From Gemmata sp. (GTDB taxonomy: Bacteria; Planctomycetota; Planctomycetia; Gemmatales; Gemmataceae): DNA of 64,000 nt. The stretch lies in the NCBI GenBank assembly GCA_025055115.1, contig JANWYJ010000033.1, positions 62,001 to 126,000 of the forward strand, given 5' to 3'. A model generated the notes under the pieces. The model did not search any database. It was not told the origin of the DNA and saw only the letters and a list, made by a program, of their open reading frames with translations. The translations under genes and the position numbers were made by a program. Within the stretch, counting starts at the first letter, position 1, and each line of letters begins with the position of its first letter. Shown here piece by piece: positions 1 to 64,000 of the stretch.

Positions 1-78
1 AAACGCGCCCAAACCCGCGAAGAAATGAGCAACGCCGCCAACGACCTGCTCCGCAAATACATGCGTCGCCCCCGCTAA
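1..78 (+). CDS. C-terminal end of an unidentified protein (partial)
   Basis: The window opens inside a reading frame that runs in frame 1 to a TAA at 76-78. Only 25 residues are visible. They are basic and polar and end in Tyr-Met-Arg-Arg-Pro-Arg, with an apparent short helix (EEMSNAANDLLRKYM). No family can be named from this much. The stop codon is also the first base triplet of a tandemly repeated unit (see the repeat at 76-215). That the frame is real is inferred from its continuous opening and the clean stop; it could be a chance frame. Confidence 0.45.
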   Translation, partial: KRAQTREEMSNAANDLLRKYMRRPR

Positions 79-215
79 TAGCCGATACTCCCCCGCTTCC
101 TCCGGGACCCGCTCTAGCTCTAGACGCTAAAGCTCTAGACACTGCAGGCGCTGACCTGCCGGATAATAGCCGATACTCATAATAGCCGATACTCCCCCGC
201 TTCCTCCGGGACCCG
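76..215. repeat. Stop-anchored direct repeats after the first gene
   Basis: A 36-bp unit starting TAATAGCCGATACTC occurs at 76-111 and, identically, at 180-215. A 15-bp partial copy lies at 164-178, so that 163-178 and 179-194 form a 16-bp tandem pair. The first copy starts exactly at the stop codon of the upstream frame. Between the copies the 10-mer AGCTCTAGAC occurs at 116-125 and 131-140. No gene is seen in 79-293. Confidence 0.9.
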
Positions 216-293
216 GCCACGTGGTCAGTGACCACCGCAGCTCCCGGAGACCACCCACTGGTGCCCCTACCATCCTCGTAATCATCTTGACCG

Positions 294-1412
294 TTGAATC
301 CCACGGCCCCCTCGCTTCTCGTTTGGAACTCGGATGCCACGCGCCGGCTACTCGCGTGGTTCGATCAACACCGACGCGACCTGCCGTGGCGTCGTCATCC
401 ACGCAATCCCTACCACATCTGGGTTAGCGAGGTCATGCTGCAACAAACCACCGTGGCCGCGGTGGTACCCTACTTCGAACGGTTTATAGCCGCCTTTCCC
501 GATGTTCACGCTCTGGCTGGCGCGACCGAACAGGACGTTCTCAAACTCTGGGCCGGCTTAGGCTACTATCGCCGTGCCCGCCATTTGTACGCCGCCGCGC
601 AGCAGTTGGTTCGTCATCACCAGGGCCAACTGCCCGATGATCCCGCGGTGTGGCAAGCCCTGCCCGGGGTGGGCCGCTACATTCTGGGGGCCGTCCTCTC
701 CCAAGCCTTCGATCAACGCCAGCCGATTGTCGAAGCTAATAGTCTGCGTGTCTTGACCAGGGTGTTTGGCTATCGGGGTGATCCACGCTCCGGACCAGGG
801 CAGAAGTGGCTCTGGGCCACGGCCGAGGCCATTTTGCCCCACCAGCGCTGCGGCGACTTCAACCAGGCGTTGATGGAACTAGGATCGCTCGTGTGTACGC
901 CCACCACTCCCCACTGTGGCCGTTGTCCGCTCGCCGGTATCTGCCAAGCCCGCCAACTGGGACTGCAAGACCAAATTCCCCCCAAAAAGAACCCGCCTCC
1001 GATCACCGCGGTCACCGAGGTCGGTGTGATCATTTGGAAGAAAGGGCGACTGTTGTTATGCCAGCGGCCATCGACCGCGCCCCGGTGGCCCAATTTGTGG
1101 GAAGTCCCTCATGCCGAGAAACGGCCCGAGGAAGACGCCCCCACCGCGGCCGTACGCATCGCCCAACAGCTGACGGGCTACCGCATCGAACCGCTCACTG
1201 AACTGATCACCCTCAAGCACGGCGTGACACGCTTTGCTATCACACTGGTGGGCTTCGAAGCCCAATACACCAGCGGCCGCTTTCGTCGGGGACCTTATGC
1301 ACAGGCCCAATGGGTCCAGCCCCACGCATGGACCGATTATCCCGTCAGTTCACCACAGCGAAAGCTCTTGACGGCACTGGTTAATTCATGCCGACAACGG
1401 CGGTTATTCTGA
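294..1412 (+). CDS. mutY: A/G-specific adenine glycosylase MutY
   Basis: Base-excision repair glycosylase that removes adenine mispaired with 8-oxoguanine. At 372 residues it has normal family length. Visible features: the helix-hairpin-helix GPD core with the catalytic Glu in SEVMLQQT (E46); the hairpin PGVGRYILGA (124-133); the 4Fe-4S cysteines C201, C208, C211, C217 with C-x6-C-x2-C-x5-C spacing; and a C-terminal NUDIX-like 8-oxoG-sensing domain from about residue 235. The start is a TTG with no clear ribosome binding site, chosen because it is the only start in frame just upstream of the conserved N-terminus. Oddity: the segment that reads LDGNVKRV in E. coli reads VEANSLRV here, so the catalytic Asp is Glu (E147). 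It lies 34 bp before the photolyase gene, suggesting a DNA-repair operon. Confidence 0.95.
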   Translation: MNPTAPSLLVWNSDATRRLLAWFDQHRRDLPWRRHPRNPYHIWVSEVMLQQTTVAAVVPYFERFIAAFPDVHALAGATEQDVLKLWAGLGYYRRARHLYAAAQQLVRHHQGQLPDDPAVWQALPGVGRYILGAVLSQAFDQRQPIVEANSLRVLTRVFGYRGDPRSGPGQKWLWATAEAILPHQRCGDFNQALMELGSLVCTPTTPHCGRCPLAGICQARQLGLQDQIPPKKNPPPITAVTEVGVIIWKKGRLLLCQRPSTAPRWPNLWEVPHAEKRPEEDAPTAAVRIAQQLTGYRIEPLTELITLKHGVTRFAITLVGFEAQYTSGRFRRGPYAQAQWVQPHAWTDYPVSSPQRKLLTALVNSCRQRRLF

Positions 1413-1446
1413 GCCACACAATTGGCTGTCACCGGCTGGCTGTTCC

Positions 1447-2913
1447 ATGTCTATCGCGGCCTTGGTTTATCCGCACCAGTTGTACGACGATCATCCCGCC
1501 ATTATTCCTGGCGCCGTCGCCGTCCTCATCGAAGAACCCCTCTTCTTCACCCAGTACCGTTTTCACCGGCAGAAGTTGATCTTCCATCGTGTCAGCATGG
1601 CACGTTACGCCGAGAAACTGCGCCGCCGCGGTACGACAGTCCGCTATCTGGATGTCGCGGCATTGCCTCACACCGCGGCCATCGCCGATCATTTGCTGCG
1701 CTGGGGCGTGCAACAGGTACGCGTGGTGGATCCGTGCGACGATTGGCTTGACCAACGCCTGATGGCTGGACTTCGGGACCGCGGGCTTTCCGTGCAACTG
1801 CTTCCCGACCCGCACTTCCTGACGCCGCCGGCGGCCATCGCCCGCATCAGCGAAGGCCCACAGAAGCTGTATTTCACCCGTTTTTACATCGAGCAACGCA
1901 AACGGTTGGGGATTTTGTTGGACAATGGCCAACCCGTGGGCGGAAAGTGGAGCTTTGACCCCGAAAATCGCAAGAAACTGCCACGACACCTGCCACTGCC
2001 GACCATCACTCGCCCGCGCGAAGATGACATCGTTCGCCACGCCCGGCAGTCGGTGCGCTGCGACTTTCCCGAGGCCATCGGCGACGACGAACCGTTTGCC
2101 TACCCCACCGATCATACCACCGCCGCCGCCTGGCTGGCCGAGTTTCTCGCCACCCGCCTCCCCCACTTCGGGGATTATGAAGACGCTATCAGCACGCAGC
2201 ACACGATCGTCTTTCACTCGGTCCTGACCCCGCTTTTGAACACGGGGCTACTGTCGCCGCAGCAGGTGGTCGATGCGGCCCTCCAGCAGGCCGACCGCGT
2301 GCCCCTCAACTCCCTGGAAGGATTTCTTCGGCAACTGATCGGCTGGCGCGAATTCATCCGCGTGGTGTATCGGACACAGGGGCGAAAACAACGTAGCCGC
2401 AACTTCTGGAACCATACCCAGCCCATGCCCCGCGCCTTCTATGACGGTACCACCGGTATTCCCCCGGTGGACCACGTCATCCGTCAAGTCCTCCGCACCG
2501 GCTACTGTCATCATATTGAGCGGCTCATGATTCTCGGAAACTTCATGCTGTTGTGCGCTATCCACCCCGACGCGGTCTATCAATGGTTCATGGAACTGTT
2601 TATCGACGCCTACGATTGGGTGATGGTCCCCAATGTGTACGGCATGAGCCAACATGCCGATGGTGGACTGATGACCACAAAACCCTACATCAGCGGCTCA
2701 AACTACATCCGCACCATGAGCGACTTTCCCCCCGGCCCCTGGTGCGCCATCTGGGATGCTCTCTACTGGCGCTTCATCGACCGGCACACGGACTTCTTCG
2801 CCAACAATCCACGCATGGCCGTGATGGTGCGGCGGAAAGATCAACTCGGCAAGAAACTGGCCGACCATCACCGCCGGGCTGAACAATTTCTCGATGATCT
2901 GTACAAAAAATGA
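1447..2913 (+). CDS. Cryptochrome/photolyase-related protein (FeS-BCP/CryB-PhrB family)
   Basis: A 488-residue member of the prokaryotic (6-4) photolyase / deoxyribodipyrimidine photolyase-related family, flavoproteins that repair UV photoproducts or act as photoreceptors. The N-terminal Rossmann part begins with [13 protein letters not shown]. The C-terminal helical FAD domain has the recognisable [24 protein letters not shown] and [10 protein letters not shown] segments. Family members normally bind a 4Fe-4S cluster through four Cys, two of them in an MSDYCKGC-like motif. Here that stretch reads [10 protein letters not shown] (residues 424-433): the two motif cysteines are gone, the loop is shortened, and the first ligand position appears to be Pro340. 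Only C433 is left. The gene lies between mutY and a DUF2256 gene that overlaps its stop by ATGA. Confidence 0.9.
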
Positions 2914-3140
2914 ACATGCCTGACCACGGGCAAACGCCGCTGGCAACGCTCCCAGCCTCTCCCGCGAATTCATCCCAGACGATGGCTCGTTCACCGCGAA
3001 AAAGCGACTTGCCCACAAAGGTGTGTGCGCACTGTGGCCGACCATTCGCATGGCGGAAGAAATGGGCGCGCGATTGGGAGAACGTCCGCTATTGTTCGGA
3101 CTCCTGCCGGCGTCAGCCACGGCCACGGAGCCAACGTTAA
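2910..3140 (+). CDS. DUF2256 family small zinc-finger-like protein
   Basis: A 76-residue protein with a disordered N-terminus followed by a compact four-cysteine module, [16 protein letters not shown] then [11 protein letters not shown], the DUF2256 signature. Two CxxC/CxxxC-type pairs suggest one bound zinc. Its ATG overlaps the photolyase stop (ATGA), so translational coupling is likely; an internal ATG at 2982 is an alternative start. DUF2256 genes are often found next to photolyase-related genes, and the overlap here supports a joint function, which remains unknown. Confidence 0.85.
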
Positions 3141-3231
3141 GGCCCAACGGCCAGTGCGGGCCGATCATCGGCGTGTTGCGCCTTCTTCTGACATCGGCGT
3201 TTTGCGACTGTTGCTGACACGCTTACCCCCA

Positions 3232-3269
3232 CCGGATGCTTGATTAGCTCCTCGGTATCATCCGGTTTT
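3232..3269 (+). terminator. Possible terminator after the mutY-photolyase-DUF2256 run
   Basis: A 7-bp inverted repeat, CCGGATG at 3232-3238 and CATCCGG at 3259-3265, is followed by TTTT. The 20-nt loop is long, so this is only a weak candidate. It lies between the DUF2256 stop and the convergent rpoD stop; nothing else is seen in 3141-3329. Confidence 0.3.
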
Positions 3270-3329
3270 CGCGCCTGGGGGGACAGTTGGAGCAGCTTCA
3301 CCGCGAAGCATCGCCAGCGATCAACGGCG

Positions 3330-4985
<1,656 letters not shown>

Positions 4986-5105
4986 TCCCTACCCCTCCCA
5001 CAAGGCCGCGTGGTGGTCGTCCTGACCGGTGCGGCGGTGGATCGGTATTGCAGTGGATGACGATTACTCCCGTGGTGTTCGGAGAATAACCGGTACTCGT
5101 CGTTG

Positions 5106-6998
5106 TTACGCCGAGCGTTTCGGCGGCTGGGCCCGTTGTAGTTGGCGAAACAGTTCGGCGGCCTGGTCGTCGTCGGCGGTGGCCAGTTGCTGTTTTACAC
5201 TACGCACAGCTGCGGTGGCTTTCCATTCCGCAAAGCGTTTCAACAGCCGGGTCAGCCATTCATCGCGGTCTTGCATCAATTGCCCAACCGGTTGCAGTTT
5301 GTACGCCGCGGCTTCAAACAAATCGGGGCGGTCTTCGAGCCGCACGCGCAAGTGTTCTAAATCCGGTACCAGCCCCGCATGATGGATGGCGTACAGTTCG
5401 GTCAAGATGCGGCGCAGTCCGGTGTGGGTGATCTCGGCGGGGCTGATCTGCGGGGCAGCGACGGCCACCAGGGCCGGATCGCCTAGGAGCAATTCCACCA
5501 ATTGGCGTTCCGCGGCCACCTGGGCGCTGACCTTGGCCGCTGTCCGTGGACGTTCGGTCGTAGGCCATGGCGCATCGCCCGCTGATTCCACGAACCCCGA
5601 AGTTGCGCGGGCGTTTTGCGGCTGGGATTGTCCGCTGGCCGCCGGGGCGGCCTGCTCCCGCAGCGTGGTTTCGTGAGCTTTGCGGAGTTCGCCGAAGCGG
5701 GCCCACACCGTTTCCTGGCGCAGCCCCAGCCGATGGGCCAGGCGGTTGATGATCAGTTCGCGTTTGACTTGGGCCGCGGCCCCCGGCTGAGGGGGCGCAG
5801 CAGCCAGAAGGCTCAAAATCTCGTCGAGAATGCGCCGCTGCTGTTGGTCGGAGGGCGTTGCCGTCTTCTCCAACAAGCGGTTCAGCTTGAAGTCCAAGGC
5901 ATCCGACGCCGAATTCAATATTCTCTGGAACGTCGCGACACCATCGGGGCGAACCAGCAAATCGCAGGGGTCCAGTTCGTCGGGCAGCGTGGCGACGGCC
6001 AGCTCCACGTCGTGGGCGATGAAGAGTTCCAAAGCCCGATCGACACCCAGGAACCCACCGGCGTCGGCATCGTAAACCAACACAACTTTGGGCACATAGC
6101 GGCGGAGCTGCGCGACATGTTTGGCGTTCAGCGCCGTTCCCATCGTCGCGACTACCTGAGCGATACCGCATTGGTGGGCCATCATGACATCGGTATAGCC
6201 TTCCACCACGGCGAGATAGCCGGCAGCCGCGCCGGCGTGGCGGGCCAGGTCGAGGCCGTACAGCAACTCGCTTTTGTGAAACAACGGGGTTTCGGCGGAG
6301 TTGTAGTATTTGGGTCCCCGGGCGGCCAAGGGCGAGGTGGGCAGAATGCGGCCACCAAAGCCGACCACTTGCCCCCGCACATCGCGAATGGGGAACATGA
6401 CGCGATCGCGGAAACGATCGTAGTAGCCGCGGCCACTTTGGCTGGGGGCAATCAAGCCCACTTCCACGAGCAATTCATCGGCTATGCCATCGGCTGCGGC
6501 CAGGCGAGCCAGCCAATCGCCTTGGAGGGGAGCGTAGCCTAAACCGAACTGCCGGATGGTTTTCCCGGCCAGCCGCCGTTCGCCCAGATACTGGCGTGCC
6601 GCTTCCCCCGCCTCCTCTTCCAACAATTGATAGGCATATTTGGCCTGCGCCCACTTCATCACTTCCAGCAACTGGCTGCGGTGTCGCTCGTGGGGGGAGG
6701 GTTGCTCATCGAGCTTGATTCCCGCACGTTGGGCGAGTATGGCCCGAGCCTCCTTGAACCCGACCTTCTCCATATGCATGACGAAGGCAAATACATCGCC
6801 TTGGGCGCCACACGACCAACACTTGTAGCGTTGCCGCTGCGGATCGACATCCAACGACGGCCGGGAATCCGGATGGAACGGGCACAGGGCTTTGAAGGTT
6901 TTTCCTGCGGGTTTGAGGGCCAGATAAGTACCAACGACAGCGACGATGTCGCTGGCGGCTTTGATTTGCTTGGTTTGCTCCACCGGGTCGAACGGCAC
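5106..6998 (-). CDS. dnaG: DNA primase DnaG
   Basis: Makes RNA primers for replication. 630 residues from the chosen GTG at 6998, which has AAAGGTG six bases upstream; an ATG 66 bp further upstream (7064) would add a poorly conserved extension. Zinc-binding CHC2 domain: C39, H42, C60, C63. The catalytic core and Toprim domain include VVEGYTDVMMAHQ (catalytic Glu) and VVLVYDADAGG (metal-binding Asp). The C-terminal 150 residues are helical and would contact the DnaB helicase. It is followed at 120 bp by rpoD and preceded by a leader of about 290 nt with a near-consensus promoter. Confidence 0.97.
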   Translation of the reverse strand: MPFDPVEQTKQIKAASDIVAVVGTYLALKPAGKTFKALCPFHPDSRPSLDVDPQRQRYKCWSCGAQGDVFAFVMHMEKVGFKEARAILAQRAGIKLDEQPSPHERHRSQLLEVMKWAQAKYAYQLLEEEAGEAARQYLGERRLAGKTIRQFGLGYAPLQGDWLARLAAADGIADELLVEVGLIAPSQSGRGYYDRFRDRVMFPIRDVRGQVVGFGGRILPTSPLAARGPKYYNSAETPLFHKSELLYGLDLARHAGAAAGYLAVVEGYTDVMMAHQCGIAQVVATMGTALNAKHVAQLRRYVPKVVLVYDADAGGFLGVDRALELFIAHDVELAVATLPDELDPCDLLVRPDGVATFQRILNSASDALDFKLNRLLEKTATPSDQQQRRILDEILSLLAAAPPQPGAAAQVKRELIINRLAHRLGLRQETVWARFGELRKAHETTLREQAAPAASGQSQPQNARATSGFVESAGDAPWPTTERPRTAAKVSAQVAAERQLVELLLGDPALVAVAAPQISPAEITHTGLRRILTELYAIHHAGLVPDLEHLRVRLEDRPDLFEAAAYKLQPVGQLMQDRDEWLTRLLKRFAEWKATAAVRSVKQQLATADDDQAAELFRQLQRAQPPKRSA

Positions 6999-7268
6999 GG
7001 GGACACCTTTCAAGGTGCAAGGTTCAAAATGACAGGTGAACGGCGAGAGCCAACTGCCCCCCATTCACACAGCATTTCTCCTTTTCTCACTCCAAGCGGT
7101 GGTCGGCCTTGGCGGTGGTCGGACAATCCCGGTATCCCCGGTGCTGTGGTGGAGCGGGCGAACCGGTGCGGCTCGCGGCGTCAAAGCCGGAGGGGGCCGG
7201 TAGTAATCGCCGAGTGGGGTGGGATGTCACGAGCGGTGCCGCGGCTCCTCTGAGCCATAAAGGTCGGT

Positions 7269-7286
7269 GCATCAATCCGTTGATGC
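7269..7286 (-). promoter_or_regulatory. Hairpin at the 5' end of the dnaG-rpoD leader
   Basis: A perfect 7-bp inverted repeat, GCATCAA and TTGATGC, closes a 4-base loop. It lies directly downstream of the -10 element at 7294-7299, so it would form the first bases of the transcript. Such a 5'-terminal stem can stabilise an mRNA or regulate it; the role here is inferred. The rest of the leader (6999-7268) contains no gene that I can support. Confidence 0.5.
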
Positions 7287-7293
7287 TTCGCGA

Positions 7294-7321
7294 ATTATAG
7301 CTCGTCGGGGGGGGGCGTCAA
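7294..7321 (-). promoter_or_regulatory. Sigma-70 promoter for dnaG-rpoD
   Basis: On the minus strand TTGACG (7321-7316) and a perfect TATAAT (7299-7294) are separated by 16 bp, a near-consensus housekeeping promoter. Transcription would start near 7287 and give a leader of about 290 nt before the dnaG GTG. The spacer holds a run of nine C on the minus strand. The region 7322-7606 on the other side holds no supported gene. Confidence 0.7.
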
Positions 7322-7606
7322 GGTCGCCTGCCCACCAAGATTTCCTCTCTTGTAAACCTAACCTACAAAACCATCTCCGGCCGTTCCCCTTCCCCCAGCG
7401 AACGCTCACCAGCCGTCCTTCCTCCCATCGGACCGGTGCGACTGCACTTTTCCTCCCTGCGAGCTTCGCGCCACTTCGTGTTTTCCAGCAGAATCGCCCC
7501 CCCCTGCAGTCTTGCCCCCACGCCCCAGACAATCCCCGATTGCCCCATTTGCCCAGTGTGGGTAAGCTGTGCGATAGATCCACTGCGGCTCGACACTGAG
7601 GCGACC

Positions 7607-7996
7607 ATGATGGGGTGGTTGTTGGCCAAAGCGGGGGACGACCCCCTGATGCGGCCGGAAATTGCTTGGGGCACCGTTGCGCTGGTGGCAGCCATGCTCG
7701 CCGGCGCTGCGGTCATCTACGCTGCCGATCGCTGGCGCCGACGCATCAGTGCCGGTCCTAGCGATCGGCTCCACGAACTGACGAGTTTTCGGGCAATGTT
7801 CGAGGCTGGTGAGATCACCGAAGCCGAGTATAACGAACTGAAGCGGAAATTGACGGAAAAAGCCAAGAAGGCCACCGCCGCCGCCACCACGGCCCCAACG
7901 GCGGAAACGCCGCGGCCAACGGGGACCGCACCGGAAGCGCCCGCACCATCGGCGGGTCAGTCGCCGGAATTACCCCCACCGCCCGCAACGGCCTAG
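7607..7996 (+). CDS. Small single-pass membrane protein with a SHOCT-like segment
   Basis: 129 residues from the ATG at 7607, which has GAGG five bases upstream; the upstream in-frame sequence looks non-coding. One transmembrane helix lies at about residues 17-40 (AWGTVALVAAMLAGAAVIYA), followed by a basic stop-transfer stretch. Then comes a short helical-hairpin segment, FRAMFEAGEITEAEYNELK, of the SHOCT type that often follows a membrane anchor. The C-terminal 45 residues are Ala/Pro/Thr-rich and probably disordered. Function is not known. It precedes clpX by 224 bp. Confidence 0.75.
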   Translation: MMGWLLAKAGDDPLMRPEIAWGTVALVAAMLAGAAVIYAADRWRRRISAGPSDRLHELTSFRAMFEAGEITEAEYNELKRKLTEKAKKATAAATTAPTAETPRPTGTAPEAPAPSAGQSPELPPPPATA

Positions 7997-8220
7997 CCGC
8001 TGTGGTGGGCAGAATCGACACAGTTTGACCGGAATTCAGAGCGATTGCGCCTATTCTCCGGTTCCCGCGCGACACGACTCGTCCTCGCGGGTATGATTAG
8101 GCTGAAGTTCGCAACCGCCGAACGAAGACATAGCTACGCCGTTCCCAACACACGATTCGAGACCGAAAGAAACCCACGTGGTTCCTCCCTCGCTCGAATC
8201 ATCCCGACACGGGGAGCCCA

Positions 8221-9513
8221 ATGCCTTCCGACCGAACTCCCGGCGACACGGGCGGACGACGCCCTCCCGGCACCGCCGGACGCAATCGCAACGCCTACTG
8301 TTCCTTCTGCCGGCGCAGCCATCGCGATGTCGGCCCGCTGGTCGAAGGTCCTGGCGATGTTTACATCTGCGGCGAATGCATCGAGTTGTGCCAGTCGATT
8401 ATCGACCAAGAGAAAAAGCGCCGCGGCAGCCCCAAGGCCACGACCAGCAATATCCCTTCACCGCGTTCGATCAAAGAAAAACTCGATAGCTACGTCATCG
8501 GCCAACAGCGTGCCAAAAAAGTTCTCGCTGTGGCCGTTCACAACCACTACAAACGCCTGGCCATCGGCGACACCCGCGACGTCGAGATCGAAAAGAGCAA
8601 CATTCTCTTCATCGGCCCCACCGGCAGCGGAAAAACCTTGCTCGCCCGCACACTCGCCAAAATTCTCGACGTTCCCTTCGCCATCGGCGATGCCACCACG
8701 CTCACCGAAGCCGGCTATGTCGGCGAAGATGTCGAAAATCTGCTGCTGAAACTGTTGCATGCCGCCGACTTCGATATTGAAGCCGCCCAACGCGGCATTA
8801 TCTACATCGACGAAATCGATAAAATCGCCAAAACGTCGCAGAACGTCTCGATTACCCGCGATGTCAGCGGCGAAGGTGTCCAACAAGCCCTCCTGAAGAT
8901 GCTCGAAGGCACCATCAGCAACGTGCCGCCGCAGGGAGGCCGCAAGCATCCCGAACAGCAGTATATTCAGGTGGATACCTCCAACATTCTGTTCATCTGT
9001 GGGGGCACGTTCGTCGGCCTGGAGAATATTATTTCCCGGCGGTTGGGCCGCAAAAGCATCGGCTTTGGGGCCGTCGCCCAGGAGCAACGCGAACATTCGC
9101 TGGGCGAGCTGCTCAATCAAGTCACCGCTGATGACCTCATCGAGTTCGGCATGATTCCCGAGTTTGTGGGGCGTTTGCCAGTGTTGGCCCCATTGGACCC
9201 ACTCGATGAAGAGGCGATGATTCGCATTCTCACCGAGCCGAAAAACGCGTTGATCCGGCAATATCAGAAACTCTTCGAGATGGAAGGGGCCGAAGTCGAA
9301 TTCGAGCCGGACGCCCTGCGCGAGATTGCCCGACGCGCCAAAGCCCGCGACACCGGCGCTCGTGGGCTGCGCGCGATTGTGGAAGAAATCATGCTCGATG
9401 TCATGTACGAACTCCCTGATATGGAACATAAGGGCAAGCACATCATCACGGCGGATGTCGTTCGCGGTGAACGCAAACTCTGGGAAAAGAAACCTGGGAA
9501 GAAAAGCGCCTGA
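8221..9513 (+). CDS. clpX: ATP-dependent Clp protease ATP-binding subunit ClpX
   Basis: AAA+ unfoldase that recognises substrates and feeds them to ClpP. 430 residues, normal length. N-terminal zinc-binding domain with C27, C30, C50 and C53, then the AAA+ module: Walker A GPTGSGKT from G132, Walker [11 protein letters not shown], the RKHPEQQ segment and the sensor-2 region with [10 protein letters not shown]. Start ATG has GGGAG five bases upstream. No clpP is adjacent. The stop is followed by a stop-anchored tandem duplication and a strong terminator. Confidence 0.97.
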
Positions 9514-9612
9514 GCGACACTTCCCAACTGCCAGCGCACCAGTGAGCGCCACTTCCCAACTGCCAGCGCACCAGAGATAGAGCACCAACGCCAGAGATAG
9601 AGCACCAACGCC
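9511..9612. repeat. Two tandem duplications after clpX, the first starting at the stop codon
   Basis: A 32-bp unit beginning TGAGCG(A/C)CACTTCCC is present at 9511-9542 and 9543-9574 with one mismatch. Its first three bases in copy one are the clpX TGA stop. It runs straight into a second tandem pair, a 20-bp unit starting AGAGATAGAGCACC at 9573-9592 and 9593-9612. The second unit also forms the left arm of the terminator. Confidence 0.95.
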
Positions 9613-9644
9613 GGCGAGAACAAACCTCGCCGGCGTTGGTGCTC
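9600..9644 (+). terminator. Strong terminator-like hairpin after clpX
   Basis: A perfect 19-bp inverted repeat (9600-9618 and 9626-9644) encloses the 7-base loop AACAAAC and is followed by TTGT. The long GC-rich stem would stop transcription from clpX and could also work for transcripts arriving from the other side. The T-run is weak. The left arm overlaps the second copy of a tandem duplication. Confidence 0.75.
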
Positions 9645-9767
9645 TTGTCGCAACGATCATCCAACGCAACTGCGATGTGCGAACACTGTTGCCATCGTCG
9701 AACCACCGACACGACGACGGGCTACATCCTGTCAGCGTTCAGCCTGCAAGCCCATCGCCCGTGAGCA

Positions 9768-9811
9768 ACCACGGCTCGACAAAAAGAATGACCACGGCTC
9801 GACAAAAAGAA
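9768..9811. repeat. Tandem duplication of terminator tail next to the YTV gene
   Basis: A 21-bp sequence starting ACCACGGCTCGACAAAAAG is found at 9768-9788 and 9791-9811 (period 23 bp). Read on the minus strand each copy starts with TTCTTTTTG, the T-tract of the YTV terminator, so the terminator tail is present twice. Nothing else is seen in 9645-9767. Confidence 0.9.
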
Positions 9812-9834
9812 CTCCCGCGAACTGTCTGCGGGAG
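9803..9834 (-). terminator. Rho-independent terminator of the YTV gene
   Basis: On the minus strand CTCCCGC (9834-9828) and GCGGGAG (9818-9812) pair around a 9-base loop and run straight into TTCTTTTTG, a typical intrinsic terminator. It begins 38 bp after the YTV stop codon. Confidence 0.8.
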
Positions 9835-9871
9835 TTAATGGGGATAACTACGACAGCGTCCTTCGTGTCAC

Positions 9872-11830
9872 TTAAGGACATACTGGCACACACACTGGAA
9901 CGTAACGCTTGACGCAATAAGTCACGGTGTAAGGCTCCAGGTGGCAGGTGGTGTACGGCACCAACCGGCAAGCGGTGACAGGAATGACCTTGCACGTGGT
10001 GACCGGCACACAGCGAACACGTTCTTCACAGACATAGTTGACGCGGCACTGCCGCACCACACATTGGCGTTCCTCACTGACAATCCGGCAGGTCGTCACG
10101 GGGACCTGCCGCACGCACACTTCGGGCACCTGTTCCACCACGCAGCGTGTTTCGTAACGAACATGGTCTTCCTTCACCCAACGGCACGTGGTGTAGGTGA
10201 CAGGCCGTGTGATTTGGTGCGGAACCATCGTGCAGTGCCGCTTGGTCACATAGCGAACGTGTTCTTCTTTCACCCAGCGGCAGGTCTTGTAAGGAATCTG
10301 ACAGGTTTTCACCTCCTGGACCGTGTAGCAGCGTTTCTGCGTCACCAATTTGCAATGCGTCTCGGGTATTAGGCGGCAAGTGGTATAGGTGCAGTAACGA
10401 ACATGATGCTCCGGCACTGTATAGCAACGATATCGGGTTTCGTAACGGACCCGCTGTTCGGGCACGAGGCGACAGATCGTGTAGGGAACGTGCTTGACGC
10501 ATTCTTCCGGCACTTTGTAGCAGCGGGTACGGGTTTCATAACGAACGTGCTGTTCGGTCACCATCCGACAAACAGTTCGTGTGCACGTGCGCATTTCCGT
10601 TTGCGGCACTTTACGGCAAACAGGCACCATAACGGTCGTGCAAACCGGCTTGCAGACCATGCGGCATTCTTTCACCACCTGGTACTCTTCTCGCGGCACC
10701 CACACTTTCCGGCACACGGTACGGCCAGGGCACTGAATCGTTTGCGGAACCAGACACCCTGGAACGTAATAACTCGTGCAGGTACACGGATCGAACACGC
10801 ACGTTCCGGGCGTGCGCACATAACGAGTGATGACCGGGCCAGGAATGTAATCGACCACGGTTTCATAATGACCGGTGCAAACTTTCACCACACGTTCCGT
10901 CTCCACCGGTTCCATCACATAGCTGATTCGCTGCTGGGGGACGTAGTCGATCTCCGTGCGGTAGGTCGTCACCGGAACACAATACGTCTGGGTTTCGTAG
11001 ACGGGGCGAACAGTGCAATAGGGAATGGCCACCTGATACGGCTGTATTTCCGTCCGCCACGTGGTGTAGCGCACTTCACGCACATGCTGTTCGAACTCCT
11101 TGCGATACACCGTGTAAGGAATTTCTACCGTGTATGGCTCACGAACGACGCGATAGGTGGTGTAGGGAATTTCGCGAACATGTTGCTCGTACACCGGGCG
11201 ATTCACGGTGTAGGTGACGGGCACTTGAACATGTTCCACCACCGGCCGGTTAACAACATAAGTATGCGTGCGGACATGCTCTTCGATGACCGGTCGCATC
11301 ACACAATAAGGTACGGCGACCTGGTATTCGTGAACCTGTGGTTTCCACACGGTTTGCACAACGTCCTTCACATATTGTTCGTACACGGGCCGCACGGTGC
11401 TATACGGAACAGCCACTTGGAAGGTCCGCGTTACCGGACGCAAGACCGTGAACGTCTGCTGTTGCAGTTGGGTTTCGTACACCGGCCTTTGAACGGTGTA
11501 GGTCCGAACCGTATCGAAGTATTCGACCACGGGGCGTTGCACGGTGTAGCGTTGTTCAACGTAGTTCGTCTCGCGCACCGTCTGGTAGGTGGTGTACTCT
11601 TCAGCGCGGTATTCTGTTTTGTACACCGGGCGATAGCCAACCTGTTGATACTGTTCGATCACCGGTTGGTAGTGGACTGTGGCGGTGGGAATGCAGGGCA
11701 CCGCGCATTGATCGGGCGTCACACACCGTCGGGGATATTTCAGCGCACCGCAGTGGCAGGCGAAAACGGGTGGGGCCTGAAGTACAAGCCCCACCAGTGC
11801 AACCAGACACAACTTGAGATGCTGCCTCAT
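9872..11830 (-). CDS. Secreted YTV-type repeat protein (cell-surface protein)
   Basis: 652 residues from the ATG at 11830; upstream in-frame sequence is unlikely to be coding. Signal peptide MRQHLKLCLVALVGLVLQAP, then mature sequence from about FACHC. Two zones are visible. Residues about 50-330 are nearly Cys-free repeats rich in Tyr, Thr and Val, with the recurring patterns YTVxRPVYEQxV and VAVPYxxxRPV. Residues about 330-652 are Cys-rich units of about 32 residues with the pattern CRxVxEEHVRYxTxxxC. This matches the YTV-domain proteins reported from planctomycete cell envelopes; a role in a disulfide-linked surface layer is inferred. It is followed by an intrinsic terminator. Confidence 0.85.
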   Translation of the reverse strand: MRQHLKLCLVALVGLVLQAPPVFACHCGALKYPRRCVTPDQCAVPCIPTATVHYQPVIEQYQQVGYRPVYKTEYRAEEYTTYQTVRETNYVEQRYTVQRPVVEYFDTVRTYTVQRPVYETQLQQQTFTVLRPVTRTFQVAVPYSTVRPVYEQYVKDVVQTVWKPQVHEYQVAVPYCVMRPVIEEHVRTHTYVVNRPVVEHVQVPVTYTVNRPVYEQHVREIPYTTYRVVREPYTVEIPYTVYRKEFEQHVREVRYTTWRTEIQPYQVAIPYCTVRPVYETQTYCVPVTTYRTEIDYVPQQRISYVMEPVETERVVKVCTGHYETVVDYIPGPVITRYVRTPGTCVFDPCTCTSYYVPGCLVPQTIQCPGRTVCRKVWVPREEYQVVKECRMVCKPVCTTVMVPVCRKVPQTEMRTCTRTVCRMVTEQHVRYETRTRCYKVPEECVKHVPYTICRLVPEQRVRYETRYRCYTVPEHHVRYCTYTTCRLIPETHCKLVTQKRCYTVQEVKTCQIPYKTCRWVKEEHVRYVTKRHCTMVPHQITRPVTYTTCRWVKEDHVRYETRCVVEQVPEVCVRQVPVTTCRIVSEERQCVVRQCRVNYVCEERVRCVPVTTCKVIPVTACRLVPYTTCHLEPYTVTYCVKRYVPVCVPVCP

Positions 11831-12217
11831 GGGAACAATCCCCGTGCTGAGAATCGATGCTGTCGAGCAACCATCCCCGGTTGGAAATGAACCGGGCATT
11901 ATGAGAAATTTGCCCGATGCCGTGGGCCAGCAACAGCTTGCTCGGCTGCTTACCCGCAATCTTTACGCATCCGCCCACGGCGAGACCGGCACAACGGCGT
12001 TTCCCAGATTGTTTCTTGCCGCCGACACAATCCACACCACCCGTACGGTTGCTTCAAAACCACCATTTTCGAAGCCCATCCTGGGTTTCATCCAATTCCG
12101 ACTGTGGCCAGTAGCCACGGCTCCGGTGGGATTGTTCACCGATCTAGGCGCAACTGATTAAGATGGAGGAGAACGTCGGCGGGGCTTCAGCCCAGCGACG
12201 GAGAGTTGAGGTACGCT
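11831..12217. other. Divergent intergenic region
   Basis: 387 bp between the divergent YTV gene and the next hypothetical gene. It must hold the promoters of both, but I see no convincing -35/-10 pair with proper spacing and no repeat. The sequence GATTAAGATGG near 12150 resembles short sequences before gpsA and clpC, but no matching -35 box is present. Confidence 0.5.
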
Positions 12218-13117
12218 ATGAGCCACTCCCCAACCGCGCTGCGCAATGCTCACATCCAAACACCTATCCTGGAGCGGGAAGAGTACATCGAGCAAGCGTA
12301 TCTCTTTCGCACGGTACGCGAGCGGCTGATGGAAAATCAGGCCGCGCAAGACATTCTTCAAACGGTTCATGAGGAACTGCTCTCCAGTACGCGTTTGCCC
12401 TATGCGGTCCAGTTTCTGGCCACTGAGTTGAAGCACACCGGCTTGCTCGCCAGCGGCTTTGCCAAGCTGCCGCATTACTTCACGGCGTTTCAAACGTTTG
12501 TCATTCGTCAGGCCGAAGAGGAAAAGTCCCGTTTCCCGATGACCACAGCGTTTCTCATCCTCGAACGCGAGGCTCACTATCGTGCCAACAACCCCACCCC
12601 GGCCGGATTGTTCGTCTACCAGTTTGAATGCATTGCCCGGAACCGGTTGGGTTATCTCGACGGCCTCGCAGCGATGGCTCAAGACCCCCTCTACAATGAT
12701 GATTGGCGCGCGTACTTCGACCTTTTGCGCAAACAGATCGGTTCCATCGACTTTTGCGACCTTGTATATCTGCGTTCCGAGTACTACCGACTCGAAGAGA
12801 GACGCCGCAATCCAGCGTTTGAACCCGCGCTACCAGTACTTTTTGGCGAAAAAGAAGGCAAAATCGCCAAGGCCAGCCGCCATCGCGACCCCCTATATTT
12901 GTTCGCAGCCTTGCAACGCCAACTGGGATACCCAGAAGTTCCGCGCTTCAAACTCCGCGACGACACCACCACGAAATTGGAAGCCATCCAGCAAAAATTG
13001 CGCGAACTGGAAATGCGCATCAAATTGGCCGAAAGCGAACTTCGCGGCAGCGTCGATCTGAGTCAGTTTGGGAAACCCGAACTCCTCAAGGATTTCCCCC
13101 CTGACGACGACATCTAA
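12218..13117 (+). CDS. Conserved hypothetical cytoplasmic protein
   Basis: 299 residues starting at the ATG at 12218, preceded by GAGG with a six-base gap; a TTG four codons upstream is less likely. No signal peptide or membrane helix. The sequence is largely alpha-helical, with a charged heptad-like stretch near the C-terminus (KLEAIQQKLRELEMRIKLAE) that should form a coiled coil, and an acidic end (DFPPDDDI). I do not recognise a named family; the style and codon use fit a planctomycete-conserved protein. Transcribed alone, divergent from the YTV gene. Confidence 0.7.
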   Translation: MSHSPTALRNAHIQTPILEREEYIEQAYLFRTVRERLMENQAAQDILQTVHEELLSSTRLPYAVQFLATELKHTGLLASGFAKLPHYFTAFQTFVIRQAEEEKSRFPMTTAFLILEREAHYRANNPTPAGLFVYQFECIARNRLGYLDGLAAMAQDPLYNDDWRAYFDLLRKQIGSIDFCDLVYLRSEYYRLEERRRNPAFEPALPVLFGEKEGKIAKASRHRDPLYLFAALQRQLGYPEVPRFKLRDDTTTKLEAIQQKLRELEMRIKLAESELRGSVDLSQFGKPELLKDFPPDDDI

Positions 13118-13276
13118 TGTACATATGAGCAATAATGGTGGCGTTGTCAAATCCTGGTGGCAATTTTTTCCAAAATTTCGGGAAGTTCCAACACCGCAGA
13201 ACATAACAGCAGCCGCACCCGCCGATGGGGCGTCGAAGTGGCGAGCGGTTGTGAACTCCCCGTGCTATTCAGATCA

Positions 13277-13510
13277 TCACGCGGAGGTCGGGCGGGTATT
13301 GCTGCGGAAGGCTTGTAGCACTTCGTAGAGGTCTTGGCTGACGGCCACCTCATCATCCAAAAAATCCTTCAACCACACAAAATTCATCCGCTGCGCCAAG
13401 GCGACAACGGGCAGCAAGTCGCCCAGCCGCACCCGGACTTCTGGTTCGGGAATGGGGTCGAAATCGCTCTCCTCGTGGGGCGGGGTGTAGAGCTTGAGAC
13501 GGGCCGCCAT
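13277..13510 (-). CDS. Small conserved hypothetical protein
   Basis: 77 residues. The ATG at 13510 has a strong GGAGG five bases upstream, which decides the start. The sequence is acidic at the front (YTPPHEESDFDPIPEPE) and carries the segment VRVRLGDLLPVVALAQRMNF followed by WLKDFLDDEVAVSQDLYEVL, a pattern I associate with short planctomycete proteins of unknown function. No cysteines and no membrane segment. It faces the hypothetical gene at 12218-13117 tail to tail, and lies head to head with gpsA. Confidence 0.7.
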   Translation of the reverse strand: MAARLKLYTPPHEESDFDPIPEPEVRVRLGDLLPVVALAQRMNFVWLKDFLDDEVAVSQDLYEVLQAFRSNTRPTSA

Positions 13511-13730
13511 GGCATCCTCCTTGGCATCGGCAGATTCGCTCTCAGTCCTCCGTGGGTCCTCTCCCGGAGTCCGGCGACCGGCGCGCGAATCGTTCGTTTC
13601 TTGCCCATCGACCGCAGCTCAGCCACCGCTTCAGCTCCAGCCAACCAGACCGCCCATTTTTCCCACCGAGTGGATAAGATGTACCGAAACGAGAGGTTAT
13701 GCGTCGGTTCGCGATTGGCAGGATCGCCTC

Positions 13731-14726
13731 ATGACGACTTTCGCAATTCTTGGCAGTGGCGGTTGGGGTACCGCGATGGCGGTTCTGTTAGCCAAGAACC
13801 CCGACTATCGCATCCGGTTGTGGAGCGCCCATGCCGAGAATGCCGAATTGATCCGCCGCACCCGTTGTAACGAGCGGTTATTGCCAGGTGTGCTGTTGGC
13901 CGATTCGATTGTTGTCACGGGGGATGAAGCCGAAGCGGTGGCCGACGCCGATGGCTGGATCACGGCGATTCCCACGGCGTATCTGCGGAGCACGCTGACG
14001 CGCCTGGCCCGGGTGCGAACTTCGGATGTGCCGGTGATCAGTTTGACCAAAGGCATCGAGATCGACACTTTTCGCCGCCCTTCGGAAATCATTGCCGAAA
14101 CTCTCCAGACCGAAAATGTCGCAGTCCTCAGTGGCCCCAGCCATGCCGAAGAAGTGGCCCGGGGGTTGCCAACCTCGGTGGTAGTAGCCGCGGCCGACGC
14201 CCGCCTGGCGGTCTGGGTGCAGCAGCGGTTCGCGTCCGACCGTTTTCGGGTCTACACCAATAGCGACCTGATCGGTGTGGAATTGGCCGGGGCCTTGAAG
14301 AATGTCATCGGTATTGCCGCAGGCGTCTGCGATGGCTTGGGTTACGGCGACAACGCCAAAGCCGCCCTGCTCACCCGCGGCTTGGTGGAAATGGCCCGCT
14401 TCGGGGTTGCGCAAGGGGCCGAACATGCAACCTTTTACGGTTTAGCCGGCACCGGCGACCTGATCACCACCTGTTTCAGCCCCCACGGGCGGAACCGGCG
14501 CGTCGGGTATCGATTAGGCCGGGGCGAACCCCTGGACGAAGTGCTCCGGGGGCCACAGGTCGCCGAAGGGGTTTTCACCAGCCGCAGTGTTCACGATCGC
14601 GCAGTCCGCAGCGGCCTCGACATCCCGATTATGGCCGGTGTCTACCAAGTGCTGTATGAAGGCAAACCGCCACTGGTGGCTGTGCAAGACCTCATGACAC
14701 GCAGCCAAAAACAGGAGAAATTGTGA
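13731..14726 (+). CDS. gpsA: Glycerol-3-phosphate dehydrogenase [NAD(P)+]
   Basis: Reduces dihydroxyacetone phosphate to sn-glycerol-3-phosphate for phospholipid synthesis. 331 residues from the ATG at 13731, with AGGA upstream; longer in-frame starts read through non-conserved sequence. Visible: the Rossmann motif ILGSGGWGTAMA at residues 5-16, the TKGIE and GPSHAEE segments, the catalytic Lys in LAGALKNVIGIAAG, and the GLAGTGDLITTC and RNRRVGYRLG motifs. It starts a run of closely spaced + strand genes (DUF1802, SDR, membrane proteins), the later ones overlapping. Confidence 0.97.
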   Translation: MTTFAILGSGGWGTAMAVLLAKNPDYRIRLWSAHAENAELIRRTRCNERLLPGVLLADSIVVTGDEAEAVADADGWITAIPTAYLRSTLTRLARVRTSDVPVISLTKGIEIDTFRRPSEIIAETLQTENVAVLSGPSHAEEVARGLPTSVVVAAADARLAVWVQQRFASDRFRVYTNSDLIGVELAGALKNVIGIAAGVCDGLGYGDNAKAALLTRGLVEMARFGVAQGAEHATFYGLAGTGDLITTCFSPHGRNRRVGYRLGRGEPLDEVLRGPQVAEGVFTSRSVHDRAVRSGLDIPIMAGVYQVLYEGKPPLVAVQDLMTRSQKQEKL

Positions 14727-14796
14727 CCCGTTCCGCACCATTCCAAGCACTGGCTGGCGATTCAAACCCTGGGAGTTGATACAACAAGGAGCCGTG

Positions 14797-15360
14797 GTGA
14801 TCTGCTCGGTGGCGTTCAAAGAATGGGCTGTCGTTTGTGCGGCCCTGGCGCAGGGGCGTCAGTCGCTGATCCTGCGCAAAGGGGGCATCGCCGAAGAGAA
14901 GGGCGTGTTCACCCCCGAGTATTCGGAATTTCTCCTGTACCCGACTTACTTTCACGAACAGCGTAGCAAAGTCAAGCCGACGTTCGCCGCGGACTTCGAG
15001 GCCGCCGAACGCGCTCGACCACCGGCTGGCCGGGTCCGTATCCAGCTCTTGGCCCGTGTGCAGGCGGTATTCCCCATCACGAACTTGGCTTGCGCACTGG
15101 CTCTCGATCCGCTACACGTTTGGACGACTGAAGTCGTTACGCAGCGGTTCTATTACCGGACACCAGGCTTGTTTGCACTGGCCGTTCGGGTATTCGCATT
15201 GCCACAACCGGTGGAAGTCGTTGAGCGACCCGAATACGCGGGGTGCAAAACCTGGGTGAATCTGGATTGTGGCGTTGATACCACGGGGGCAACCCCGGTT
15301 CTTTCCGAGGAATCGTTCGCCGCATTCACACGCCTCCTGACACAACTGTCAACGCCATGA
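14797..15360 (+). CDS. DUF1802 family protein
   Basis: 187 residues. The start is placed at GTG 14797 because AAGGAG lies five bases upstream; GTG 14794 and TTG 14776 are also in frame. The sequence opens AFKEWAVVCAALAQGRQSLILRKGGI and contains FLLYPTYFHEQ, typical of DUF1802, a cytoplasmic family of unknown function. Its stop overlaps the start of the SDR gene (ATGA), implying coupled translation. Confidence 0.85.
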   Translation: MICSVAFKEWAVVCAALAQGRQSLILRKGGIAEEKGVFTPEYSEFLLYPTYFHEQRSKVKPTFAADFEAAERARPPAGRVRIQLLARVQAVFPITNLACALALDPLHVWTTEVVTQRFYYRTPGLFALAVRVFALPQPVEVVERPEYAGCKTWVNLDCGVDTTGATPVLSEESFAAFTRLLTQLSTP

Positions 15361-16115
15361 ATGAACCAAAAGTGGCCCTCGTTACTGGCAGCGGCAAACG
15401 CCGGGTGGGTTCGCAGGTGGCAGCCGCACTGGCCGCACGCGGTTATGCGTTGGCGATTCACTATCGCACCGCGCAGGTCGAAGCACAGGAAACGGCCGCG
15501 GCCCTGGCTGCGCAGCACAAGGTAGCCACGCAGCTCGTCCAGGCCGACCTTAGCGACGAATCCGCGGTCCAGCATCTGGTGCACGCCGTTTATGAAAAAT
15601 TCGGCCGGGTCGATGTTCTGGTCAATTGTGCGGCCATTTGGAACCGCAAACCGTTGGAAGAGGTCACCGCGGCCGATGTCCGTGTGCATTTCGAGACGAA
15701 CCTTCTGGGTACGTTTCTAATGTGTCAGCATGTTGGCCTCAAGATGGTGCAACAGCCGGGGGGGGGGTGCATCATCAATATCGGCGATTGGGCCGATGTG
15801 CGGCCGTACCGCGATTACGCCGCCTACTTTCCGAGCAAAGCGGCCATCCCAGGGCTGACGCGGGTCTTCGCGGTCGAACTGGGCACGCGCAATCCCCGGG
15901 TTCGCGTCAATGCCATATTACCCGGACCGGTTCTCCTCCCCCCCGAATTGCCGCAAGAGGAGAAGGAGCAAGTCATTGCGGCCACGCTCGTCAAACGCGA
16001 AGGAAGCCCCGCCCATGTCGCCGCCGCTGTTCTACACTTCATCGACAACGACTTTGTCACCGGCACCTGCTTGCCGGTGGATGGCGGCCGCAGCGTGTTC
16101 GCTGGCGGCTGGTGA
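15357..16115 (+). CDS. SDR oxidoreductase, pteridine-reductase/FolM-like
   Basis: 252-residue short-chain dehydrogenase. The cofactor loop is TGSGKRRVG (residues 10-18), with Arg favouring NADPH. NCAAIWN is the NAG-type motif. The active site holds YFPSK (YxxxK), while the usual catalytic Ser is replaced in NIGDWAD, as in pteridine reductases and dihydromonapterin reductase FolM, where Asp stands there. The C-terminal GTCLPVDGG is standard. A pterin substrate is therefore the best guess; 3-oxoacyl reductase is the alternative. Codons around 15758-15767 form a run of ten G (PGGG), a possible slippage site. It overlaps the DUF1802 stop. Confidence 0.85.
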   Translation: MNEPKVALVTGSGKRRVGSQVAAALAARGYALAIHYRTAQVEAQETAAALAAQHKVATQLVQADLSDESAVQHLVHAVYEKFGRVDVLVNCAAIWNRKPLEEVTAADVRVHFETNLLGTFLMCQHVGLKMVQQPGGGCIINIGDWADVRPYRDYAAYFPSKAAIPGLTRVFAVELGTRNPRVRVNAILPGPVLLPPELPQEEKEQVIAATLVKREGSPAHVAAAVLHFIDNDFVTGTCLPVDGGRSVFAGGW

Positions 16116-16130
16116 CACGTTCAACGAACT

Positions 16131-16916
16131 ATGGCGCCTTCTGTGCTATACAAAACCACCCCGCCCCGGGGCGGGCTTGCCATCGCCGTGGGCTTCTTCG
16201 CCACCTGGCAACTGATTTACATTCCCGCCGCCAATGTGATTGATCTGATTCCGCGGCGGCTGAACGAACCGCCGCTGGAACCGATTCGCGATACTTACCA
16301 AAAAACGGGTACCTTCACATCCCTTGAACCGCTCCAACGCGCTGCGGAGATCGCTGGCGACATCCTCGATTTCTGGTCGGAAATCAGCGGACAGGAGCAA
16401 GGCTGGTCGTTGTTCGCTCCTGGTCCGCCGCCGCACAGTGTCTTCCCCGCCGTGGAATTGCACTTCCCCGACGGTCGCTGCGAGACGCTCTTGTCACCAT
16501 TTGAACCTCTCAACAAACAGCATCCGCCACCGCGGTTGCCGTTGCTGTATACACATGTGTTCAACATCGAAGCTCAACTGACCTATCCGGTGTGGTATGC
16601 AGCCCCTGAGCTGGTCGCCGAACACCCTGAGTGGTTCACTGATTGGCCCGCCTTTGTCCAGGCGTGGCAGAAGCCCATCCGCGCGTACTTAGCGTGGCGA
16701 CTGCGGCAACATCAGATGGCCAATTCGCCGCAGCAATGGCCGGCCGAGGTGATTCTGAAGCATCGGTATGTCCGTTCCCCCCGACCCGGCGAAGCCCCCC
16801 ACTGGACGCATCCGGTTTTCGAACGCCCCTTTGCCAGGTGGCGACCCGCCGATGATACGATGGAAGCCTTCGACGTGATGACCCAGCGCTTCGTACTGGT
16901 GGAGGCGAAGCGATGA
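16131..16916 (+). CDS. Membrane-anchored hypothetical protein, HTTM partner
   Basis: 261 residues with one N-terminal membrane helix (GGLAIAVGFFATWQLIYIPAA) and a mostly soluble remainder rich in Trp and Pro (WSLFAPGPPPHSVFPAVELHF). The last codon overlaps the ATG of the HTTM gene, so the two are translationally coupled and probably work together at the membrane. The family is not recognised beyond its position next to HTTM. Start ATG 16131 is 15 bp after the SDR stop. Confidence 0.75.
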   Translation: MAPSVLYKTTPPRGGLAIAVGFFATWQLIYIPAANVIDLIPRRLNEPPLEPIRDTYQKTGTFTSLEPLQRAAEIAGDILDFWSEISGQEQGWSLFAPGPPPHSVFPAVELHFPDGRCETLLSPFEPLNKQHPPPRLPLLYTHVFNIEAQLTYPVWYAAPELVAEHPEWFTDWPAFVQAWQKPIRAYLAWRLRQHQMANSPQQWPAEVILKHRYVRSPRPGEAPHWTHPVFERPFARWRPADDTMEAFDVMTQRFVLVEAKR

Positions 16917-17872
16917 GTACAGCGGCCCGTGACGTGCAACAGGTAGGAATACAACCGTGGTTTCCCTGGCCGTTGTCGCGATGGCGGTGGTGGACCGAAG
17001 CCATTCCCGCCGAACGGGTAGCGGCGTTGCGGATCGCGACCGCTCTGGTCCTCTTGTTCGATCTGCTATTCACCTACTGGCCGCATTTTCACACGCTTTT
17101 TTCGCCGGAAGCGTTGGGTGGTCGTGATCTGTTTGCCGGGAAATTCCGAAGCGATCACTACTTCTGGTCGGTGCTGCGGTGGCTGCCCGACACGGGGGGG
17201 CCAGTGGTGGTATTGGCGGTGTGGACGGCTTCCGCCGTGGGGTTGTTGGTGGGATGGCGGCCGTTGCTGTGCGGTGTGGTGGCTTGGGTCTGTGCGGTGT
17301 CAGTGTGGAATATTACTCCTGGCGCGCACAACGGTGGCGACCGCCTGCGGCACACCTTGTTGCTGATGGTCGCGGTCAGCCAGGCCGGTGCGGTGTGGGG
17401 CCTGCACGCCAGCCACACTCCTGGTGAACGGCGGCGGATACTGGTTCCCGGTTGGCCGGTGAAAATCCTTTTTGTGCAACTGGCTGCGTTGTACTTCTTC
17501 AGTGGTTACTACAAACTGCTCAGCCCGATTTGGCGGAATGGTTACGTCATGTATTGGGCTTCACACGATCTGTATTGGTCGCTGTATCCGGAGCAAGCCA
17601 CGTGGATACCGGTTGCGATTCATCGGCTGACTGCGCAAATCACTCTCATTTGGGAATTGGGTTTTCCAGTGTTAGCGGTCTTACCCACAACCCGGGTGCC
17701 GACGCTGGTTTTGGGTCTTGTGTTTCACATAGGCACTCTCGTGACCTTGGAGGTGGGGTGTTTTGCCCTGTATTCGATGGCATGCTACACGGCGTTCGCG
17801 CCGTGGGAGCGCTGGCGGGAGTACCTCCGGGGCGCTACCGCTAACCCATCCGGCGCGACTGCGGACCGATGA
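16913..17872 (+). CDS. HTTM domain membrane protein
   Basis: 319 residues with six or more hydrophobic helices, for example VAALRIATALVLLFDLLFTY, VVVLAVWTASAVGLLVGW and LVLGLVFHIGTLVTLEVGCF. The helix after LFVQLAALYFFSGYYKLLSPIW fits the HTTM domain (related to the membrane part of vitamin-K-dependent gamma-carboxylase). The enzymatic activity of bacterial HTTM proteins is mostly unknown. It overlaps the upstream gene by ATGA and ends the gpsA-to-HTTM cluster. Confidence 0.85.
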   Translation: MSTAARDVQQVGIQPWFPWPLSRWRWWTEAIPAERVAALRIATALVLLFDLLFTYWPHFHTLFSPEALGGRDLFAGKFRSDHYFWSVLRWLPDTGGPVVVLAVWTASAVGLLVGWRPLLCGVVAWVCAVSVWNITPGAHNGGDRLRHTLLLMVAVSQAGAVWGLHASHTPGERRRILVPGWPVKILFVQLAALYFFSGYYKLLSPIWRNGYVMYWASHDLYWSLYPEQATWIPVAIHRLTAQITLIWELGFPVLAVLPTTRVPTLVLGLVFHIGTLVTLEVGCFALYSMACYTAFAPWERWREYLRGATANPSGATADR

Positions 17873-17902
17873 CCGGCCGTGGTTGAGCGTTCGTGTGCCG
17901 GG

Positions 17903-19015
17903 TCACTGCCGGGCTAATTGGCGGAGAACGGCGATGCCGCGGTGAAGGGTTTCGTCGCTGGCGGCGTAGGAGATGCGAAAGTGCGTATCGCGGCGGCTGA
18001 AGACGTTCCCGGGGATCATGAGCAACTGGTGCTGAAGGGCTTGGCGGACAAATTCCGTTGCTGTAGCGCGCGGCGCTTTGGGGAACAGATAAAAGGCTCC
18101 GCCGGGGATGACGAATTCGTAGTCGTTTTTGAGCGCATCGACGAGGAAATCCCGCTTCCGCTTGTAATCCGCGATCATCGCCGACACATCGTAGTTCATA
18201 GCGGCTACTCCCGCGTATTGCACGATGCTTGGGGCACAGACGAAGGTGAATTGCTGCAGTTTCGTCATGGTTTGAATCAGGGGTTGTGGACCGTGGGTCC
18301 AGCCGAGCCGCCAACCGGTCATGCCGTAGGATTTGCCGAAACCTTCGATCACGAGCACCTCAGGGTTGTACTGTGCGGGGGACGTCGGCGGAGCATCATA
18401 GTGGAAGGCGCGATAAATCTCGTCGCTGATGAGCAGCACGCCGCGGCGTTGGCACAATGCCGCGAGTTCTCGTTGCGTGGTGGTATCGAGGACGACACCG
18501 GTGGGGTTCGCGGGTGTGGATAGCAGGATGGCTTTGGTCCGCGGTGTGATGGCGTCGTTGAGCCGATTCAAATCGAGGCGAAAATCATCGTAAGTATCGA
18601 CTATAACAACACTTCCGCCCACCAATCTTACCAACTGCGGGTATGCGACAAAGTAGGGATCGGGGATGATCACTTCATCCCCCGGATCGATCGCGGCCAA
18701 TAGCGCCAGCAGCAATCCGCCACTGGTGCCGCTGGTGACGAGAACGGCACGGTTTTGACCGGGAAAACGCACTTGCACATCGGCTTGCAGAGCCGCCAGA
18801 AGCTCGGGAATTCCCTGCGTGACGGTGTAACCATTGTGGCCAGCGTCGATAGCGGCCTTGGCGGCGTTTTTGAGGGGTTCGGGAACGTCGAAGTGGGGCT
18901 GGCCGATGCTGAGGTTGATAGGATTTGGGAGGGATCGAGCCAGTTCAAAAACCTGGCGGACCCCCGAGATTTCGACTGTCTGGCTGCGGGCCGACAACCA
19001 ATCTTCGTACTTCAC
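17903..19015 (-). CDS. Class I/II pyridoxal-phosphate aminotransferase
   Basis: 370 residues from the GTG at 19015, which has GAGG eight bases upstream. The frame stays open for 109 more codons upstream, but that sequence is low-complexity and repeat-bearing. Fold-type I features: GGLLLALLAAIDPGDEV, PDPYF (Y121), STPANPTGVV (N170), SDEIY (D198, Y201) and the PLP lysine in GFGKSYGMTGWR (K228). It belongs to the aspartate/aromatic aminotransferase group; the amino-acid specificity cannot be read from sequence. Transcribed divergently from clpC. Confidence 0.9.
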   Translation of the reverse strand: MKYEDWLSARSQTVEISGVRQVFELARSLPNPINLSIGQPHFDVPEPLKNAAKAAIDAGHNGYTVTQGIPELLAALQADVQVRFPGQNRAVLVTSGTSGGLLLALLAAIDPGDEVIIPDPYFVAYPQLVRLVGGSVVIVDTYDDFRLDLNRLNDAITPRTKAILLSTPANPTGVVLDTTTQRELAALCQRRGVLLISDEIYRAFHYDAPPTSPAQYNPEVLVIEGFGKSYGMTGWRLGWTHGPQPLIQTMTKLQQFTFVCAPSIVQYAGVAAMNYDVSAMIADYKRKRDFLVDALKNDYEFVIPGGAFYLFPKAPRATATEFVRQALQHQLLMIPGNVFSRRDTHFRISYAASDETLHRGIAVLRQLARQ

Positions 19016-19544
19016 ACAACACCTCGTGACGCTCAATTTGATGCAGAGAAGTGGGCAAGATTGATGTAGGAATTGACCCTGGGAGGTGTCTGGGCGTTCT
19101 TTTTGTGCTGTAGCATCGGTGCGGCTTGAGAGGCTCTGTCGGCCGTGGAACGAGGAGGTGTCTGGGTGTTCTTTTGGCGCTGTGGCAGAGGTGCTGGGTG
19201 TTTCCACGGTGTGAAGAATATGAGGGCAGCAGCTGGGGCAGCGGCTGGGTGGGTGTCCGCGGCCGGGTGTCGCTGGGAGCAGGGCCAGGAGCCTGGCTTG
19301 ATTCGCCGGAGGTGTCGGCCTAGAATTGGTCAGACTCAGCACTCATCGGCTCTGGAATTGACGCCCCGCGGGCATTCATGAGAATGCGGGGAATGGGCGT
19401 GTTCGGGGTCACATTCGCTGCGATTTTTTTCCGCTCCCTCCCTACGAAGCGGATCGAATGGAATAAGATGGGCTAGAGCCGAACTTGGTCTGCCGCGTCA
19501 CCGGCACCTGGTCGATTTACCCCCTATCGCGGGAGACGGCGTAG
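19016..19544. repeat. Intergenic region with an imperfect 72-bp-period repeat
   Basis: 529 bp between the aminotransferase and clpC with no supported gene. An approximately 35-bp sequence containing GGAGGTGTCTGGGNGTTCTT occurs at 19081-19115 and again, diverged, at 19152-19187. A bulged hairpin (CCCCG/CGGGG and CATTC/GAATG) lies near 19363-19392. The clpC promoter should be in the last 150 bp, but I cannot place it with confidence. Confidence 0.6.
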
Positions 19545-22076
19545 ATGTATGAACGATTTACTGATCGTGCTCGCAAGGTCATGCAGCTGGCCAATCAAGA
19601 GGCGCAGCGGTTCAACCACGAGTACATTGGCACCGAGCATATTCTGTTGGGTTTGGTCAAGGAAGGCTCGGGTGTGGCCGCCAATGTCCTGAAGAATCTG
19701 GATATTGATTTGCGGAAAATCCGGTTGGAAGTGGAGAAGATTGTGCAGCATGGCCCCGGCGGCGAGCAGGTCGTGATGGGGCGTCTGCCGCACACGCCGC
19801 GGGCGAAAAAGGTGATCGAATATTCGATCGAAGAAGCCCGGAACCTCAATCATAACTATGTTGGCACGGAGCACTTACTGTTAGGCTTGTTACGCGAGCA
19901 AGAGGGCGTAGCGGCCCAAGTGTTGATGAACCTGGGTTTGAAGCTCGAAGACGTCCGCGAGGAAGTTCTGAATCTATTGGGTCACAACATGCCGAACGAA
20001 TCCGAATCGAGTGGCGGGCGTGAAGGGGGCGACCGGGGGGCCGCCGAACGCACGGGGCGAAGCCGCTCCAAAACCCCTGCACTGGATAGCTTTGGCCGCG
20101 ACCTGACCGAATTGGCCCGGCAAGGCAAACTCGACCCGGTCATTGGCCGGCAGGCTGAGATCGAACGTGTCATTCAAATCCTCTCCCGGCGGCAGAAAAA
20201 CAATCCGGTGCTGTTGGGTGAAGCCGGCGTCGGCAAAACGGCCATTGTCGAAGGTTTGGCGCAACTTGTTGTCGATCAAAATGTTCCGGAATTACTCCGC
20301 GACAAACGGATCGTCGTTCTCGACTTGGCCATGATGGTGGCCGGGACCAAGTATCGCGGCCAATTCGAAGAGCGGATCAAAGCGGTGATGAACGAGGTGC
20401 GGCGGGCCAAAAACACCATTCTGTTCATCGACGAATTGCACACCCTTGTGGGAGCCGGTGGCGCGGAAGGTGCCATCGACGCCTCCAACGTTCTGAAACC
20501 CGCCTTGGCCCGCGGCGAAATCCAGTGCATCGGGGCCACCACGCTCGATGAATACCGCAAATACATCGAGAAAGACGCGGCTTTGGCCCGCCGCTTCCAG
20601 CCGATCATTGTCAATCCGCCCTCCATGGCCGAAACCGTGGAGATTCTCAAGGGTCTGCGCGATCGCTACGAAGCGCACCATCGCGTGCAGATCACCGATG
20701 CGGCCCTCAAAGCCGCTGTGGAACTCTCCGAACGCTACATCACCGGCCACTGCCTGCCGGATAAAGCCATCGACGTGATCGACGAAGCCGGCGCCCGCGT
20801 CCGCCTCAAAGGGATGACCCGGCCCCCCGACCTCAAAGAACTCGACGAGAAGATCGAGAAATTGAATCAAGAAAAAGAAGCCGCGGTCATGGACCAAGAC
20901 TTCGAACGGGCCGCTCATCTGCGCGACCAGGCCGAAAAACTTCGCAAAGAAAAGGAATTCCAACAACGACAATGGCGCGAAAAAGCCAAGGAAACCGATG
21001 GCGTCGTCGATGAAGAAGTGGTCGCCGAAGTCGTTTCCAAGATGACCGGCGTACCCCTCAAGAAAGTCGGTGAAGATGAAACCAAGCGGCTGTTGAACAT
21101 GGAAGCCGAGCTGCACACCGCAGTCATCAGCCAAAACGAAGCGATTCACGCCATCGCCAAAGCTGTGCGCAAATCGCGCTCGGGGATGAAGGACCCGAAA
21201 CGGCCCATCGGCTGTTTCATCTTCGCTGGGCCGACGGGCGTCGGCAAAACCTTGCTCGCCAAGCAGTTGGCCAAATTCATGTTTGGCGATGAAAACAGTC
21301 TCGTGCAGCTCGACATGTCGGAGTACATGGAGAAGCACAATGTGTCGCGGTTGGTGGGCGCTCCGCCGGGCTATATCGGCTACGAAGAAGGCGGCCAACT
21401 GACCGAAAAGATCCGCCGCAAACCGTACTCCGTGGTGCTGCTTGACGAAATCGAAAAAGCTCACCCCGATGTCTGGAACATGCTGTTGCAAATCATGGAA
21501 GAAGGCCGCCTGACCGATAACGTCGGCCGCACCGTCGACTTCAAGAACACGATCATCATCATGACCACCAACATCGGGGCCGAGACGATCGTTTCGCAGG
21601 GGTCGATGAGCGACATTATGATTCGCGACCTCAAACGCGATACCGAAACCAGCTACCAGGACATGAAGCGGAAATTGAAGGAACAGATGGAAAAGGCTTT
21701 CCGTCCTGAGTTCCTCAACCGCCTCGACGATATCATCGTCTTCCGCCAACTGACCAAAAACGACCTCAAAGAAATCGTCAACATGGAGTTGGCGAAAGTC
21801 GCCAAACGGCTGGCGGATAAAAACCTCAAACTGGTGGTCACGGACGACGCCAAAGACTTCCTCATCGAGAAAGGTTCGAGCACTGAATACGGGGCACGCC
21901 CCCTGCGCCGGGCCATCGAGCAGCATCTCGAAGACATGCTCGCCGAGGAACTGCTCAAAGGCACCTTCCACGGCGCCGACACGATCACGGTCAAGGTCGC
22001 CGACACCGGCGGGGAGAAACGCCTGACCTTCGAGGCCAACGCGCCGGCGCCCGTACCGGCCACCGTCGGGTCCTGA
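19545..22076 (+). CDS. clpC: ATP-dependent Clp protease ATP-binding subunit ClpC
   Basis: Two-ring AAA+ unfoldase that partners ClpP. 843 residues. N-terminal pair of Clp_N repeats (1-145) with [15 protein letters not shown] and [15 protein letters not shown]. First AAA+ module: Walker [18 protein letters not shown]-like coiled middle domain ([20 protein letters not shown]), which distinguishes ClpC from ClpA. Second AAA+ module: [25 protein letters not shown]. The insertion [20 protein letters not shown] before [20 protein letters not shown] is also seen in other ClpC. No mcsA/mcsB/ctsR is nearby, unlike Firmicutes. A hairpin follows the stop. Confidence 0.97.
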
Positions 22077-22105
22077 GCAACCCAGCCCACCTCATGAATC
22101 CATCG

Positions 22106-22136
22106 GAAGGCTCCCGGCTTGTCTGCGGGAGCCTTC
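22106..22136 (+). terminator. Terminator-like hairpin after clpC
   Basis: An 11-bp perfect inverted repeat, GAAGGCTCCCG (22106-22116) and CGGGAGCCTTC (22126-22136), encloses a 9-base loop, 29 bp after the clpC stop. It is followed by GTGTGTTAGTG, not a T-run, so termination would be imperfect. Confidence 0.6.
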
Positions 22137-22180
22137 GTGTGTTAGTGTGAATGTATTCATGATGGATTGAGGCTTCGACC

Positions 22181-24259
22181 ATGAGTGACCCCCTCCGGGT
22201 GGCCATCGTCGGCGGCGGACTGACAGGACTGGTTCTCGCTCACGAACTGCGTCATCAAGGAATCGCCGTCACCCTCTTCGACACCCGCTTCCCCCTGGGC
22301 GGCCGCATCGACACCCGGACCATCCCTGTTCCCGGCATCGGCCCCGTCACCTTCGACCTCGGCTGCCTGTATCTCCATCCCCTTGGTCCCGGTGCTCCCG
22401 ACCCCCTGGTTCACAGGCTTCAGCCGGCGCCACTGCCCCCGGCCCTCAATCCCGGCGGGCAGGCCGGTGCAGGCGTGGCACCCCACGGCTGGATCCGCCC
22501 GCACGCCCGTGTCCCGTCGTCCTCACCCCACGGTCTGCCCGCGCTCGATTTTCTCAACTCCGTGCCTCTAGACTCGCAGGAGTGGCACCCGGTTCCCGTG
22601 GTCTTCGTCACCCACCAGGATTACCTCCATGGTTACGCCCTGTTCTACCCTCAACAGGGTGGGAGCAGCCGGCTGCTCGATCATCTGCGGCACTGCGGTT
22701 ACGACGAATACCGGCAGTTCTACACGCAAACCGAAGTGATCGCGCTGGAAGAACGCAACGGCCGATGGCGACTGCGGACCCGCTACCCGCGACCCGATGG
22801 CTCCGGATGGGAAAGTGGCGACACCTTCCTAGCGGATGCTCTTGTCCTGACGCAACCCGTGCCGCAAGCACTCGAACTCCTCGACGCCAGCGGTTTTATC
22901 TTACCCGATGGTCTGCGCGACGAGCTTCTGCGCGTGACATTTGCTCCCAGTCTCACACTCCTGGCCGTCACCCCGGCACCCACACGCATGCTCGAACCGG
23001 TCATGTACTTCCACACACACTCACCGGTCGAACTTCTGGCCGATCATCAGGCGATGGGAACTAGTACGCATGGCCCCGCTCTGACCGCGCAAGCCTCACC
23101 CCAGTGGTGCCGCGACTATTGGGACTTGCCCGATTCCGAAATCACTGCAACGCTACTGGCTGCCATCAACCCGTGGCTGACAGAACGACCGATTTGGTAT
23201 CAGTTGGTACGCCGCCGTTACGCGTACTGCCAGTCGCCCCTCAACCTACCTTTCGCGCAACTGACCCAGCCCCCCTTGTTCTTCGCGGGCGATTCTTTCG
23301 CCGCCTACGCTGGCCATGGCATTAACCGGGCCTACACTTCCGCGATTTACACCAGCCAGCGAATGACTCGGGTCCTCAGTGACGTGATGCGGCAACGGGG
23401 GGGCCGGCGACTCTCGCAACGCTGCCGCCTAGAAGTGGTCGTCACCACCCCCGAGGAAGCCCGTACTGCTGTAACCCGCGGTGCGAACCGCTTACTTCTC
23501 TGCTCCGCCTTGGAGCTGGGGGGATTGACTCCGTCACTGGCGTGTTTCCGGGCTGTTCGCCAGACGACTCAAGAAGCAACACACCATGGCCACATTCCGA
23601 TCACCGTGATGATTCGGCCACGCGGCGGCGGATTCTGCTACACTGACGACGAATTTGACCGGATGCAAGCCGAAGCCAAGCAATTTCTCGAAGAGGGCGC
23701 CGATGGGATCGCCTTTGGCATCCTGAAATACTCTCCCTCCTCCCTCCGCCAGGCTCACAACCCGGGGCGGGTGACGATAGACTTGGATCGGTGCCAGTTG
23801 CTCGTGCAACTCGCGAAATCTTATGGGAAAGAAGCCGTGTTCCACCGGGCGTTCGATTGTCTTGCCGATCGACGCAACGGGCTGCACGAACTGATCGTTT
23901 TGGGTTTTCAACGGGTTCTCACCTCCGGCGGAACACCGTTGGCTCTCGATGGCACCGGCGTTCTGGCTGCAGACATTCAATTTGCCGCTTGGGATATCGA
24001 CGTTGTTCCCTGTGGCGGCATCCGCACCAGTCACTTGGCCGCGATTGTCCAACACACGCACTGTTCACACATCGCGGCCTCATTCCGCCAAGCTGTCAAC
24101 GATGGTTCCTTCGTCGAGCGGCCTCGGTTGGCTGAGCAAATGGCTCGGACCGTTGATGGCTATTCGTACACTCTCAATGGTCCCGAGTTAATGGATGCCC
24201 GGAATGTGCTCGACCAGCTGCCCGCCCAGGGTCTTTATGGGATGAATGACGAATCTTAA
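22181..24259 (+). CDS. Fusion of a renalase-like FAD oxidoreductase and CutC
   Basis: 692 residues, one open frame with two unrelated domains. Residues 1 to about 405 are an FAD-dependent amine-oxidase/renalase-like protein: the dinucleotide motif VAIVGGGLTGLVLAHELR at residues 7-24, then GGRIDTR, and the C-terminal FAD contact FFAGDSFAAYAGHGINRAY. From about residue 416 to 665 the sequence matches CutC: RLEVVVTTPEEARTAVTRGA, LELGGLTPS, ITVMIRPRGGGFCYTDDEF, FHRAFDCL and RVLTSGG. CutC was named for copper tolerance, but its activity is unsettled. In CutC the LCxxLELGG segment usually starts RIELC; here it is RLLLC. I know no established role for this pairing. The ATG is 104 bp after clpC. The 3' end lies in a duplication shared with the convergent gene. 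Confidence 0.9.
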   Translation: MSDPLRVAIVGGGLTGLVLAHELRHQGIAVTLFDTRFPLGGRIDTRTIPVPGIGPVTFDLGCLYLHPLGPGAPDPLVHRLQPAPLPPALNPGGQAGAGVAPHGWIRPHARVPSSSPHGLPALDFLNSVPLDSQEWHPVPVVFVTHQDYLHGYALFYPQQGGSSRLLDHLRHCGYDEYRQFYTQTEVIALEERNGRWRLRTRYPRPDGSGWESGDTFLADALVLTQPVPQALELLDASGFILPDGLRDELLRVTFAPSLTLLAVTPAPTRMLEPVMYFHTHSPVELLADHQAMGTSTHGPALTAQASPQWCRDYWDLPDSEITATLLAAINPWLTERPIWYQLVRRRYAYCQSPLNLPFAQLTQPPLFFAGDSFAAYAGHGINRAYTSAIYTSQRMTRVLSDVMRQRGGRRLSQRCRLEVVVTTPEEARTAVTRGANRLLLCSALELGGLTPSLACFRAVRQTTQEATHHGHIPITVMIRPRGGGFCYTDDEFDRMQAEAKQFLEEGADGIAFGILKYSPSSLRQAHNPGRVTIDLDRCQLLVQLAKSYGKEAVFHRAFDCLADRRNGLHELIVLGFQRVLTSGGTPLALDGTGVLAADIQFAAWDIDVVPCGGIRTSHLAAIVQHTHCSHIAASFRQAVNDGSFVERPRLAEQMARTVDGYSYTLNGPELMDARNVLDQLPAQGLYGMNDES

Positions 24260-24354
24260 CACGCTCCGCCGTCAGCGATCGAGCGGCCCGTCACGGGTCT
24301 TTACGGGAATGAATGACGTATCTTCACCCGCTCCGCCGTCAGGGATCGAAGCGG
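24229..24354. repeat. Direct duplication bridging two convergent stop codons
   Basis: About 58 bp at 24229-24286 recurs at 24295-24354 with roughly 85 percent identity. Both copies contain GGGTCTTTA, GAATGACG and CGCTCCGCCGTCAG. Copy one contains the + strand stop TAA (24257-24259) of the renalase-CutC gene. Copy two contains the stop (24339-24341) of the minus-strand cytochrome gene. So the same sequence codes for the end of one gene in one copy and the end of the other gene in the second. Confidence 0.9.
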
Positions 24355-25790
24355 ATGGTCGGGTCTTTTTCCTGCATTCGGCGGCGATCGCCGGGATCGC
24401 CTAAGGCTTGCAGGAAGTGAACAATATCCCACAACGGATCGGGAGCACCTGCTGCGGTCTTCTTCAATTGCTCGTGAAATGCCGTCATGCCCGATGGCAC
24501 TATGCCGCCATACAACCGGGCGTAGAGGTCTTCCCCCCGTCCGCCCCCCCGATACACTCCCACAGTCAGATTCCGCGGTTGGACGATGGTGCCCCAGGCG
24601 TCCCATTTCAGCTGTGGGGCACGGCCATAATCGGCATGGCAACTCGCACAACCGAATTCCGCCGATTGATACAAACGAAAGCCTCGGATGGCCGAGTCGA
24701 TGCGCTCGTCTTCGGTGGTGAACGGTTCCGGCGGGATGGGAATAGGATTCTGGGCGGCGATGCCCCAATTGATGAGCACCCACAAGTAGTTCTGCATCAA
24801 CAGCCAGTCGAGTTCGCCACCGAAGAAGTCGGGATCGTCTTCGGTGAGTTTGCCGACATTGGTGATTTTCGCCATCGTCGCGAATTCCGTTTCACCGCGA
24901 ATACTCAGATGAATGACATAGCTGACCACGTCCTCGAGTTCTTGCGCGGTGAGGGTGGGAAACGCCGGCATAATGGTGCCGTTGATGCCATTGCGAATGA
25001 CGCGGGCCAAATCCGTGCGCAGGGGTTTTCCCGCGGCGCCTTGGCCTTTCTTTTTGACATTCGCCGGTGGGAAGGCCCGGGTGTATTTGAACAGCCCCTG
25101 CCGGTAATCCCGGGGCATCGGTCCATTGACAACCGCGTGGGCCGGTTCGCCTGCGCCAGAGGGTCCGTGGCATTGCATGCACCAACGGCGGTAAACGACC
25201 GATCCGCGGGCCAAGGTGGCGTCGTCGAGGCGGAGCTGATCCTGTGCGGCCGTCGCTGCGTGCCAATCGGTGTACCACACATCCCAGGGGAACGAGCGCA
25301 GGCGCGATTGCGCCGACTTCAGAATCGCTCCCAAGCTTTTTTTGCTCTCCAAGCGGACCGTGGCTGTGGCGACCACGGTTTCCCACGATGGCAGGCTGAC
25401 CCGCGGTGCAGCGGGGGTACCAAAATAAACCTCTAGCAGCCGGTTGATCCGATCGGCCTGAACCGGTTGAAGTAACGTCGGATCGGTGGGATCGAAGATA
25501 TTCTTGTTCAATTGCTTGCGGAGTTCGGCGACCAAATCGGCGTCGGGGCCGTGCGGATACAAGCGCAGGCTCCGTGTCGGTGGGTATCCGGGCGCATGCC
25601 AATGCGTCGGTGCCCCCTCGGGAATGGCGATGACGAGAAAATCTCTTCGCGGCGCATAACGCGCGGTGGGGAGAATGGTCGTTTCCGGCGTCGGGCTGTC
25701 GGTGGCAGCGGTGGGGTTGTCGCAACCGACGACCAGCCACGGTGCCAACGCCAGCATCAAACCCCGCAAGCGCAAGCAGAATAGTTGCAT
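24339..25790 (-). CDS. Di-haem cytochrome c lipoprotein
   Basis: 483 residues from the ATG at 25790; a TTG 21 bp upstream is also open. An N-terminal signal with the lipobox LVVGC predicts a lipid-anchored protein facing the periplasm. Two haem-binding motifs, CMQCH and CASCH, mark two cytochrome c domains, and a Met in GTIMPAFPTL is a likely axial ligand for the first. The remainder contains LYPHGPDADLVAELRK and a tail with GIVPSGMTAFHEQLK. An electron-transfer role is inferred. It overlaps the start region of the divergent PQQ protein gene, so the two promoters share about 50 bp. Confidence 0.88.
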   Translation of the reverse strand: MQLFCLRLRGLMLALAPWLVVGCDNPTAATDSPTPETTILPTARYAPRRDFLVIAIPEGAPTHWHAPGYPPTRSLRLYPHGPDADLVAELRKQLNKNIFDPTDPTLLQPVQADRINRLLEVYFGTPAAPRVSLPSWETVVATATVRLESKKSLGAILKSAQSRLRSFPWDVWYTDWHAATAAQDQLRLDDATLARGSVVYRRWCMQCHGPSGAGEPAHAVVNGPMPRDYRQGLFKYTRAFPPANVKKKGQGAAGKPLRTDLARVIRNGINGTIMPAFPTLTAQELEDVVSYVIHLSIRGETEFATMAKITNVGKLTEDDPDFFGGELDWLLMQNYLWVLINWGIAAQNPIPIPPEPFTTEDERIDSAIRGFRLYQSAEFGCASCHADYGRAPQLKWDAWGTIVQPRNLTVGVYRGGGRGEDLYARLYGGIVPSGMTAFHEQLKKTAAGAPDPLWDIVHFLQALGDPGDRRRMQEKDPTIRFDP

Positions 25791-25840
25791 TTTGTCGCCA
25801 AACCCCAACAATAATGGAGAGTCTTCACACAGGTTATTCT

Positions 25841-28800
25841 ATGACGCGGGCTGGTTGGGGAATCACCATCGCTGGGGTTTGTGCCGTCGCGTTGTTGGCC
25901 AACGCCCAATCGACGATGCCGGGGATCCCCGATGCGGCGACCCTGCGCGGTGAATCGCTCCAAACCCGCAAACGGTTGATCGAAGCCGAACAGAAGCTTC
26001 TCAACAATCTTCCAACCGAAGCCGCCGACGACTTACAACGCATTCTCGATGAATGTGGAGACGATCTGATCTCCCTCGATAATAAGCAATTCCACGCTAC
26101 CCGATATTACGTTCACGCCCTTTTGGCCAAATTGCCGCCCGATGCGCTGAAAGCGTACCAAGATCGCATCCATCAACCGGCACGACAGCTTCTGGAACAG
26201 GCACAACGCGAGCGCGACCCACGCCCGCTGTGGCAACTGCTGGATCGTTACTTCGTTTCGCGACCCACCGAAGACGGTTTGCTTCTGCTGGGCGATTTGC
26301 TTTTTGAACGGGGTGATTTCCGCCTGGCCGAAACCATCTGGCGGCGTCTGTTACCCGATGGCGGTGCTGACCTGGCTTACCCGCGGCCCCAAACCGATCC
26401 CGCCGTTGTCCGCGCCCGCCTGATCCTGGCCATCATCTTCCAGAATGACATCGACCGGGCGCAACGGGAACTCACCCTGTTGCAAACCCGCCATCCCAAC
26501 GCCCACGGCACCTTGGCCGGCCACACCGGACCGTTGGCGAAAACCCTCCAACGCTATCTGGATTCTCCTCCTCAACTGGCGGCGATGGCCGGTACAACCG
26601 CTGCCTGGCGGACCTTCGGGGGCGATGTCGAACGATCCGGACGAGTGCCCCACGGAATTCCCCACGCCTGGCCGGCCCGCCCCACCTGGACCCAACCTGA
26701 TGAGGGCCTCGATCGGCCTCCCCTCCCCTCGCCATCACGAACACCCTTTGGCCATCCGGTGATCTACCGAGGAGAAATCTTTGTGGCCAATGGCACCACC
26801 GTGTTGGCATTCGATCTGCACACGGGGAAACGTACCCGGCCCCCGTATACCGCGGCGTTGAACTTCGCGGCCCACCCCGCCGTGCGGGCGTCCCATTGCA
26901 CCCTCACAGTGGCCGATGGCCTGCTTTATGCCCGCATCGGTCCACCCCTGGTGCGGCCCCCCGAACCCCAAAGCAGCGGTCGCTACGTGGCCGATTCCGC
27001 GATTGTGTGCCTCAGTTTGAAAACCGAAGGAAAGTTCACCGAATTGTGGAAACTATTTCCCCCCGAAGATGACAAAGTGGCCACAGCCTGGGAAGGCGCT
27101 CCGGTGGTCCACAACCGCCGCCTGTGGGCGGTCTACGCCAAATTCGATGCAGGTCGTATCACCCACACCCTCGCTTGTTACGATCCGGCCGACACCGACA
27201 AACCACCGGTTCGCCCGCAGTGGACGGTCGATCTGTGCGAAAACACCCCATCCACCTTGGAACGCAGCCGGCACGAACTGCTGACTCTCGCCGGACGGAA
27301 TCTCGTGTTTAGCTCCAACAATGGTGCGATCGTTGCCGTCGATGCGACTACAGGTCGACGAAGGTGGGCCTTCCGCTACCCACGCACGCAGAAAGCGCTC
27401 AGCAGCGCCGGCAACGATCCAGCCCCGGCGGTGGCCAGTGACGGCCGCGTTTTCGTCGCTCCGGTCGATGGCGAGTGTATCTACGCCTTCGACGCGGAAA
27501 GCGGCCGGTTGTTATGGGAATCGGCCAGCACGGAAAACGCCCGTATCCTGGGTATTGCCCGCCGGCGCTTGATTGTCGCAGTCGCCGGACCTTACCGGAG
27601 TCTGCGCGGCCTGAACCTCGAGACGGGTTCACATCGCGCCGGCGGCTGGGTGCGCGGGACGGATCTTCTCACTCATGGTCAGGGTATCGTCAGCGATCAG
27701 GCTATTGTTTGGCCCTCGCGCGAAGGATTGTACTTGGTCAATCCGGACAATGGACTTCCCTACGGTGAACCGCTCACCAGTGGGTTTCGCAATCCTTTTG
27801 GCCACGTCGCCTATGCGGAGGGAATGTTAGTCGTGGTTATGGCCAACCAGATTTGGGCCTACCGGGCACAAAACACCACGGTTCCGCCCCGCCCAGACGC
27901 CTCCCCCCGCGAACGCTTCGACATTGCGATGGATGGTGTGGAAGCCGCTCTCACGCGTGGGCAGGTGAAAGCGGCGATTGCAGGTCTGGCCGAACTCGCA
28001 GCCAGTGATCTTCCGCCCCCTTTTCGCGCGATGGCCGCCGCGCGGATGGTCCAACTCGCCCCCCCCATGCTCCCACGCGAACAATGGCCCGACGAACTCC
28101 GCAAAGTCCTTCAACCCGAACTTCTGCGCGAGTGGATTCTGACACCCGACGGTATGCCCGTGACGCTCGAACAGTGGCTGAACCAGAAGTTGGGACCCTT
28201 ACCCACCCCCTCCCCGGCGACATGGCCCGCAGGCGCCGTCGCGAAGCTCGACCCACCGAACCTGAGTGACAAACCCACAATCCGGCACACCATCGCCCTA
28301 CCCCCGGGAGTCTTCCCGCTGCAATGGCTCCCCGGTAGCAGCACACCGCAACGGATTTTCGCCGCGGGAGCCAAGCACATTATCGCCTGCCCTCTCGACC
28401 GCAGCCCCAGCCGCCACTATGCCACAGCCGACATCATGACCCATGTGGCCGAATACCCTGGCGGCTTTGTCGCCACAGGACCGTTTGCGGTCGCGCTGTA
28501 CGGCACCGATCCCCAACCGCTGTGGGTGTTTCGCCTGCCGGTCACCGAACGATTACCCCAGGCGTCGCCTTTCCGCTACCGCAACGGTCAAGAACCAGAC
28601 CGCCCGCACTTATCGTCGTTCACACTGGCCGGTGGATGGCTAGTGGCCCGTTGGGGCGAACGACACCTGATCGCCTGGGACCTCGAAGCCCGCCGCGTCG
28701 CATGGGTTCTCAATGCCGAGGGTACAGCCGGTTACGAACCATACGCCTATCCGCGCGCAGTGCAGTTTGGCCCGCAGTTGAGCGTCTGTGACAAGTTCGT

Positions 28801-29623
28801 GGTTGTGCAACGCTCCGACGGCAAACGATGGTTTGTCGATCGACTCACAGGCCGACCCATGATGCAGCCAGCCTTAGGCGAACACACCGCCCTGACGCCC
28901 TGGCTTCATCCACCGCCACTCGCTGGTAGCCACGGTCTTCTTTTTTCCGATGGCCCGGGTTTGGTTCGCTACGCTCAGATCGGCCGTCGGGTTCTCTGGA
29001 GTTTTGAAACAGAATACACAGAAGGCTTCACCGGCGAGCCGGCACAAGTCCGCGTCTGTGGCCAACACGCCTTCGTCGCCATTCGCCGCAACCATGGTGT
29101 AGAAATCGAGCGAATCAATATGACCAACGGTCAAGCGGTTTGGTCGAATCCTGTGTTTGTCGATACCGATCGGTTGAACCTGGCCGCCGCCACCACCGAC
29201 ACCGACACCCTGTATCTGCCTACGCGCGACAAACTCGTGGCCGTGGCGCAGCGGAGCGGCAAAACCGTTTGGGAGCGGGAATTGCCCGACTGCCCACGCG
29301 GATGGACCGTCACGATGGCCAGTCACGGTCGACTGCTCGTCTACCCAACCGAAGCTATCACGCAGCAACGACCACAGGCCGTATTTTCGCGATGGTTGAA
29401 GTCGTTTCGCCGCGAACCGTTGGTCTGGCGGCTCCCCGGCTGGTGCGGAACGCTGTATGATGCGTGGATGAACCGTTGCGCGCCGGTGTGGGTCGTCGAT
29501 GCCCTGACCGGCCAACGGCTGGCCCACTGGGAGCTTCCGGCCCGTGGGCCGATCGTCACCGCGGCCTTCTCGACCACCGCCGCGGTCTTCGCCACTGGCG
29601 ACCGTATCGTGTGGTTGAAATAG
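25841..29623 (+). CDS. Large exported PQQ-propeller (WD40-like) protein
   Basis: 1260 residues from the ATG at 25841, chosen because the signal peptide MTRAGWGITIAGVCAVALLA starts there; an ATG 27 bp upstream is possible. Residues about 25-230 are helical and TPR-like (KLLNNLPTEAADDLQRIL). The rest is beta-propeller with repeated PQQ-like blades such as IVAVDATTGRRRWAF, IYAFDAESGRLLWES, LIAWDLEARRVAWVL and LVAVAQRSGKTVWER. Such proteins are common in planctomycetes; a quinoprotein role is not shown, since no catalytic residues could be placed. It is followed at 80 bp by a MoxR gene. Confidence 0.85.
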   Translation: MTRAGWGITIAGVCAVALLANAQSTMPGIPDAATLRGESLQTRKRLIEAEQKLLNNLPTEAADDLQRILDECGDDLISLDNKQFHATRYYVHALLAKLPPDALKAYQDRIHQPARQLLEQAQRERDPRPLWQLLDRYFVSRPTEDGLLLLGDLLFERGDFRLAETIWRRLLPDGGADLAYPRPQTDPAVVRARLILAIIFQNDIDRAQRELTLLQTRHPNAHGTLAGHTGPLAKTLQRYLDSPPQLAAMAGTTAAWRTFGGDVERSGRVPHGIPHAWPARPTWTQPDEGLDRPPLPSPSRTPFGHPVIYRGEIFVANGTTVLAFDLHTGKRTRPPYTAALNFAAHPAVRASHCTLTVADGLLYARIGPPLVRPPEPQSSGRYVADSAIVCLSLKTEGKFTELWKLFPPEDDKVATAWEGAPVVHNRRLWAVYAKFDAGRITHTLACYDPADTDKPPVRPQWTVDLCENTPSTLERSRHELLTLAGRNLVFSSNNGAIVAVDATTGRRRWAFRYPRTQKALSSAGNDPAPAVASDGRVFVAPVDGECIYAFDAESGRLLWESASTENARILGIARRRLIVAVAGPYRSLRGLNLETGSHRAGGWVRGTDLLTHGQGIVSDQAIVWPSREGLYLVNPDNGLPYGEPLTSGFRNPFGHVAYAEGMLVVVMANQIWAYRAQNTTVPPRPDASPRERFDIAMDGVEAALTRGQVKAAIAGLAELAASDLPPPFRAMAAARMVQLAPPMLPREQWPDELRKVLQPELLREWILTPDGMPVTLEQWLNQKLGPLPTPSPATWPAGAVAKLDPPNLSDKPTIRHTIALPPGVFPLQWLPGSSTPQRIFAAGAKHIIACPLDRSPSRHYATADIMTHVAEYPGGFVATGPFAVALYGTDPQPLWVFRLPVTERLPQASPFRYRNGQEPDRPHLSSFTLAGGWLVARWGERHLIAWDLEARRVAWVLNAEGTAGYEPYAYPRAVQFGPQLSVCDKFVVVQRSDGKRWFVDRLTGRPMMQPALGEHTALTPWLHPPPLAGSHGLLFSDGPGLVRYAQIGRRVLWSFETEYTEGFTGEPAQVRVCGQHAFVAIRRNHGVEIERINMTNGQAVWSNPVFVDTDRLNLAAATTDTDTLYLPTRDKLVAVAQRSGKTVWERELPDCPRGWTVTMASHGRLLVYPTEAITQQRPQAVFSRWLKSFRREPLVWRLPGWCGTLYDAWMNRCAPVWVVDALTGQRLAHWELPARGPIVTAAFSTTAAVFATGDRIVWLK

Positions 29624-29703
29624 ACACGCCGCCGCGAACGTGTTTCGAGGTGGTGTGTGATGGCGAAGAATTTTCATCCGTTGTCTCACTTTCAGGTGTA
29701 TCT

Positions 29704-30753
29704 GTGGCTGTTCGAGCAGAACCGGTAGGACTCAGTGGCGACGATGCCAACGCGGTCGATCGTTTGCGTGCGGCCAGCGAGAGCATTCTCGAAGAATGCA
29801 GCAAGGTGATTGTCGGGCAGAAGGACGTGCTGGAACTTCTGCTCATTGCGTTATTATCGCAAGGTCATGCTCTGCTGGTCGGGGTGCCCGGGTTGGCGAA
29901 AACCCTCATGATCCGCACCCTGGCCGATAGCATGAACCTGTCGTTCAATCGCATTCAGTTCACACCGGATTTGATGCCTTCCGACATCACCGGTACCGAA
30001 ATGCTGCAAGAAGATCGCGCCACGGGTTCGCGAGCATTCCGTTTCTTGCAAGGGCCGATTTTCGCCAATGTGGTATTGGCCGATGAAATCAACCGCACGC
30101 CCCCGAAAACCCAATCGGCCTTGCTGGAAGCCATGCAAGAGAAGCAAGTGACCGTCGCCGGGCAACGTCATCACTTGCCCGAGCCGTTTTTCGTTCTGGC
30201 CACGCAAAATCCTATCGAGCAAGAAGGAACGTACCCACTGCCCGAAGCCCAGCAAGACCGTTTCATGTTCACCATCAACGTCGGCTATCCCTCGGAGGAG
30301 GATGAGTACCGCATCATCGAAGCGACGACGTCTGCAGCCACGATGCAGCCCAAACGGGTCATCGGTGCCGACGAGCTGCTGGAAATGCAGCAATTGGTTC
30401 GCCGGGTGCCGGTCGCCGGGTTTGTGATTCGCTATGCACTGAAGCTGGCTCGTCTAACACGCCCCGGTGCGCAGGATGGTGAAGCTCCTGATCCGAACGT
30501 TCCCGACTTCATTCAAAAATACGTCACTTGGGGGGCCGGGCCGCGGGCCGGGCAGAACCTCATCCTCGCGGCGAAGGCCCGGGCACTTTTGCGCGGGCGA
30601 ACCTACGTCGCCACCGAAGATGTGAAGGCTGTGGCCTTGCCGGTCATGCGGCATCGTGTGGTGACGAACTACAACGCCGATGCCGACCGCATTACCCCCG
30701 ACGAAATCATTCGCCGCTTGTTGGCCTTGGTGCCCGCCCGAAGCAGCGAGTAA
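29704..30753 (+). CDS. MoxR family AAA+ ATPase
   Basis: 349 residues from the GTG at 29704 (AGGTG five bases upstream), giving normal MoxR length; further upstream the frame reads through the end of the PQQ gene. Walker A GVPGLAKT, Walker B VVLADEINR, then TPPKTQSALLEAMQEKQVTV and the ATQNPIEQEGTYPLPEAQQDRF sensor region, all diagnostic of MoxR. These ATPases act as chaperones, usually with a von Willebrand-type partner, which here is the DUF58 gene 116 bp downstream. An 8-bp hairpin (30771-30778 with 30789-30796) lies between them without a T-run. Confidence 0.93.
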   Translation: MAVRAEPVGLSGDDANAVDRLRAASESILEECSKVIVGQKDVLELLLIALLSQGHALLVGVPGLAKTLMIRTLADSMNLSFNRIQFTPDLMPSDITGTEMLQEDRATGSRAFRFLQGPIFANVVLADEINRTPPKTQSALLEAMQEKQVTVAGQRHHLPEPFFVLATQNPIEQEGTYPLPEAQQDRFMFTINVGYPSEEDEYRIIEATTSAATMQPKRVIGADELLEMQQLVRRVPVAGFVIRYALKLARLTRPGAQDGEAPDPNVPDFIQKYVTWGAGPRAGQNLILAAKARALLRGRTYVATEDVKAVALPVMRHRVVTNYNADADRITPDEIIRRLLALVPARSSE

Positions 30754-30869
30754 GGCCGCGGCCAGGGGCCAGACCCTGCCTGACGGGCCAGGGTCTACCC
30801 CCAAAATGCCAACGCGGCCCAATGTCGCCCAGTGGTGTGTCACCGATCGTATCCTGCCACCAAAGTTTC

Positions 30870-31760
30870 ATGCTCATGCCTACGAATGCACTCGACCCCG
30901 CGGTTTTATCCCGTATCGACCGGCTCGAACTGGAAGCCCGGCAGTTCGTCGAGGGCTATCTGTCGGGCAAACATCGAAGCCCGCGCCATGGCTTTGCCGT
31001 CGAATTTGCCCAGCATCGCGAATACACCCCTGGTGACGACATCAAACACATCGATTGGAAGGTCTATGGCCGCACCGAGCGCTATTTCCTCAAACAATAC
31101 GAGCAAGAAACGAACCTTGTCGCTTGGCTGATCATCGACGCCAGCGAGTCGATGCGCTACGCCTCCGGTGCGCGAACCAAGTACGACCTGGCCTGCACAG
31201 CGGCCGCTGCAATGGCGTACTTGGTCCTGCAGCAGGCCGATAGCGTCGGGTTGAGTTTAGTGGCCAATGGTGTACGAGCTTATCTACGACCCAGTGGCCA
31301 GTGGAATCAGCTGCGCGAAGCCTGCCGCGTGATGGTCGATGGACCGTTTGCCGAAAGCGGCGGAATCGCTCGTGGCGTGGATGAACTGGCCAGCCGTACC
31401 GGACGGCGTGGTATCGTCTTTCTCTTCAGTGATCTGCTAGACGATGTTCCCGACCTACTGGCCGCCCTGCAGCACCTCCGCTATCAGAAGCACGAAGTGG
31501 TGGTGTTTCACACTCTGGATGCCGCGGAAATCGACTTCCCCTTCCGGCAAACGACTCTCTTTCGTGGCCTGGAGGGGCTGCCAGACATTCTCACCGATCC
31601 TGTTGGCATTCGCGACCAATACCTGGCGGCGTTTCAGGCCCACGTCGCGGCCCTCGAAGCGGGGCTTCGGCGGTTAGAAATCGACTACGTCCGCCTGCGC
31701 ACCGATGCCGACCTCGGCCACGACCTGGCCGCATACCTGCAAAAACGTCACGGCCGCTAA
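30870..31760 (+). CDS. DUF58 domain protein (MoxR partner)
   Basis: 296 residues. The start is uncertain: ATG 30870 or 30876, neither with a strong ribosome binding site. The N-terminal DUF58 core contains SGKHRSPRHGFAVEFAQHREY and GDDIKHIDWKVYGRTER. A von Willebrand A-like part follows with IIDASESMRYAS, which retains the DxSxS metal-site pattern. No membrane helix is seen. DUF58 proteins regularly accompany MoxR ATPases; the pair may assemble or mature an envelope component. Confidence 0.9.
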   Translation: MLMPTNALDPAVLSRIDRLELEARQFVEGYLSGKHRSPRHGFAVEFAQHREYTPGDDIKHIDWKVYGRTERYFLKQYEQETNLVAWLIIDASESMRYASGARTKYDLACTAAAAMAYLVLQQADSVGLSLVANGVRAYLRPSGQWNQLREACRVMVDGPFAESGGIARGVDELASRTGRRGIVFLFSDLLDDVPDLLAALQHLRYQKHEVVVFHTLDAAEIDFPFRQTTLFRGLEGLPDILTDPVGIRDQYLAAFQAHVAALEAGLRRLEIDYVRLRTDADLGHDLAAYLQKRHGR

Positions 31761-31868
31761 GACGCCTAAGCGCTGGCTGATGCCACGGCGACTACCCTCG
31801 GATCACTGCACGGATGCCGTGAACAAGCCGACCTCCACGATTCTTTCCCTGATTGAGGAGTTAGTACC

Positions 31869-32528
31869 ATGTTTCGACTCTCCCTGGCCTCGGCGCTGGT
31901 GATTGCTGCGGCTATCGCCGTGTTGGCCGACGACACCGTCTCCAAAAACCGCAACGCCCGCCCCCTGTTCAATGGAACCGACTTCACCGGCTGGCAAACC
32001 GCCACCGGCAAAGCCATCACTCAAGGGTGGGTGGTGCACGACGGCGCGATGGTGCGCGAATCCGCTGGCGGCGACATCTGGACCAAAGACCGCTTCGGCA
32101 ACTTCGTTTTGGAACTCGAATTCAAAACCGAAGGCAACAGCGGCGTCTTCATCCGAACCGACAAACCCACCGACAACGTCCAAACCGGCATCGAAATTCA
32201 AATCGACAAACCTACCACCAAACCCAGCAAGCACTCCGTCGGCGCACTGTACGATCTCGTCGCACCGACCAAGGACAACACCAAAAAAGACGACTGGAAC
32301 ACCCTGACAATCACCGCCGAGGGTAGCCGGATTACCGTGGTCATCAATGGTGAGAAGGTCAATGCGATGGACCTCGACCAATGGACCGAAGCCGGTAAAA
32401 ACCCCGACGGCAGCAAGAACAAATTCAAGATGGCCCTCAAAGACTTCAAGCGCGAAGGCCACATCGGCCTTCAGGACCACGGGGCCAAGGTGAGTTACCG
32501 GAACATCCGGCTGACGCCGCTGCCGTAG
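31869..32528 (+). CDS. Secreted DUF1080 protein (3-keto-disaccharide hydrolase-like)
   Basis: 219 residues with a signal peptide (FRLSLASALVIAAAIAVLA) and a single DUF1080 domain: RPLFNGTDFTGW at the start, GNFVLELEFKTEGNSGVFIR, then HIGLQDHGAKVSYRNIRL at the end. The fold is concanavalin-like. Some members cleave 3-keto-glycosides, and many copies occur in planctomycetes. GAGG lies eight bases upstream of the ATG. Confidence 0.9.
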   Translation: MFRLSLASALVIAAAIAVLADDTVSKNRNARPLFNGTDFTGWQTATGKAITQGWVVHDGAMVRESAGGDIWTKDRFGNFVLELEFKTEGNSGVFIRTDKPTDNVQTGIEIQIDKPTTKPSKHSVGALYDLVAPTKDNTKKDDWNTLTITAEGSRITVVINGEKVNAMDLDQWTEAGKNPDGSKNKFKMALKDFKREGHIGLQDHGAKVSYRNIRLTPLP

Positions 32529-32642
32529 TCTATGTAATTATGTGCATTATTATTCACTTGTCAAGTATTATGCTTCTTTTTTACGCCCAGCCTCAGCCCG
32601 ACTCGCTCGCGGCTATATCCTCGACCCTGTTGGAGCCAACCG

Positions 32643-33014
32643 ATGAATGGGATGCGCTTGGTCACCGTTGGATGGGTGACGATCGTTTTGGGACTCAGCT
32701 CGCTGCAGGCCGACGAAAAAGCCGATATGGCCAAGCTCGTCGGCAAGTGGGAAGTGACGAAGTCTGGCGGTGATACCCCGGTCGGAACCATCGTTTCTTT
32801 TGAAAAAGACGGCAAAATGACAGCTACCGTCAACCTCGAAGGGAAAGAGCTAAAACTCTCCGGGACCTACAAACTGATGGAGAAAAAATTGAAGGTCAGC
32901 CTGAAACTCAACGAAGAGCTGTTCGAACACGAGTTTGAGTTCAAGTGGAAAAGCGATGAGGAACTTGAACTGATCGACGGCGATAAGGTCGATACCCTGA
33001 AAAAAAAGAAATAA
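32643..33014 (+). CDS. Small secreted lipocalin-like protein (Gemmata-type paralogous family)
   Basis: 123 residues with a signal peptide (residues 1 to about 23, ending near LSSLQA). The mature part is beta-strand rich: KLVGKWEVTKSG, VSFEKDGKMTATV, LSGTYKLMEKKLKVSL, ending in a Lys-rich tail. The layout resembles TIGR03066-type proteins, a paralogous family described in Gemmata; that link is from memory. The stop TAA is duplicated in a tandem repeat. The 32529-32590 stretch upstream is unusually AT-rich for this window. Confidence 0.75.
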   Translation: MNGMRLVTVGWVTIVLGLSSLQADEKADMAKLVGKWEVTKSGGDTPVGTIVSFEKDGKMTATVNLEGKELKLSGTYKLMEKKLKVSLKLNEELFEHEFEFKWKSDEELELIDGDKVDTLKKKK

Positions 33015-33045
33015 CCGGCGTCGGAAAAAGAATAACCGGCGTCGG
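33012..33045. repeat. Stop-codon tandem duplication
   Basis: The 13-mer TAACCGGCGTCGG occurs at 33012-33024 and 33033-33045 (period 21 bp), each preceded by an A-rich AAAAAGAA(A). The first TAA is the stop of the small secreted protein gene. Confidence 0.9.
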
Positions 33046-33131
33046 AGGAAATGAGGTCGTTGGCCACTGCCGGTGGCCTCGGCAACTTGCGCCAGTCGAG
33101 GGGGGCTGTTCGGACGGAATCAGCCCCCACC

Positions 33132-33225
33132 ACGACGAACGCGGCCATCTTCCGCGGCCCGATCCACCGGGTGGTGCTTCTGGCGCTGGTGCCCTGAGCG
33201 GCGACGACGAACGCGGCCATCTTCC
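33132..33225. repeat. 72-bp-period intergenic repeat
   Basis: A 22-bp sequence containing GCGGCCATCTTCC is found at 33132-33153 and 33204-33225. The flanks are also similar (GATCCAC follows both). It lies between two convergent genes; 33046-33267 holds no supported gene. Confidence 0.85.
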
Positions 33226-33267
33226 ACTGTGCGATCCACTGGGGATGCTGCGTTCTGGCCCGTGGCA

Positions 33268-33768
33268 TCACACCTCGGGAATTTCGAGCTGATCGAGCGG
33301 GTCGGCTGGCGGATTGGCGGTATCGGCGGACGCTGGCGGATTGGCGGTATCAGCGGACGTTGGCGGATTGGCGGTATCGGCGGACGAAGGATGCCCTGGA
33401 AGGAGTTTGCCCACTTCGGTCCAATCGACCTGTTGCAGAATCTCGTCGATCTGCTGCACTACACCCTGGAGGCTGATCGCGGCCATTTCGAAGTTGGTGT
33501 GGGGGGAAAATTGTTTGTAATGGTGATGAAAATAGTCGGCAATGCGGCGGAGTTTCGGGAGTTTGCCTTTGAGGCGGCGGAGATAGTCGCCGTGGTCATG
33601 GCGTTGGAAGGCCGGCTCGACCGCGCGGATGCTATCGTAGAGTGTCCGCGGGACTTCCAGCATCTCGTCGCTCTGTTGGATTTCGTCGGCGTGTTTGAGA
33701 AAGGTGCGGATCATCCAGGCGTGGGCCAACACCGTGTTCAGTCGGGTCACGGCCTCGGCGGGGGTCAT
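33268..33768 (-). CDS. Conserved hypothetical protein with 9-residue C-terminal repeats
   Basis: 166 residues from the ATG at 33768, with GGAG six to ten bases upstream and lying just after the next gene's stop. The core is alpha-helical (TRLNTVLAHAWMIRTFLKH, LRRLKGKLPKLRRIADYF) and looks like a planctomycete-conserved protein of unknown function. The C-terminus carries three copies of SADTANPP(T/A) encoded by a 27-bp tandem repeat at 33307-33387. It lies directly behind a membrane protein gene with only 5 bp between, so both are probably one transcript. Confidence 0.75.
   Translation of the reverse strand: MTPAEAVTRLNTVLAHAWMIRTFLKHADEIQQSDEMLEVPRTLYDSIRAVEPAFQRHDHGDYLRRLKGKLPKLRRIADYFHHHYKQFSPHTNFEMAAISLQGVVQQIDEILQQVDWTEVGKLLPGHPSSADTANPPTSADTANPPASADTANPPADPLDQLEIPEV
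33307..33387. repeat. Three 27-bp tandem units inside a coding region
   Basis: Three consecutive 27-bp units (33307-33333, 33334-33360, 33361-33387), each starting TGGCGGATTGGCGGTATC, differ by one to two bases. They encode the SADTANPP repeats near the C-terminus of the minus-strand protein, so copy-number change would keep the frame. Confidence 0.9.
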
Positions 33769-33773
33769 CACGA

Positions 33774-34487
33774 TCACTCCGCTTGCGTGGGCGCACGGGG
33801 CGCTGTAGCCACGGGTTTGGGAGCGGCGGCCCGTTGCGCCTCCCCGGCCTCTTTGGAGTAAAGCACAAGGAACGTACCGCACGCGACCAGCACAATCCCC
33901 ACCGGCAGGTGCCACGATGGCATCTCCCAGCCAAAGTGCCACGGATAACCCGGTTTGGGGTGCCACACCAAGCTTAGGAGCGTATTGATCAAGGGGGCTA
34001 GCGCGAAAATCAGGGGGGCGATCAACACGCGATACGAAGCTAAATACTTGCTTTTGCCCGCGCGGAATTCATCCAGTTCGTTTTCGAGTGCCGCTTTGGC
34101 CTCGGGGTGTGTTTCCGCGGCCATTTTGGCGACGAGAGCGGCTTCACGGGTTTCAAATTCCCCTTTGGCGGTATCCACAGCCGCTTTGCTGGCGAAAATC
34201 ACGCAAATCGCCCCCACAGCCCCAGCGACACCAGCCAAGGCACTGAAGACGAGGCCATTGAGCTTCCAATCGGGTTTGGCATCGTCACGGAGGCTCATGA
34301 GGGCCAGCGGAATGACGACCGCGATGACAAAATACGCCACACCGACGCACAAAATCGAAGCCAGGCGCCCGCCGATAGTGCCCGGTTTGGTCGTCAGTTC
34401 GGTACCACCGTAGAAGATGATGGGCACGTACGTGCCCCACGCTAACCCCGCAACGATCACATACACCCACCACGGGATGTTGCTCAT
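33774..34487 (-). CDS. Conserved multi-pass membrane protein
   Basis: 237 residues from the ATG at 34487; the frame is open upstream but not convincing. About five membrane helices: WWVYVIVAGLAWGTYVPIIF, LASILCVGVAYFVIAVVIPL, LVFSALAGVAGAVGAICVIF, then after a helical cytoplasmic loop (residues about 112-145, rich in Glu/Lys) LIAPLIFALAPLINTLLSLV and LPVGIVLVACGTFLVLYS. It ends in an Ala/Pro tail. The first helices slightly resemble DMT-type carriers, but no family is named. It sits 5 bp before the hypothetical at 33268. Confidence 0.75.
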   Translation of the reverse strand: MSNIPWWVYVIVAGLAWGTYVPIIFYGGTELTTKPGTIGGRLASILCVGVAYFVIAVVIPLALMSLRDDAKPDWKLNGLVFSALAGVAGAVGAICVIFASKAAVDTAKGEFETREAALVAKMAAETHPEAKAALENELDEFRAGKSKYLASYRVLIAPLIFALAPLINTLLSLVWHPKPGYPWHFGWEMPSWHLPVGIVLVACGTFLVLYSKEAGEAQRAAAPKPVATAPRAPTQAE

Positions 34488-34587
34488 GGGAAACCCATAA
34501 ACGCAGACAGCGGAGTGGTGTGTTCCGAAGGTGAACGGATCGAGCCGTCGCCTTCGTCCCACCCCATTCCGCATTGAAGGGAAGGAG

Positions 34588-34660
34588 TGACCCTATCGGG
34601 ATTCGAACCCGAGTTCCCGCCTTGAAAGGGCGGTGTCCTAGGCCACTAGACGATAGGGCC
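34588..34660 (-). tRNA. tRNA-Glu (anticodon UUC)
   Basis: The minus strand folds into a 73-nt cloverleaf. The acceptor stem is GGCCCTA with TAGGGTC and discriminator A. The anticodon stem CCGCC/GGCGG holds the loop CTTTCAA, giving anticodon TTC. The T-arm contains GGTTCGAATCC. CCA is not encoded. It lies on its own between the membrane protein gene and a repeat-rich region. Confidence 0.95.
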
Positions 34661-34722
34661 GCTGTATCCTCAACAATGAGGACACACAATTATTAGGAAC
34701 GGTTCGCCTGCGCGTCAACAGG

Positions 34723-34863
34723 GGGTCAACAACTCAGTCCCGATGGCTGCCATCTTCCGATGAAGTTTTCTCGTCCTGGATAATCGAATCGTACTGGGTT
34801 AACAACTCAATCCTGATGGGTCAACAACTCAATCCCGATGGGTCAACAACTCAATCCCGATGG
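34723..34863. repeat. Tandem 22-bp repeats (GGGTCAACAACTCAATCC)
   Basis: Four copies of a 24-bp sequence starting GGGT(C/T)AACAACTCA are at 34723-34746, 34796-34819, 34818-34841 and 34840-34863. The last three are tandem with a 22-bp period. They lie in a 634-bp stretch (34661-35294) without a supported gene. Confidence 0.92.
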
Positions 34864-35066
34864 CCCTAGATTACCGCTTTCTGCCTGCCAGAACTGAACG
34901 TGTGTTTTACTCTTCGCCAGCCGAGAGCACAATTCAATTCAGATCGGATGGCCGCCATCTTCCTGCCAGAGACCGTCTTGCTGTCCGCGATAAGAGACTA
35001 TCTTGCTGTCCGCGATACATAACGACACAGCCACCACTCAGTTCCGATGGCCGCATTTTCCTGCGG
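34741..35066. repeat. Dispersed GATGGCNGCCATCTTCC element, three copies
   Basis: The inverted repeat GATGGC-N-GCCATC followed by TTCC occurs near 34742-34758 and 34947-34963, and in decayed form (GATGGCCGCATTTTCC) at 35046-35061. Shorter relatives (CGGCCATCTTCC) are found at 33142 and 33214. A 16-base pair (CTTGCTGTCCGCGATA) is also repeated near 34980 and 35003. Confidence 0.75.
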
Positions 35067-35099
35067 CAATAGCGTGTCGGGGGGGGTGTTGGGCTGGGT

Positions 35100-35207
35100 G
35101 GTAATAGCCTCGGTACCGGCTCGTAAGGAGTGTTTCGGCCCAGTGCGTCAGCCGGCAGCTGCGGGCGGTGGTGGCAACAGGTTCAGTGCCGACGCGTAAG
35201 GAGTGTT
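35100..35207. repeat. Imperfect 35-bp duplication before trxA
   Basis: 35-bp sequences at 35100-35134 and 35173-35207 match at about 27 of 35 positions and both end CGTAAGGAGTGTT. The second lies directly upstream of the trxA promoter candidate. Confidence 0.6.
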
Positions 35208-35209
35208 GG

Positions 35210-35238
35210 TTGGTCCGGTAGTCTCTATCGTGTAGAAT
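35210..35238 (+). promoter_or_regulatory. Candidate trxA promoter
   Basis: TTGGTC at 35210-35215 and TAGAAT at 35233-35238 with a 17-bp spacer form a reasonable sigma-70 promoter, giving a leader of about 50 nt before trxA. Confidence 0.5.
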
Positions 35239-35294
35239 GGCCCTAGATATTCGCCGCATTGGCGGATACTTTCACTGCCTGTGAGGATGCGATT

Positions 35295-35624
35295 ATGGCC
35301 AGCCCAAATGTTATCGAATTGACGGAAGCCAATTGGAATGAACACGTCTCCGGAAACACCTTATTGGTTGCGGATTTCTGGGCACCCTGGTGCGGCCCAT
35401 GCCGCCGCCTTTCGCCCACCATCGACGCCATTGCCGATCAATTCGCAGGCAAGGTGAAGGTCGGCAAACTCAATGTTGATGAAAACCCCAATCTCGCGGT
35501 CAAGTACGATGTGATGACCATTCCGCGCATTCTTTTCTTCAAAGGCAGCGATAAACCCATCCACACCGAAAGCGGCGTTCTTTCACCAGATGAATTGGCG
35601 CAACTGATCACCAAACTCGCGTAA
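35295..35624 (+). CDS. trxA: Thioredoxin
   Basis: 109 residues from the ATG at 35295 with GAGGA upstream; an in-frame ATG 36 bp earlier lies within the likely leader. The redox motif WAPWCGPC (C33, C36) and the cis-Pro loop TIPRILFF are typical. It is a cytoplasmic disulfide reductase for general thiol balance. Monocistronic between a repeat-rich region and a convergent serine hydrolase. Confidence 0.95.
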   Translation: MASPNVIELTEANWNEHVSGNTLLVADFWAPWCGPCRRLSPTIDAIADQFAGKVKVGKLNVDENPNLAVKYDVMTIPRILFFKGSDKPIHTESGVLSPDELAQLITKLA

Positions 35625-35728
35625 CTGGCGTGTCAATAGAGAGCTGAGAGCTGGCAGGCGGTCGTCCCCGCATCAAGCGGGCAGCGCACGATGGATCCGC
35701 CCACGACTGCCCCCGGGTGCCTGCGCTT

Positions 35729-36892
35729 TCACCGGCCGACCGCTTGGGCCACAATCGTGCCCACCTCGCGCCGCAGCCGCGCGACATTGCCTTTGTCATC
35801 AGGATGAACACGATGGGTGAGGATGATGACAGCGGTTTTTGTTCCCGGATCGATCCAAATACTGGTGCCAGTAAAGCCGGTGTGACCGTAGCCCTCACCT
35901 TTCTTGAAGCGGTCGCCGCGTGGACCTGAGTAACTCGTATCGACATCCCAACCCAGCGCGCGCAGTCCGGTACTTTCCTGGCCTTTGCTGACAATCGGAA
36001 CCGGGTGAGGCTTTGTGAACAATTGTACGGTTTTCTCTTCGAGAATGCGCACACCATCCAGTTCCCCGCCGCGAAGCAACATCCGGCAGTAACGGGCTAG
36101 ATCGTCGGCGGTGGAGAACAGACCGGCATGTCCGGCGACACCCCCCATTCGGTAGGCGCGCGGATCGTGAACTTCACCCAGAATCGTTTTCCCATCGCGT
36201 AAACCGGTGGGGGCGAGCCGTTCCCGACGCTGCGGCGGTGGGTTGAAACCGGTGTCGGTCATCTTGAGCGGTTCAAAAACATGCTTGTGTGCGAATTGAT
36301 CCAGCGGCTGGCCACTGATCCGTTCAACCAATTCACCCAACACAATAAAGCCAACGTCACTATAGCGGAATTGCGTGCCGGGCGGCCCTTGGAGCTTCAG
36401 GTTCGCGATCCGCTCCAGGGCTTTGGCCCGGCCATCGGCATAGTCGGTCAGGGCATTATCAGGAATCAACCCGGAGGTGTGTAATAACAGTTGGGCAATG
36501 GTGACGCGGTCTTTGTCGTGGGCGGCAAACTGCGGCCAATAATCGCTGACACGATCATCGAGGCGGATTTTGCCCTGCTGGATGAGCAACATGATGGCTG
36601 TCCCGGTTGCGATGGGCTTGGTCAGGGAGGCGAGGTCAAAGATCGTGTCCGTGGTCATGGTGGTCTTGTGGGGCTGCAGGGTGCGATGGCCGAAGGCTTT
36701 GCGATAAACAACCTGATCGTCGTGGAGGACGACAATGACAGCGCCTGGGCACTCGCCGCGATCAATCGCACCGGTAGTGGCTTTGTCGATCGCCGCCAGT
36801 TGGGCTGCATCCCAGGGAGCCGCGGCGGCCGGCGACACAAAAGCCAAAAAGGCAAAAGCCCATAGCGTCAGTAGCCCCACCCAACGTAACAT
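35729..36892 (-). CDS. Exported serine hydrolase (class C beta-lactamase / PBP-like)
   Basis: 387 residues from the ATG at 36892 (GAGGAA six bases upstream). Signal peptide MLRWVGLLTLWAFAFLAF to about residue 25. Catalytic motifs: SLTK (Ser nucleophile, SxxK), YSDVGF (YxN-like, here Y-S-D) and HTG in GYGHTGFTG (KTG-like). These define the beta-lactamase/transpeptidase-like family, which also contains esterases and D-aminopeptidases, so a beta-lactam role is not implied. GVAGHAGLFSTADDLARY is common to the peptidoglycan-acting members. Confidence 0.88.
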   Translation of the reverse strand: MLRWVGLLTLWAFAFLAFVSPAAAAPWDAAQLAAIDKATTGAIDRGECPGAVIVVLHDDQVVYRKAFGHRTLQPHKTTMTTDTIFDLASLTKPIATGTAIMLLIQQGKIRLDDRVSDYWPQFAAHDKDRVTIAQLLLHTSGLIPDNALTDYADGRAKALERIANLKLQGPPGTQFRYSDVGFIVLGELVERISGQPLDQFAHKHVFEPLKMTDTGFNPPPQRRERLAPTGLRDGKTILGEVHDPRAYRMGGVAGHAGLFSTADDLARYCRMLLRGGELDGVRILEEKTVQLFTKPHPVPIVSKGQESTGLRALGWDVDTSYSGPRGDRFKKGEGYGHTGFTGTSIWIDPGTKTAVIILTHRVHPDDKGNVARLRREVGTIVAQAVGR

Positions 36893-37052
36893 GGCAATTC
36901 CTCGTATCGGTGCGAGAGAAACGCAAACCTTGGCATCACTCCTTGATGAATTGGGTCGCCCGCGGTCGTACCGCCTTACTGGAAAGTGGCCATCCATCAT
37001 TTTGCTGCCTCAGGCGGTTCACCACCCGTGGTGTCGGCGGTGGTTGTCCCGA

Positions 37053-37376
37053 TCACTCCACCATGGCCAAGAGGGCTTGCATTTCGCCTTCCGCGTGGGT
37101 GTCGCCAGCTTCGCGGGCCGCCTGAATGCCGCGGCGAAGGATGTCGGCGGCTTCGTCGGTGCGTTCCAATCGCAACAAGGCTTGAGCGCATTGGAGGAAG
37201 GCGGGGATATACGGGCTGGCCGTGGTGCGGGCCATGAGGTCGCGCAGCACCTCGACACAGGCGGCATCGTCGCCGGCGCTGGCATGTTCCATGGCCAAAC
37301 CGTAGCGGAGAAAGGCATCGTCGGGGTCTTCGGCCAACAGGGCTTCGATTTGGGCCATCCGGGGAGTTCGCGCCAT
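37053..37376 (-). CDS. Small TPR-like protein
   Basis: 107 residues from the ATG at 37376; the open frame continues upstream but lacks conservation. Two helical repeat units typical of tetratricopeptides: IEALLAEDPDDAFLRYGLAMEHASAG and YIPAFLQCAQALLRLERTDEAADIL. No signal or membrane segment. TPR proteins mediate protein binding; the partner is unknown. Confidence 0.7.
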   Translation of the reverse strand: MARTPRMAQIEALLAEDPDDAFLRYGLAMEHASAGDDAACVEVLRDLMARTTASPYIPAFLQCAQALLRLERTDEAADILRRGIQAAREAGDTHAEGEMQALLAMVE

Positions 37377-37655
37377 ACAATCGTTTCCATTGCGAGGAAA
37401 AATACCATCACCGGGCCGCATTTCCTGAAGTTGGGGTGACCGACCGGCGTTTCTGGCACTGGTCTTTGATCCCTGTCCCGGCGCAACCGGTACACCCGGC
37501 ATCGTTTGCGAATCCGGCCAACCGGTCCTTTCGCTTCATCGTATACGCCCGGTGCAATACAGCGCAGGGGTGCTGGCGATTGGGTTGGACCACGAAGCCG
37601 GCATCGAGCTTTGGCCGCGGAAATTCCGAACAACACTATGCCTTGATACGACGGA

Positions 37656-39125
37656 ATGAGCCGCAGGCACGGGGGCCCCATGCACACGGTGACCATCACC
37701 TCGCTTCTCCACTCCCTGCGTCGTCGGCTCCTGGTACCTGTGGGCCTGACGGTCGTCACCCTCGGCACTATTGGGCTGATCGCTTTCACCCCGGCGTTCA
37801 GTGAACCCCCTCCCCTGGCCAGCGCCGGCGAGCGCACAATCACCCCCGGCAAGCGTCGCGACCAGGTGGTGGAAGTCTACGACCGACTCAAGCCAGCGGT
37901 GGTGAACATTCACAGTGAACGCTTGGTCAATCCTCCCTCCGACGATCCCTTCCGGCCCCAAAGCGGTCAAACCCAACGCGTCAATGGGATGGGTACCGGA
38001 ATCGTCCTTGATAGCCGCGGTTATATTCTCACCAATTTCCACGTTGTTGACGATGTCAGTAGTTTGCGCGTCCGTCTCCACGACGGCACCGGTTACACCG
38101 CCCGTATTCTGGCGACCGACAAAGAGAATGACCTGGCCATCATTAAGATTGATCCGAATAAGCCACTGCCTGTGATCAGTTTAGGAACTTCGTCCGACCT
38201 CATGATCGGTGAATCCGTGATCGCCATCGGCAATGCCTTCGGATATGAACATTCGATTACCGATGGGCGCGTGTCTTACAAAGGCCGGGATGTGGCCCTC
38301 AATAAGGAAGTCAACTACAAAGGGCTGATTCAAACGAGTGCTCCGATCAATCCGGGCAATTCGGGCGGGCCTTTGCTGAATGTCTTGGGTGAAGTGGTGG
38401 GAGTGAATGTCGCCATTCGTGCGGGAGCGCAAAACATTGGTTTCGCCTTACCTATCGACACCGTCATTCCCCGCGCTGCCGACCTTATCAGCGTTCGCCG
38501 CCGCCTGGGGATTCGTCACGGTTTGATCCTTCGCGATACGGCGACGCGCAGCGAGACCGAAGGACCGTCGCAACGCCGCGTCAGTGTCGAGCAAGTGGAA
38601 TCCAATTCTCCGGCGGAATTCGCGGGATTCAAAGTTGGAGATGTTTTGGAAAAGGTGGACGATATTCTCGTGGCCACCTCGATCGACTTTGAACGCGGAC
38701 TTCTGGACAAACCCTTGGGGGCGAAAATCCCCGTCCGTGTGCGGCGCGATGGTTCCGTCGTGGATTTGGAACTCACCCTTCAGCCGCTGATGCGCGGACC
38801 GGCCGTACCTTTGGGTGCCGCCGATGCCGTTGGAAAGAAGCTGGGGCTGAAAGTGACCCCGGTGGGTGCCGAAGCGGTGGCCAAAGCCAATCCGCAGTTG
38901 CGGGGCGGGTTGTTGGTCACGGAAGTAGCCCCTGGCAGCGCGGCGGCCGTCGCCGGGATTCAGAAAGGCGATATTCTAGTCGGTTTACACCTGTGGGAGA
39001 CCCTCAATCTGGATAATGTAACGTTCGTTCTCAACCACAAAGATTTGAACACCTTCTTCCCGCTCAAATACTTCGTTGTTCGCGAGGGGAAGCTCAAAGA
39101 TGGCGTGATCACCACCTTGCCCTAA
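37656..39125 (+). CDS. HtrA/DegP-type serine protease with two PDZ domains
   Basis: 489 residues (ATG 37656; ATG 37680 is an alternative). An N-terminal membrane segment (LLVPVGLTVVTLGTIGLIAF) is followed by a trypsin-like domain with H129 (TNFHVVDD), D159 (KENDLAIIKI) and S236 (NPGNSGGPLL). A PDZ domain follows (EQVESNSPAEFAGFKVGDVLEKVDDI), then a second, more divergent PDZ-like one (VTEVAPGSAAAVAGIQKGDILV). It is an envelope protease for misfolded proteins. A strong terminator lies about 200 bp downstream. Confidence 0.92.
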   Translation: MSRRHGGPMHTVTITSLLHSLRRRLLVPVGLTVVTLGTIGLIAFTPAFSEPPPLASAGERTITPGKRRDQVVEVYDRLKPAVVNIHSERLVNPPSDDPFRPQSGQTQRVNGMGTGIVLDSRGYILTNFHVVDDVSSLRVRLHDGTGYTARILATDKENDLAIIKIDPNKPLPVISLGTSSDLMIGESVIAIGNAFGYEHSITDGRVSYKGRDVALNKEVNYKGLIQTSAPINPGNSGGPLLNVLGEVVGVNVAIRAGAQNIGFALPIDTVIPRAADLISVRRRLGIRHGLILRDTATRSETEGPSQRRVSVEQVESNSPAEFAGFKVGDVLEKVDDILVATSIDFERGLLDKPLGAKIPVRVRRDGSVVDLELTLQPLMRGPAVPLGAADAVGKKLGLKVTPVGAEAVAKANPQLRGGLLVTEVAPGSAAAVAGIQKGDILVGLHLWETLNLDNVTFVLNHKDLNTFFPLKYFVVREGKLKDGVITTLP

Positions 39126-39143
39126 TCCACCCCGCCGTGACCG

Positions 39144-39305
39144 GTGAATTGTCGGTTATCCTGAGAACGTCATGAGAAAGTGAATCGTCGGTTATCCTGA
39201 GAACGTCATGTGAACGGTGGGAAAGCAGACACGGACGAGTCCCTCGAACATGGTGAGTCATCTGTCATCCTGAGAAGTCCGTTATCTGTTATCCTGAGAA
39301 CGTGA
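39144..39305. repeat. Tandem repeats with CGGTTATCCTGAGAACG
   Basis: A 34-bp sequence, GTGAAT(T/C)GTCGGTTATCC followed by TGAGAACGTCATG, is found at 39144-39177 and 39180-39213 (period 36). Shorter relatives (TCATCCTGAGAA; TTATCCTGAGAACGTGATG) follow near 39258 and 39284. The run lies between the htrA-type stop and its terminator; 39365-39640 holds no supported gene apart from the leader of the kinase gene. Confidence 0.9.
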
Positions 39306-39323
39306 TGAAAGCCCTCCTCCTTG

Positions 39324-39364
39324 CGCCGCCGCGGGTCTCGCCGCCCGCGGTGGTGCCGTTTTTT
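39324..39364 (+). terminator. Rho-independent terminator after the HtrA-type gene
   Basis: A GC-rich stem with CCGCGGG (39329-39335) and CCCGCGG (39344-39350), extendable with G-T pairs to about 12 bp, is followed within a few bases by TTTTTT (39359-39364). Confidence 0.75.
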
Positions 39365-39640
39365 GCTTGGTAGTTTCGTCACCATTGCTTTCTAATACGA
39401 CAATGAAAGAGGAGCTGTCACGGTGCCGAGCCAGTGTAACAGCTAGCCGTCCGGCCGCAACCCAGGTGTGATGGAAAACGGTCGTGGATCGTCTTTTCCA
39501 ACAAGCAGGGGGGAGAACTTCGTGAGAGAAGCGGCAAGACGGACTTGTAGACCGGCGGTCTAGCCTTTACACTCGAAAGCAAACTCGCGTTGTCCTGCCA
39601 CCGGCTCGTTCTGATCCCTCCCCCGTCCGGAGGCGTTGCT

Positions 39641-41866
39641 ATGCCGCGTTTACAAGCCTTGTTGGAGTGTGTTGGGCAAGCGTTGTGCGAAAAAGGCCGT
39701 AAGGCTCTTCAAGGACAATGGCCGTTCGCGGATGTGATGCTCGATGTGGCCCGTGTCGCGTTCGACTATGCCCACAAGAAGCTCCCCGGGGCCGACCTCC
39801 GCCTGGCCCTGGCCGATTGCGCTGCGGTCGCACCTGACGAGTACGAACGACGACTGGGGGAACTGCTGACCGAACTGTCCACCACCCATGCGGTTCCGAA
39901 GGTGGAACTGATCAATTACCTGCGGGCGTTCCCCGTGACAGTGCGTCAGATTCTCCGGCGCCCCTCCGATCCTGACGGCAAAACCGCGCCCGAAAAACTG
40001 ACACTACTGAAACCCGAAGAATTCGCCGTCTTCCTCCCCCCCCGAATCCCCCGCTTCCACCCCGGCGACAAACCACCCGGCCTCGACAACTGGACGCTCG
40101 TTTCTCTACGGGGATTGGGGCAGAATTCCGAAGTCTGGCGCGGTGAAGACCCTACCCAACCCCACCTTTCCCCCGCAGCCCTCAAGTTCGTTATCGATCC
40201 CGAATCGCAAGACCGGGTCAAAGCCAACACGGAACTCTTCACCCAAGTTTTCGACCTCAACGATATTCCGGGCATTCTGCCGTTGCGTTCGGTTTATCTC
40301 GATACGGACCCACCGTGTTTGGAAACACCGTTCGTCTATGGTTACGATTTGGCCGGCTTGATGTTCGACTGGAAATGGCGCTACGATTCTCCCAAACCGG
40401 AAGCCGCCCTCAAACTGATTCGCCGGTTGGCCGCAATTGTCGCCAAGGCTCACGAAAAAGGCATCATCCACCGCGACCTGAAGCCCAGTAACGTGTTGCT
40501 CCATCCCACCGAAGGCGGCAAGTTCACGATGTGGGTCAGTGATTACGGCTGGGGGCAGATTGAAAGCGTCCGGGGTTTGGAATTGGCGAAAAGTGGCCCC
40601 CGCGGCGAACAGATTTTGCTCGCCGAACGCGGTGCTGCCACCAGTTTGTACGCCTGCCCGCAACAAGTGAAACGCGAACCGCCCGCACCCACCGACGACG
40701 TGCACGCTATCGGGATGATCTGGTATCAGTTGCTGCGTCGCGATCCTACGGTGGAAGCGCCTTTTGGGTCCGAGTGGATCGAGGAGCTACGACCGTTTGG
40801 CTTCACCGACTCACAAGCCCGGGTTTTGCAAGCCTGCCTCAGTACCCGGGCCGACAAGCGCCCCAAAAACGCCGTCGCTTTGGCCGAAAGTCTGGCCTCG
40901 GTCACTGTCGCAGCCCCCAACCCGGCCGGGCCCGATGGCTCCAAGTTGATCACCCTCAGCGGCCCTGGCTCGGCCATCTACAAACCGCAACCCGCCCCCG
41001 CCCCCGCCATTATCACCAGCCGTGGCAAAACCTACGATCTGGAAGCCGCCGCCGGAGCCGCCGCCGCCCTCCTGTCGGCCGCGGGTGGCGGACCGCTGAG
41101 TGCCGCCGGTCCGCGCTCGTCAACCGTCGGCGGGCACATGCGCCTCATTAAAAACTCCATCGGTATGACCTTCGTGCGCATCCCCCCGGGTACCTTTCTG
41201 ATGGGCGACGATACATCCGGACGACCATTCGAAGGACCGGTCCATGAAGTGAAAATCACCCGGCCATTCTATATGTCGGTCGTACCGGTGACCCAAGCCC
41301 AATACGAAGCGGTCAAAGGCAAGAATTGCAGTAAGTTCAACAAGTACCACGGTGGCGGACCCGATCATCCCGTCGAGAATTGTACCTGGGCACAGGCGAT
41401 CCGCTTTTGTGACAAACTCGGACGCCTGCCCGAAGAGCAAGTGCACCGCCGCATCTACCGACTGCCCACCGAGGCCGAATGGGAATACGCCTGCCGCGCA
41501 GGTACCACCACCGACTTTTCCTGCGGCGACAAACTCACCGGGCAAGATGCCCTCTTTGCCACCTCCGGGCATAAGCAGTCGGGGAAATCGACCTGTCCGG
41601 TCGCACAGTTTCTGGCCAATCCCTTTGGCCTGCACGACATGCACGGCAACGTCCAAGAATGGGTGAACGATTGGTTCGATGAGTATTACTACTTTGAAAG
41701 CCCCGTCGAAGACCCACCAGGACCGAAAACGGGGCAACTCCGTGTGGTCCGCGGCGGCTGCTTCGGCATGCTGCCCATCGACTGCCGCAGTGCGGCGCGC
41801 CGCGGGCACGACCCTGATTCGCCCTCCGAAACCATCGGCTTCCGCGTTGTCATGGAAGTGCAATGA
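39641..41866 (+). CDS. Serine/threonine kinase fused to a SUMF1 (formylglycine-generating-enzyme-like) domain
   Basis: 741 residues from the ATG at 39641 (GGAGG seven bases upstream). An N-terminal region of about 150 residues has no recognised domain. The kinase domain spans about 160-430: catalytic loop HRDLKPSN (D279), Mg loop D301-Y-G in place of DFG, and a weak activation-segment end (YACPQQ). A Pro/Ala linker follows, then a SUMF1-type domain from about residue 500 (GMTFVRIPPGTFLMGDD, YRLPTEAEWEYACRAGT, GLHDMHGNVQEWVNDW). In true formylglycine-generating enzymes two Cys lie at +4 and +9 after RGG; here only the +9 Cys (C715) is kept, so it is probably not an FGE. No membrane helix. Confidence 0.9.
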   Translation: MPRLQALLECVGQALCEKGRKALQGQWPFADVMLDVARVAFDYAHKKLPGADLRLALADCAAVAPDEYERRLGELLTELSTTHAVPKVELINYLRAFPVTVRQILRRPSDPDGKTAPEKLTLLKPEEFAVFLPPRIPRFHPGDKPPGLDNWTLVSLRGLGQNSEVWRGEDPTQPHLSPAALKFVIDPESQDRVKANTELFTQVFDLNDIPGILPLRSVYLDTDPPCLETPFVYGYDLAGLMFDWKWRYDSPKPEAALKLIRRLAAIVAKAHEKGIIHRDLKPSNVLLHPTEGGKFTMWVSDYGWGQIESVRGLELAKSGPRGEQILLAERGAATSLYACPQQVKREPPAPTDDVHAIGMIWYQLLRRDPTVEAPFGSEWIEELRPFGFTDSQARVLQACLSTRADKRPKNAVALAESLASVTVAAPNPAGPDGSKLITLSGPGSAIYKPQPAPAPAIITSRGKTYDLEAAAGAAAALLSAAGGGPLSAAGPRSSTVGGHMRLIKNSIGMTFVRIPPGTFLMGDDTSGRPFEGPVHEVKITRPFYMSVVPVTQAQYEAVKGKNCSKFNKYHGGGPDHPVENCTWAQAIRFCDKLGRLPEEQVHRRIYRLPTEAEWEYACRAGTTTDFSCGDKLTGQDALFATSGHKQSGKSTCPVAQFLANPFGLHDMHGNVQEWVNDWFDEYYYFESPVEDPPGPKTGQLRVVRGGCFGMLPIDCRSAARRGHDPDSPSETIGFRVVMEVQ

Positions 41867-41957
41867 TCCTCTACCGCCCAAGCCACAGCCGGCAAACCAG
41901 CCCGGTCGTCTTTCGAGGCAATACCCCCGTGCTCTGATCCCCCACCGCGCCGGGCGA

Positions 41958-43367
41958 CTACGCGGCCAAGCGGCCCAGCAAGAACCGCAGCGCTGCTTCT
42001 AAGTCGGTATGTTCGAACACAAAGCCGCTGGCCAGCAGCTGGGCCGGCTTCACTTTCATGCTGGCTAGCAGGGCTTCATCGGCCACCTCGCCCAACATCA
42101 CCCGCAAGGCCGTACTCGGCAGCCACAAAAACGCCGGACGGCTCAAGACGCGGCCAAGGGTTTTGGTGAACACCTGATTCGTCACCGGATTCGGCCCCAC
42201 GAGGTTCACCGGGCCAGCCAAGGAGTCGGTGAACATGATGTGATGAATCGCCCCCACCAGATCATGAAGGGTAATCCACGGGGTCCACTGCTGGCCACTG
42301 CCCAGAACCGCGCCTCCGCCCATCCGAAAAGGCAGCAGTTGTTTCCCCAACGCTCCACCTTGGGGAGTAAGAACCACACCGATCCGCAGAGCCACCGTGC
42401 GTACACCAGCGGCTCGGGCCGGCTCCGTGGCGGCTTCCCAAGCCCGCGCGACCTCGGGGAAAAACCCCTGACCGCTCGCCGACTCTTCAGTGAGTTCCTC
42501 ATCCCCCCGGTCGCCGTAGTAGCCGACCGCCGAGGCACACAGGAACACGGTGGGTCGCCGCTGCGCGGGGGTGGCCGCAATCGCCTCCGCGATGTGCCGC
42601 GTGGGAATGGTGCGGCTGGTGAGAATTTTCCGCTTCTTCTCCTCGTTCCAGCGACCTTCCGCCACGTTATCGCCCGCCAGGTGAATGACGACGTCGATAC
42701 CTTCGAAAATCCCGGCTGGCAGTGGCGCGGTGGGGTTCCAGGCCAACCATTGGGTGCCGTCGTCGTAGGGGGGGGTAGCCGAACCCGTGACCAGGCGCAC
42801 GACACGATGCCCCCCCGTGGTCAAAAAGGGCACCAATTGCGAGCCGATCAAGCCGCGGCTTCCCGTGACAGCGATCGTCCGCCGGGGCCGGTCGCGAAAC
42901 AACTGGTGGCGGTGCAGGTCGCTAGCCGTCAGCGCATGCCGGTAGCGGAACATCGCCGCCAGCCGCTGCCTCACCCCACACCCCCCCACCAGCTGGCCCA
43001 CCCGACCCAAAGGGAGGCGATATTCGATGTGATCTTCGAGAAACGACGCATTCGCACCGTCGGGAATCATGCGATGGGTATGATGCCAATAGGCGAACGG
43101 CCCGCGGAGCTGCCGGTCCTCAAACTGCCGCCCGGGTTGGAAGCCGAACACTTCGGCCACCCAGGTGGTGGTCAGCGGCCCCACCGTCGCGGCCCGAATG
43201 GTCACACGCAAGCCATCGGTTCCGAAGGTTCCCTCCTGCCGAAGGACCTGGGCGTTTTCCCACGGCGGTTGCAACCGCTGCAAGGCCAGGGGGCGTGCGT
43301 GCCAGGCATACAATTCTTCCGCCGACACCGGCATGGGGGAACGCAGGGTGAAGGTTGAGTGAGGCAT
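41958..43367 (-). CDS. TIGR01777 family NAD-dependent epimerase with an N-terminal SRPBCC domain
   Basis: 469 residues. Residues 1-150 form a START/SRPBCC-like lipid-binding-type domain (TFTLRSPMPVSAEELYAWHARP, WVAEVFGFQPGRQFEDRQL). Residues about 165-469 form an extended SDR domain: TIAVTGSRGLIGSQLVPFL (Rossmann), DVVIHLAGDNVAEGRW, SAVGYYGDRGDEELTE (YxxxK-type region modified) and the C-terminal DUF1731 (RPAFLWLPSTALRVMLGEVADEALL). The fused form is known in the family; the substrate is unknown. Divergent from hutH. Confidence 0.9.
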   Translation of the reverse strand: MPHSTFTLRSPMPVSAEELYAWHARPLALQRLQPPWENAQVLRQEGTFGTDGLRVTIRAATVGPLTTTWVAEVFGFQPGRQFEDRQLRGPFAYWHHTHRMIPDGANASFLEDHIEYRLPLGRVGQLVGGCGVRQRLAAMFRYRHALTASDLHRHQLFRDRPRRTIAVTGSRGLIGSQLVPFLTTGGHRVVRLVTGSATPPYDDGTQWLAWNPTAPLPAGIFEGIDVVIHLAGDNVAEGRWNEEKKRKILTSRTIPTRHIAEAIAATPAQRRPTVFLCASAVGYYGDRGDEELTEESASGQGFFPEVARAWEAATEPARAAGVRTVALRIGVVLTPQGGALGKQLLPFRMGGGAVLGSGQQWTPWITLHDLVGAIHHIMFTDSLAGPVNLVGPNPVTNQVFTKTLGRVLSRPAFLWLPSTALRVMLGEVADEALLASMKVKPAQLLASGFVFEHTDLEAALRFLLGRLAA

Positions 43368-43433
43368 TCTGCAGGTCCGTAGAAGTGTTCCGGCGCTTGC
43401 GGCGGATCACCGCCGACGCTGAGGTTAACCGTA

Positions 43434-44945
43434 ATGAGTATTCCGCGAATCACGATCCGGCACTTATACTCCGACTTAGCAGCCAGTATGGCCTTTTTCG
43501 CCCGTGATAGCTCGGCGGTCGAACGCAGTCGGGCCTGGGTTGAGGCGGCCTTGGCCGATGGACAAGCCCACTATGGCGTCAACACGGGTTTTGGAGCCTT
43601 GGCCCGGTGCCGCGTGGCCGACGAGCAACTGGCCACACTTCAGCGGAATCTGTTGCTCAGCCATGCCGTGGGTGTTGGCGACCCTGTTCCGGTCGACATC
43701 ACCCGGCTCATGCTGCAGCTGAAAATTCATACACTGGGTTTAGGATATTCGGGCATCTCACTTCCGGTCTTCCGTCGTTTGATCGACTTTCATCAGAATC
43801 AACTCGTCCCCGTCGTCCCCAGTCGCGGCAGTGTCGGGGCGTCGGGCGATTTAGCCCCCTTGGCTCACCTGTGCTTACCGCTGATCGGGCTGGGTGAATT
43901 TTGGGATGATGAGGGGCAGCGGTCTGTTCCGGCGGCTGATGTCCTACGTTCCTTCGGCTGGGCTCCGGTGGAATTGGCGGCTAAAGATGGGTTGGCTCTG
44001 ATCAACGGAACGCAGCTGATGTCGGCGTATGGGGCCTATGTGTTGGAACGCTGTAGCCGGTTGGTCGATTACTTCGATTTGGCGGCGGCTATGTCGCTGG
44101 AGGCGTTGCAAGGCAGCATCAAGCCGTTCGATCAGCGCATTTACGCCGTTCGCCCGCATCCGGGGCATGGCGTGGTGGCCGCCAATGTCCGTTTTTGGCT
44201 CCAGGACAGCGAGATTCTCGAAGCGCATCGCAATTGTGGCAAAGTGCAAGACCCCTACTGCCTGCGCTGCGTGCCGCAAGTCCACGGGGCCAGCCGCGAC
44301 GCACTGGCTTATGCCACAAGCGTCCTTGAAACGGAAATCAACGGCGTGACCGACAATCCGCTGGTCTTCGAGAACGGCGACATCGTCAGTGGCGGCAACT
44401 TCCACGGGCAGCCGCTGGCGTTGGCTCTCGATTTCGCGGCTATGGCTTTGGCGGAATATGCCAGCATTTCGGAACGCCGCATCTATCTGCTGCTCGAAGG
44501 TCATGATGGCCTGCCGAAACTGCTGATGCGGGAAACCGGGTTGAATTCCGGCTTCATGATTCCCCAGTATACGGCCGCGGCGCTGGTCAGCGAAAACAAG
44601 GTATTGTGTCATCCGGCCAGTGTCGATTCGATTCCGACGAGTTTGGGGCAGGAAGATCATGTCAGTATGGGGAGCGTCGCGGCCTTGAAGTTGCTGCGGG
44701 TGTTGCGGAATGTGGAGATGGTGTTGGCGATTGAACTGCTCACCGCAGCGCAGGCTCTGGATTATCGCTTACCGTTACGGCCGGGTCGCGGTGTCGAGCG
44801 AGCGCATCAGTGTCTGCGCCGTGTCACCCAACACCGCGAAAGCGATTATTTGTTCCAAGACGATTTGCAGCGGATTGGGGAGTTGATCCAGGGGCCAACA
44901 CTTCTGGAAGCCGCTGGTTTACCCCCCGCCGGTCCGGGGGCGTGA
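43434..44945 (+). CDS. hutH: Histidine ammonia-lyase
   Basis: Converts L-histidine to trans-urocanate and ammonia, the first step of histidine breakdown. 503 residues, normal length. The MIO prosthetic group would form from A136-S137-G138 in GSVGASGDLAPLAH. Other family motifs: HYGVNTGFG, RNLLLSHAVG, GNFHGQPLALALDFAA and SIPTSLGQEDHVSMG. The SH pair in the ring-binding loop favours histidine over tyrosine. No hutU/hutI is adjacent. GAGG lies upstream of the ATG. Confidence 0.93.
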   Translation: MSIPRITIRHLYSDLAASMAFFARDSSAVERSRAWVEAALADGQAHYGVNTGFGALARCRVADEQLATLQRNLLLSHAVGVGDPVPVDITRLMLQLKIHTLGLGYSGISLPVFRRLIDFHQNQLVPVVPSRGSVGASGDLAPLAHLCLPLIGLGEFWDDEGQRSVPAADVLRSFGWAPVELAAKDGLALINGTQLMSAYGAYVLERCSRLVDYFDLAAAMSLEALQGSIKPFDQRIYAVRPHPGHGVVAANVRFWLQDSEILEAHRNCGKVQDPYCLRCVPQVHGASRDALAYATSVLETEINGVTDNPLVFENGDIVSGGNFHGQPLALALDFAAMALAEYASISERRIYLLLEGHDGLPKLLMRETGLNSGFMIPQYTAAALVSENKVLCHPASVDSIPTSLGQEDHVSMGSVAALKLLRVLRNVEMVLAIELLTAAQALDYRLPLRPGRGVERAHQCLRRVTQHRESDYLFQDDLQRIGELIQGPTLLEAAGLPPAGPGA

Positions 44946-45154
44946 CCGCCCCGCCCAGGCGCATCACCACCCCTGCCTCGAACACTCGGGCGAACACTCG
45001 GTCTCCTGCCGGGCATGGCCCACGAGCCGCGATATTTTCCTCGCGACCCCCACCCCGGTCCGGTCACGATCACCCATGCCCGAGACGGTCCGACGATGAG
45101 CGGCGATATTCGCCCCAAGGCCCCCACGCCGGGCATGGCCACAGTCGGCGTGGG

Positions 45155-45186
45155 TTGTGGATTGGCTTATTTTGTGGATTGGCTTA
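45155..45186. repeat. 17-bp tandem duplication starting at a stop codon
   Basis: TTGTGGATTGGCTTA is found at 45155-45169 and 45172-45186. On the minus strand each unit starts TAAGCCAATCCACAA, and the first TAA (45186-45184) is the stop of the minus-strand secreted protein. The upstream 44946-45154 stretch holds no supported gene. Confidence 0.95.
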
Positions 45187-46029
45187 TTTCTTAGCCGGCA
45201 GGGCTTCGAACTTCAGCTTCATCGTCCCCTTGGCATCCACCGTCTGATTACCCGTGACGACTTGGAACGTGACATCAATATCGACCGTCCCTGCGGTCCA
45301 TTCTTTGCGGTTGGTATCGTACAACAACGTCCCTTGAAGATTGTACTTGGCATCTTTGATGGTTCCGCCATTGTCGGCTTTCACGTTGTCGGCTTTCAAC
45401 AGGCCTTTGGCCTGAACGGCTTGGCCACCCTGGCCACCGGGCACCTTCTTGAGGGTGACGGTTCCCGTGGCCAAGCCTTGCCCCGCGCTGACACTGCTTT
45501 CGGTTTGCCATTCGTCTTGATCGGCCAGGTAGGGGGGATGGAAGAAGGTGGCGTTGGCGATCATGCCGGTATCAATGGCGACTTTGGCTCCGGGCTTCGC
45601 CAGAATGGTCCGTTTGATTTCTTTGCCGTTGGCATCAACTTCAATCTTGCACAGGGGGCTTTCGAAGGTGTCGCGAAGCATCGTTTGGAGTTGTTCCGGC
45701 GCTTCGTCGAATGGGATGTTCAATTTTTGACCAGCTTGCGTACCGAACATGCCGGCGCGGCTCATGGTCGTTTTCATCAATTGCTGCTGACCGGCTTTCA
45801 TGTCGACTTCTAGTACCTGAAGCGACAAGGTGCGGGTCGAACCCTCGGTTTTCCATTCGTATTCGAAGGCACTGTAGGCGATCAACGTTTCACTCTGCCC
45901 CCCCGCTTGCATCGTGAAGTCGGCGTTGACCCCAAGTTTGAACTTGTTGACTTTCGGTGGATCGGCGGCGAAACTGAACAAACTGAGCACGGCACACGCC
46001 GTGACGGCGGCGACAACACGTATCAACAT
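45184..46029 (-). CDS. Secreted hypothetical protein
   Basis: 281 residues with a clear signal peptide (MLIRVVAAVTACAVLSLFSF, cleavage near AADPP). The mature part is beta-rich with no cysteine pattern: TLIAYSAFEYEWKTEGS, MKAGQQQLMKTTMSRAG, DEWQTESSVSAGQG, ending KFEALPAKK. Not a recognised family; it resembles planctomycete exported proteins of unknown function. GGAG lies eight bases upstream of the ATG. The stop is part of a 17-bp tandem duplication. Confidence 0.75.
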   Translation of the reverse strand: MLIRVVAAVTACAVLSLFSFAADPPKVNKFKLGVNADFTMQAGGQSETLIAYSAFEYEWKTEGSTRTLSLQVLEVDMKAGQQQLMKTTMSRAGMFGTQAGQKLNIPFDEAPEQLQTMLRDTFESPLCKIEVDANGKEIKRTILAKPGAKVAIDTGMIANATFFHPPYLADQDEWQTESSVSAGQGLATGTVTLKKVPGGQGGQAVQAKGLLKADNVKADNGGTIKDAKYNLQGTLLYDTNRKEWTAGTVDIDVTFQVVTGNQTVDAKGTMKLKFEALPAKK

Positions 46030-46056
46030 AGGGATTCTCCAGAAGGGAGGTGCAGG

Positions 46057-47547
46057 TTACTCACTATTGGCCAGCGGTTGATCGACCGGGACGCATTCGC
46101 GCAATTTGCCCAGAAGCTGTTTCATCGTAATACCCGGATCGACCAGAACGACCGAATTCGGCCCTTCCCGAACCAAGCTCCGCCACGGTGTTTGCTCCGC
46201 CGACAGGAGCAAAAAGGCACACACTTCCATGCCCACATGGCCGGCCACACGGAGGACGTCATTGAACGCATCGACGCCTTCCCGCCCCACCGTCCGGGCA
46301 TCGACGATCAGAGCATGATAGGCCTCCTGTTTGTAACGTTTGGCCGCTTGCGTCGGATCGATCGATAGCCACACGCGATAACCCCGTTCGCGGAGTTTCT
46401 CGCGGAAGGCGTCTTGTAATTTGGGGTTCTGCTCGACGACAAAAACCGTTTTAGGCCCCACGGGGCGGCGATTTTCGGCCCCCTGGGTCGTTAAATCGAC
46501 ACGGCAGGCTTGAACGGCCTCCAACAACTGCCCTGGGGTTTGGAAACGTTGCGTCGGGTCGAAGGCGACCATTTTCGCCAACAACCGCATCACCAGCGGG
46601 GGAATCCCGAACTGCGGCCCACGAATCCGCAGCGTATCTTCCACATCGCGATAACGCTGCGGTTGCATGCGCGCCTGGCGGTCGCGGGTCACAGGCATCA
46701 GAGGTTCCCCCGTGAGGCATTCGTACAGGACGCAACCCAGGAAATAGATATCGCTGCGGACATCCCCTGGTTTCTGCCCGGTGGCTTTCTCCAAACCGGC
46801 GTAATCCACGGTGCGGTCCACGGCAATATCTTCATCCGCTTCAATTTGCCGCTGCAGATGCACCGCCGTACTGGCACTGATTTCCGCCAGGCCAAAGTCC
46901 ACCAGCTTCGCTTGACCGGTGGGAACGGCGATCAGAATGTTGGTGGGCTTGATGTCGCGGTGGGTCAAGCCACGGGTATAGGCATAGTTCAGCCCTTGCA
47001 CACATTCATCGAGAATCCGCAACGCCTCCTCGGCGGCGAGCTTTTTGCGGGCTTGTAGTAAATCCCGCAAATTCCCCCCTTCGATAAACTCCATCACGAT
47101 GAAATACTGGCCGGTTTGCGCATCCTGATTGACGGCCAGAACCGAGACAATGTTGGGGTGACGAATGGATAGCCCCAGGCGACCTTCCCGCATAAACAAG
47201 TCGACTTTCTGCTTGTCCATCGTCCACTTGTTGCGGAGGACTTTGATCGCCACCACCTGTCCGGTGCGTGGATCGTCGCCGCGGTAGACCCGGCCAAAGC
47301 TCCCCGAGGCGATTTTGTACAAAATCCGATAACCGCCCAGAAAATACCCATCCAGATCGCCTTTGAGGAGTTTCCGGGCCTGCCACGGAGTGAGGTATTT
47401 CCGCCGTTCCAACAAACGGATCATGTCCGCCGCCGGGGCTTTTTTATCGTCTAACTCGATGAGGCATTCCCGAACTTGATCATCGCTGACCAAACCCAGA
47501 CGCAACGCGAGTTGACCAATACCAGAGGCATCAAGATTGACAGACAT
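46057..47547 (-). CDS. Serine/threonine protein kinase with a C-terminal receiver-like domain
   Basis: 496 residues from the ATG at 47547. The N-terminal 65 residues form a small domain that often precedes planctomycete kinases (RLGLVSDDQVRECL, KYLTPWQARKLLKG). The kinase domain spans about 70-345: glycine loop IASGSFGRVYRGDD, VAIKVL, HRDIKPTNIL, VDFGLAE. The C-terminal 115 residues look like a response-regulator receiver fold (VFVVEQNPKLQDAFREKL, YHALIVDARTVGREGVDAF) but lack the first acidic pair; the central Asp in IVDA remains. It may have lost phosphotransfer. Just behind it, on the same strand, is a secreted protein. Confidence 0.9.
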   Translation of the reverse strand: MSVNLDASGIGQLALRLGLVSDDQVRECLIELDDKKAPAADMIRLLERRKYLTPWQARKLLKGDLDGYFLGGYRILYKIASGSFGRVYRGDDPRTGQVVAIKVLRNKWTMDKQKVDLFMREGRLGLSIRHPNIVSVLAVNQDAQTGQYFIVMEFIEGGNLRDLLQARKKLAAEEALRILDECVQGLNYAYTRGLTHRDIKPTNILIAVPTGQAKLVDFGLAEISASTAVHLQRQIEADEDIAVDRTVDYAGLEKATGQKPGDVRSDIYFLGCVLYECLTGEPLMPVTRDRQARMQPQRYRDVEDTLRIRGPQFGIPPLVMRLLAKMVAFDPTQRFQTPGQLLEAVQACRVDLTTQGAENRRPVGPKTVFVVEQNPKLQDAFREKLRERGYRVWLSIDPTQAAKRYKQEAYHALIVDARTVGREGVDAFNDVLRVAGHVGMEVCAFLLLSAEQTPWRSLVREGPNSVVLVDPGITMKQLLGKLRECVPVDQPLANSE

Positions 47548-47771
47548 ACCCGCGACGATTGGAGAATGAACGAAAATCACCCCATCAAGCCGATTTTGGA
47601 TACCTTACCACCATGGGGCCAGTCCCGCAATTGGCCGCTGCGGCTTAGGCGGCACGGATTTGCCGATCAGGCGGTATTGTCGGATCGCCGGGGGTTTCTT
47701 CGGCCAGGCGCTTTTCACATCGCTCCACGAAGCAAATCAAAACTGGATAAGAACTTAGACTCAATACTCGC

Positions 47772-48461
47772 TCAATACTCAGGCGGGGTCAATTCATAGA
47801 CGGCGACTGGTCGTCGCTCCGGGCCATCCCCCAAGGACCACCGCGAATAACGAACTTGCCAACCGGTGCTGGCGAGGTTCTCCAACAGTCGCAAACTCGG
47901 CGGCCGGTAGGGGTCTGCAATCAGCAATCGCCCTTGCGCGGCCAGATTGGTGTGGAAGATATGCTGCAATTCGCGATGCAGTGTATCAGCATAGAGAATA
48001 TCCGATCCGATAATCCAATCGTAGCGCGCATGATCGGTCCACGCCGCCCAATCGCCAATGCGGTACTCGATACCGCGCAGGCCATTGCGTTCGCCATTCA
48101 TCCGGCAGACATGGGTGATCAGTTCGGAGCGGTCGGTTTGAACAACCCTAGCTCCCAAGGCCGCCGCCACCATCCCTGGCAATCCGGTGCCAGCTCCTAG
48201 CTCCAGCACGGAGCGGCCACAGAACGCACTGGCGCGCGTAACGATTTCATGGGCCAGGGCAATCGCGGCTGGCCACAGGACAACGCCATAGGGCGCCCGA
48301 TTCTCCGTGTGGTGGAGAAAGGTCGTTTCTTCGTCCAGACTGATCACCGCGGCGGTGTGCAGAATGGACAATTCGCGATCACCGACCACGAGCCGGCATT
48401 CTGCGAGTGGGAAATCGCCGATGCTGGTGTGTAAAACCGGTGGCTGTTGCGAATTGGTCAT
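47772..48461 (-). CDS. Class I SAM-dependent methyltransferase (METTL21/lysine-methyltransferase-like)
   Basis: 229 residues from the ATG at 48461 (GGGGGATAA upstream). SAM-binding motif LELGAGTGLPGMVAAALGA, then VVQTDRSELI, and the post-II motif GSDILYADT with DxxY, typical of the seven-beta-strand lysine methyltransferase group (METTL21-like, Pfam Methyltransf_16). Protein or small-molecule substrate unknown. Confidence 0.85.
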   Translation of the reverse strand: MTNSQQPPVLHTSIGDFPLAECRLVVGDRELSILHTAAVISLDEETTFLHHTENRAPYGVVLWPAAIALAHEIVTRASAFCGRSVLELGAGTGLPGMVAAALGARVVQTDRSELITHVCRMNGERNGLRGIEYRIGDWAAWTDHARYDWIIGSDILYADTLHRELQHIFHTNLAAQGRLLIADPYRPPSLRLLENLASTGWQVRYSRWSLGDGPERRPVAVYELTPPEY

Positions 48462-48515
48462 CGTGATTATCCCCCGTGCCCGAAAGGGAAAGCGCAAGCC
48501 CGCGGCTACTGGTCT

Positions 48516-49007
48516 TCAGGGCCGCCGTCGCGGCGGGTGTTCCCAACACCAGGCAAACAGGAGGTCCCATTCGAGTTGTTGCACCCGTTGGGCGGTGGCT
48601 TCCGCATCGCTGCCGCTATTGCGGACGTGTTCGCAAAAATCCACAAACGCTTCGGGCGAACTGTAGGCATAACCCACGCGCGGTGCTGCTTGGCGCAATT
48701 GCTCCAGCACCGGATGATGGCCGACGCGGCGAAACCAATACTTGCTATTCCACGCATCCGGTTCGCGCCGATGCAGGATCGCGTGCCAGAAATTCCGCTC
48801 CGGATCGCTTTCGTCGGCCTGGCTGATGGCGTGGGCTTCGTCGAGGAAATCGAACCGTAGCCACAGCCCTGCGGCACAGGCGGGCGGTAGTTGGCTGCAG
48901 GCTTCGGCGATCGACGATCGCAGCGGCTCCCGTGGCTGCCCCGGCCCCAACGATACCGGATGTTCTACCCGTAGCAATTCCTCCACCGCCGCCGGATACT
49001 TCGGCAT
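48516..49007 (-). CDS. Conserved hypothetical cytoplasmic protein
   Basis: 163 residues, Trp- and acid-rich, containing RRVGHHPVLEQLRQAAPRVG and a run of Arg near the end (PPRRRP). It resembles a short family seen in planctomycetes but I cannot name it. GAGG lies upstream of the ATG. The gene lies 54 bp before the methyltransferase on the same strand, so they may be co-transcribed. Confidence 0.7.
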   Translation of the reverse strand: MPKYPAAVEELLRVEHPVSLGPGQPREPLRSSIAEACSQLPPACAAGLWLRFDFLDEAHAISQADESDPERNFWHAILHRREPDAWNSKYWFRRVGHHPVLEQLRQAAPRVGYAYSSPEAFVDFCEHVRNSGSDAEATAQRVQQLEWDLLFAWCWEHPPRRRP

Positions 49008-49108
49008 GACCTCATCCCCCTGATGAAACCAACTGCTGGATGAAGTTTCTAACCGACGTTGTATTTACATCACCGTTCACCTACTATCCGCCATTGCGTC
49101 ATTCTCGT

Positions 49109-49150
49109 GACTCCCAAGAGGATGGACTCCCAAGACGATGACTACCAAGG
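49109..49150. repeat. 16-bp tandem repeat between convergent promoters
   Basis: GACTCCCAAGA(G/C)GATG occurs at 49109-49124 and 49125-49140, followed by a partial third copy (ACTACCAAGG). The surrounding 49008-49236 holds no supported gene. Confidence 0.85.
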
Positions 49151-49236
49151 CTGAAGAAGAGGAATGTGGTAATTCCTCCTTGCCGCGAGGTGTCGTCCTG
49201 CGGGATAATACCTACGGTGGCTATCTTGGGGAGTGA

Positions 49237-50469
49237 ATGTCGATGGTGGCCCGTCTGTTATCGATGGCCGCGCTGATGGCGGCCGGTGTGTTGGTCGTGG
49301 TTGCAGATACGCAAGCCTGCCCCGGCTGCGGACCGCCCACGGGCCAAACACTCACCAGTGAAGTCGCACAGGCCGACTTCATCCTCTACGGCACCCTCAG
49401 TAACGCCAAACCCGATCCAAAAGAACCGGGCACCTCAAAAGGTACGACCGATATGACCATCGAAGCGATCATCAAGTCGCACCCGTTGGTCAAGGATAAG
49501 AAAGTCTTTACCATTCCCCGCTACGTTCCTCCCGATCCTAAACCGACCAAGTACCTGGTGTTTTTCAACGTCGTCAATGGCGAGGTGGACCCTTATCGCG
49601 GCGTCGCGGTGTCGGCGAACAGCCCGTTGCCGGAATACCTCCAAGGAGCCTTGGCGGTCAAAGGCAAAGACAACGCCACCCGTCTGCGCTTTTTCTTCGA
49701 CCATCTCGAATCGCCTGATTTGGAAATCAGCGGCGATGCCTACAACGAGTTCGCCTTTGCCGATTACAAGGAGGTTGTAGAACTGGCCCCCACCCTGCCG
49801 GCCGATACCATCATGAAGTGGCTGAAAGACCCCAACACCCGCGCTTCACGCTATGGGTTATATGGTCTGTTCATCGGCCACTGCGGCAAGCCGGAGCATG
49901 CCCAACAACTGCGCCAACTGCTCGACGATCCTGAGCGGAAGTTCAGCAGTGGTCTGGATGGTATGCTCATGGGCTACATCCTCCTCGATAAGAAAGCGGG
50001 CTACGACTACCTGATGAACATTCTCCGCAACCCTGAGAATGAGTTTCTTATCAAACACGCCGGCTTGAAAGTCTTACGCTTCTTCTGGGAATACCGCGAC
50101 GATATCCAGAAGTTCAAAAAGCAAGAGGTGTTGTCGCGTAAGGAAATCCTCGACGGCATGACAGCTCTCATCGCCCATCCCGACATCGCCGACATGCCCA
50201 TCGACGACTTACGGAAATGGAAAGCGTGGGACATGACCGACACGGTGTTAAAGTATGCTCAGGTCGAATCCCACAACAAATTGCCGATCAATCGTCGGGC
50301 GATTCTGAAATTTGCCCTGGCGGCCAGTTGGGAGGATCCCAAGAACACCGCGGCCGTCCAATTCGTCGCCCAGGCGCGCCAGAACGAACCGGAGCGTGTC
50401 AAACTCCTCGAAGAGCTTCTCCGCGACGAAATGCGTGTGCTTCCCAAAGCGGAACCGGGGAAGAAATAA
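49237..50469 (+). CDS. Secreted CxxC protein, first of two tandem paralogues
   Basis: 410 residues. Signal peptide (LLSMAALMAAGVLVVVADT), then CPGC right at the mature N-terminus and a beta-rich domain (ADFILYGTLSNAKPDP, TIPRYVPPDPKPTKYLVFFNV) that looks OB/NTR-like by pattern. From about residue 150 the rest is helical, repeat-like (HEAT-type), with LYGLFIGHCGKPEHAQQLRQL and YILLDKKAGYDYLMNIL. GGGGAGTG precedes the ATG. Paralogous to the next gene; function unknown. Confidence 0.78.
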   Translation: MSMVARLLSMAALMAAGVLVVVADTQACPGCGPPTGQTLTSEVAQADFILYGTLSNAKPDPKEPGTSKGTTDMTIEAIIKSHPLVKDKKVFTIPRYVPPDPKPTKYLVFFNVVNGEVDPYRGVAVSANSPLPEYLQGALAVKGKDNATRLRFFFDHLESPDLEISGDAYNEFAFADYKEVVELAPTLPADTIMKWLKDPNTRASRYGLYGLFIGHCGKPEHAQQLRQLLDDPERKFSSGLDGMLMGYILLDKKAGYDYLMNILRNPENEFLIKHAGLKVLRFFWEYRDDIQKFKKQEVLSRKEILDGMTALIAHPDIADMPIDDLRKWKAWDMTDTVLKYAQVESHNKLPINRRAILKFALAASWEDPKNTAAVQFVAQARQNEPERVKLLEELLRDEMRVLPKAEPGKK

Positions 50470-50598
50470 CGGCCTGCCGCGGTGCCTTTGCCCTCCCACG
50501 TCGGTGGCTGGTTTGTGGCGGCAGAAGTCCCCTTCCCTTCAGCTGCTGGGTTGGTGTATCACAGTGGCTCGCCCGTGGTTCCCGGGAGGCCACTGAAA

Positions 50599-51753
50599 AT
50601 GGTTCGCATCCCTGGCGTTCTCATGGTGTTGCTGGGCGTGGCAGCAACGCCCACCCTGGCCTGCACATTCTGTGCTGAGAATATCCGCACTCTGCCAACC
50701 TTGCGCATGCAGTATGCCCAAGCGAAGGCGGTTTATTACGGACAGTTGAAGAACCCCCGCGTCGATCCACGCACCGACGACGTCGCGACCGATCTGTACC
50801 TGACACGGGCCTTGAAGGATACCCCGGCCCGTGGGAATCAGAACGTGTTGGCCATTCGCGAATACATCCCGGCGACAGGACCAGTAGCTCCCGAGTTCAT
50901 CGCCTTCTTCACCCTGATCGATGGCAAGTTGCACTATACCTCCGGAGTACCGGCTTCAGCGGCCACGCTGAATTATCTAGCCGGAGCTGTCAAACTCGAT
51001 ACCGACGCCGCCGATAGCACAACACGCTTGGCCTACTTCTTCAAGCATCTGGCTTCACCCGACCCCGTTGTGGCCGCGGATGCGTTCGTTGAGTTCGCCC
51101 GCACTCCCGATGGCGAAATTACTCGCAGTGCCAAGCATTTCGATGCCGCCGTGCTGCGTAAACTCATCGCGGATGAGAAAACCCCCAGCGAGCGTTTGGG
51201 AGTCTTGGCCTTCCTTTTGGGTGTCTGCGGTACGGCCGACGATGCGGCATTCCTCGCGCGTCAACTGAAAGCCCAACCCCTTTCCGAACGCGTTCGCGAT
51301 GCCTTCGGGGGGTTGCTCGCCGGCTATATTCTGCTTGCCCCCACCGATGGCTGGACCTTCGCGACAGCCGTTTTGGCCAACGCCAAGCAACCTTTCTCTG
51401 TGCGGCTTTCCACCATCAATACTGTCCGTTTCTTTCAAGCAACCCGCGGGGCTGATTACAAAGCCGAAATCCTCCAGTGCTGCGCGGCCTTATTACCGGA
51501 AGGCGATCTGGCCGATCAAGCGATTGAAGACCTCCGCCGCTGGGGCTACTGGGAACTGACTCCGGAAGTCTTGGCACAATTCCCCAAGCCCACGCACGCC
51601 GCCCCGATCGTGCGCCGCAGCATTGTACGGTATGCGTTGAGTTGTCCGCGTGAAGAAGCCCGGGCCTTTATCGCCCAATTGCGGCAAACCGACCCGAAAC
51701 TGGTCGCTACAGTGGAAGAACAACTCCAACGGCTCGAGGCACGGCCGCGATAA
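50599..51753 (+). CDS. Secreted CxxC protein, second of two tandem paralogues
   Basis: 384 residues from the ATG at 50599. Signal peptide (RIPGVLMVLLGVAATPTLA), then CTFC at the mature N-terminus. The first domain (AKAVYYGQLKNPRVDPRTDD, IREYIPATGPVAPEFIAFFT) parallels the upstream gene, and the helical half keeps the same order (LAFLLGVCGTADDAAFLARQL, GLLAGYILLAPTDGWTFATAVL). Sequence identity is low, so the duplication is old. It follows the paralogue by 130 bp with the same orientation. Confidence 0.78.
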   Translation: MVRIPGVLMVLLGVAATPTLACTFCAENIRTLPTLRMQYAQAKAVYYGQLKNPRVDPRTDDVATDLYLTRALKDTPARGNQNVLAIREYIPATGPVAPEFIAFFTLIDGKLHYTSGVPASAATLNYLAGAVKLDTDAADSTTRLAYFFKHLASPDPVVAADAFVEFARTPDGEITRSAKHFDAAVLRKLIADEKTPSERLGVLAFLLGVCGTADDAAFLARQLKAQPLSERVRDAFGGLLAGYILLAPTDGWTFATAVLANAKQPFSVRLSTINTVRFFQATRGADYKAEILQCCAALLPEGDLADQAIEDLRRWGYWELTPEVLAQFPKPTHAAPIVRRSIVRYALSCPREEARAFIAQLRQTDPKLVATVEEQLQRLEARPR

Positions 51754-51969
51754 CCCCGGGCTTGGCCACAGGGTTTCTCCGGGAAAGGCCTCTTTGTCCG
51801 AGCCACGCTACTGTTCGATGCAACCCCCGTGTTCGGAGCAACCCCAGGTGCTTCGCTGGCGGCACACGCCAGGTTGCCGTCGAAAGGCTCCTGCATCCGG
51901 TGGAGTCTGGATTGATTTTTTTCGCGCACTTGGCGTAGCATCCGCTTATCGGGTTAGGGAGGACCGATC

Positions 51970-53295
51970 ATGGCGGATGTTTCCCGTGGGCTGGGTCGCC
52001 CGACGCTGGCTGGGTTGGGCCGCCGGTGGGGTAACGGGTTTCAACACGCGGCGCTGTGGCTGTGGTATCACACGCTCTATTCCAATCATCGGTTGGCATC
52101 GTTCGGTCGCTTCCTGAAGATGCTGGCTTGTGGGCAGTTCTCACGAATTCGCGAGAAATTCCGGCAACGCGCTGCGGGCAAGGCCTTGGCAGTCTACAAC
52201 TGCCCCGCGACGATCGTTCGTCATGGCCCGCCTCTGCATCTGGCCGGGCACATCCACGGTCATGGGGGCTACGATCATCTGGTGGCCAAAACCCTCATCG
52301 GCCTGACGAAGGCGGGCATTCACGTTTATCGCGATGCCCGCGCGTTCATGCATCAAGACTATGTTCCGCCCGAATACGCTCCCTCCGAGCGGATGTACGA
52401 TTGGCGTTCGCCACGCCTGGCGGTCATTCCCCCCCACTTGCTGTACCGCTTCAAGCCCAATCGTGCCACCGCAACCTGGACGATGTGGGAAACCAACCAA
52501 CTCCCACTGGGTTCGGTGAAATATCTCAACCGCTGCGGCTTAGTGCTGGTCCCCAGCCGCTGGGGTGTGGAAAGCTTCCGCGACAACGGCGTGACCGTTC
52601 CGATGGAAGTTGTCCCGCTGGGTTACGATCCTGAAATTTTCTCGCCGCGGCAAGCCGGTTGTGGACCGGAGCTATGCACGTTCGGTACTGCTGGAGCCTT
52701 GGATGAAGGCGGATTGCGCAAGAACATTCAGCGTGTGATCGATCTATTCCTGCTGGCTTTTCCCCACCAGCGCGACGTTCGGCTGAAGGTGAAGATCACG
52801 CCCCGTTCGCCGATGGTCAACACGCATGGCGATTCACGCATTGAGGTCGTCAGCACCGGGTTAACTCCCTTGGCGTTAGCGAATTGGTACCGTTCGTTAA
52901 CGTGTTACGTGAATGCCTCCTATGGTGAGGGTTTTGGTTTGCATCTGCTGGAAGCGATGGGTTGTGGTGTTCCGCTCATCAGCACGACCTTCAGCGCCGT
53001 TGGGGAAATGTTTGATTCCCAGGTCGGTTACGAAGTCGGCTACCGGTTGATTGAAGCCAAAAACCGGATTTACCAGGGCCAATGGGCCGACCCGAACAAC
53101 GATGAACTCATCACCTGCATGCGGGAGGTTTATGCCGATCGGACCACGGCCGATCGGCTCGGTATGGCCGCCGCCCAACGGGCACGCCAGTGGAGTTGGG
53201 ACGCCAGCATGCGCGGTTTGGTTCAGGCGCTTGTTCAACACGGCTACTTACCGGCTGGCGAGGGGGCAGTTGCGTTTCAGGCCACCGCCGCCTGA
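51970..53295 (+). CDS. GT4-type glycosyltransferase
   Basis: 441 residues. GGAGG lies seven bases upstream of the ATG. The C-terminal half shows the GT4 signature: NASYGEGFGLHLLEAMGCGVPLI (donor-site Glu) and EVVPLGYDPEIF. The N-terminal region (AGHIHGHGGYDHLVAKTLIG) fits the acceptor domain. It should transfer a sugar from a nucleotide donor to a glycan or lipid at the membrane face; the specific sugar is unknown. The stop is followed by short tandem repeats. Confidence 0.88.
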   Translation: MADVSRGLGRPTLAGLGRRWGNGFQHAALWLWYHTLYSNHRLASFGRFLKMLACGQFSRIREKFRQRAAGKALAVYNCPATIVRHGPPLHLAGHIHGHGGYDHLVAKTLIGLTKAGIHVYRDARAFMHQDYVPPEYAPSERMYDWRSPRLAVIPPHLLYRFKPNRATATWTMWETNQLPLGSVKYLNRCGLVLVPSRWGVESFRDNGVTVPMEVVPLGYDPEIFSPRQAGCGPELCTFGTAGALDEGGLRKNIQRVIDLFLLAFPHQRDVRLKVKITPRSPMVNTHGDSRIEVVSTGLTPLALANWYRSLTCYVNASYGEGFGLHLLEAMGCGVPLISTTFSAVGEMFDSQVGYEVGYRLIEAKNRIYQGQWADPNNDELITCMREVYADRTTADRLGMAAAQRARQWSWDASMRGLVQALVQHGYLPAGEGAVAFQATAA

Positions 53296-53353
53296 TCAGC
53301 GGCGTTTGTGCTTGCATGGTATCAGCGGCGTGTTGTACTTGCGTTGTACTTGC
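53295..53353. repeat. Short direct repeats at the GT4 stop
   Basis: ATCAGCGGCGT at 53295-53305 begins inside the TGA stop and recurs at 53321-53331. It is followed by an 11-bp tandem pair GTTGTACTTGC at 53332-53342 and 53343-53353. Confidence 0.85.
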
Positions 53354-53405
53354 ATGGTGTGGTGCGGGCAGGAATGCGGGCGTTCGTAACGCCGCGATGG
53401 GCCAA

Positions 53406-53433
53406 TTGCCGCCTCCGCCGATGCGGGTATAAT
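53406..53433 (+). promoter_or_regulatory. Sigma-70 promoter before the membrane protein gene
   Basis: TTGCCG (53406-53411) and TATAAT (53428-53433) are separated by 16 bp. Transcription would begin near 53440, giving a leader of about 70 nt before the ATG at 53509. Confidence 0.6.
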
Positions 53434-53508
53434 CCCCCCCTGTCCCGAAGATTACAACATCAGCCAATCGCGGCGCGACAGGCGCATTTCTTGATAGAAG
53501 GAGCCAGC

Positions 53509-55422
53509 ATGGCCGACGGGCGTGATCAGTCGAGCGGTTTCAACTACCGAACCTTCCTACCGTGGACCCAGATTTTCCGCTGCTTCCAGATCGCCTTGGA
53601 CCCACGGAAGTTGTTTGTCGCGGCTCTTGGCATCTTCGTGATGTCGTTTTTGTGGTGGGTGCTCTCGAACATCTTCTACTACAAACCTCCCAAGATCGAC
53701 GACCCGGATTACCAAACCAGTACGATTCAACGTGATTTTGAAGGCAAGCTCAATCCGGCCACAGGAAAGAATTACACCAACGAGGAACTCGAGGTGGCCG
53801 TTGCGGCGGAGGCTCGCCGTCGCTTCGACCGCGACTACGCCCAATGGCAAGAACTCGATCGGCTCGCTGGCCCTGGCGGGCGGCTCCGCACCATGCCCTG
53901 GTACGAATACCGTGGGCCGAATCCTTTCATTTTCTTCACCGATGTTCTGAGCGGCACCGCCGAAGAACGCGGCCAAGCCATTTACGGATTCTTGACCGGC
54001 TCGGTCCCCGTGTTGATCGAACCGCTGGTCAAACTGCTGCTGCCGGTCGCCAAAATCGTCTCGCCCGATATCAGCACCCTGACGCGAATCTATCTTTTCC
54101 TGATACTGCTTGCGAATGTCGCGGTGTGGGCGTTTAGCGGCGGCATCATCACCCGCATCGCGGCCATACAACTTGCGAACAAAGGACCCATCACGCTGAT
54201 GCAAGCGGTTCGCTTTGTCGTCAAACGGTATGCGAACTATCTGGGGGCACCACTGATTCCGTTGGCCATCATCGCCGCCGTGGTGCTGGGCCTGATCTTT
54301 TATGGGCTGTTAGCACTCGTTCCCCTCCTCGGTGATATTTTCCTGTTTGGTCTGGGTCTGCCGGTGATCCTCATTGGCGGCGCGATGATGACCGTATTCC
54401 TCATCGGTCTGGTCGGTTACCCGATGATGTACCCCACACTCAGTGTGGAAGGTGATCAGAGCGATACTTTCGATGCTCTTTCCCGTTCGGTCAATTACGT
54501 TTACCAAGCGCCGTGGCACTACATCTGGAACTGGTTGGTAGCTGTACTGTACGGAGCCGTGGTGACGCTGTTTGTGTTATTCTTCGCCTCCTTGACGGTG
54601 TACGTGGGCAAGTGGGCCGTCGGGCTGACGGCCAGCGCGGTCTGGAGCGACCGCAAACCCGACTTCCTTTTCATCTATGCCCCCGAATCGTTCGGCTGGA
54701 AAGAGCTACTCACCAAAGATAGCCCGTATGCGGTTTCCAGCAGTTGGGAACCGGTGAAAGAGAGTAATCGCCTAGTCATGACCTACAAGCCGGTCAATGC
54801 CGCCGTGTACGAGACCGCAAAGGCCGAGCTGTGGTGGTACAACCTCTGGGGCGCGGGTATTGTAACCTTCTGGCTGACGCTGGCGTTTCTGCTGATGCTC
54901 GGCTTCAGCTATAGCTTCTTCTGGTCCGCGGCCACCATGATTTACTATCTGATGCGCAAAAAGGTGGACGAAGCGGAGTTGGATGAAGTCTTCGAGGATG
55001 AAGAACCGGAAATACCACCCGTTCCCCCGCTGCCGAAAGGTGCCTCCGAACCGACGACCAGCGCGAGCAGCCCCACGTCGCTGCCAGTGATCGCCCCCCC
55101 GGCGACGATTCCGTTCAATCCGCCCGCGTCGGCCAGCCCGCCGGCTCCGCCAGCACCCTCAGCGCCCGCAGTTCCGCCGGTATCTCCTCCCCCCGCCGAG
55201 CCGCCGGCGCCATCGGCTACAGTCGTTCCGCCGGTACCTCCTCCTGCCGAACCGCCGTCGCCCCCCGCCGAACCGCCGGTGGCACCAGAACCGCCAGCCG
55301 CGCCGGTGGTTGTATCACCCCCATCGGAACCGCCACCAAGCGCAACGCCACCAATGACCGAGGGTGAGGTTTCCCAGGGCCGCGAACCTCCGCCAACCGA
55401 GGGGGAATCGCCTCTGCGATAA
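53509..55422 (+). CDS. Multi-pass membrane protein with a proline-rich tail
   Basis: 637 residues from the ATG at 53509 (AAGGAG five bases upstream). About six hydrophobic segments: VAALGIFVMSFLWWVLSNIF, IYLFLILLANVAVWAFSGGI, LIPLAIIAAVVLGLIFYGLL, LGLPVILIGGAMMTVFLIGL, NWLVAVLYGAVVTLFVLFFA and VTFWLTLAFLLMLGFSYSFF. A charged acidic hinge (DEAELDEVFEDEEPE) follows. The last 140 residues are Pro/Ala/Ser-rich (PPAEPP and PPAPPAPSAP units), probably an extended stalk. No named family. Confidence 0.8.
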   Translation: MADGRDQSSGFNYRTFLPWTQIFRCFQIALDPRKLFVAALGIFVMSFLWWVLSNIFYYKPPKIDDPDYQTSTIQRDFEGKLNPATGKNYTNEELEVAVAAEARRRFDRDYAQWQELDRLAGPGGRLRTMPWYEYRGPNPFIFFTDVLSGTAEERGQAIYGFLTGSVPVLIEPLVKLLLPVAKIVSPDISTLTRIYLFLILLANVAVWAFSGGIITRIAAIQLANKGPITLMQAVRFVVKRYANYLGAPLIPLAIIAAVVLGLIFYGLLALVPLLGDIFLFGLGLPVILIGGAMMTVFLIGLVGYPMMYPTLSVEGDQSDTFDALSRSVNYVYQAPWHYIWNWLVAVLYGAVVTLFVLFFASLTVYVGKWAVGLTASAVWSDRKPDFLFIYAPESFGWKELLTKDSPYAVSSSWEPVKESNRLVMTYKPVNAAVYETAKAELWWYNLWGAGIVTFWLTLAFLLMLGFSYSFFWSAATMIYYLMRKKVDEAELDEVFEDEEPEIPPVPPLPKGASEPTTSASSPTSLPVIAPPATIPFNPPASASPPAPPAPSAPAVPPVSPPPAEPPAPSATVVPPVPPPAEPPSPPAEPPVAPEPPAAPVVVSPPSEPPPSATPPMTEGEVSQGREPPPTEGESPLR

Positions 55423-55451
55423 TCTCCCTGCCGCGACGATCGCCCGACGCG

Positions 55452-55469
55452 CGGGGGCTTTGGCCCCCG
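55452..55469. terminator. Weak hairpin between the membrane protein and isomerase genes
   Basis: CGGGGGC (55452-55458) pairs with GCCCCCG (55463-55469) around the TTTG loop. No T-run follows, so this may be only a stable stem or a weak terminator. Confidence 0.35.
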
Positions 55470-55503
55470 ATGGCGTCTACCTGCTAACGGGGAGGCCGAC
55501 GCT

Positions 55504-56496
55504 ATGCCGCGACCCATCCTGCTTTTCACCGGTCCGTGGGCCGATCTGTCGCTCGAATCGCTCGCGGCCAAAGCCAGCGCCTGGGGCTACGCCGGCTTCG
55601 AGCTGTGCTGCTGGGGCGACCATCTCGAAGTCCAACGCGGACTGGCCGACGATGGCTATGCCCCCGCCCGGCTCGACCTCCTAGCACGGCACGATCTGCA
55701 AGTTCTTGTGATCGCCAATCACAAAGTCGGCCAGGCTGTTGGCGACAGTATCGACAAACGGCACCAAGCGCTTGTCCCCGATTACGTTTGGGGCGATGGT
55801 TCACCCGCGGGCGTGCAACAGCGGGCCGCAGAGGAAATGATGGCCACATTCCGCTTGGCCGAACGGCTGGGTGTCAGCGTGGTCAGTGGCTTCACGGGTT
55901 CGCCGATTTGGAGCTATGTGGCCGGCTATCCGGCACCGAAGCCAGATGTCATCACCGAGGCGTTGCGGCAGTTTGCCAAAGCGTGGAACCCCATTCTCGA
56001 TGTCGCCCGCGACTGCGGCGTGCGCTTCGCATGTGAAGTCCATCCTGGCCAACTCGCATTCGATCTTTATTCTGCCGAATTGGTCCTCGACGCCCTCGAT
56101 GGCCGCGATGATTTCGGTTTCACCTTCGACCCCAGCCATCTGCATTGGCAAGGGGTCGATCCGGTGGAATTCTTGCGGCGCTTCCCCGATCGGATTTATC
56201 ATGTTCATGTCAAGGACGCCCAACTGACACTCAACGGGCGCGCAGGTATTCTGGCCGGCTACTGGCCCAGCGGCGATCCACGGGCCGGCTGGCAGTTCCG
56301 CTCCCCTGGCCATGGTGGCATCGACTGGCCGGCGATCATCCGGACCCTCAATGCCATTGGCTACGATGGTCCGCTTGCGGTCGATTGGCACGACCCCGGC
56401 ATGGACCGGGAATACGGCGCCGCCGACGCTCTGCGTTTCGTTCAATCCATCGACTTCGATCCGCCGCTGCATGGGCCTCAAGCCTTCCGTCACTAA
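55504..56496 (+). CDS. Sugar phosphate isomerase/epimerase (xylose-isomerase-like TIM barrel)
   Basis: 330 residues. GGGAGG lies eight bases upstream of the ATG. The TIM-barrel family pattern is visible: [13 protein letters not shown], the metal ligands in [16 protein letters not shown] and [10 protein letters not shown], and [19 protein letters not shown] near the end. The family includes inosose dehydratases and ketose epimerases; the substrate cannot be told. It is followed 42 bp later by a small gene. Confidence 0.88.
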
Positions 56497-56538
56497 AACG
56501 ACCCTGGCCACCACCGCACCCCCCCAACAGATACGCCG

Positions 56539-56829
56539 ATGATGCGCTTCCCCACTTACGAACAAGCAGAAGAACTCAAACGGATCTGGACGGATCGCTT
56601 CGTCCGCATCAAGCCGGGATTTCCGCAGTATGAGCGGTTTTTGGGAAAAATCGGCCGCGTCGTGACCGTCAACTACAGCGGCAAGGCTCTCGTCGATTTC
56701 GCCGACGGCGCCTGGTACGATATTCCCGCCAGCGCAGAATATCTCGAGGTGGTTCCTGACGAGCAGGCCCAGGGGCGTTACGATCCTACAATCAATAGTG
56801 CGCAACGATTCCCTTCCCGTCAAGCCTAA
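56539..56829 (+). CDS. Small conserved hypothetical protein
   Basis: 96 residues. The central part (FVRIKPGFPQYERFLGKIGRVV, ALVDFADGAWYDIP) is an SH3-like small beta-barrel pattern seen in planctomycete proteins of unknown function. There is a second in-frame ATG right after the first. It sits between the isomerase (42 bp) and the amidotransferase (21 bp), so all three could be one transcript. Confidence 0.75.
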   Translation: MMRFPTYEQAEELKRIWTDRFVRIKPGFPQYERFLGKIGRVVTVNYSGKALVDFADGAWYDIPASAEYLEVVPDEQAQGRYDPTINSAQRFPSRQA

Positions 56830-56850
56830 AAACTGATTTTTTGTTCAGAT

Positions 56851-57450
56851 ATGATCCTCCTCATCGATAATTACGACTCCTTCACCTACAACTTGGTGCA
56901 GCGGCTAGGGGAAATCGACCCTCAGCTGGTGATGAAAGTTGTTCGGAACGATCAAATCACCCTCGACGAAATTGCGGCCCTGGCCCCAACGCACATCGTC
57001 ATTTCCCCCGGTCCTTGTACGCCGCGCGAAGCGGGCATCTCCAACGATGTGTTGAAGCGTTTTGCCCCAACCATACCGATTTTTGGCGTTTGCTTGGGCC
57101 ACCAGTGCATCGGCTACACGTTCGGGGGGGAGGTGGTCCGGAACTATCGGATTATGCATGGCAAAGTGTCGCCGATTTACCACGATGGCCGCGGACTTTT
57201 CGCCGGTGTTAGCAACCCCTTTGAGGCCACCCGTTACCATTCTCTGGTCATCAAGAAAGAAACGTGGACGAATCCGGATTTTGAGGTGTCGGCCTGGACG
57301 GAAGAAGGGGAAATCATGGGGGTGCGGCATAAAACCTGGCCGCTGCATGGTGTTCAATTCCACCCCGAAAGTTTTCTCACGCTGGAGGGTCCGACCATTC
57401 TGCGGAACTTTCTGGCGTTACGTCCGCTTTGCAGCAGTCGCCCGGCGTAG
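56851..57450 (+). CDS. Type I glutamine amidotransferase (TrpG/PabA)
   Basis: 199 residues, full length. Catalytic Cys81 in FGVCLGHQCIG, and the His/Glu pair in VQFHPESFLT. The start MILLIDNYDSFTYNLVQ is typical. It supplies ammonia for anthranilate synthase (tryptophan) or aminodeoxychorismate synthase (folate); sequence cannot separate the two, and no trpE or pabB is adjacent. Confidence 0.92.
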   Translation: MILLIDNYDSFTYNLVQRLGEIDPQLVMKVVRNDQITLDEIAALAPTHIVISPGPCTPREAGISNDVLKRFAPTIPIFGVCLGHQCIGYTFGGEVVRNYRIMHGKVSPIYHDGRGLFAGVSNPFEATRYHSLVIKKETWTNPDFEVSAWTEEGEIMGVRHKTWPLHGVQFHPESFLTLEGPTILRNFLALRPLCSSRPA

Positions 57451-57557
57451 TTGGTCGATCCTGTGGGGCACTTGGGAGGGGTTGGTTGTTTCTCGGTGCA
57501 GGCGCTGGTGCCTGCCCGTGTTGGCGTTGCCACGGTTGTTGCTGGTTCCCACGGGAA

Positions 57558-57633
57558 AACCTCACGCACCTCGTTCATAGACGACTTCCTGATGAGCAAC
57601 CTCACGCACCTCGTTCATAGACGACTTCCTGAT
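57558..57633. repeat. 36-bp duplication containing a stop codon
   Basis: A 36-bp identical sequence (AACCTCACGCACCTCGTTCA at its start) is present at 57558-57593 and 57598-57633, period 40 bp. On the minus strand the proximal copy encodes the last residues of the GT4 gene (EVVYERGA) and its TGA (57604-57602); the distal copy repeats them after the stop. 57451-57557 holds no supported gene. Confidence 0.95.
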
Positions 57634-58732
57634 AAACACGGCTGTGCTGTTCGACCATCCGTGCCGGACTGAATCGTTCGCCGGCGCGGTGTCGGCCCGC
57701 CGCGCCCATGCGTGCCGCCAGTTCGGGATCGCTGAGAAGAACATGCGATTTGGCAGCAATGGCCGCACGATCGCCAGGGGGAACAAGAAAGCCCGTAATC
57801 CCGTCGTCGATCACTTCGGCCAATTCTGGCGTGTGATAAGCCACCACGGGTTTGCCGGCGGCCATCGCTCGCAAGGCGAGATGGGCTCCGCCCCATGCCC
57901 GGGTGATCCACACCAGGGCCGCGTGTTGTGTCACGGCGGGGAGGTCGGGTCGCTCGCCGGTGAAACGAATCCGAAAGTCGTCGAAGGCTAAGGCCCGGCC
58001 ATAATCTTCGGCCACCGTCCGATCGGGGCCGCTTCCTGTTAGGACCAAGTAGAGCGCGGGCGACTCGTAGCGCAGCATGTCGAAGGCCGTGACCGCATCT
58101 TTGACGCCATGCAGCGCATCGAGTTGGCCACCGGCGAAAATCAGGGTAGCGTTGTCCGGCGCGGCGATGGCCTGGCAGAAGTCGGCTCGGTTCGGCGCTT
58201 CCCCCGGTGGCGGTGCCGCCGGGTGAATCCGCGTTAGCCGCTCACTGCGAACCCCTAAACGTCGGTAGCGTTCCCCTTCGGCCCAACCGCTGGCAATCAC
58301 GCGATCGGCTTGCCGCAGCAGCCGCGTGGTCAGCCAACCCTTCCAACCGCTTCCGGGATGCGCGACATCGGAAGCCACCCAACGCGGCGCATTCATCTCG
58401 CCCCGGCGTGTGACGACCCAGCGGATCAGCCGGACTGCGGTCGGACCAAAAGCATGAATCACGTCGGGATGGGCTGCCCTCAACACACTCCGGAAGCGCC
58501 GAATGCCGCGGAGATCGAACGGATGACGAATCACCATCGTCTCGACATTCACACCGGTGGCGCGCAGGGCATCAGCGGTTGGTTTTATTGCGGAGCCAAC
58601 CACACCGACAACGACTGGCCTACGCGCTTGCGATAATTCCGTCGCCAGGAGCTGGACTTGGTCCCAGTTAGCACCGGATGGGAAGTCCGAAACGAGCAGA
58701 AACAGGGAAGTAACAGCTGTTTTCGCTTCCAC
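57602..58732 (-). CDS. GT4 family glycosyltransferase
   Basis: 376 residues from a GTG at 58732. Two-domain GT-B pattern: HPDVIHAFGPTAVRLI in the N-domain, and ATLIFAGGQLDALHGVKDAV plus TGFLVPPGDRAAIA in the C-domain. The usual EGFP motif is replaced by WGGAHLALRAMAAGKPVVAYHT. Sugar and acceptor are unknown. The gene ends in a duplicated segment (57558-57633). It is followed upstream by hpt, 48 bp before its start. Confidence 0.85.
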   Translation of the reverse strand: MEAKTAVTSLFLLVSDFPSGANWDQVQLLATELSQARRPVVVGVVGSAIKPTADALRATGVNVETMVIRHPFDLRGIRRFRSVLRAAHPDVIHAFGPTAVRLIRWVVTRRGEMNAPRWVASDVAHPGSGWKGWLTTRLLRQADRVIASGWAEGERYRRLGVRSERLTRIHPAAPPPGEAPNRADFCQAIAAPDNATLIFAGGQLDALHGVKDAVTAFDMLRYESPALYLVLTGSGPDRTVAEDYGRALAFDDFRIRFTGERPDLPAVTQHAALVWITRAWGGAHLALRAMAAGKPVVAYHTPELAEVIDDGITGFLVPPGDRAAIAAKSHVLLSDPELAARMGAAGRHRAGERFSPARMVEQHSRVYQEVVYERGA

Positions 58733-58779
58733 GTTGGGGGGTCCCAGGTGAGAGGGCGGGGAAATGATACCAACGCCAA

Positions 58780-59319
58780 TCAGGGTTGTGGCATGGGTGA
58801 ACGTGATTCACCGGAGTGCAACACGGCGATATAGGGCAGATGCCGATATTCGTCGTTAAAGTCCAGGCCGTAGCCGACCACAAATTGATCGGGAATGGTG
58901 AAACCGACAAAATCTGGTTCAAAGGGTACTTCTTGCCGTCCGATTTTGCGAAGCAACACCGCGACTTTGACCGCTTCGGCTCCGCGATCGATCAGATGGG
59001 CCACCACGCGGGTAAGCGTTTTGCCAGTATCGAGAATGTCGTCGAGTAACAGAACGTCTCGCCCGGTGATGTCGGGCAGCAGTTCATCGCGAATAATCAA
59101 TTTGCTGGCTACTGTGGTGGGGCCGCGGTAGCTGGAGGCTGTCAAAAAGCCCACGCGCAGCGGCAAGCTGATGCGGCGAATCAGATCGGCCGTGAACATG
59201 AGGCAACCAGTCAGAATACCCACCACGGTAACCGGTTTGCCATCGTAGACCCGGGCGATTTCCGTGGCCATCTCCGCCACCCGGGATTGAATCCGCTCCG
59301 CGGGAATCAGAACGTCCAT
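58780..59319 (-). CDS. hpt: Hypoxanthine phosphoribosyltransferase
   Basis: Purine salvage enzyme that joins hypoxanthine or guanine to PRPP. 179 residues, normal length. GAGGAG lies eight bases upstream of the ATG. Visible: VVGILTGCLMFTADLIRRI, the flexible loop TASSYRG, the PRPP-binding motif VLLLDDILDTGKTL and DFVGFTIPDQFVVGYGLD near the purine pocket. It lies in front of the GT4 gene on the same strand. Confidence 0.95.
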   Translation of the reverse strand: MDVLIPAERIQSRVAEMATEIARVYDGKPVTVVGILTGCLMFTADLIRRISLPLRVGFLTASSYRGPTTVASKLIIRDELLPDITGRDVLLLDDILDTGKTLTRVVAHLIDRGAEAVKVAVLLRKIGRQEVPFEPDFVGFTIPDQFVVGYGLDFNDEYRHLPYIAVLHSGESRSPMPQP

Positions 59320-59478
59320 CGCTTGGCTCCTCGTGTTGAAGGGTTAGTTTGAAGGGCTGCGGCCGAAGTTTCAAGTTCCAAACGGGGTCTGGGCCAAGCC
59401 CCACATTGGCCTGAACTGGCAAAACACATAGGGTGTCTAGAGTCAGACCTGTCGCGAAAAGCCCCAGGAAGTGCGACT

Positions 59479-60051
59479 ATGGCCAAGCGACTCGACCAGG
59501 TTTTGGTGATCGATATTGAATCGACCTGCTGGGAAGGCGGCCCCGCGCCCAAAGGCGAAACACACGACATCATCGAAATCGGTTTAACTCCCCTCGAACT
59601 GACCACCGGTCGGCGTTTGGAGAAGCGCAGTATCCTTGTTCGCCCCGAGCGGTCGAAAGTCAGCCCGTTTTGCACGCAACTGACGACCCTCACCCAAGAA
59701 CAAGTCGATGGCGGCATCCTCTTCAAAGATGCCTGCAAAATTCTTGAAGAGGAATACCATGCTCCGGAACGGCTCTGGGCCAGCTATGGGGATTACGACC
59801 GCCGCCAATTCGAAAAGCAGTGCCGCGACCAGGGCGTGCGTTACCCCTTTGGCCCGTCGCATCTGAATGTTAAGACCCTTTTCGCCCTCAGCCGCCGATT
59901 GCCGACGGAGGTCGGGCTACCGCAAGCCTTGGCCTTATTGGGACTTTCGCTGGAGGGAACTCATCATCGTGGCCACGACGATGCCTGGAACGTCGCCGCA
60001 GTGTTGTGGGAGTTGCTCAAGAAGCTCCGCGAGGGTTTCACAATCGGCTGA
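59479..60051 (+). CDS. DEDDh 3'-5' exonuclease (KapD/Eri1-like)
   Basis: 190 residues. AGGAAG lies eight bases upstream of the ATG. Exonuclease motifs: DIEST (D12, E14), the central region with GDYDRRQFEKQC, and HRGHDDAWNVAAVL (catalytic His and Asp). These place it with the KapD/Eri1-like exonucleases, likely acting on RNA or DNA 3' ends. The stop is followed by imperfect repeats that carry GGCTGAAAC. Divergent from hpt. Confidence 0.9.
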   Translation: MAKRLDQVLVIDIESTCWEGGPAPKGETHDIIEIGLTPLELTTGRRLEKRSILVRPERSKVSPFCTQLTTLTQEQVDGGILFKDACKILEEEYHAPERLWASYGDYDRRQFEKQCRDQGVRYPFGPSHLNVKTLFALSRRLPTEVGLPQALALLGLSLEGTHHRGHDDAWNVAAVLWELLKKLREGFTIG

Positions 60052-60223
60052 AACTGCGGCCTACAATGCTGCCGATGCTCCGTTTACAGCCCACCCCAAC
60101 AGGAAAGGTAGTTCGCGGTCAGCTGAAACAGAAGGCGAGGAGTACGTCAATCTAGACGTTGATGTTAACCCCAACTGGAAAGGTCGCTCGCGGTTGGCTG
60201 AAACAGCAGCGCACCACACTGCC
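60046..60223. repeat. Imperfect repeats carrying the stop-codon context
   Basis: GGCTGAAAC with its downstream sequence (60046-60073) contains the exonuclease TGA. It recurs at 60196-60223 (about 28 bp, imperfect), and AGCTGAAAC recurs at 60121-60129. A 38-bp sequence at 60094-60131 repeats at 60169-60206 with about five mismatches. Confidence 0.8.
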
Positions 60224-60447
60224 AGGGGCGGAGGTGATTCCCAAACCGCAATAACGCCAGCAAACGAGAGTTCCTCCGGCTCTCAAGTCCGGCATGGTGC
60301 GTCCATTTCTACCTGAAGGCCATTCAAAGCCAGACAACTCGGCTTCCTGCGGCGGCCAACCTCGGCGTGTTGAGCCAATTTCTACCCGAAGGCCCTTCCA
60401 AAACTCCCCAAGCAACCGAAAATCGGCCGCATTCGCGCCACTATCCC

Positions 60448-60528
60448 GGTGTTTTCAAGTCACCTATGGCCATCGGTGTTTTCAGGTCACCTATGGCCAT
60501 CGGTGTTTTCAAGTCACCTATGGCCATC
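60448..60528. repeat. Three 27-bp tandem units
   Basis: Units at 60448-60474, 60475-60501 and 60502-60528, each starting GGTGTTTTCA(A/G)GTCACC, differ at one position. They lie in a 565-bp stretch (60052-60616) with no supported gene, which also has a diverged pair containing TTTCTACC(T/C)GAAGGCC near 60305 and 60378. Confidence 0.95.
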
Positions 60529-60616
60529 TGTTCATTTTCTGGACAATCAACGGATAGACGACTCAGTATGGGAGCTTGTATGGGTTATGTATGTATATCC
60601 GGAATATCGCTTCGAT

Positions 60617-61123
60617 TCACGTTGTGTACAGATTGGGAATATACGGCCAGATATAGAGGCTGAGAATCATACATCCAGCAACCACGGATGCAGCCCCGCC
60701 AATAAGCATGGCGAAGACAGCGAGCGTATTGCCCGCGTAGCGGCCTTCGGATTGCTGCACGACCTTCATAGCCCAGCCGCCGGTCAAGGCGGCTGCCAGA
60801 CCCAGGAAAAACGGCAACACATACGCGATCAGTTGCAGCGAATAGTTCGCGATTTTCGAGCGTTGCGTCATGGCGAGCATCACGTGATCGAAGCGATCGC
60901 CGCAGAGGGTGGTTTCGGCACGCACCCACAGCTGTCCGAACTTCGTCGTGGGGGGGGCGGGCAATCCCGCCGAGCCGCGGGCTTGCCGCAGCGGACTTGT
61001 GGCGAAGTGTTTCTCCGCGACCATCGACCCGTACAGTGCCAGAACCCCTGCGACAACCGCCATCGCTATTCCAGTCCACGACATCCAATGAATCGGTGGT
61101 CGCCTTTTCCCACGGGCCATCAT
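60617..61123 (-). CDS. Membrane protein of unknown function
   Basis: 168 residues from the ATG pair at 61123/61120, with AAGGAG about nine bases upstream. Three hydrophobic helices: SWTGIAMAVVAGVLALYGSM at the N-terminus, LQLIAYVLPFFLGLAAALTGGW, and LAVFAMLIGGAASVVAGCMIL. The loop between helices 1 and 2 is hydrophilic. No family is recognised. Divergent from the MFS gene. Confidence 0.7.
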   Translation of the reverse strand: MMARGKRRPPIHWMSWTGIAMAVVAGVLALYGSMVAEKHFATSPLRQARGSAGLPAPPTTKFGQLWVRAETTLCGDRFDHVMLAMTQRSKIANYSLQLIAYVLPFFLGLAAALTGGWAMKVVQQSEGRYAGNTLAVFAMLIGGAASVVAGCMILSLYIWPYIPNLYTT

Positions 61124-61195
61124 CCACGTATCTCCTTACTGCTAGATTCCCTGCCTCCGGTCGGGTAAGTTGGGCCAAGCGCTCGTGTTGTCCTT

Positions 61196-62488
61196 GTGAG
61201 CGATCGACCCATGCTGCCAACCACTGTTTCATTACCACCGCCGACAGCTTCACCTCTGCGCTGGTGGGTGTGTTTGCTCCTGATGCAAGCCACCATCATT
61301 AACTATATGGACCGCATGACGCTGAACCAATTAGCGGTCGAAATCAAAGCCTCCCTTCATCTCGACGATGTTCAGTACAGTGCGTTGGAGAGTATTTTTT
61401 CGTTCGCGTTTGCGATCGGGGCCGTGGGCACGGGTTTCCTGGTCGATCGCATCAGTGTACGGTGGGTGTATCCGTTGGCCGTCTTGGGTTGGTCGCTAGC
61501 CGGGATGCTCACCGGCTTCGCCGATTCATTTGGGATGTTGTTAGCGTGTCGGTTTGCCCTGGGCATTTTTGAGGCAGCCAACTGGCCGTGTGGTATCCGC
61601 ACCACGCGGGCGGTTTTGAAACCCGAAGAACGTTCGTTCGGCAACTCATTGTTCCAAAGTGGCACGGCTTTGGGCGCGGTGATGACGCCACTGGTGGTAC
61701 TTGGGATTGTGAAATGGGCCGAGGCGTATGGTTTCAGTGATACCTGGCGGATTCCATTTCGCATCATTGGCGCGGTCGGTTTGGTGTGGATCGCTCTGTG
61801 GTTTTTCACCATCCCGGCACGCATGGTCCAGACGGTTCCACCCGCTGACGCCTCTACCGACACTGCCTCAAGCGGTCGCTTTTCTGCCGTGCTGGCCGAT
61901 CGTCGTTTCTGGGCCTTGTTTGTGGCCGTCATCGCCATCAACATCACCTGGCATGGTTATCGGACTTGGCTACCGTTGTTTTTGCGTCAACAACGTGGTT
62001 ATTCGCTGGAAGCCATGAGCGCATTCACCACGTTCTACTATCTCCTGGCCGACATCGGTTCGTGGACAATCGGTTTACTCACTCTGGGCATGTGCCGACG
62101 CGGTGTCGAACTGCACACCAGCCGGTTGATTGCTTTCTTTACCTGTGCGGTCTTGACTCTGGGCACGGTGAGTGTTCCTTTTTTGCCGAACAACTGGATT
62201 CTTCAGGCCGGTTTGCTGGCCGTGGCGTTTGGAGCCTTGGGGCTTTTCCCCACGTACTTTGCGCTCAGCCAGGAGCTTTCCGGGAAGCATCAAGGGAAGG
62301 TCACAGGCACCTTGGGGGCCTGTGCGCACATTTCATTGGCCATCATTTACCCGCTGGAGGGGTGGGTTTGCCAGGCGACGCAGTCGTACGCCGGGGTTTT
62401 GGGCGGTGTGGGGGTCTTCCCGCTGCTGGCGTTGGGCGTACTCCTGTGGCTCTGGCCGCGCAGTCACACAGCATCGCCCCAGAGCTGA
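61196..62488 (+). CDS. MFS transporter (ACS/hexuronate-type)
   Basis: 430 residues from a GTG; an ATG 15 bp downstream is also possible, and neither has a strong ribosome binding site. Twelve hydrophobic helices are expected from the pattern; TIINYMDRMTLNQLA and the first-half motif FLVDRISVRWVYPLAVLGWS are typical of the anion:cation symporter branch, which takes up hexuronates or other organic anions. The substrate is not known. Divergent from the 168-residue membrane protein. Confidence 0.88.
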   Translation: MSDRPMLPTTVSLPPPTASPLRWWVCLLLMQATIINYMDRMTLNQLAVEIKASLHLDDVQYSALESIFSFAFAIGAVGTGFLVDRISVRWVYPLAVLGWSLAGMLTGFADSFGMLLACRFALGIFEAANWPCGIRTTRAVLKPEERSFGNSLFQSGTALGAVMTPLVVLGIVKWAEAYGFSDTWRIPFRIIGAVGLVWIALWFFTIPARMVQTVPPADASTDTASSGRFSAVLADRRFWALFVAVIAINITWHGYRTWLPLFLRQQRGYSLEAMSAFTTFYYLLADIGSWTIGLLTLGMCRRGVELHTSRLIAFFTCAVLTLGTVSVPFLPNNWILQAGLLAVAFGALGLFPTYFALSQELSGKHQGKVTGTLGACAHISLAIIYPLEGWVCQATQSYAGVLGGVGVFPLLALGVLLWLWPRSHTASPQS

Positions 62489-62589
62489 TCGCGGGGCCGT
62501 GGGTGCTACACGACAGCCCCACGCCCCTGGCGATCGATCGTTGCTGAGGTTAGGCCGCGCTGTTGTCGGGGAGGCTGGGGGGAGCCATG

Positions 62590-64000
62590 TTAGCCGAGAG
62601 ACGTTTCGAAGTGGAATTTCCCTAACAAGTCGTCGAGTTGTTCGCGGGCGGCGTTGCGTTCGTTGTGCAGTTTTTGCTCGTCCTTGCGGATGAGTGCGAG
62701 TTGGTCTTCCTGCTGGCTCAAGATCGCGACGAAACGTTCCCGTAACTCCCTGTCACTGGCCCGATCACCGAGTGCGGAAAGATTCTGGCGAATCCGTTCC
62801 TGTTCGTTGAAGATGTTCTCGCGCTCTTGGCGGAGTTGCTGCAATTTCTCTTCGATCCGTGAAAGGGTTTGTTGCTGGGCGAGCAACTCACGCAATGCTT
62901 TCTCGCTGGTTTTGTCGAGATATTTGGCAGCAATCCACGCCCCGAGTTGTTGGTCGGTGATATCCTTCAGATTCCACGAGCGGTAGAACGTCTTTTGTTG
63001 GTGAACGACGAATTTCGTGGTAGTTTTCGGTGCGATCGTGAAGCGGAAACGCCAGGAGTTTTCGGTCGTTTCGTAGGCCGTCGCCGGTTCGACAAGCCGC
63101 CACTCCGCCTCCTCCCGCGGATGATCGAGATAGACAAGCTGTTCTTGGTCGCTTTGGCTCGTGAACGTGTAGGTGGTCTTTTTCCACTGGGCATGTTCTG
63201 TTTGGAGGGTTCCTTTGCGGATGATAATCCGTGTCACGGAGCTGGCATCGGAGTCGATGTTATCCACAACGCGCACGGCCAGCTCGACCGCATAGGCGAG
63301 CAGCCGCTTTTCGTTGGGCTTGAGCGTATCGAGCATCGCTTCGCCAACGTAGCTTCCGCGTTCCAGGACCGTGACCGGCCCGCCTTCGAGGGTCAGCCCC
63401 GTGGTATTCTCGAATTCGACACAGCGCAGCGGGTTTTCGGCCCGGGCCGCTTTCTGGTACAGCAAAGCACGCCGACCCGTAAACGGTTTTAGCAGAATCG
63501 GCACCAAGGCCGACTGATTGCGCCGCACGGTCACGGGTTTCTCGATGATGTATTCAAACAAATCACCGATCTGCCGCTCGCGGGTTTGCAATGGAACCGA
63601 CGAAGCCGCCGATGCCAACTTATTGGCGCGCGCGGCCCCGGGGCTGGATGCGGATAACTCCTGCGCGTGGTAGGCCATAGCCGTGCGATCCATCGCCGGC
63701 GACAGCATAATGGACCGCTTGGCCTCTGCTTCGGGAAATTGTTCCGCCGCGGCTGCCAGCATCGGTGGTAGAACGCCCGTTGTCTCCTTCACTTCGACAA
63801 CAGGCCGTTTGATGTATCGCGGTGTGTACAAATCGTGAACAAACGAAACCGGTAACCCCGCGACCAGCGTCAGTTCGACATCGTGCCAATCCTCGTCGGA
63901 GGTATTATCCACCACGGCCCAGCCTTGAATGCGTGGTGTTGGGGGTTGGTTGGCACCGGGGTCTTCGTCCAGAAGGATGCGATAGGTCGCTTTCCACACG
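62590..64000 (-). CDS. DUF4139 domain protein (partial, N-terminus beyond window)
   Basis: About 470 residues are visible; the frame is open at the window edge, so the true start lies beyond it. The pattern fits DUF4139 (beta-rich): IQGWAVVDNTSDEDWHDVELTLVAGLPVSF and LKPFTGRRALLYQ, with TLEGGPVTVLERGSYVGEAML. A C-terminal coiled coil (LLAQQQTLSRIEEKLQQLRQ and on) follows. Such proteins are often exported with a DUF4140 N-terminal part; their function is unknown. Confidence 0.85.
   Translation of the reverse strand, partial: VWKATYRILLDEDPGANQPPTPRIQGWAVVDNTSDEDWHDVELTLVAGLPVSFVHDLYTPRYIKRPVVEVKETTGVLPPMLAAAAEQFPEAEAKRSIMLSPAMDRTAMAYHAQELSASSPGAARANKLASAASSVPLQTRERQIGDLFEYIIEKPVTVRRNQSALVPILLKPFTGRRALLYQKAARAENPLRCVEFENTTGLTLEGGPVTVLERGSYVGEAMLDTLKPNEKRLLAYAVELAVRVVDNIDSDASSVTRIIIRKGTLQTEHAQWKKTTYTFTSQSDQEQLVYLDHPREEAEWRLVEPATAYETTENSWRFRFTIAPKTTTKFVVHQQKTFYRSWNLKDITDQQLGAWIAAKYLDKTSEKALRELLAQQQTLSRIEEKLQQLRQERENIFNEQERIRQNLSALGDRASDRELRERFVAILSQQEDQLALIRKDEQKLHNERNAAREQLDDLLGKFHFETSLG

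Follow-up and report, generated by a model that had tools for sequence, protein, structure and literature searches.

A YTV-family wall protein of a Gemmata species has two arms of one 16-residue repeat, a cysteine ladder along the second arm, and an oppositely zoned sister protein

A YTV-family gene and its surroundings

The window, a 64,000-nucleotide stretch from the genome of a Gemmata species (4.93 Mb in 100 contigs, 98% complete), contains a gene for a cysteine-rich repeat protein, here called protein A (Table 1). An earlier note, written from the sequence alone, had placed this gene at 9872-11830, assigned it to the YTV family and proposed a profile comparison. Both the coordinates and the family hold. 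The reading frame begins with the ATG at 11830 on the minus strand and runs for 652 residues, and a Pfam search matched it to YTV (PF07639) with an E-value of 3.7e-22 and 78.5 bits against a cut-off of 21, over nine separate stretches. Besides PF07639, Pfam gave no match above cut-off, NCBIfam gave no match at all, and a sequence search for solved structures returned no relative. The closest named relative that we found, from a MAG labeled "uncultured Gemmata sp.", is 93% identical across the whole protein. Proteins of the Pfam family are characterized as cysteine-rich and secreted; protein A has 45 cysteines in residues 26-652 and, as judged by eye alone, a signal-like start, in keeping with the secreted, mature form that the note had implied. 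We conclude that it is a member of the known YTV cell-wall family and ordinary for its class.

Table 1. Features of the protein A gene and their positions in the window
Feature	Residues	Position	Strand	Remarks
YTV-family wall protein gene		9872..11830	-	652 aa, 47 Cys
Signal peptide	~1-24	11759..11830	-	Judged by eye, without a signal predictor
N-terminal Cys cap	25-46	11693..11758	-	C25, C27, C36, C42, C46
First arm	47-317	10880..11692	-	~17 ungapped 16-residue repeats, 3 Cys
Linker	318-404	10619..10879	-	10 Cys, Pro-Gly motifs, little repeat
Linker motif FDPCTC	346-351	10778..10795	-	Sister protein has the same motif
Second arm	405-652	9875..10618	-	16-residue repeats and Cys ladder

The residues around the likely cleavage site are well kept in an alignment of 31 orthologues, with A24 and G28 present in all 31 and H26 and C27 in 28 each. 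A lipoprotein was considered and rejected as the general case because C25, which lies at that site, is a cysteine in just 2 of the 31.

Several other features surround the gene. An antisense frame of 495 codons on the plus strand (10403-11890) lies in register opposite the YTV gene, and several orthologue loci also show long antisense frames. Such a frame can remain open because the YTV protein hardly uses leucine and serine: the codons TTA, CTA and TCA together account for only 1 of the 653 codons of the gene. Most likely, this frame is not a gene. Upstream, a plus-strand gene with only weak Pfam matches (12206-13117) is transcribed away from the YTV gene and adjoins it in four of the eight relative loci tested (L008, L100, L101 and L103), at 76-92% identity. 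Short tandem repeats (periods 32, 20 and 23; roughly two copies apiece, 96-100% alike) occupy 9511-9612 and 9768-9811, in the gap bounded by the ends of clpX and the YTV gene. A scan of 9400-12300 gave no sigma-70-like promoter site and a single terminator-like site where 3.1 were expected.

Two arms of one repeat, unequal in cysteine

Residues 45-316 of protein A can be written as 17 ungapped rows of 16, and residues 413 to the end as about 15 more. In each arm, self-identity at lags of 16 and 32 residues is higher than in all 2000 shuffles, which is not the case at lags 15 and 17. The harmonic at lag 32 is the stronger one, since adjacent 16-residue repeats alternate. The earlier note had described a unit of about 32 residues confined to the second half; the unit is instead 16 residues long and present in both halves. 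We conclude that both arms are built on one ungapped 16-residue repeat. Within the linker that joins them, the motif extends to CVFDPCTC, and its cysteines C349 and C351 are present in 42 of 43 orthologues.

Cysteine is distributed very unevenly along this framework, with 4 residues in the cap (counted from residue 26), 3 in the first arm, 10 in the linker and 28 in the second arm. A two-rate change-point over residues 26-652 falls at residue 343, separating 8 cysteines in 318 residues from 37 in 309, and none of 2000 shuffles reached its likelihood. Thus, the sharp change between two cysteine zones that had been proposed for this protein is real, but its first part is not free of cysteine, as the counts for the cap and first arm show, and the underlying structure is one of two arms of equal-length repeats joined by a cysteine-rich linker. 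The direction of the zoning is conserved, the second arm being the richer in all 43 orthologues. The number of cysteines in the first arm varies across the same 43 proteins from 0, in three of them, up to 32 of 270 residues. A "Cys-free" first arm is therefore the low end of a graded range, and the zoning is no strict rule.

A cysteine ladder in the second arm

The second arm carries cysteines at residues 405, 421, 437, 453, 469, 485, 501, 517, 533, 549, 581, 613 and 629, skipping only 565 and 597. These amount to 13 of the 25 cysteines in residues 405-632 on a single phase of 16, a number that none of 20,000 random placements attained. A circular-mean test gave no significant signal at period 16 (the observed value was reached by 302 of 5000 random cysteine sets) because the remaining 12 cysteines sit at other phases.

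The ladder is strongly conserved. Each of its twelve sites from 421 to 629 is a cysteine in 28-31 of the 31 aligned orthologues, and C405 is kept in 26. The three first-arm cysteines of protein A are shared with 10, 13 and 3 of the 31, and the most cysteine-rich column of that arm, which corresponds to a glycine here (G65), is cysteine in 16. Across all 43 orthologues and 15 ladder sites, including the skipped ones, cysteine fills 565 of 645 cells. The corresponding first-arm sites, which we assigned with our own alignment based on the shared local pattern YTT-C/Y-R, comprise 731 cells with 271 tyrosines, 73 methionines and 72 cysteines.

AlphaFold models of the mature protein together with three relatives had a mean pLDDT of 28. 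When 96 residues of the second arm were modeled with an alignment of 16 rows, one of five models reached 63.5 and showed two long strands, the others lying at 26-39, and the pTM was 0.27. At these scores, we did not accept any of the models as the fold.

A sister protein with the opposite zoning

The genome contains a second YTV gene (G000:C75, L001), whose product, protein B, is 609 residues long from the chosen start. It also has a 16-residue period, and its linker motif reads CEFDPCTC against CVFDPCTC in protein A. With arm boundaries placed on L001 by eye, 23 cysteines lie in the 194 residues of the first arm and 3 in the 239 residues of the second, after which comes a cysteine-rich tail. 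That tail (residues 525-609) and a non-repeat insert within the second arm (residues 369-427, ending in GRVFVEGLQ) were not seen in protein A.

We sorted relatives into groups A and B by BLAST with cysteines masked, so that cysteine could not drive the grouping. The masked groups agree with one split, of support 1.0, in a tree made from unmasked sequences. Grouping by motif misplaced 9 of 76 sequences and was rejected. The 76 sequences counted for zoning (43 A and 33 B) come from genomes chosen by good matches rather than at random, and exclude duplicate views of one gene, sequences cut by contig ends and those shorter than 500 residues. L113 was retained though cut at its end. L045 stayed in unchanged although it represents just the second frame of an A gene that is broken into two frames in G020; L020 and L090 were shortened to their probable starts.

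In group B, the first arm is richer in cysteine in 32 of 33 proteins, L001 included; the exception is L114, and in L084 and L116 the arms are nearly equal. Among the 27 genomes that have both proteins, 26 show opposed zoning. These cases do not count as independent events, since they go back to a single old difference that was retained. Between genomes, the cysteine contents of the Cys-poor arms of A and B covary with a Spearman coefficient of 0.60 (27 pairs), or 0.54 with one pair per genus (16). After correction for descent, the relationship is weak (r 0.44, sign-flip p 0.048, one of six comparisons).

Outside the family, we compared by eye 18 proteins from three other families of the class, f3, f4 and f6. 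All eight f3 proteins, two each from four genomes, are poorer in cysteine in the first part. About half of the ten f4 and f6 proteins are cysteine-rich throughout, and in L165, L168, L169, L172 and L174 the first part is poorer or cysteine is low overall. One of two f2 proteins resembles B, and the other has no clear zoning. We conclude that the mirrored pair is established for the Gemmataceae only and not for YTV walls generally.

Distribution and wall context

Protein A found matches in 59 of 61 genomes of the family, its own included, although in some of them the matched protein is the sister. YTV itself occurs in all 118 sampled genomes of the class (at least 90% complete, own included) and in 98 of 102 genomes of the order when less complete ones are included. 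In a sample of the phylum, 18 of 148 genomes have YTV, and 16 of these 18 belong to the same class; the exceptions, G200 and G234, have one weak match each, above cut-off, and for 110 of the genomes with no match the class is unlisted. YTV is thus nearly restricted to the class of the source organism. Genomes differ widely in how much YTV repeat they have: L135, from another family of the class (G177), has 28 profile matches against 7 in the source genome.

The peptidoglycan transpeptidase family PF00905 was found neither in the source genome nor in 60 of the 61 family genomes (at least 90% complete, own included), compared with 10 of 14 control genomes in which it was found. This agrees with a passage of PMC8567305, according to which most Planctomycetales have no peptidoglycan genes, and lack of the transpeptidase is a reported trait of many, not all, genomes that bear YTV. 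Passages of PMC10632474 and PMC5287468 report peptidoglycan in the wall of Gemmata obscuriglobus and its detection in Planctomycetia, so a protein layer would not have to bear the load by itself. The former also suggests that cysteine may govern wall rigidity, and lists a YTV protein among the planctomycete-only essential genes of Planctopirus. Two proteins that could oxidize the cysteines were sought. DsbA turned up in only 15 of the 61 family genomes, the source genome not among them, and VKOR, which was sought only in the source genome, was not found there; both results count against disulfide formation in protein A.

A proposed role for the ladder

We consider it probable, at roughly 60%, that protein A is a structural wall protein cross-linked by disulfides along one arm. 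The envelope location and structural role that the earlier note had suggested are supported by descriptions of wall homologues in passages of PMC5287468 and PMC8567305, and cross-linking by the second arm is compatible with its conserved cysteine ladder. With its signal-like N-terminus, the protein would be secreted into the planctomycete wall, where, by comparison with its homologues, it would form an abundant part of the wall layer. The 16-residue repeats would give an extended, mainly beta rod. Since nearly every unit of the second arm offers one cysteine at the same place, neighboring chains could be zipped together by disulfides, while the first arm may pack without covalent bonds or join something else. 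In this family, which is without the usual transpeptidases, such a layer would bear some of the load that peptidoglycan otherwise carries.

The strongest competitor to this reading, which we regard as possible though clearly less probable, is that the ladder cysteines pair within a single chain and do no more than stiffen the second arm, leaving the layer to be held together non-covalently. Cysteines of successive repeats share a phase, as would suit stacking inside one rod. In Tuwongella, the passages of PMC8567305 place the two top-scoring cysteine-rich YTV wall proteins only in fraction S3, which is soluble in Tris/SDS; this favors pairing within the chain and in any case limits how far these homologues can be covalently locked. 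By contrast, passages of PMC5287468 name YTV proteins as the main components of Gemmata walls prepared by boiling in 10% SDS, and their presence after this treatment counts against the competitor.

It is improbable that the zoning is functionless, with arms that simply drifted and orthologues that resemble one another by descent. Its graded purity (0 to 32 first-arm cysteines), the other patterns in other families of the class and the weak covariation of the Cys-poor arms once descent is corrected for speak for this view. However, orthologues down to about 36% identity keep the richer second arm without exception, and conservation at the twelve best ladder sites far exceeds that of any first-arm column (28-31 against at most 16 of 31). 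Slightly less probable still is a ladder that binds metal or buffers thiols in place of forming disulfides, which the failure to find DsbA or VKOR in the source genome would suit, but which is at odds with ladder cysteines 16 residues apart rather than in close pairs and with wall homologues described as structural in passages of PMC8567305 and PMC5287468.

The sister protein raises a further and much more tentative idea. The Gemmataceae wall might be a two-component polymer in which disulfides join the adjacent cysteine arms of A and B and the Cys-poor arms pair non-covalently, so that alternating A and B chains would form a sheet in which rigid and yielding bands alternate. On the sequences at hand, we think this picture unlikely to be right as a whole.

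Comparison with known systems

Protein A resembles the YTV wall proteins of Tuwongella immobilis and Gemmata obscuriglobus in its family match, signal-like start, high cysteine content and near restriction to one class. Its genome has two YTV loci, as many as the two proteins named for Tuwongella in passages of PMC8567305. To what those passages on Tuwongella and Gemmata say, our analysis adds the 16-residue register, the cysteine ladder, the FDPCTC linker shared with the sister and the mirrored sister itself. None of these four is mentioned in the parts of the literature that we searched, a scope without Mahajan et al. 2020, and such silence is not proof of absence in print; the ladder and the mirrored pair may be features that specialists have not seen.

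The question of how planctomycetes without the usual peptidoglycan transpeptidases keep their shape is still open. A one-arm ladder of cysteines every 16 residues, together with an oppositely zoned sister, offers exact residues and an exact pairing to examine. The chlamydial proteins OmcA and OmcB are cysteine-rich outer-membrane proteins that are cross-linked by disulfides in an envelope poor in peptidoglycan. We know of no such repeats or zoning in OmcA and OmcB, and the likeness to the YTV protein that we draw is one of working only.

Follow-up and report, generated by a model that had tools for sequence, protein, structure and literature searches.

A renalase-like flavin domain fused to the front of CutC in Gemmata, and a divergent copy of the fusion with an altered CutC site

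Results

The fusion gene and its surroundings

The analysed stretch of DNA, called the window in the following, comprises 64,000 nucleotides of a 132 kb contig from a Gemmata genome. Its forward strand carries a gene that combines a renalase-like flavin domain with a CutC domain, located between clpC and a gene for a cytochrome c-type protein. The following features were identified:

19545-22076, + strand: clpC, syntenic with the pseudogene locus of G017, the nearest relative of the window
22106-22136, + strand: perfect 11-bp hairpin GAAGGCTCCCG/CGGGAGCCTTC between clpC and the fusion gene (sequence)
22169-22172, + strand: GAGG, Shine-Dalgarno-like, 8 nt 5' of the ATG (sequence)
22181-24259, + strand: renalase-like/CutC fusion gene, 692 codons from ATG to stop, single open frame
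22181-23389, + strand: renalase-like FAD domain, residues 1-403 (Pfam, profile match, fold model)
22211-22228, + strand: GGGLTG, dinucleotide-binding GxGxxG motif, residues 11-16 (Gly invariant in the fused proteins)
22298-22306, + strand: GGR motif, residues 40-42 (invariant in the fused proteins)
22382-22711, + strand: low-confidence stretch, residues 68-177 (alignment, fold model)
23288-23293, + strand: Gly-Asp of the second FAD motif, residues 370-371 (invariant)
23390-23425, + strand: linker, residues 404-415, after a long helix at 381-405 (alignment, fold model)
23397-23403, + strand: run of 7 G inside the linker, a possible spot for a sequencing error (sequence)
23426-24082, + strand: CutC TIM barrel, residues 416-634 (Pfam, fold model)
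23495-23497, + strand: Leu439, Glu (strand beta-2) in 84 of 84 other CutCs (alignment)
24074-24076, + strand: Ala632, His (strand beta-8) in 84 of 84 other CutCs (alignment)
24339-25811, - strand: cytochrome c-type protein gene, syntenic in G017

An earlier note on this DNA had described a single frame joining both domains. This was confirmed, as both domain matches lie in the same frame. With Pfam, NAD_binding_8 (residues 9-69, 4e-12) and Amino_oxidase (155-395, 1e-11) were detected above their curated cut-offs. CutC (PF03932) was detected at residues 416-634 with 8.5e-42 and 143 bits (curated cut-off 23.3), covering profile positions 2-199 of 202. In a fold model of the whole chain, the CutC half matched human CutC 3iwp (TM on target about 0.8) and the flavin half matched renalase (TM about 0.65-0.76). 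Because few relatives were usable, this model is of low confidence at residues 68-177 and 627-665, the latter including the beta-8 region. The hairpin upstream of the gene is terminator-like without a T run and suggests that the fusion is transcribed separately from clpC.

In agreement with the earlier note, no characterised protein with the renalase-CutC combination was found in the literature searched; domain-architecture databases may list it. Both families are already known, and their combination appears to be a new variant.

Distribution and two clades of fusions

Of the 19 genomes of the genus, 14 carry a fusion with the two domains in this order and frame, one of them interrupted by a gap of N. 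The genus is the GTDB genus of the window genome, which includes Gemmata sp. IIL30. A fifteenth genome of the genus, G017, carries a broken copy, and the remaining four possess standalone CutC only. Two further fusion copies are located in G128, a genome from another genus of the family. N bases coincide with the frameshift in G128:C138 and with the gap in G010, and neither was counted as a lesion. No further fusion was detected among 392 genomes across the phylum Planctomycetota and 398 across the class. Outside Planctomycetota none was present among the matches listed in one genome-contig scan, and no relatives of the fusion were found on viral contigs.

Genomes with both genes as separate neighbours were looked for as well, and none was found. 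This applies to 36 non-Gemmata renalase-like loci, with flanks up to 6 kb, and to the standalone CutCs read, near which no separate renalase-like gene was located.

Open-frame length alone is weak evidence in G+C-rich DNA. Several standalone CutC genes of the relatives sit in open frames of 437-1100 aa, which are out-of-frame read-through. Other CutC "fusions" suggested by such frames were rejected, as their upstream parts have no domain match. Another in-frame planctomycete fusion (L078, 2216-3808, + strand; G360:C67) joins CutC (154-351) to a following GNAT acetyltransferase domain (366-487). A GNAT gene is also found 3' of CutC in some Gemmata loci.

The trees of both halves are concordant. 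All fused flavin domains form one clade (99/99) apart from all standalone renalase-like proteins; judging from this tree, the flavin half of all fusions has one origin. Clade II, supported with 100/98-99 in each tree, has only three intact members, namely the window copy, G006:C562 and G128:C2, and in the CutC tree it also contains the G017 pseudogene. Clade I comprises 13 fused copies, 12 of them from genomes of the genus and one from G128. These (e.g. L031/G003 and L032, the latter from Gemmata sp. IIL30) have the same architecture as the window protein and are mostly 35-38% identical to it. In the CutC tree two standalone CutCs, from G132 and G006, fall inside the group of fused CutCs. A grouping of the fused CutCs without these two was rejected in an AU test picked after the tree had been seen (p = 0.013). 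G006 possesses a standalone CutC beside an M19 dipeptidase gene (L080, G006:C478) and a clade II fusion elsewhere; the former has a long branch inside the fused clade.

Genome neighbourhood

All 13 clade I fusions are located directly downstream of an M19 (membrane) dipeptidase gene, unlike the window copy. The same position was observed for six standalone CutCs (G132, G101, G100, G131, G014 and G006). The pair of M19 dipeptidase and CutC or fusion is conserved in Gemmataceae (L003-L006, L008-L015, L070, L071, L072, L073, L074, L080, L096), and in several genomes it is followed by a protein kinase, a GNAT acetyltransferase or M16 peptidases. At the M19 locus of the window's genome and of G017 (L115, L116; G000:C11, G017:C2) M19 is followed by the kinase and CutC has been lost; kinase, acetyltransferase and M16 genes were read downstream in the window's genome. 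The sole CutC of these two genomes is the clade II copy between clpC and the cytochrome c gene.

The flavin half

A profile of the fused flavin domains was compared with the PDB. The three best sequence matches were bacterial renalase 4zcc (7e-19), its relative 3kkj and human renalase 3qj4 (4e-16), and the next family followed at 7e-10. With the fold model, Foldseek ranked renalase above protoporphyrinogen oxidase. Thus, the description of this domain as renalase-like in the earlier note holds.

With the renalases (4zcc/4zcd/5krq, human 3qj4) the fusion shares the FAD-binding Rossmann fold, the GGR motif and the C-terminal GD; clade I also has the DK, K and W signature positions. The FAD motifs G11, G13, G16, G40-R42 and G370-D371 are intact in the window protein, and clade II as a whole retains the FAD motifs. 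The window protein differs from renalase by the fused CutC, by a long insertion and by the exchange of six out of six renalase-conserved residues. T35, S162, S257, M292, R345 and A388 replace K35, M162, C257, K292, W345 and G388, which clade I retains (with K or R at 292). In window numbering, K35, M162, C257, K/R292 and G388 are found in clade I and most standalone renalase-like proteins and are changed in all three clade II members. The low-confidence stretch at residues 68-177 contains a Pro/Gly-rich insertion, which is mostly missing in clade I.

The CutC half

The earlier note had called the CutC domain complete. It is of full length, but lacks a Glu/His pair that is invariant in all other CutCs examined. 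The 84 CutCs of this comparison comprise clade I, standalone planctomycete copies and four solved CutCs, with human and enterobacterial proteins included. The full-length barrel of the CutC structures (human 3iwp, Shigella 1twd/1x7i, S. agalactiae 2bdq, B. anthracis 4r9x) is common to the window protein, which keeps E418, R437, R479, R481, H555, R556 and D559. It differs from them as the C-terminal partner of a flavoenzyme and by Leu439 and Ala632 in place of the invariant Glu and His. Every other CutC column conserved to at least 95% is kept. All four clade II members lack the Glu (Leu, Leu, Phe and Leu at position 439), and position 632 is occupied by Ala, Leu and Leu, and by Val in G017, beyond the stop of that copy. 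Clade I keeps both residues. The beta-8 region is poor in both fold models, that of the window protein and that of a clade I member, with few relatives usable.

Positions 420 and 441 of the window protein presumably correspond to the CutC cysteines proposed for copper binding. The first is Val420 in the window and Ala or Gly in clade I, with Cys in human and Shigella CutC. At the second position the window has Cys441 and clade I mostly Ser. CutC of B. anthracis is without both of these cysteines.

Decay and selection

The ortholog in G017 (L081, G017:C8:210000-224000, about 6068-7360) is a pseudogene at the same clpC/cytochrome site. It shows a frameshift in the flavin half, has lost most of this half and contains a TGA in the CutC half. 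Since most of the flavin half is missing there, dN/dS covers the CutC half only. For the CutC halves of the window and G017 a dN/dS of about 0.15 was calculated, with dS near saturation; the neighbouring genes gave 0.01-0.13. In the CutC tree the branch of the window is short (0.09) compared to that of the G017 pseudogene (0.30). In the flavin-half tree the window has a long branch (0.97). The dN/dS together with the short CutC branch indicates that purifying selection acted on the CutC half during most of the period after the two lineages separated.

Discussion

Judging from the sequences compared, a renalase-like FAD oxidase domain was placed ahead of a CutC barrel by a single fusion event in the Gemmata lineage. 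The simplest history would be one fusion, a duplication before the two genera split and later losses of the flavin half. The window copy belongs to a relocated, fast-evolving branch. The flavin domain had been regarded as a permanent partner of CutC in the earlier note. This could not be upheld: standalone copies from G132 and G006 branch within the fused CutCs, four genomes have standalone CutC only and G017 lost most of its flavin half. In some lineages the flavin half was evidently lost, so the presumed joint function is dispensable.

The fusion might have been created by faulty sequencing or assembly. A sequencing error was already a concern of the earlier note, and a reasonable one, since a run of 7 G lies between the two domains at 23397-23403, but the same in-frame junction was found in 15 further copies, intact or gap-interrupted, from independent assemblies, several of them single-contig genomes. 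Since the relatives share this junction, an error at this site is excluded as the cause of the fusion with near certainty. It was also considered whether the window copy is simply decaying, on the way to a pseudogene of the G017 type, and encodes a protein without a particular role. The lesions of the G017 ortholog at the same site, the long flavin-half branch and the dN/dS of the window CutC, the highest among the genes compared at the locus, would fit such a decay. Nevertheless, we regard it as unlikely. Both residues are also missing from the open frames of G006 and G128:C2, which are deep relatives, hence the loss of Glu and His is old. Furthermore, no other near-invariant CutC column has changed, the FAD motifs are intact, and a dN/dS of 0.15 is far from 1.

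A further explanation is that the two halves are independent enzymes, or are partly made separately, and were joined by chance in an operon-derived polypeptide without functional link. It would account for the lineages of G132 and G006, which dropped the flavin half while CutC stayed by the M19 gene, as well as for the short and variable linker and the in-frame ATG (Met403) just before the CutC half of the window. In contrast, 12 genomes of the genus have kept a fusion of clade I, the two copies of G128 are fused as well, most clade I proteins have no Met at the position of Met403, and conserved residues of both halves were changed together in clade II. This explanation is somewhat doubtful.

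The reading preferred here, to which we give an even chance, describes clade I as a bifunctional flavin/TIM-barrel enzyme linked to the dipeptidase and the window protein as a re-purposed duplicate, whose barrel would be without the usual CutC activity. The original copper phenotype of cutC was traced to MicL. Besides cutC itself, the cutC region of E. coli carries this small RNA (PMC8216713). The mode of action of CutC is still undefined, and human CutC, with its weak copper binding, was judged an unlikely chaperone (PMC11083455). The substrates of renalases are nicotinamide nucleotides in misreduced or anomeric form (2-/6-dihydro-NAD(P), alpha-NAD(P)H), which are oxidised with O2 (summarised in PMC9484957). 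In view of this renalase chemistry and the undefined role of CutC, clade I can fairly be read as a bifunctional enzyme for small molecules.

In such an enzyme, the renalase half would use O2 to oxidise a small substrate, perhaps a reduced nicotinamide-like compound. The CutC half would act on a related small molecule by the universal Glu/His/Arg/Asp site. The fusion would bring both activities together, and their pathway may include the M19 dipeptidase. As the Glu of beta-2 and the His of beta-8 are invariant and sited in barrel strands, we infer a catalytic rather than a structural role for them. Their joint loss throughout clade II, while nearly everything else was kept, points to a pair acting together in the CutC site. 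The clade II proteins, the window protein included, would still bind FAD. Without Glu and His the usual CutC reaction would be gone, and the barrel would accompany a flavoenzyme that acts on a new substrate, either as a structural partner or as one of changed specificity. The window copy would have been held by selection in its own lineage, while it decayed in the sister. A more far-reaching version is rather improbable: clade I would be a two-step enzyme, for instance for the repair or salvage of damaged nicotinamide nucleotides, the substrate class of renalase, with CutC as a small-molecule and not a copper protein. Clade II would then have discarded the Glu and His of the site, leaving the barrel as a non-catalytic partner.

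CutC occurs from bacteria to humans, and what it does at the molecular level is still debated. Its natural fusion with an enzyme of known substrate class, at a conserved dipeptidase locus, leads to a concrete list of assays for CutC. The suggestion that the fusion is a clue to CutC chemistry stands for clade I, while the window protein is the wrong copy for this purpose, having lost the invariant Glu and His. Its ordinary relatives in clade I are the better guide to the role of CutC. A natural paralogue without two otherwise universal residues marks this Glu and His as the likely heart of the CutC site, and the contrast between clade I and clade II is more useful than the window gene alone.
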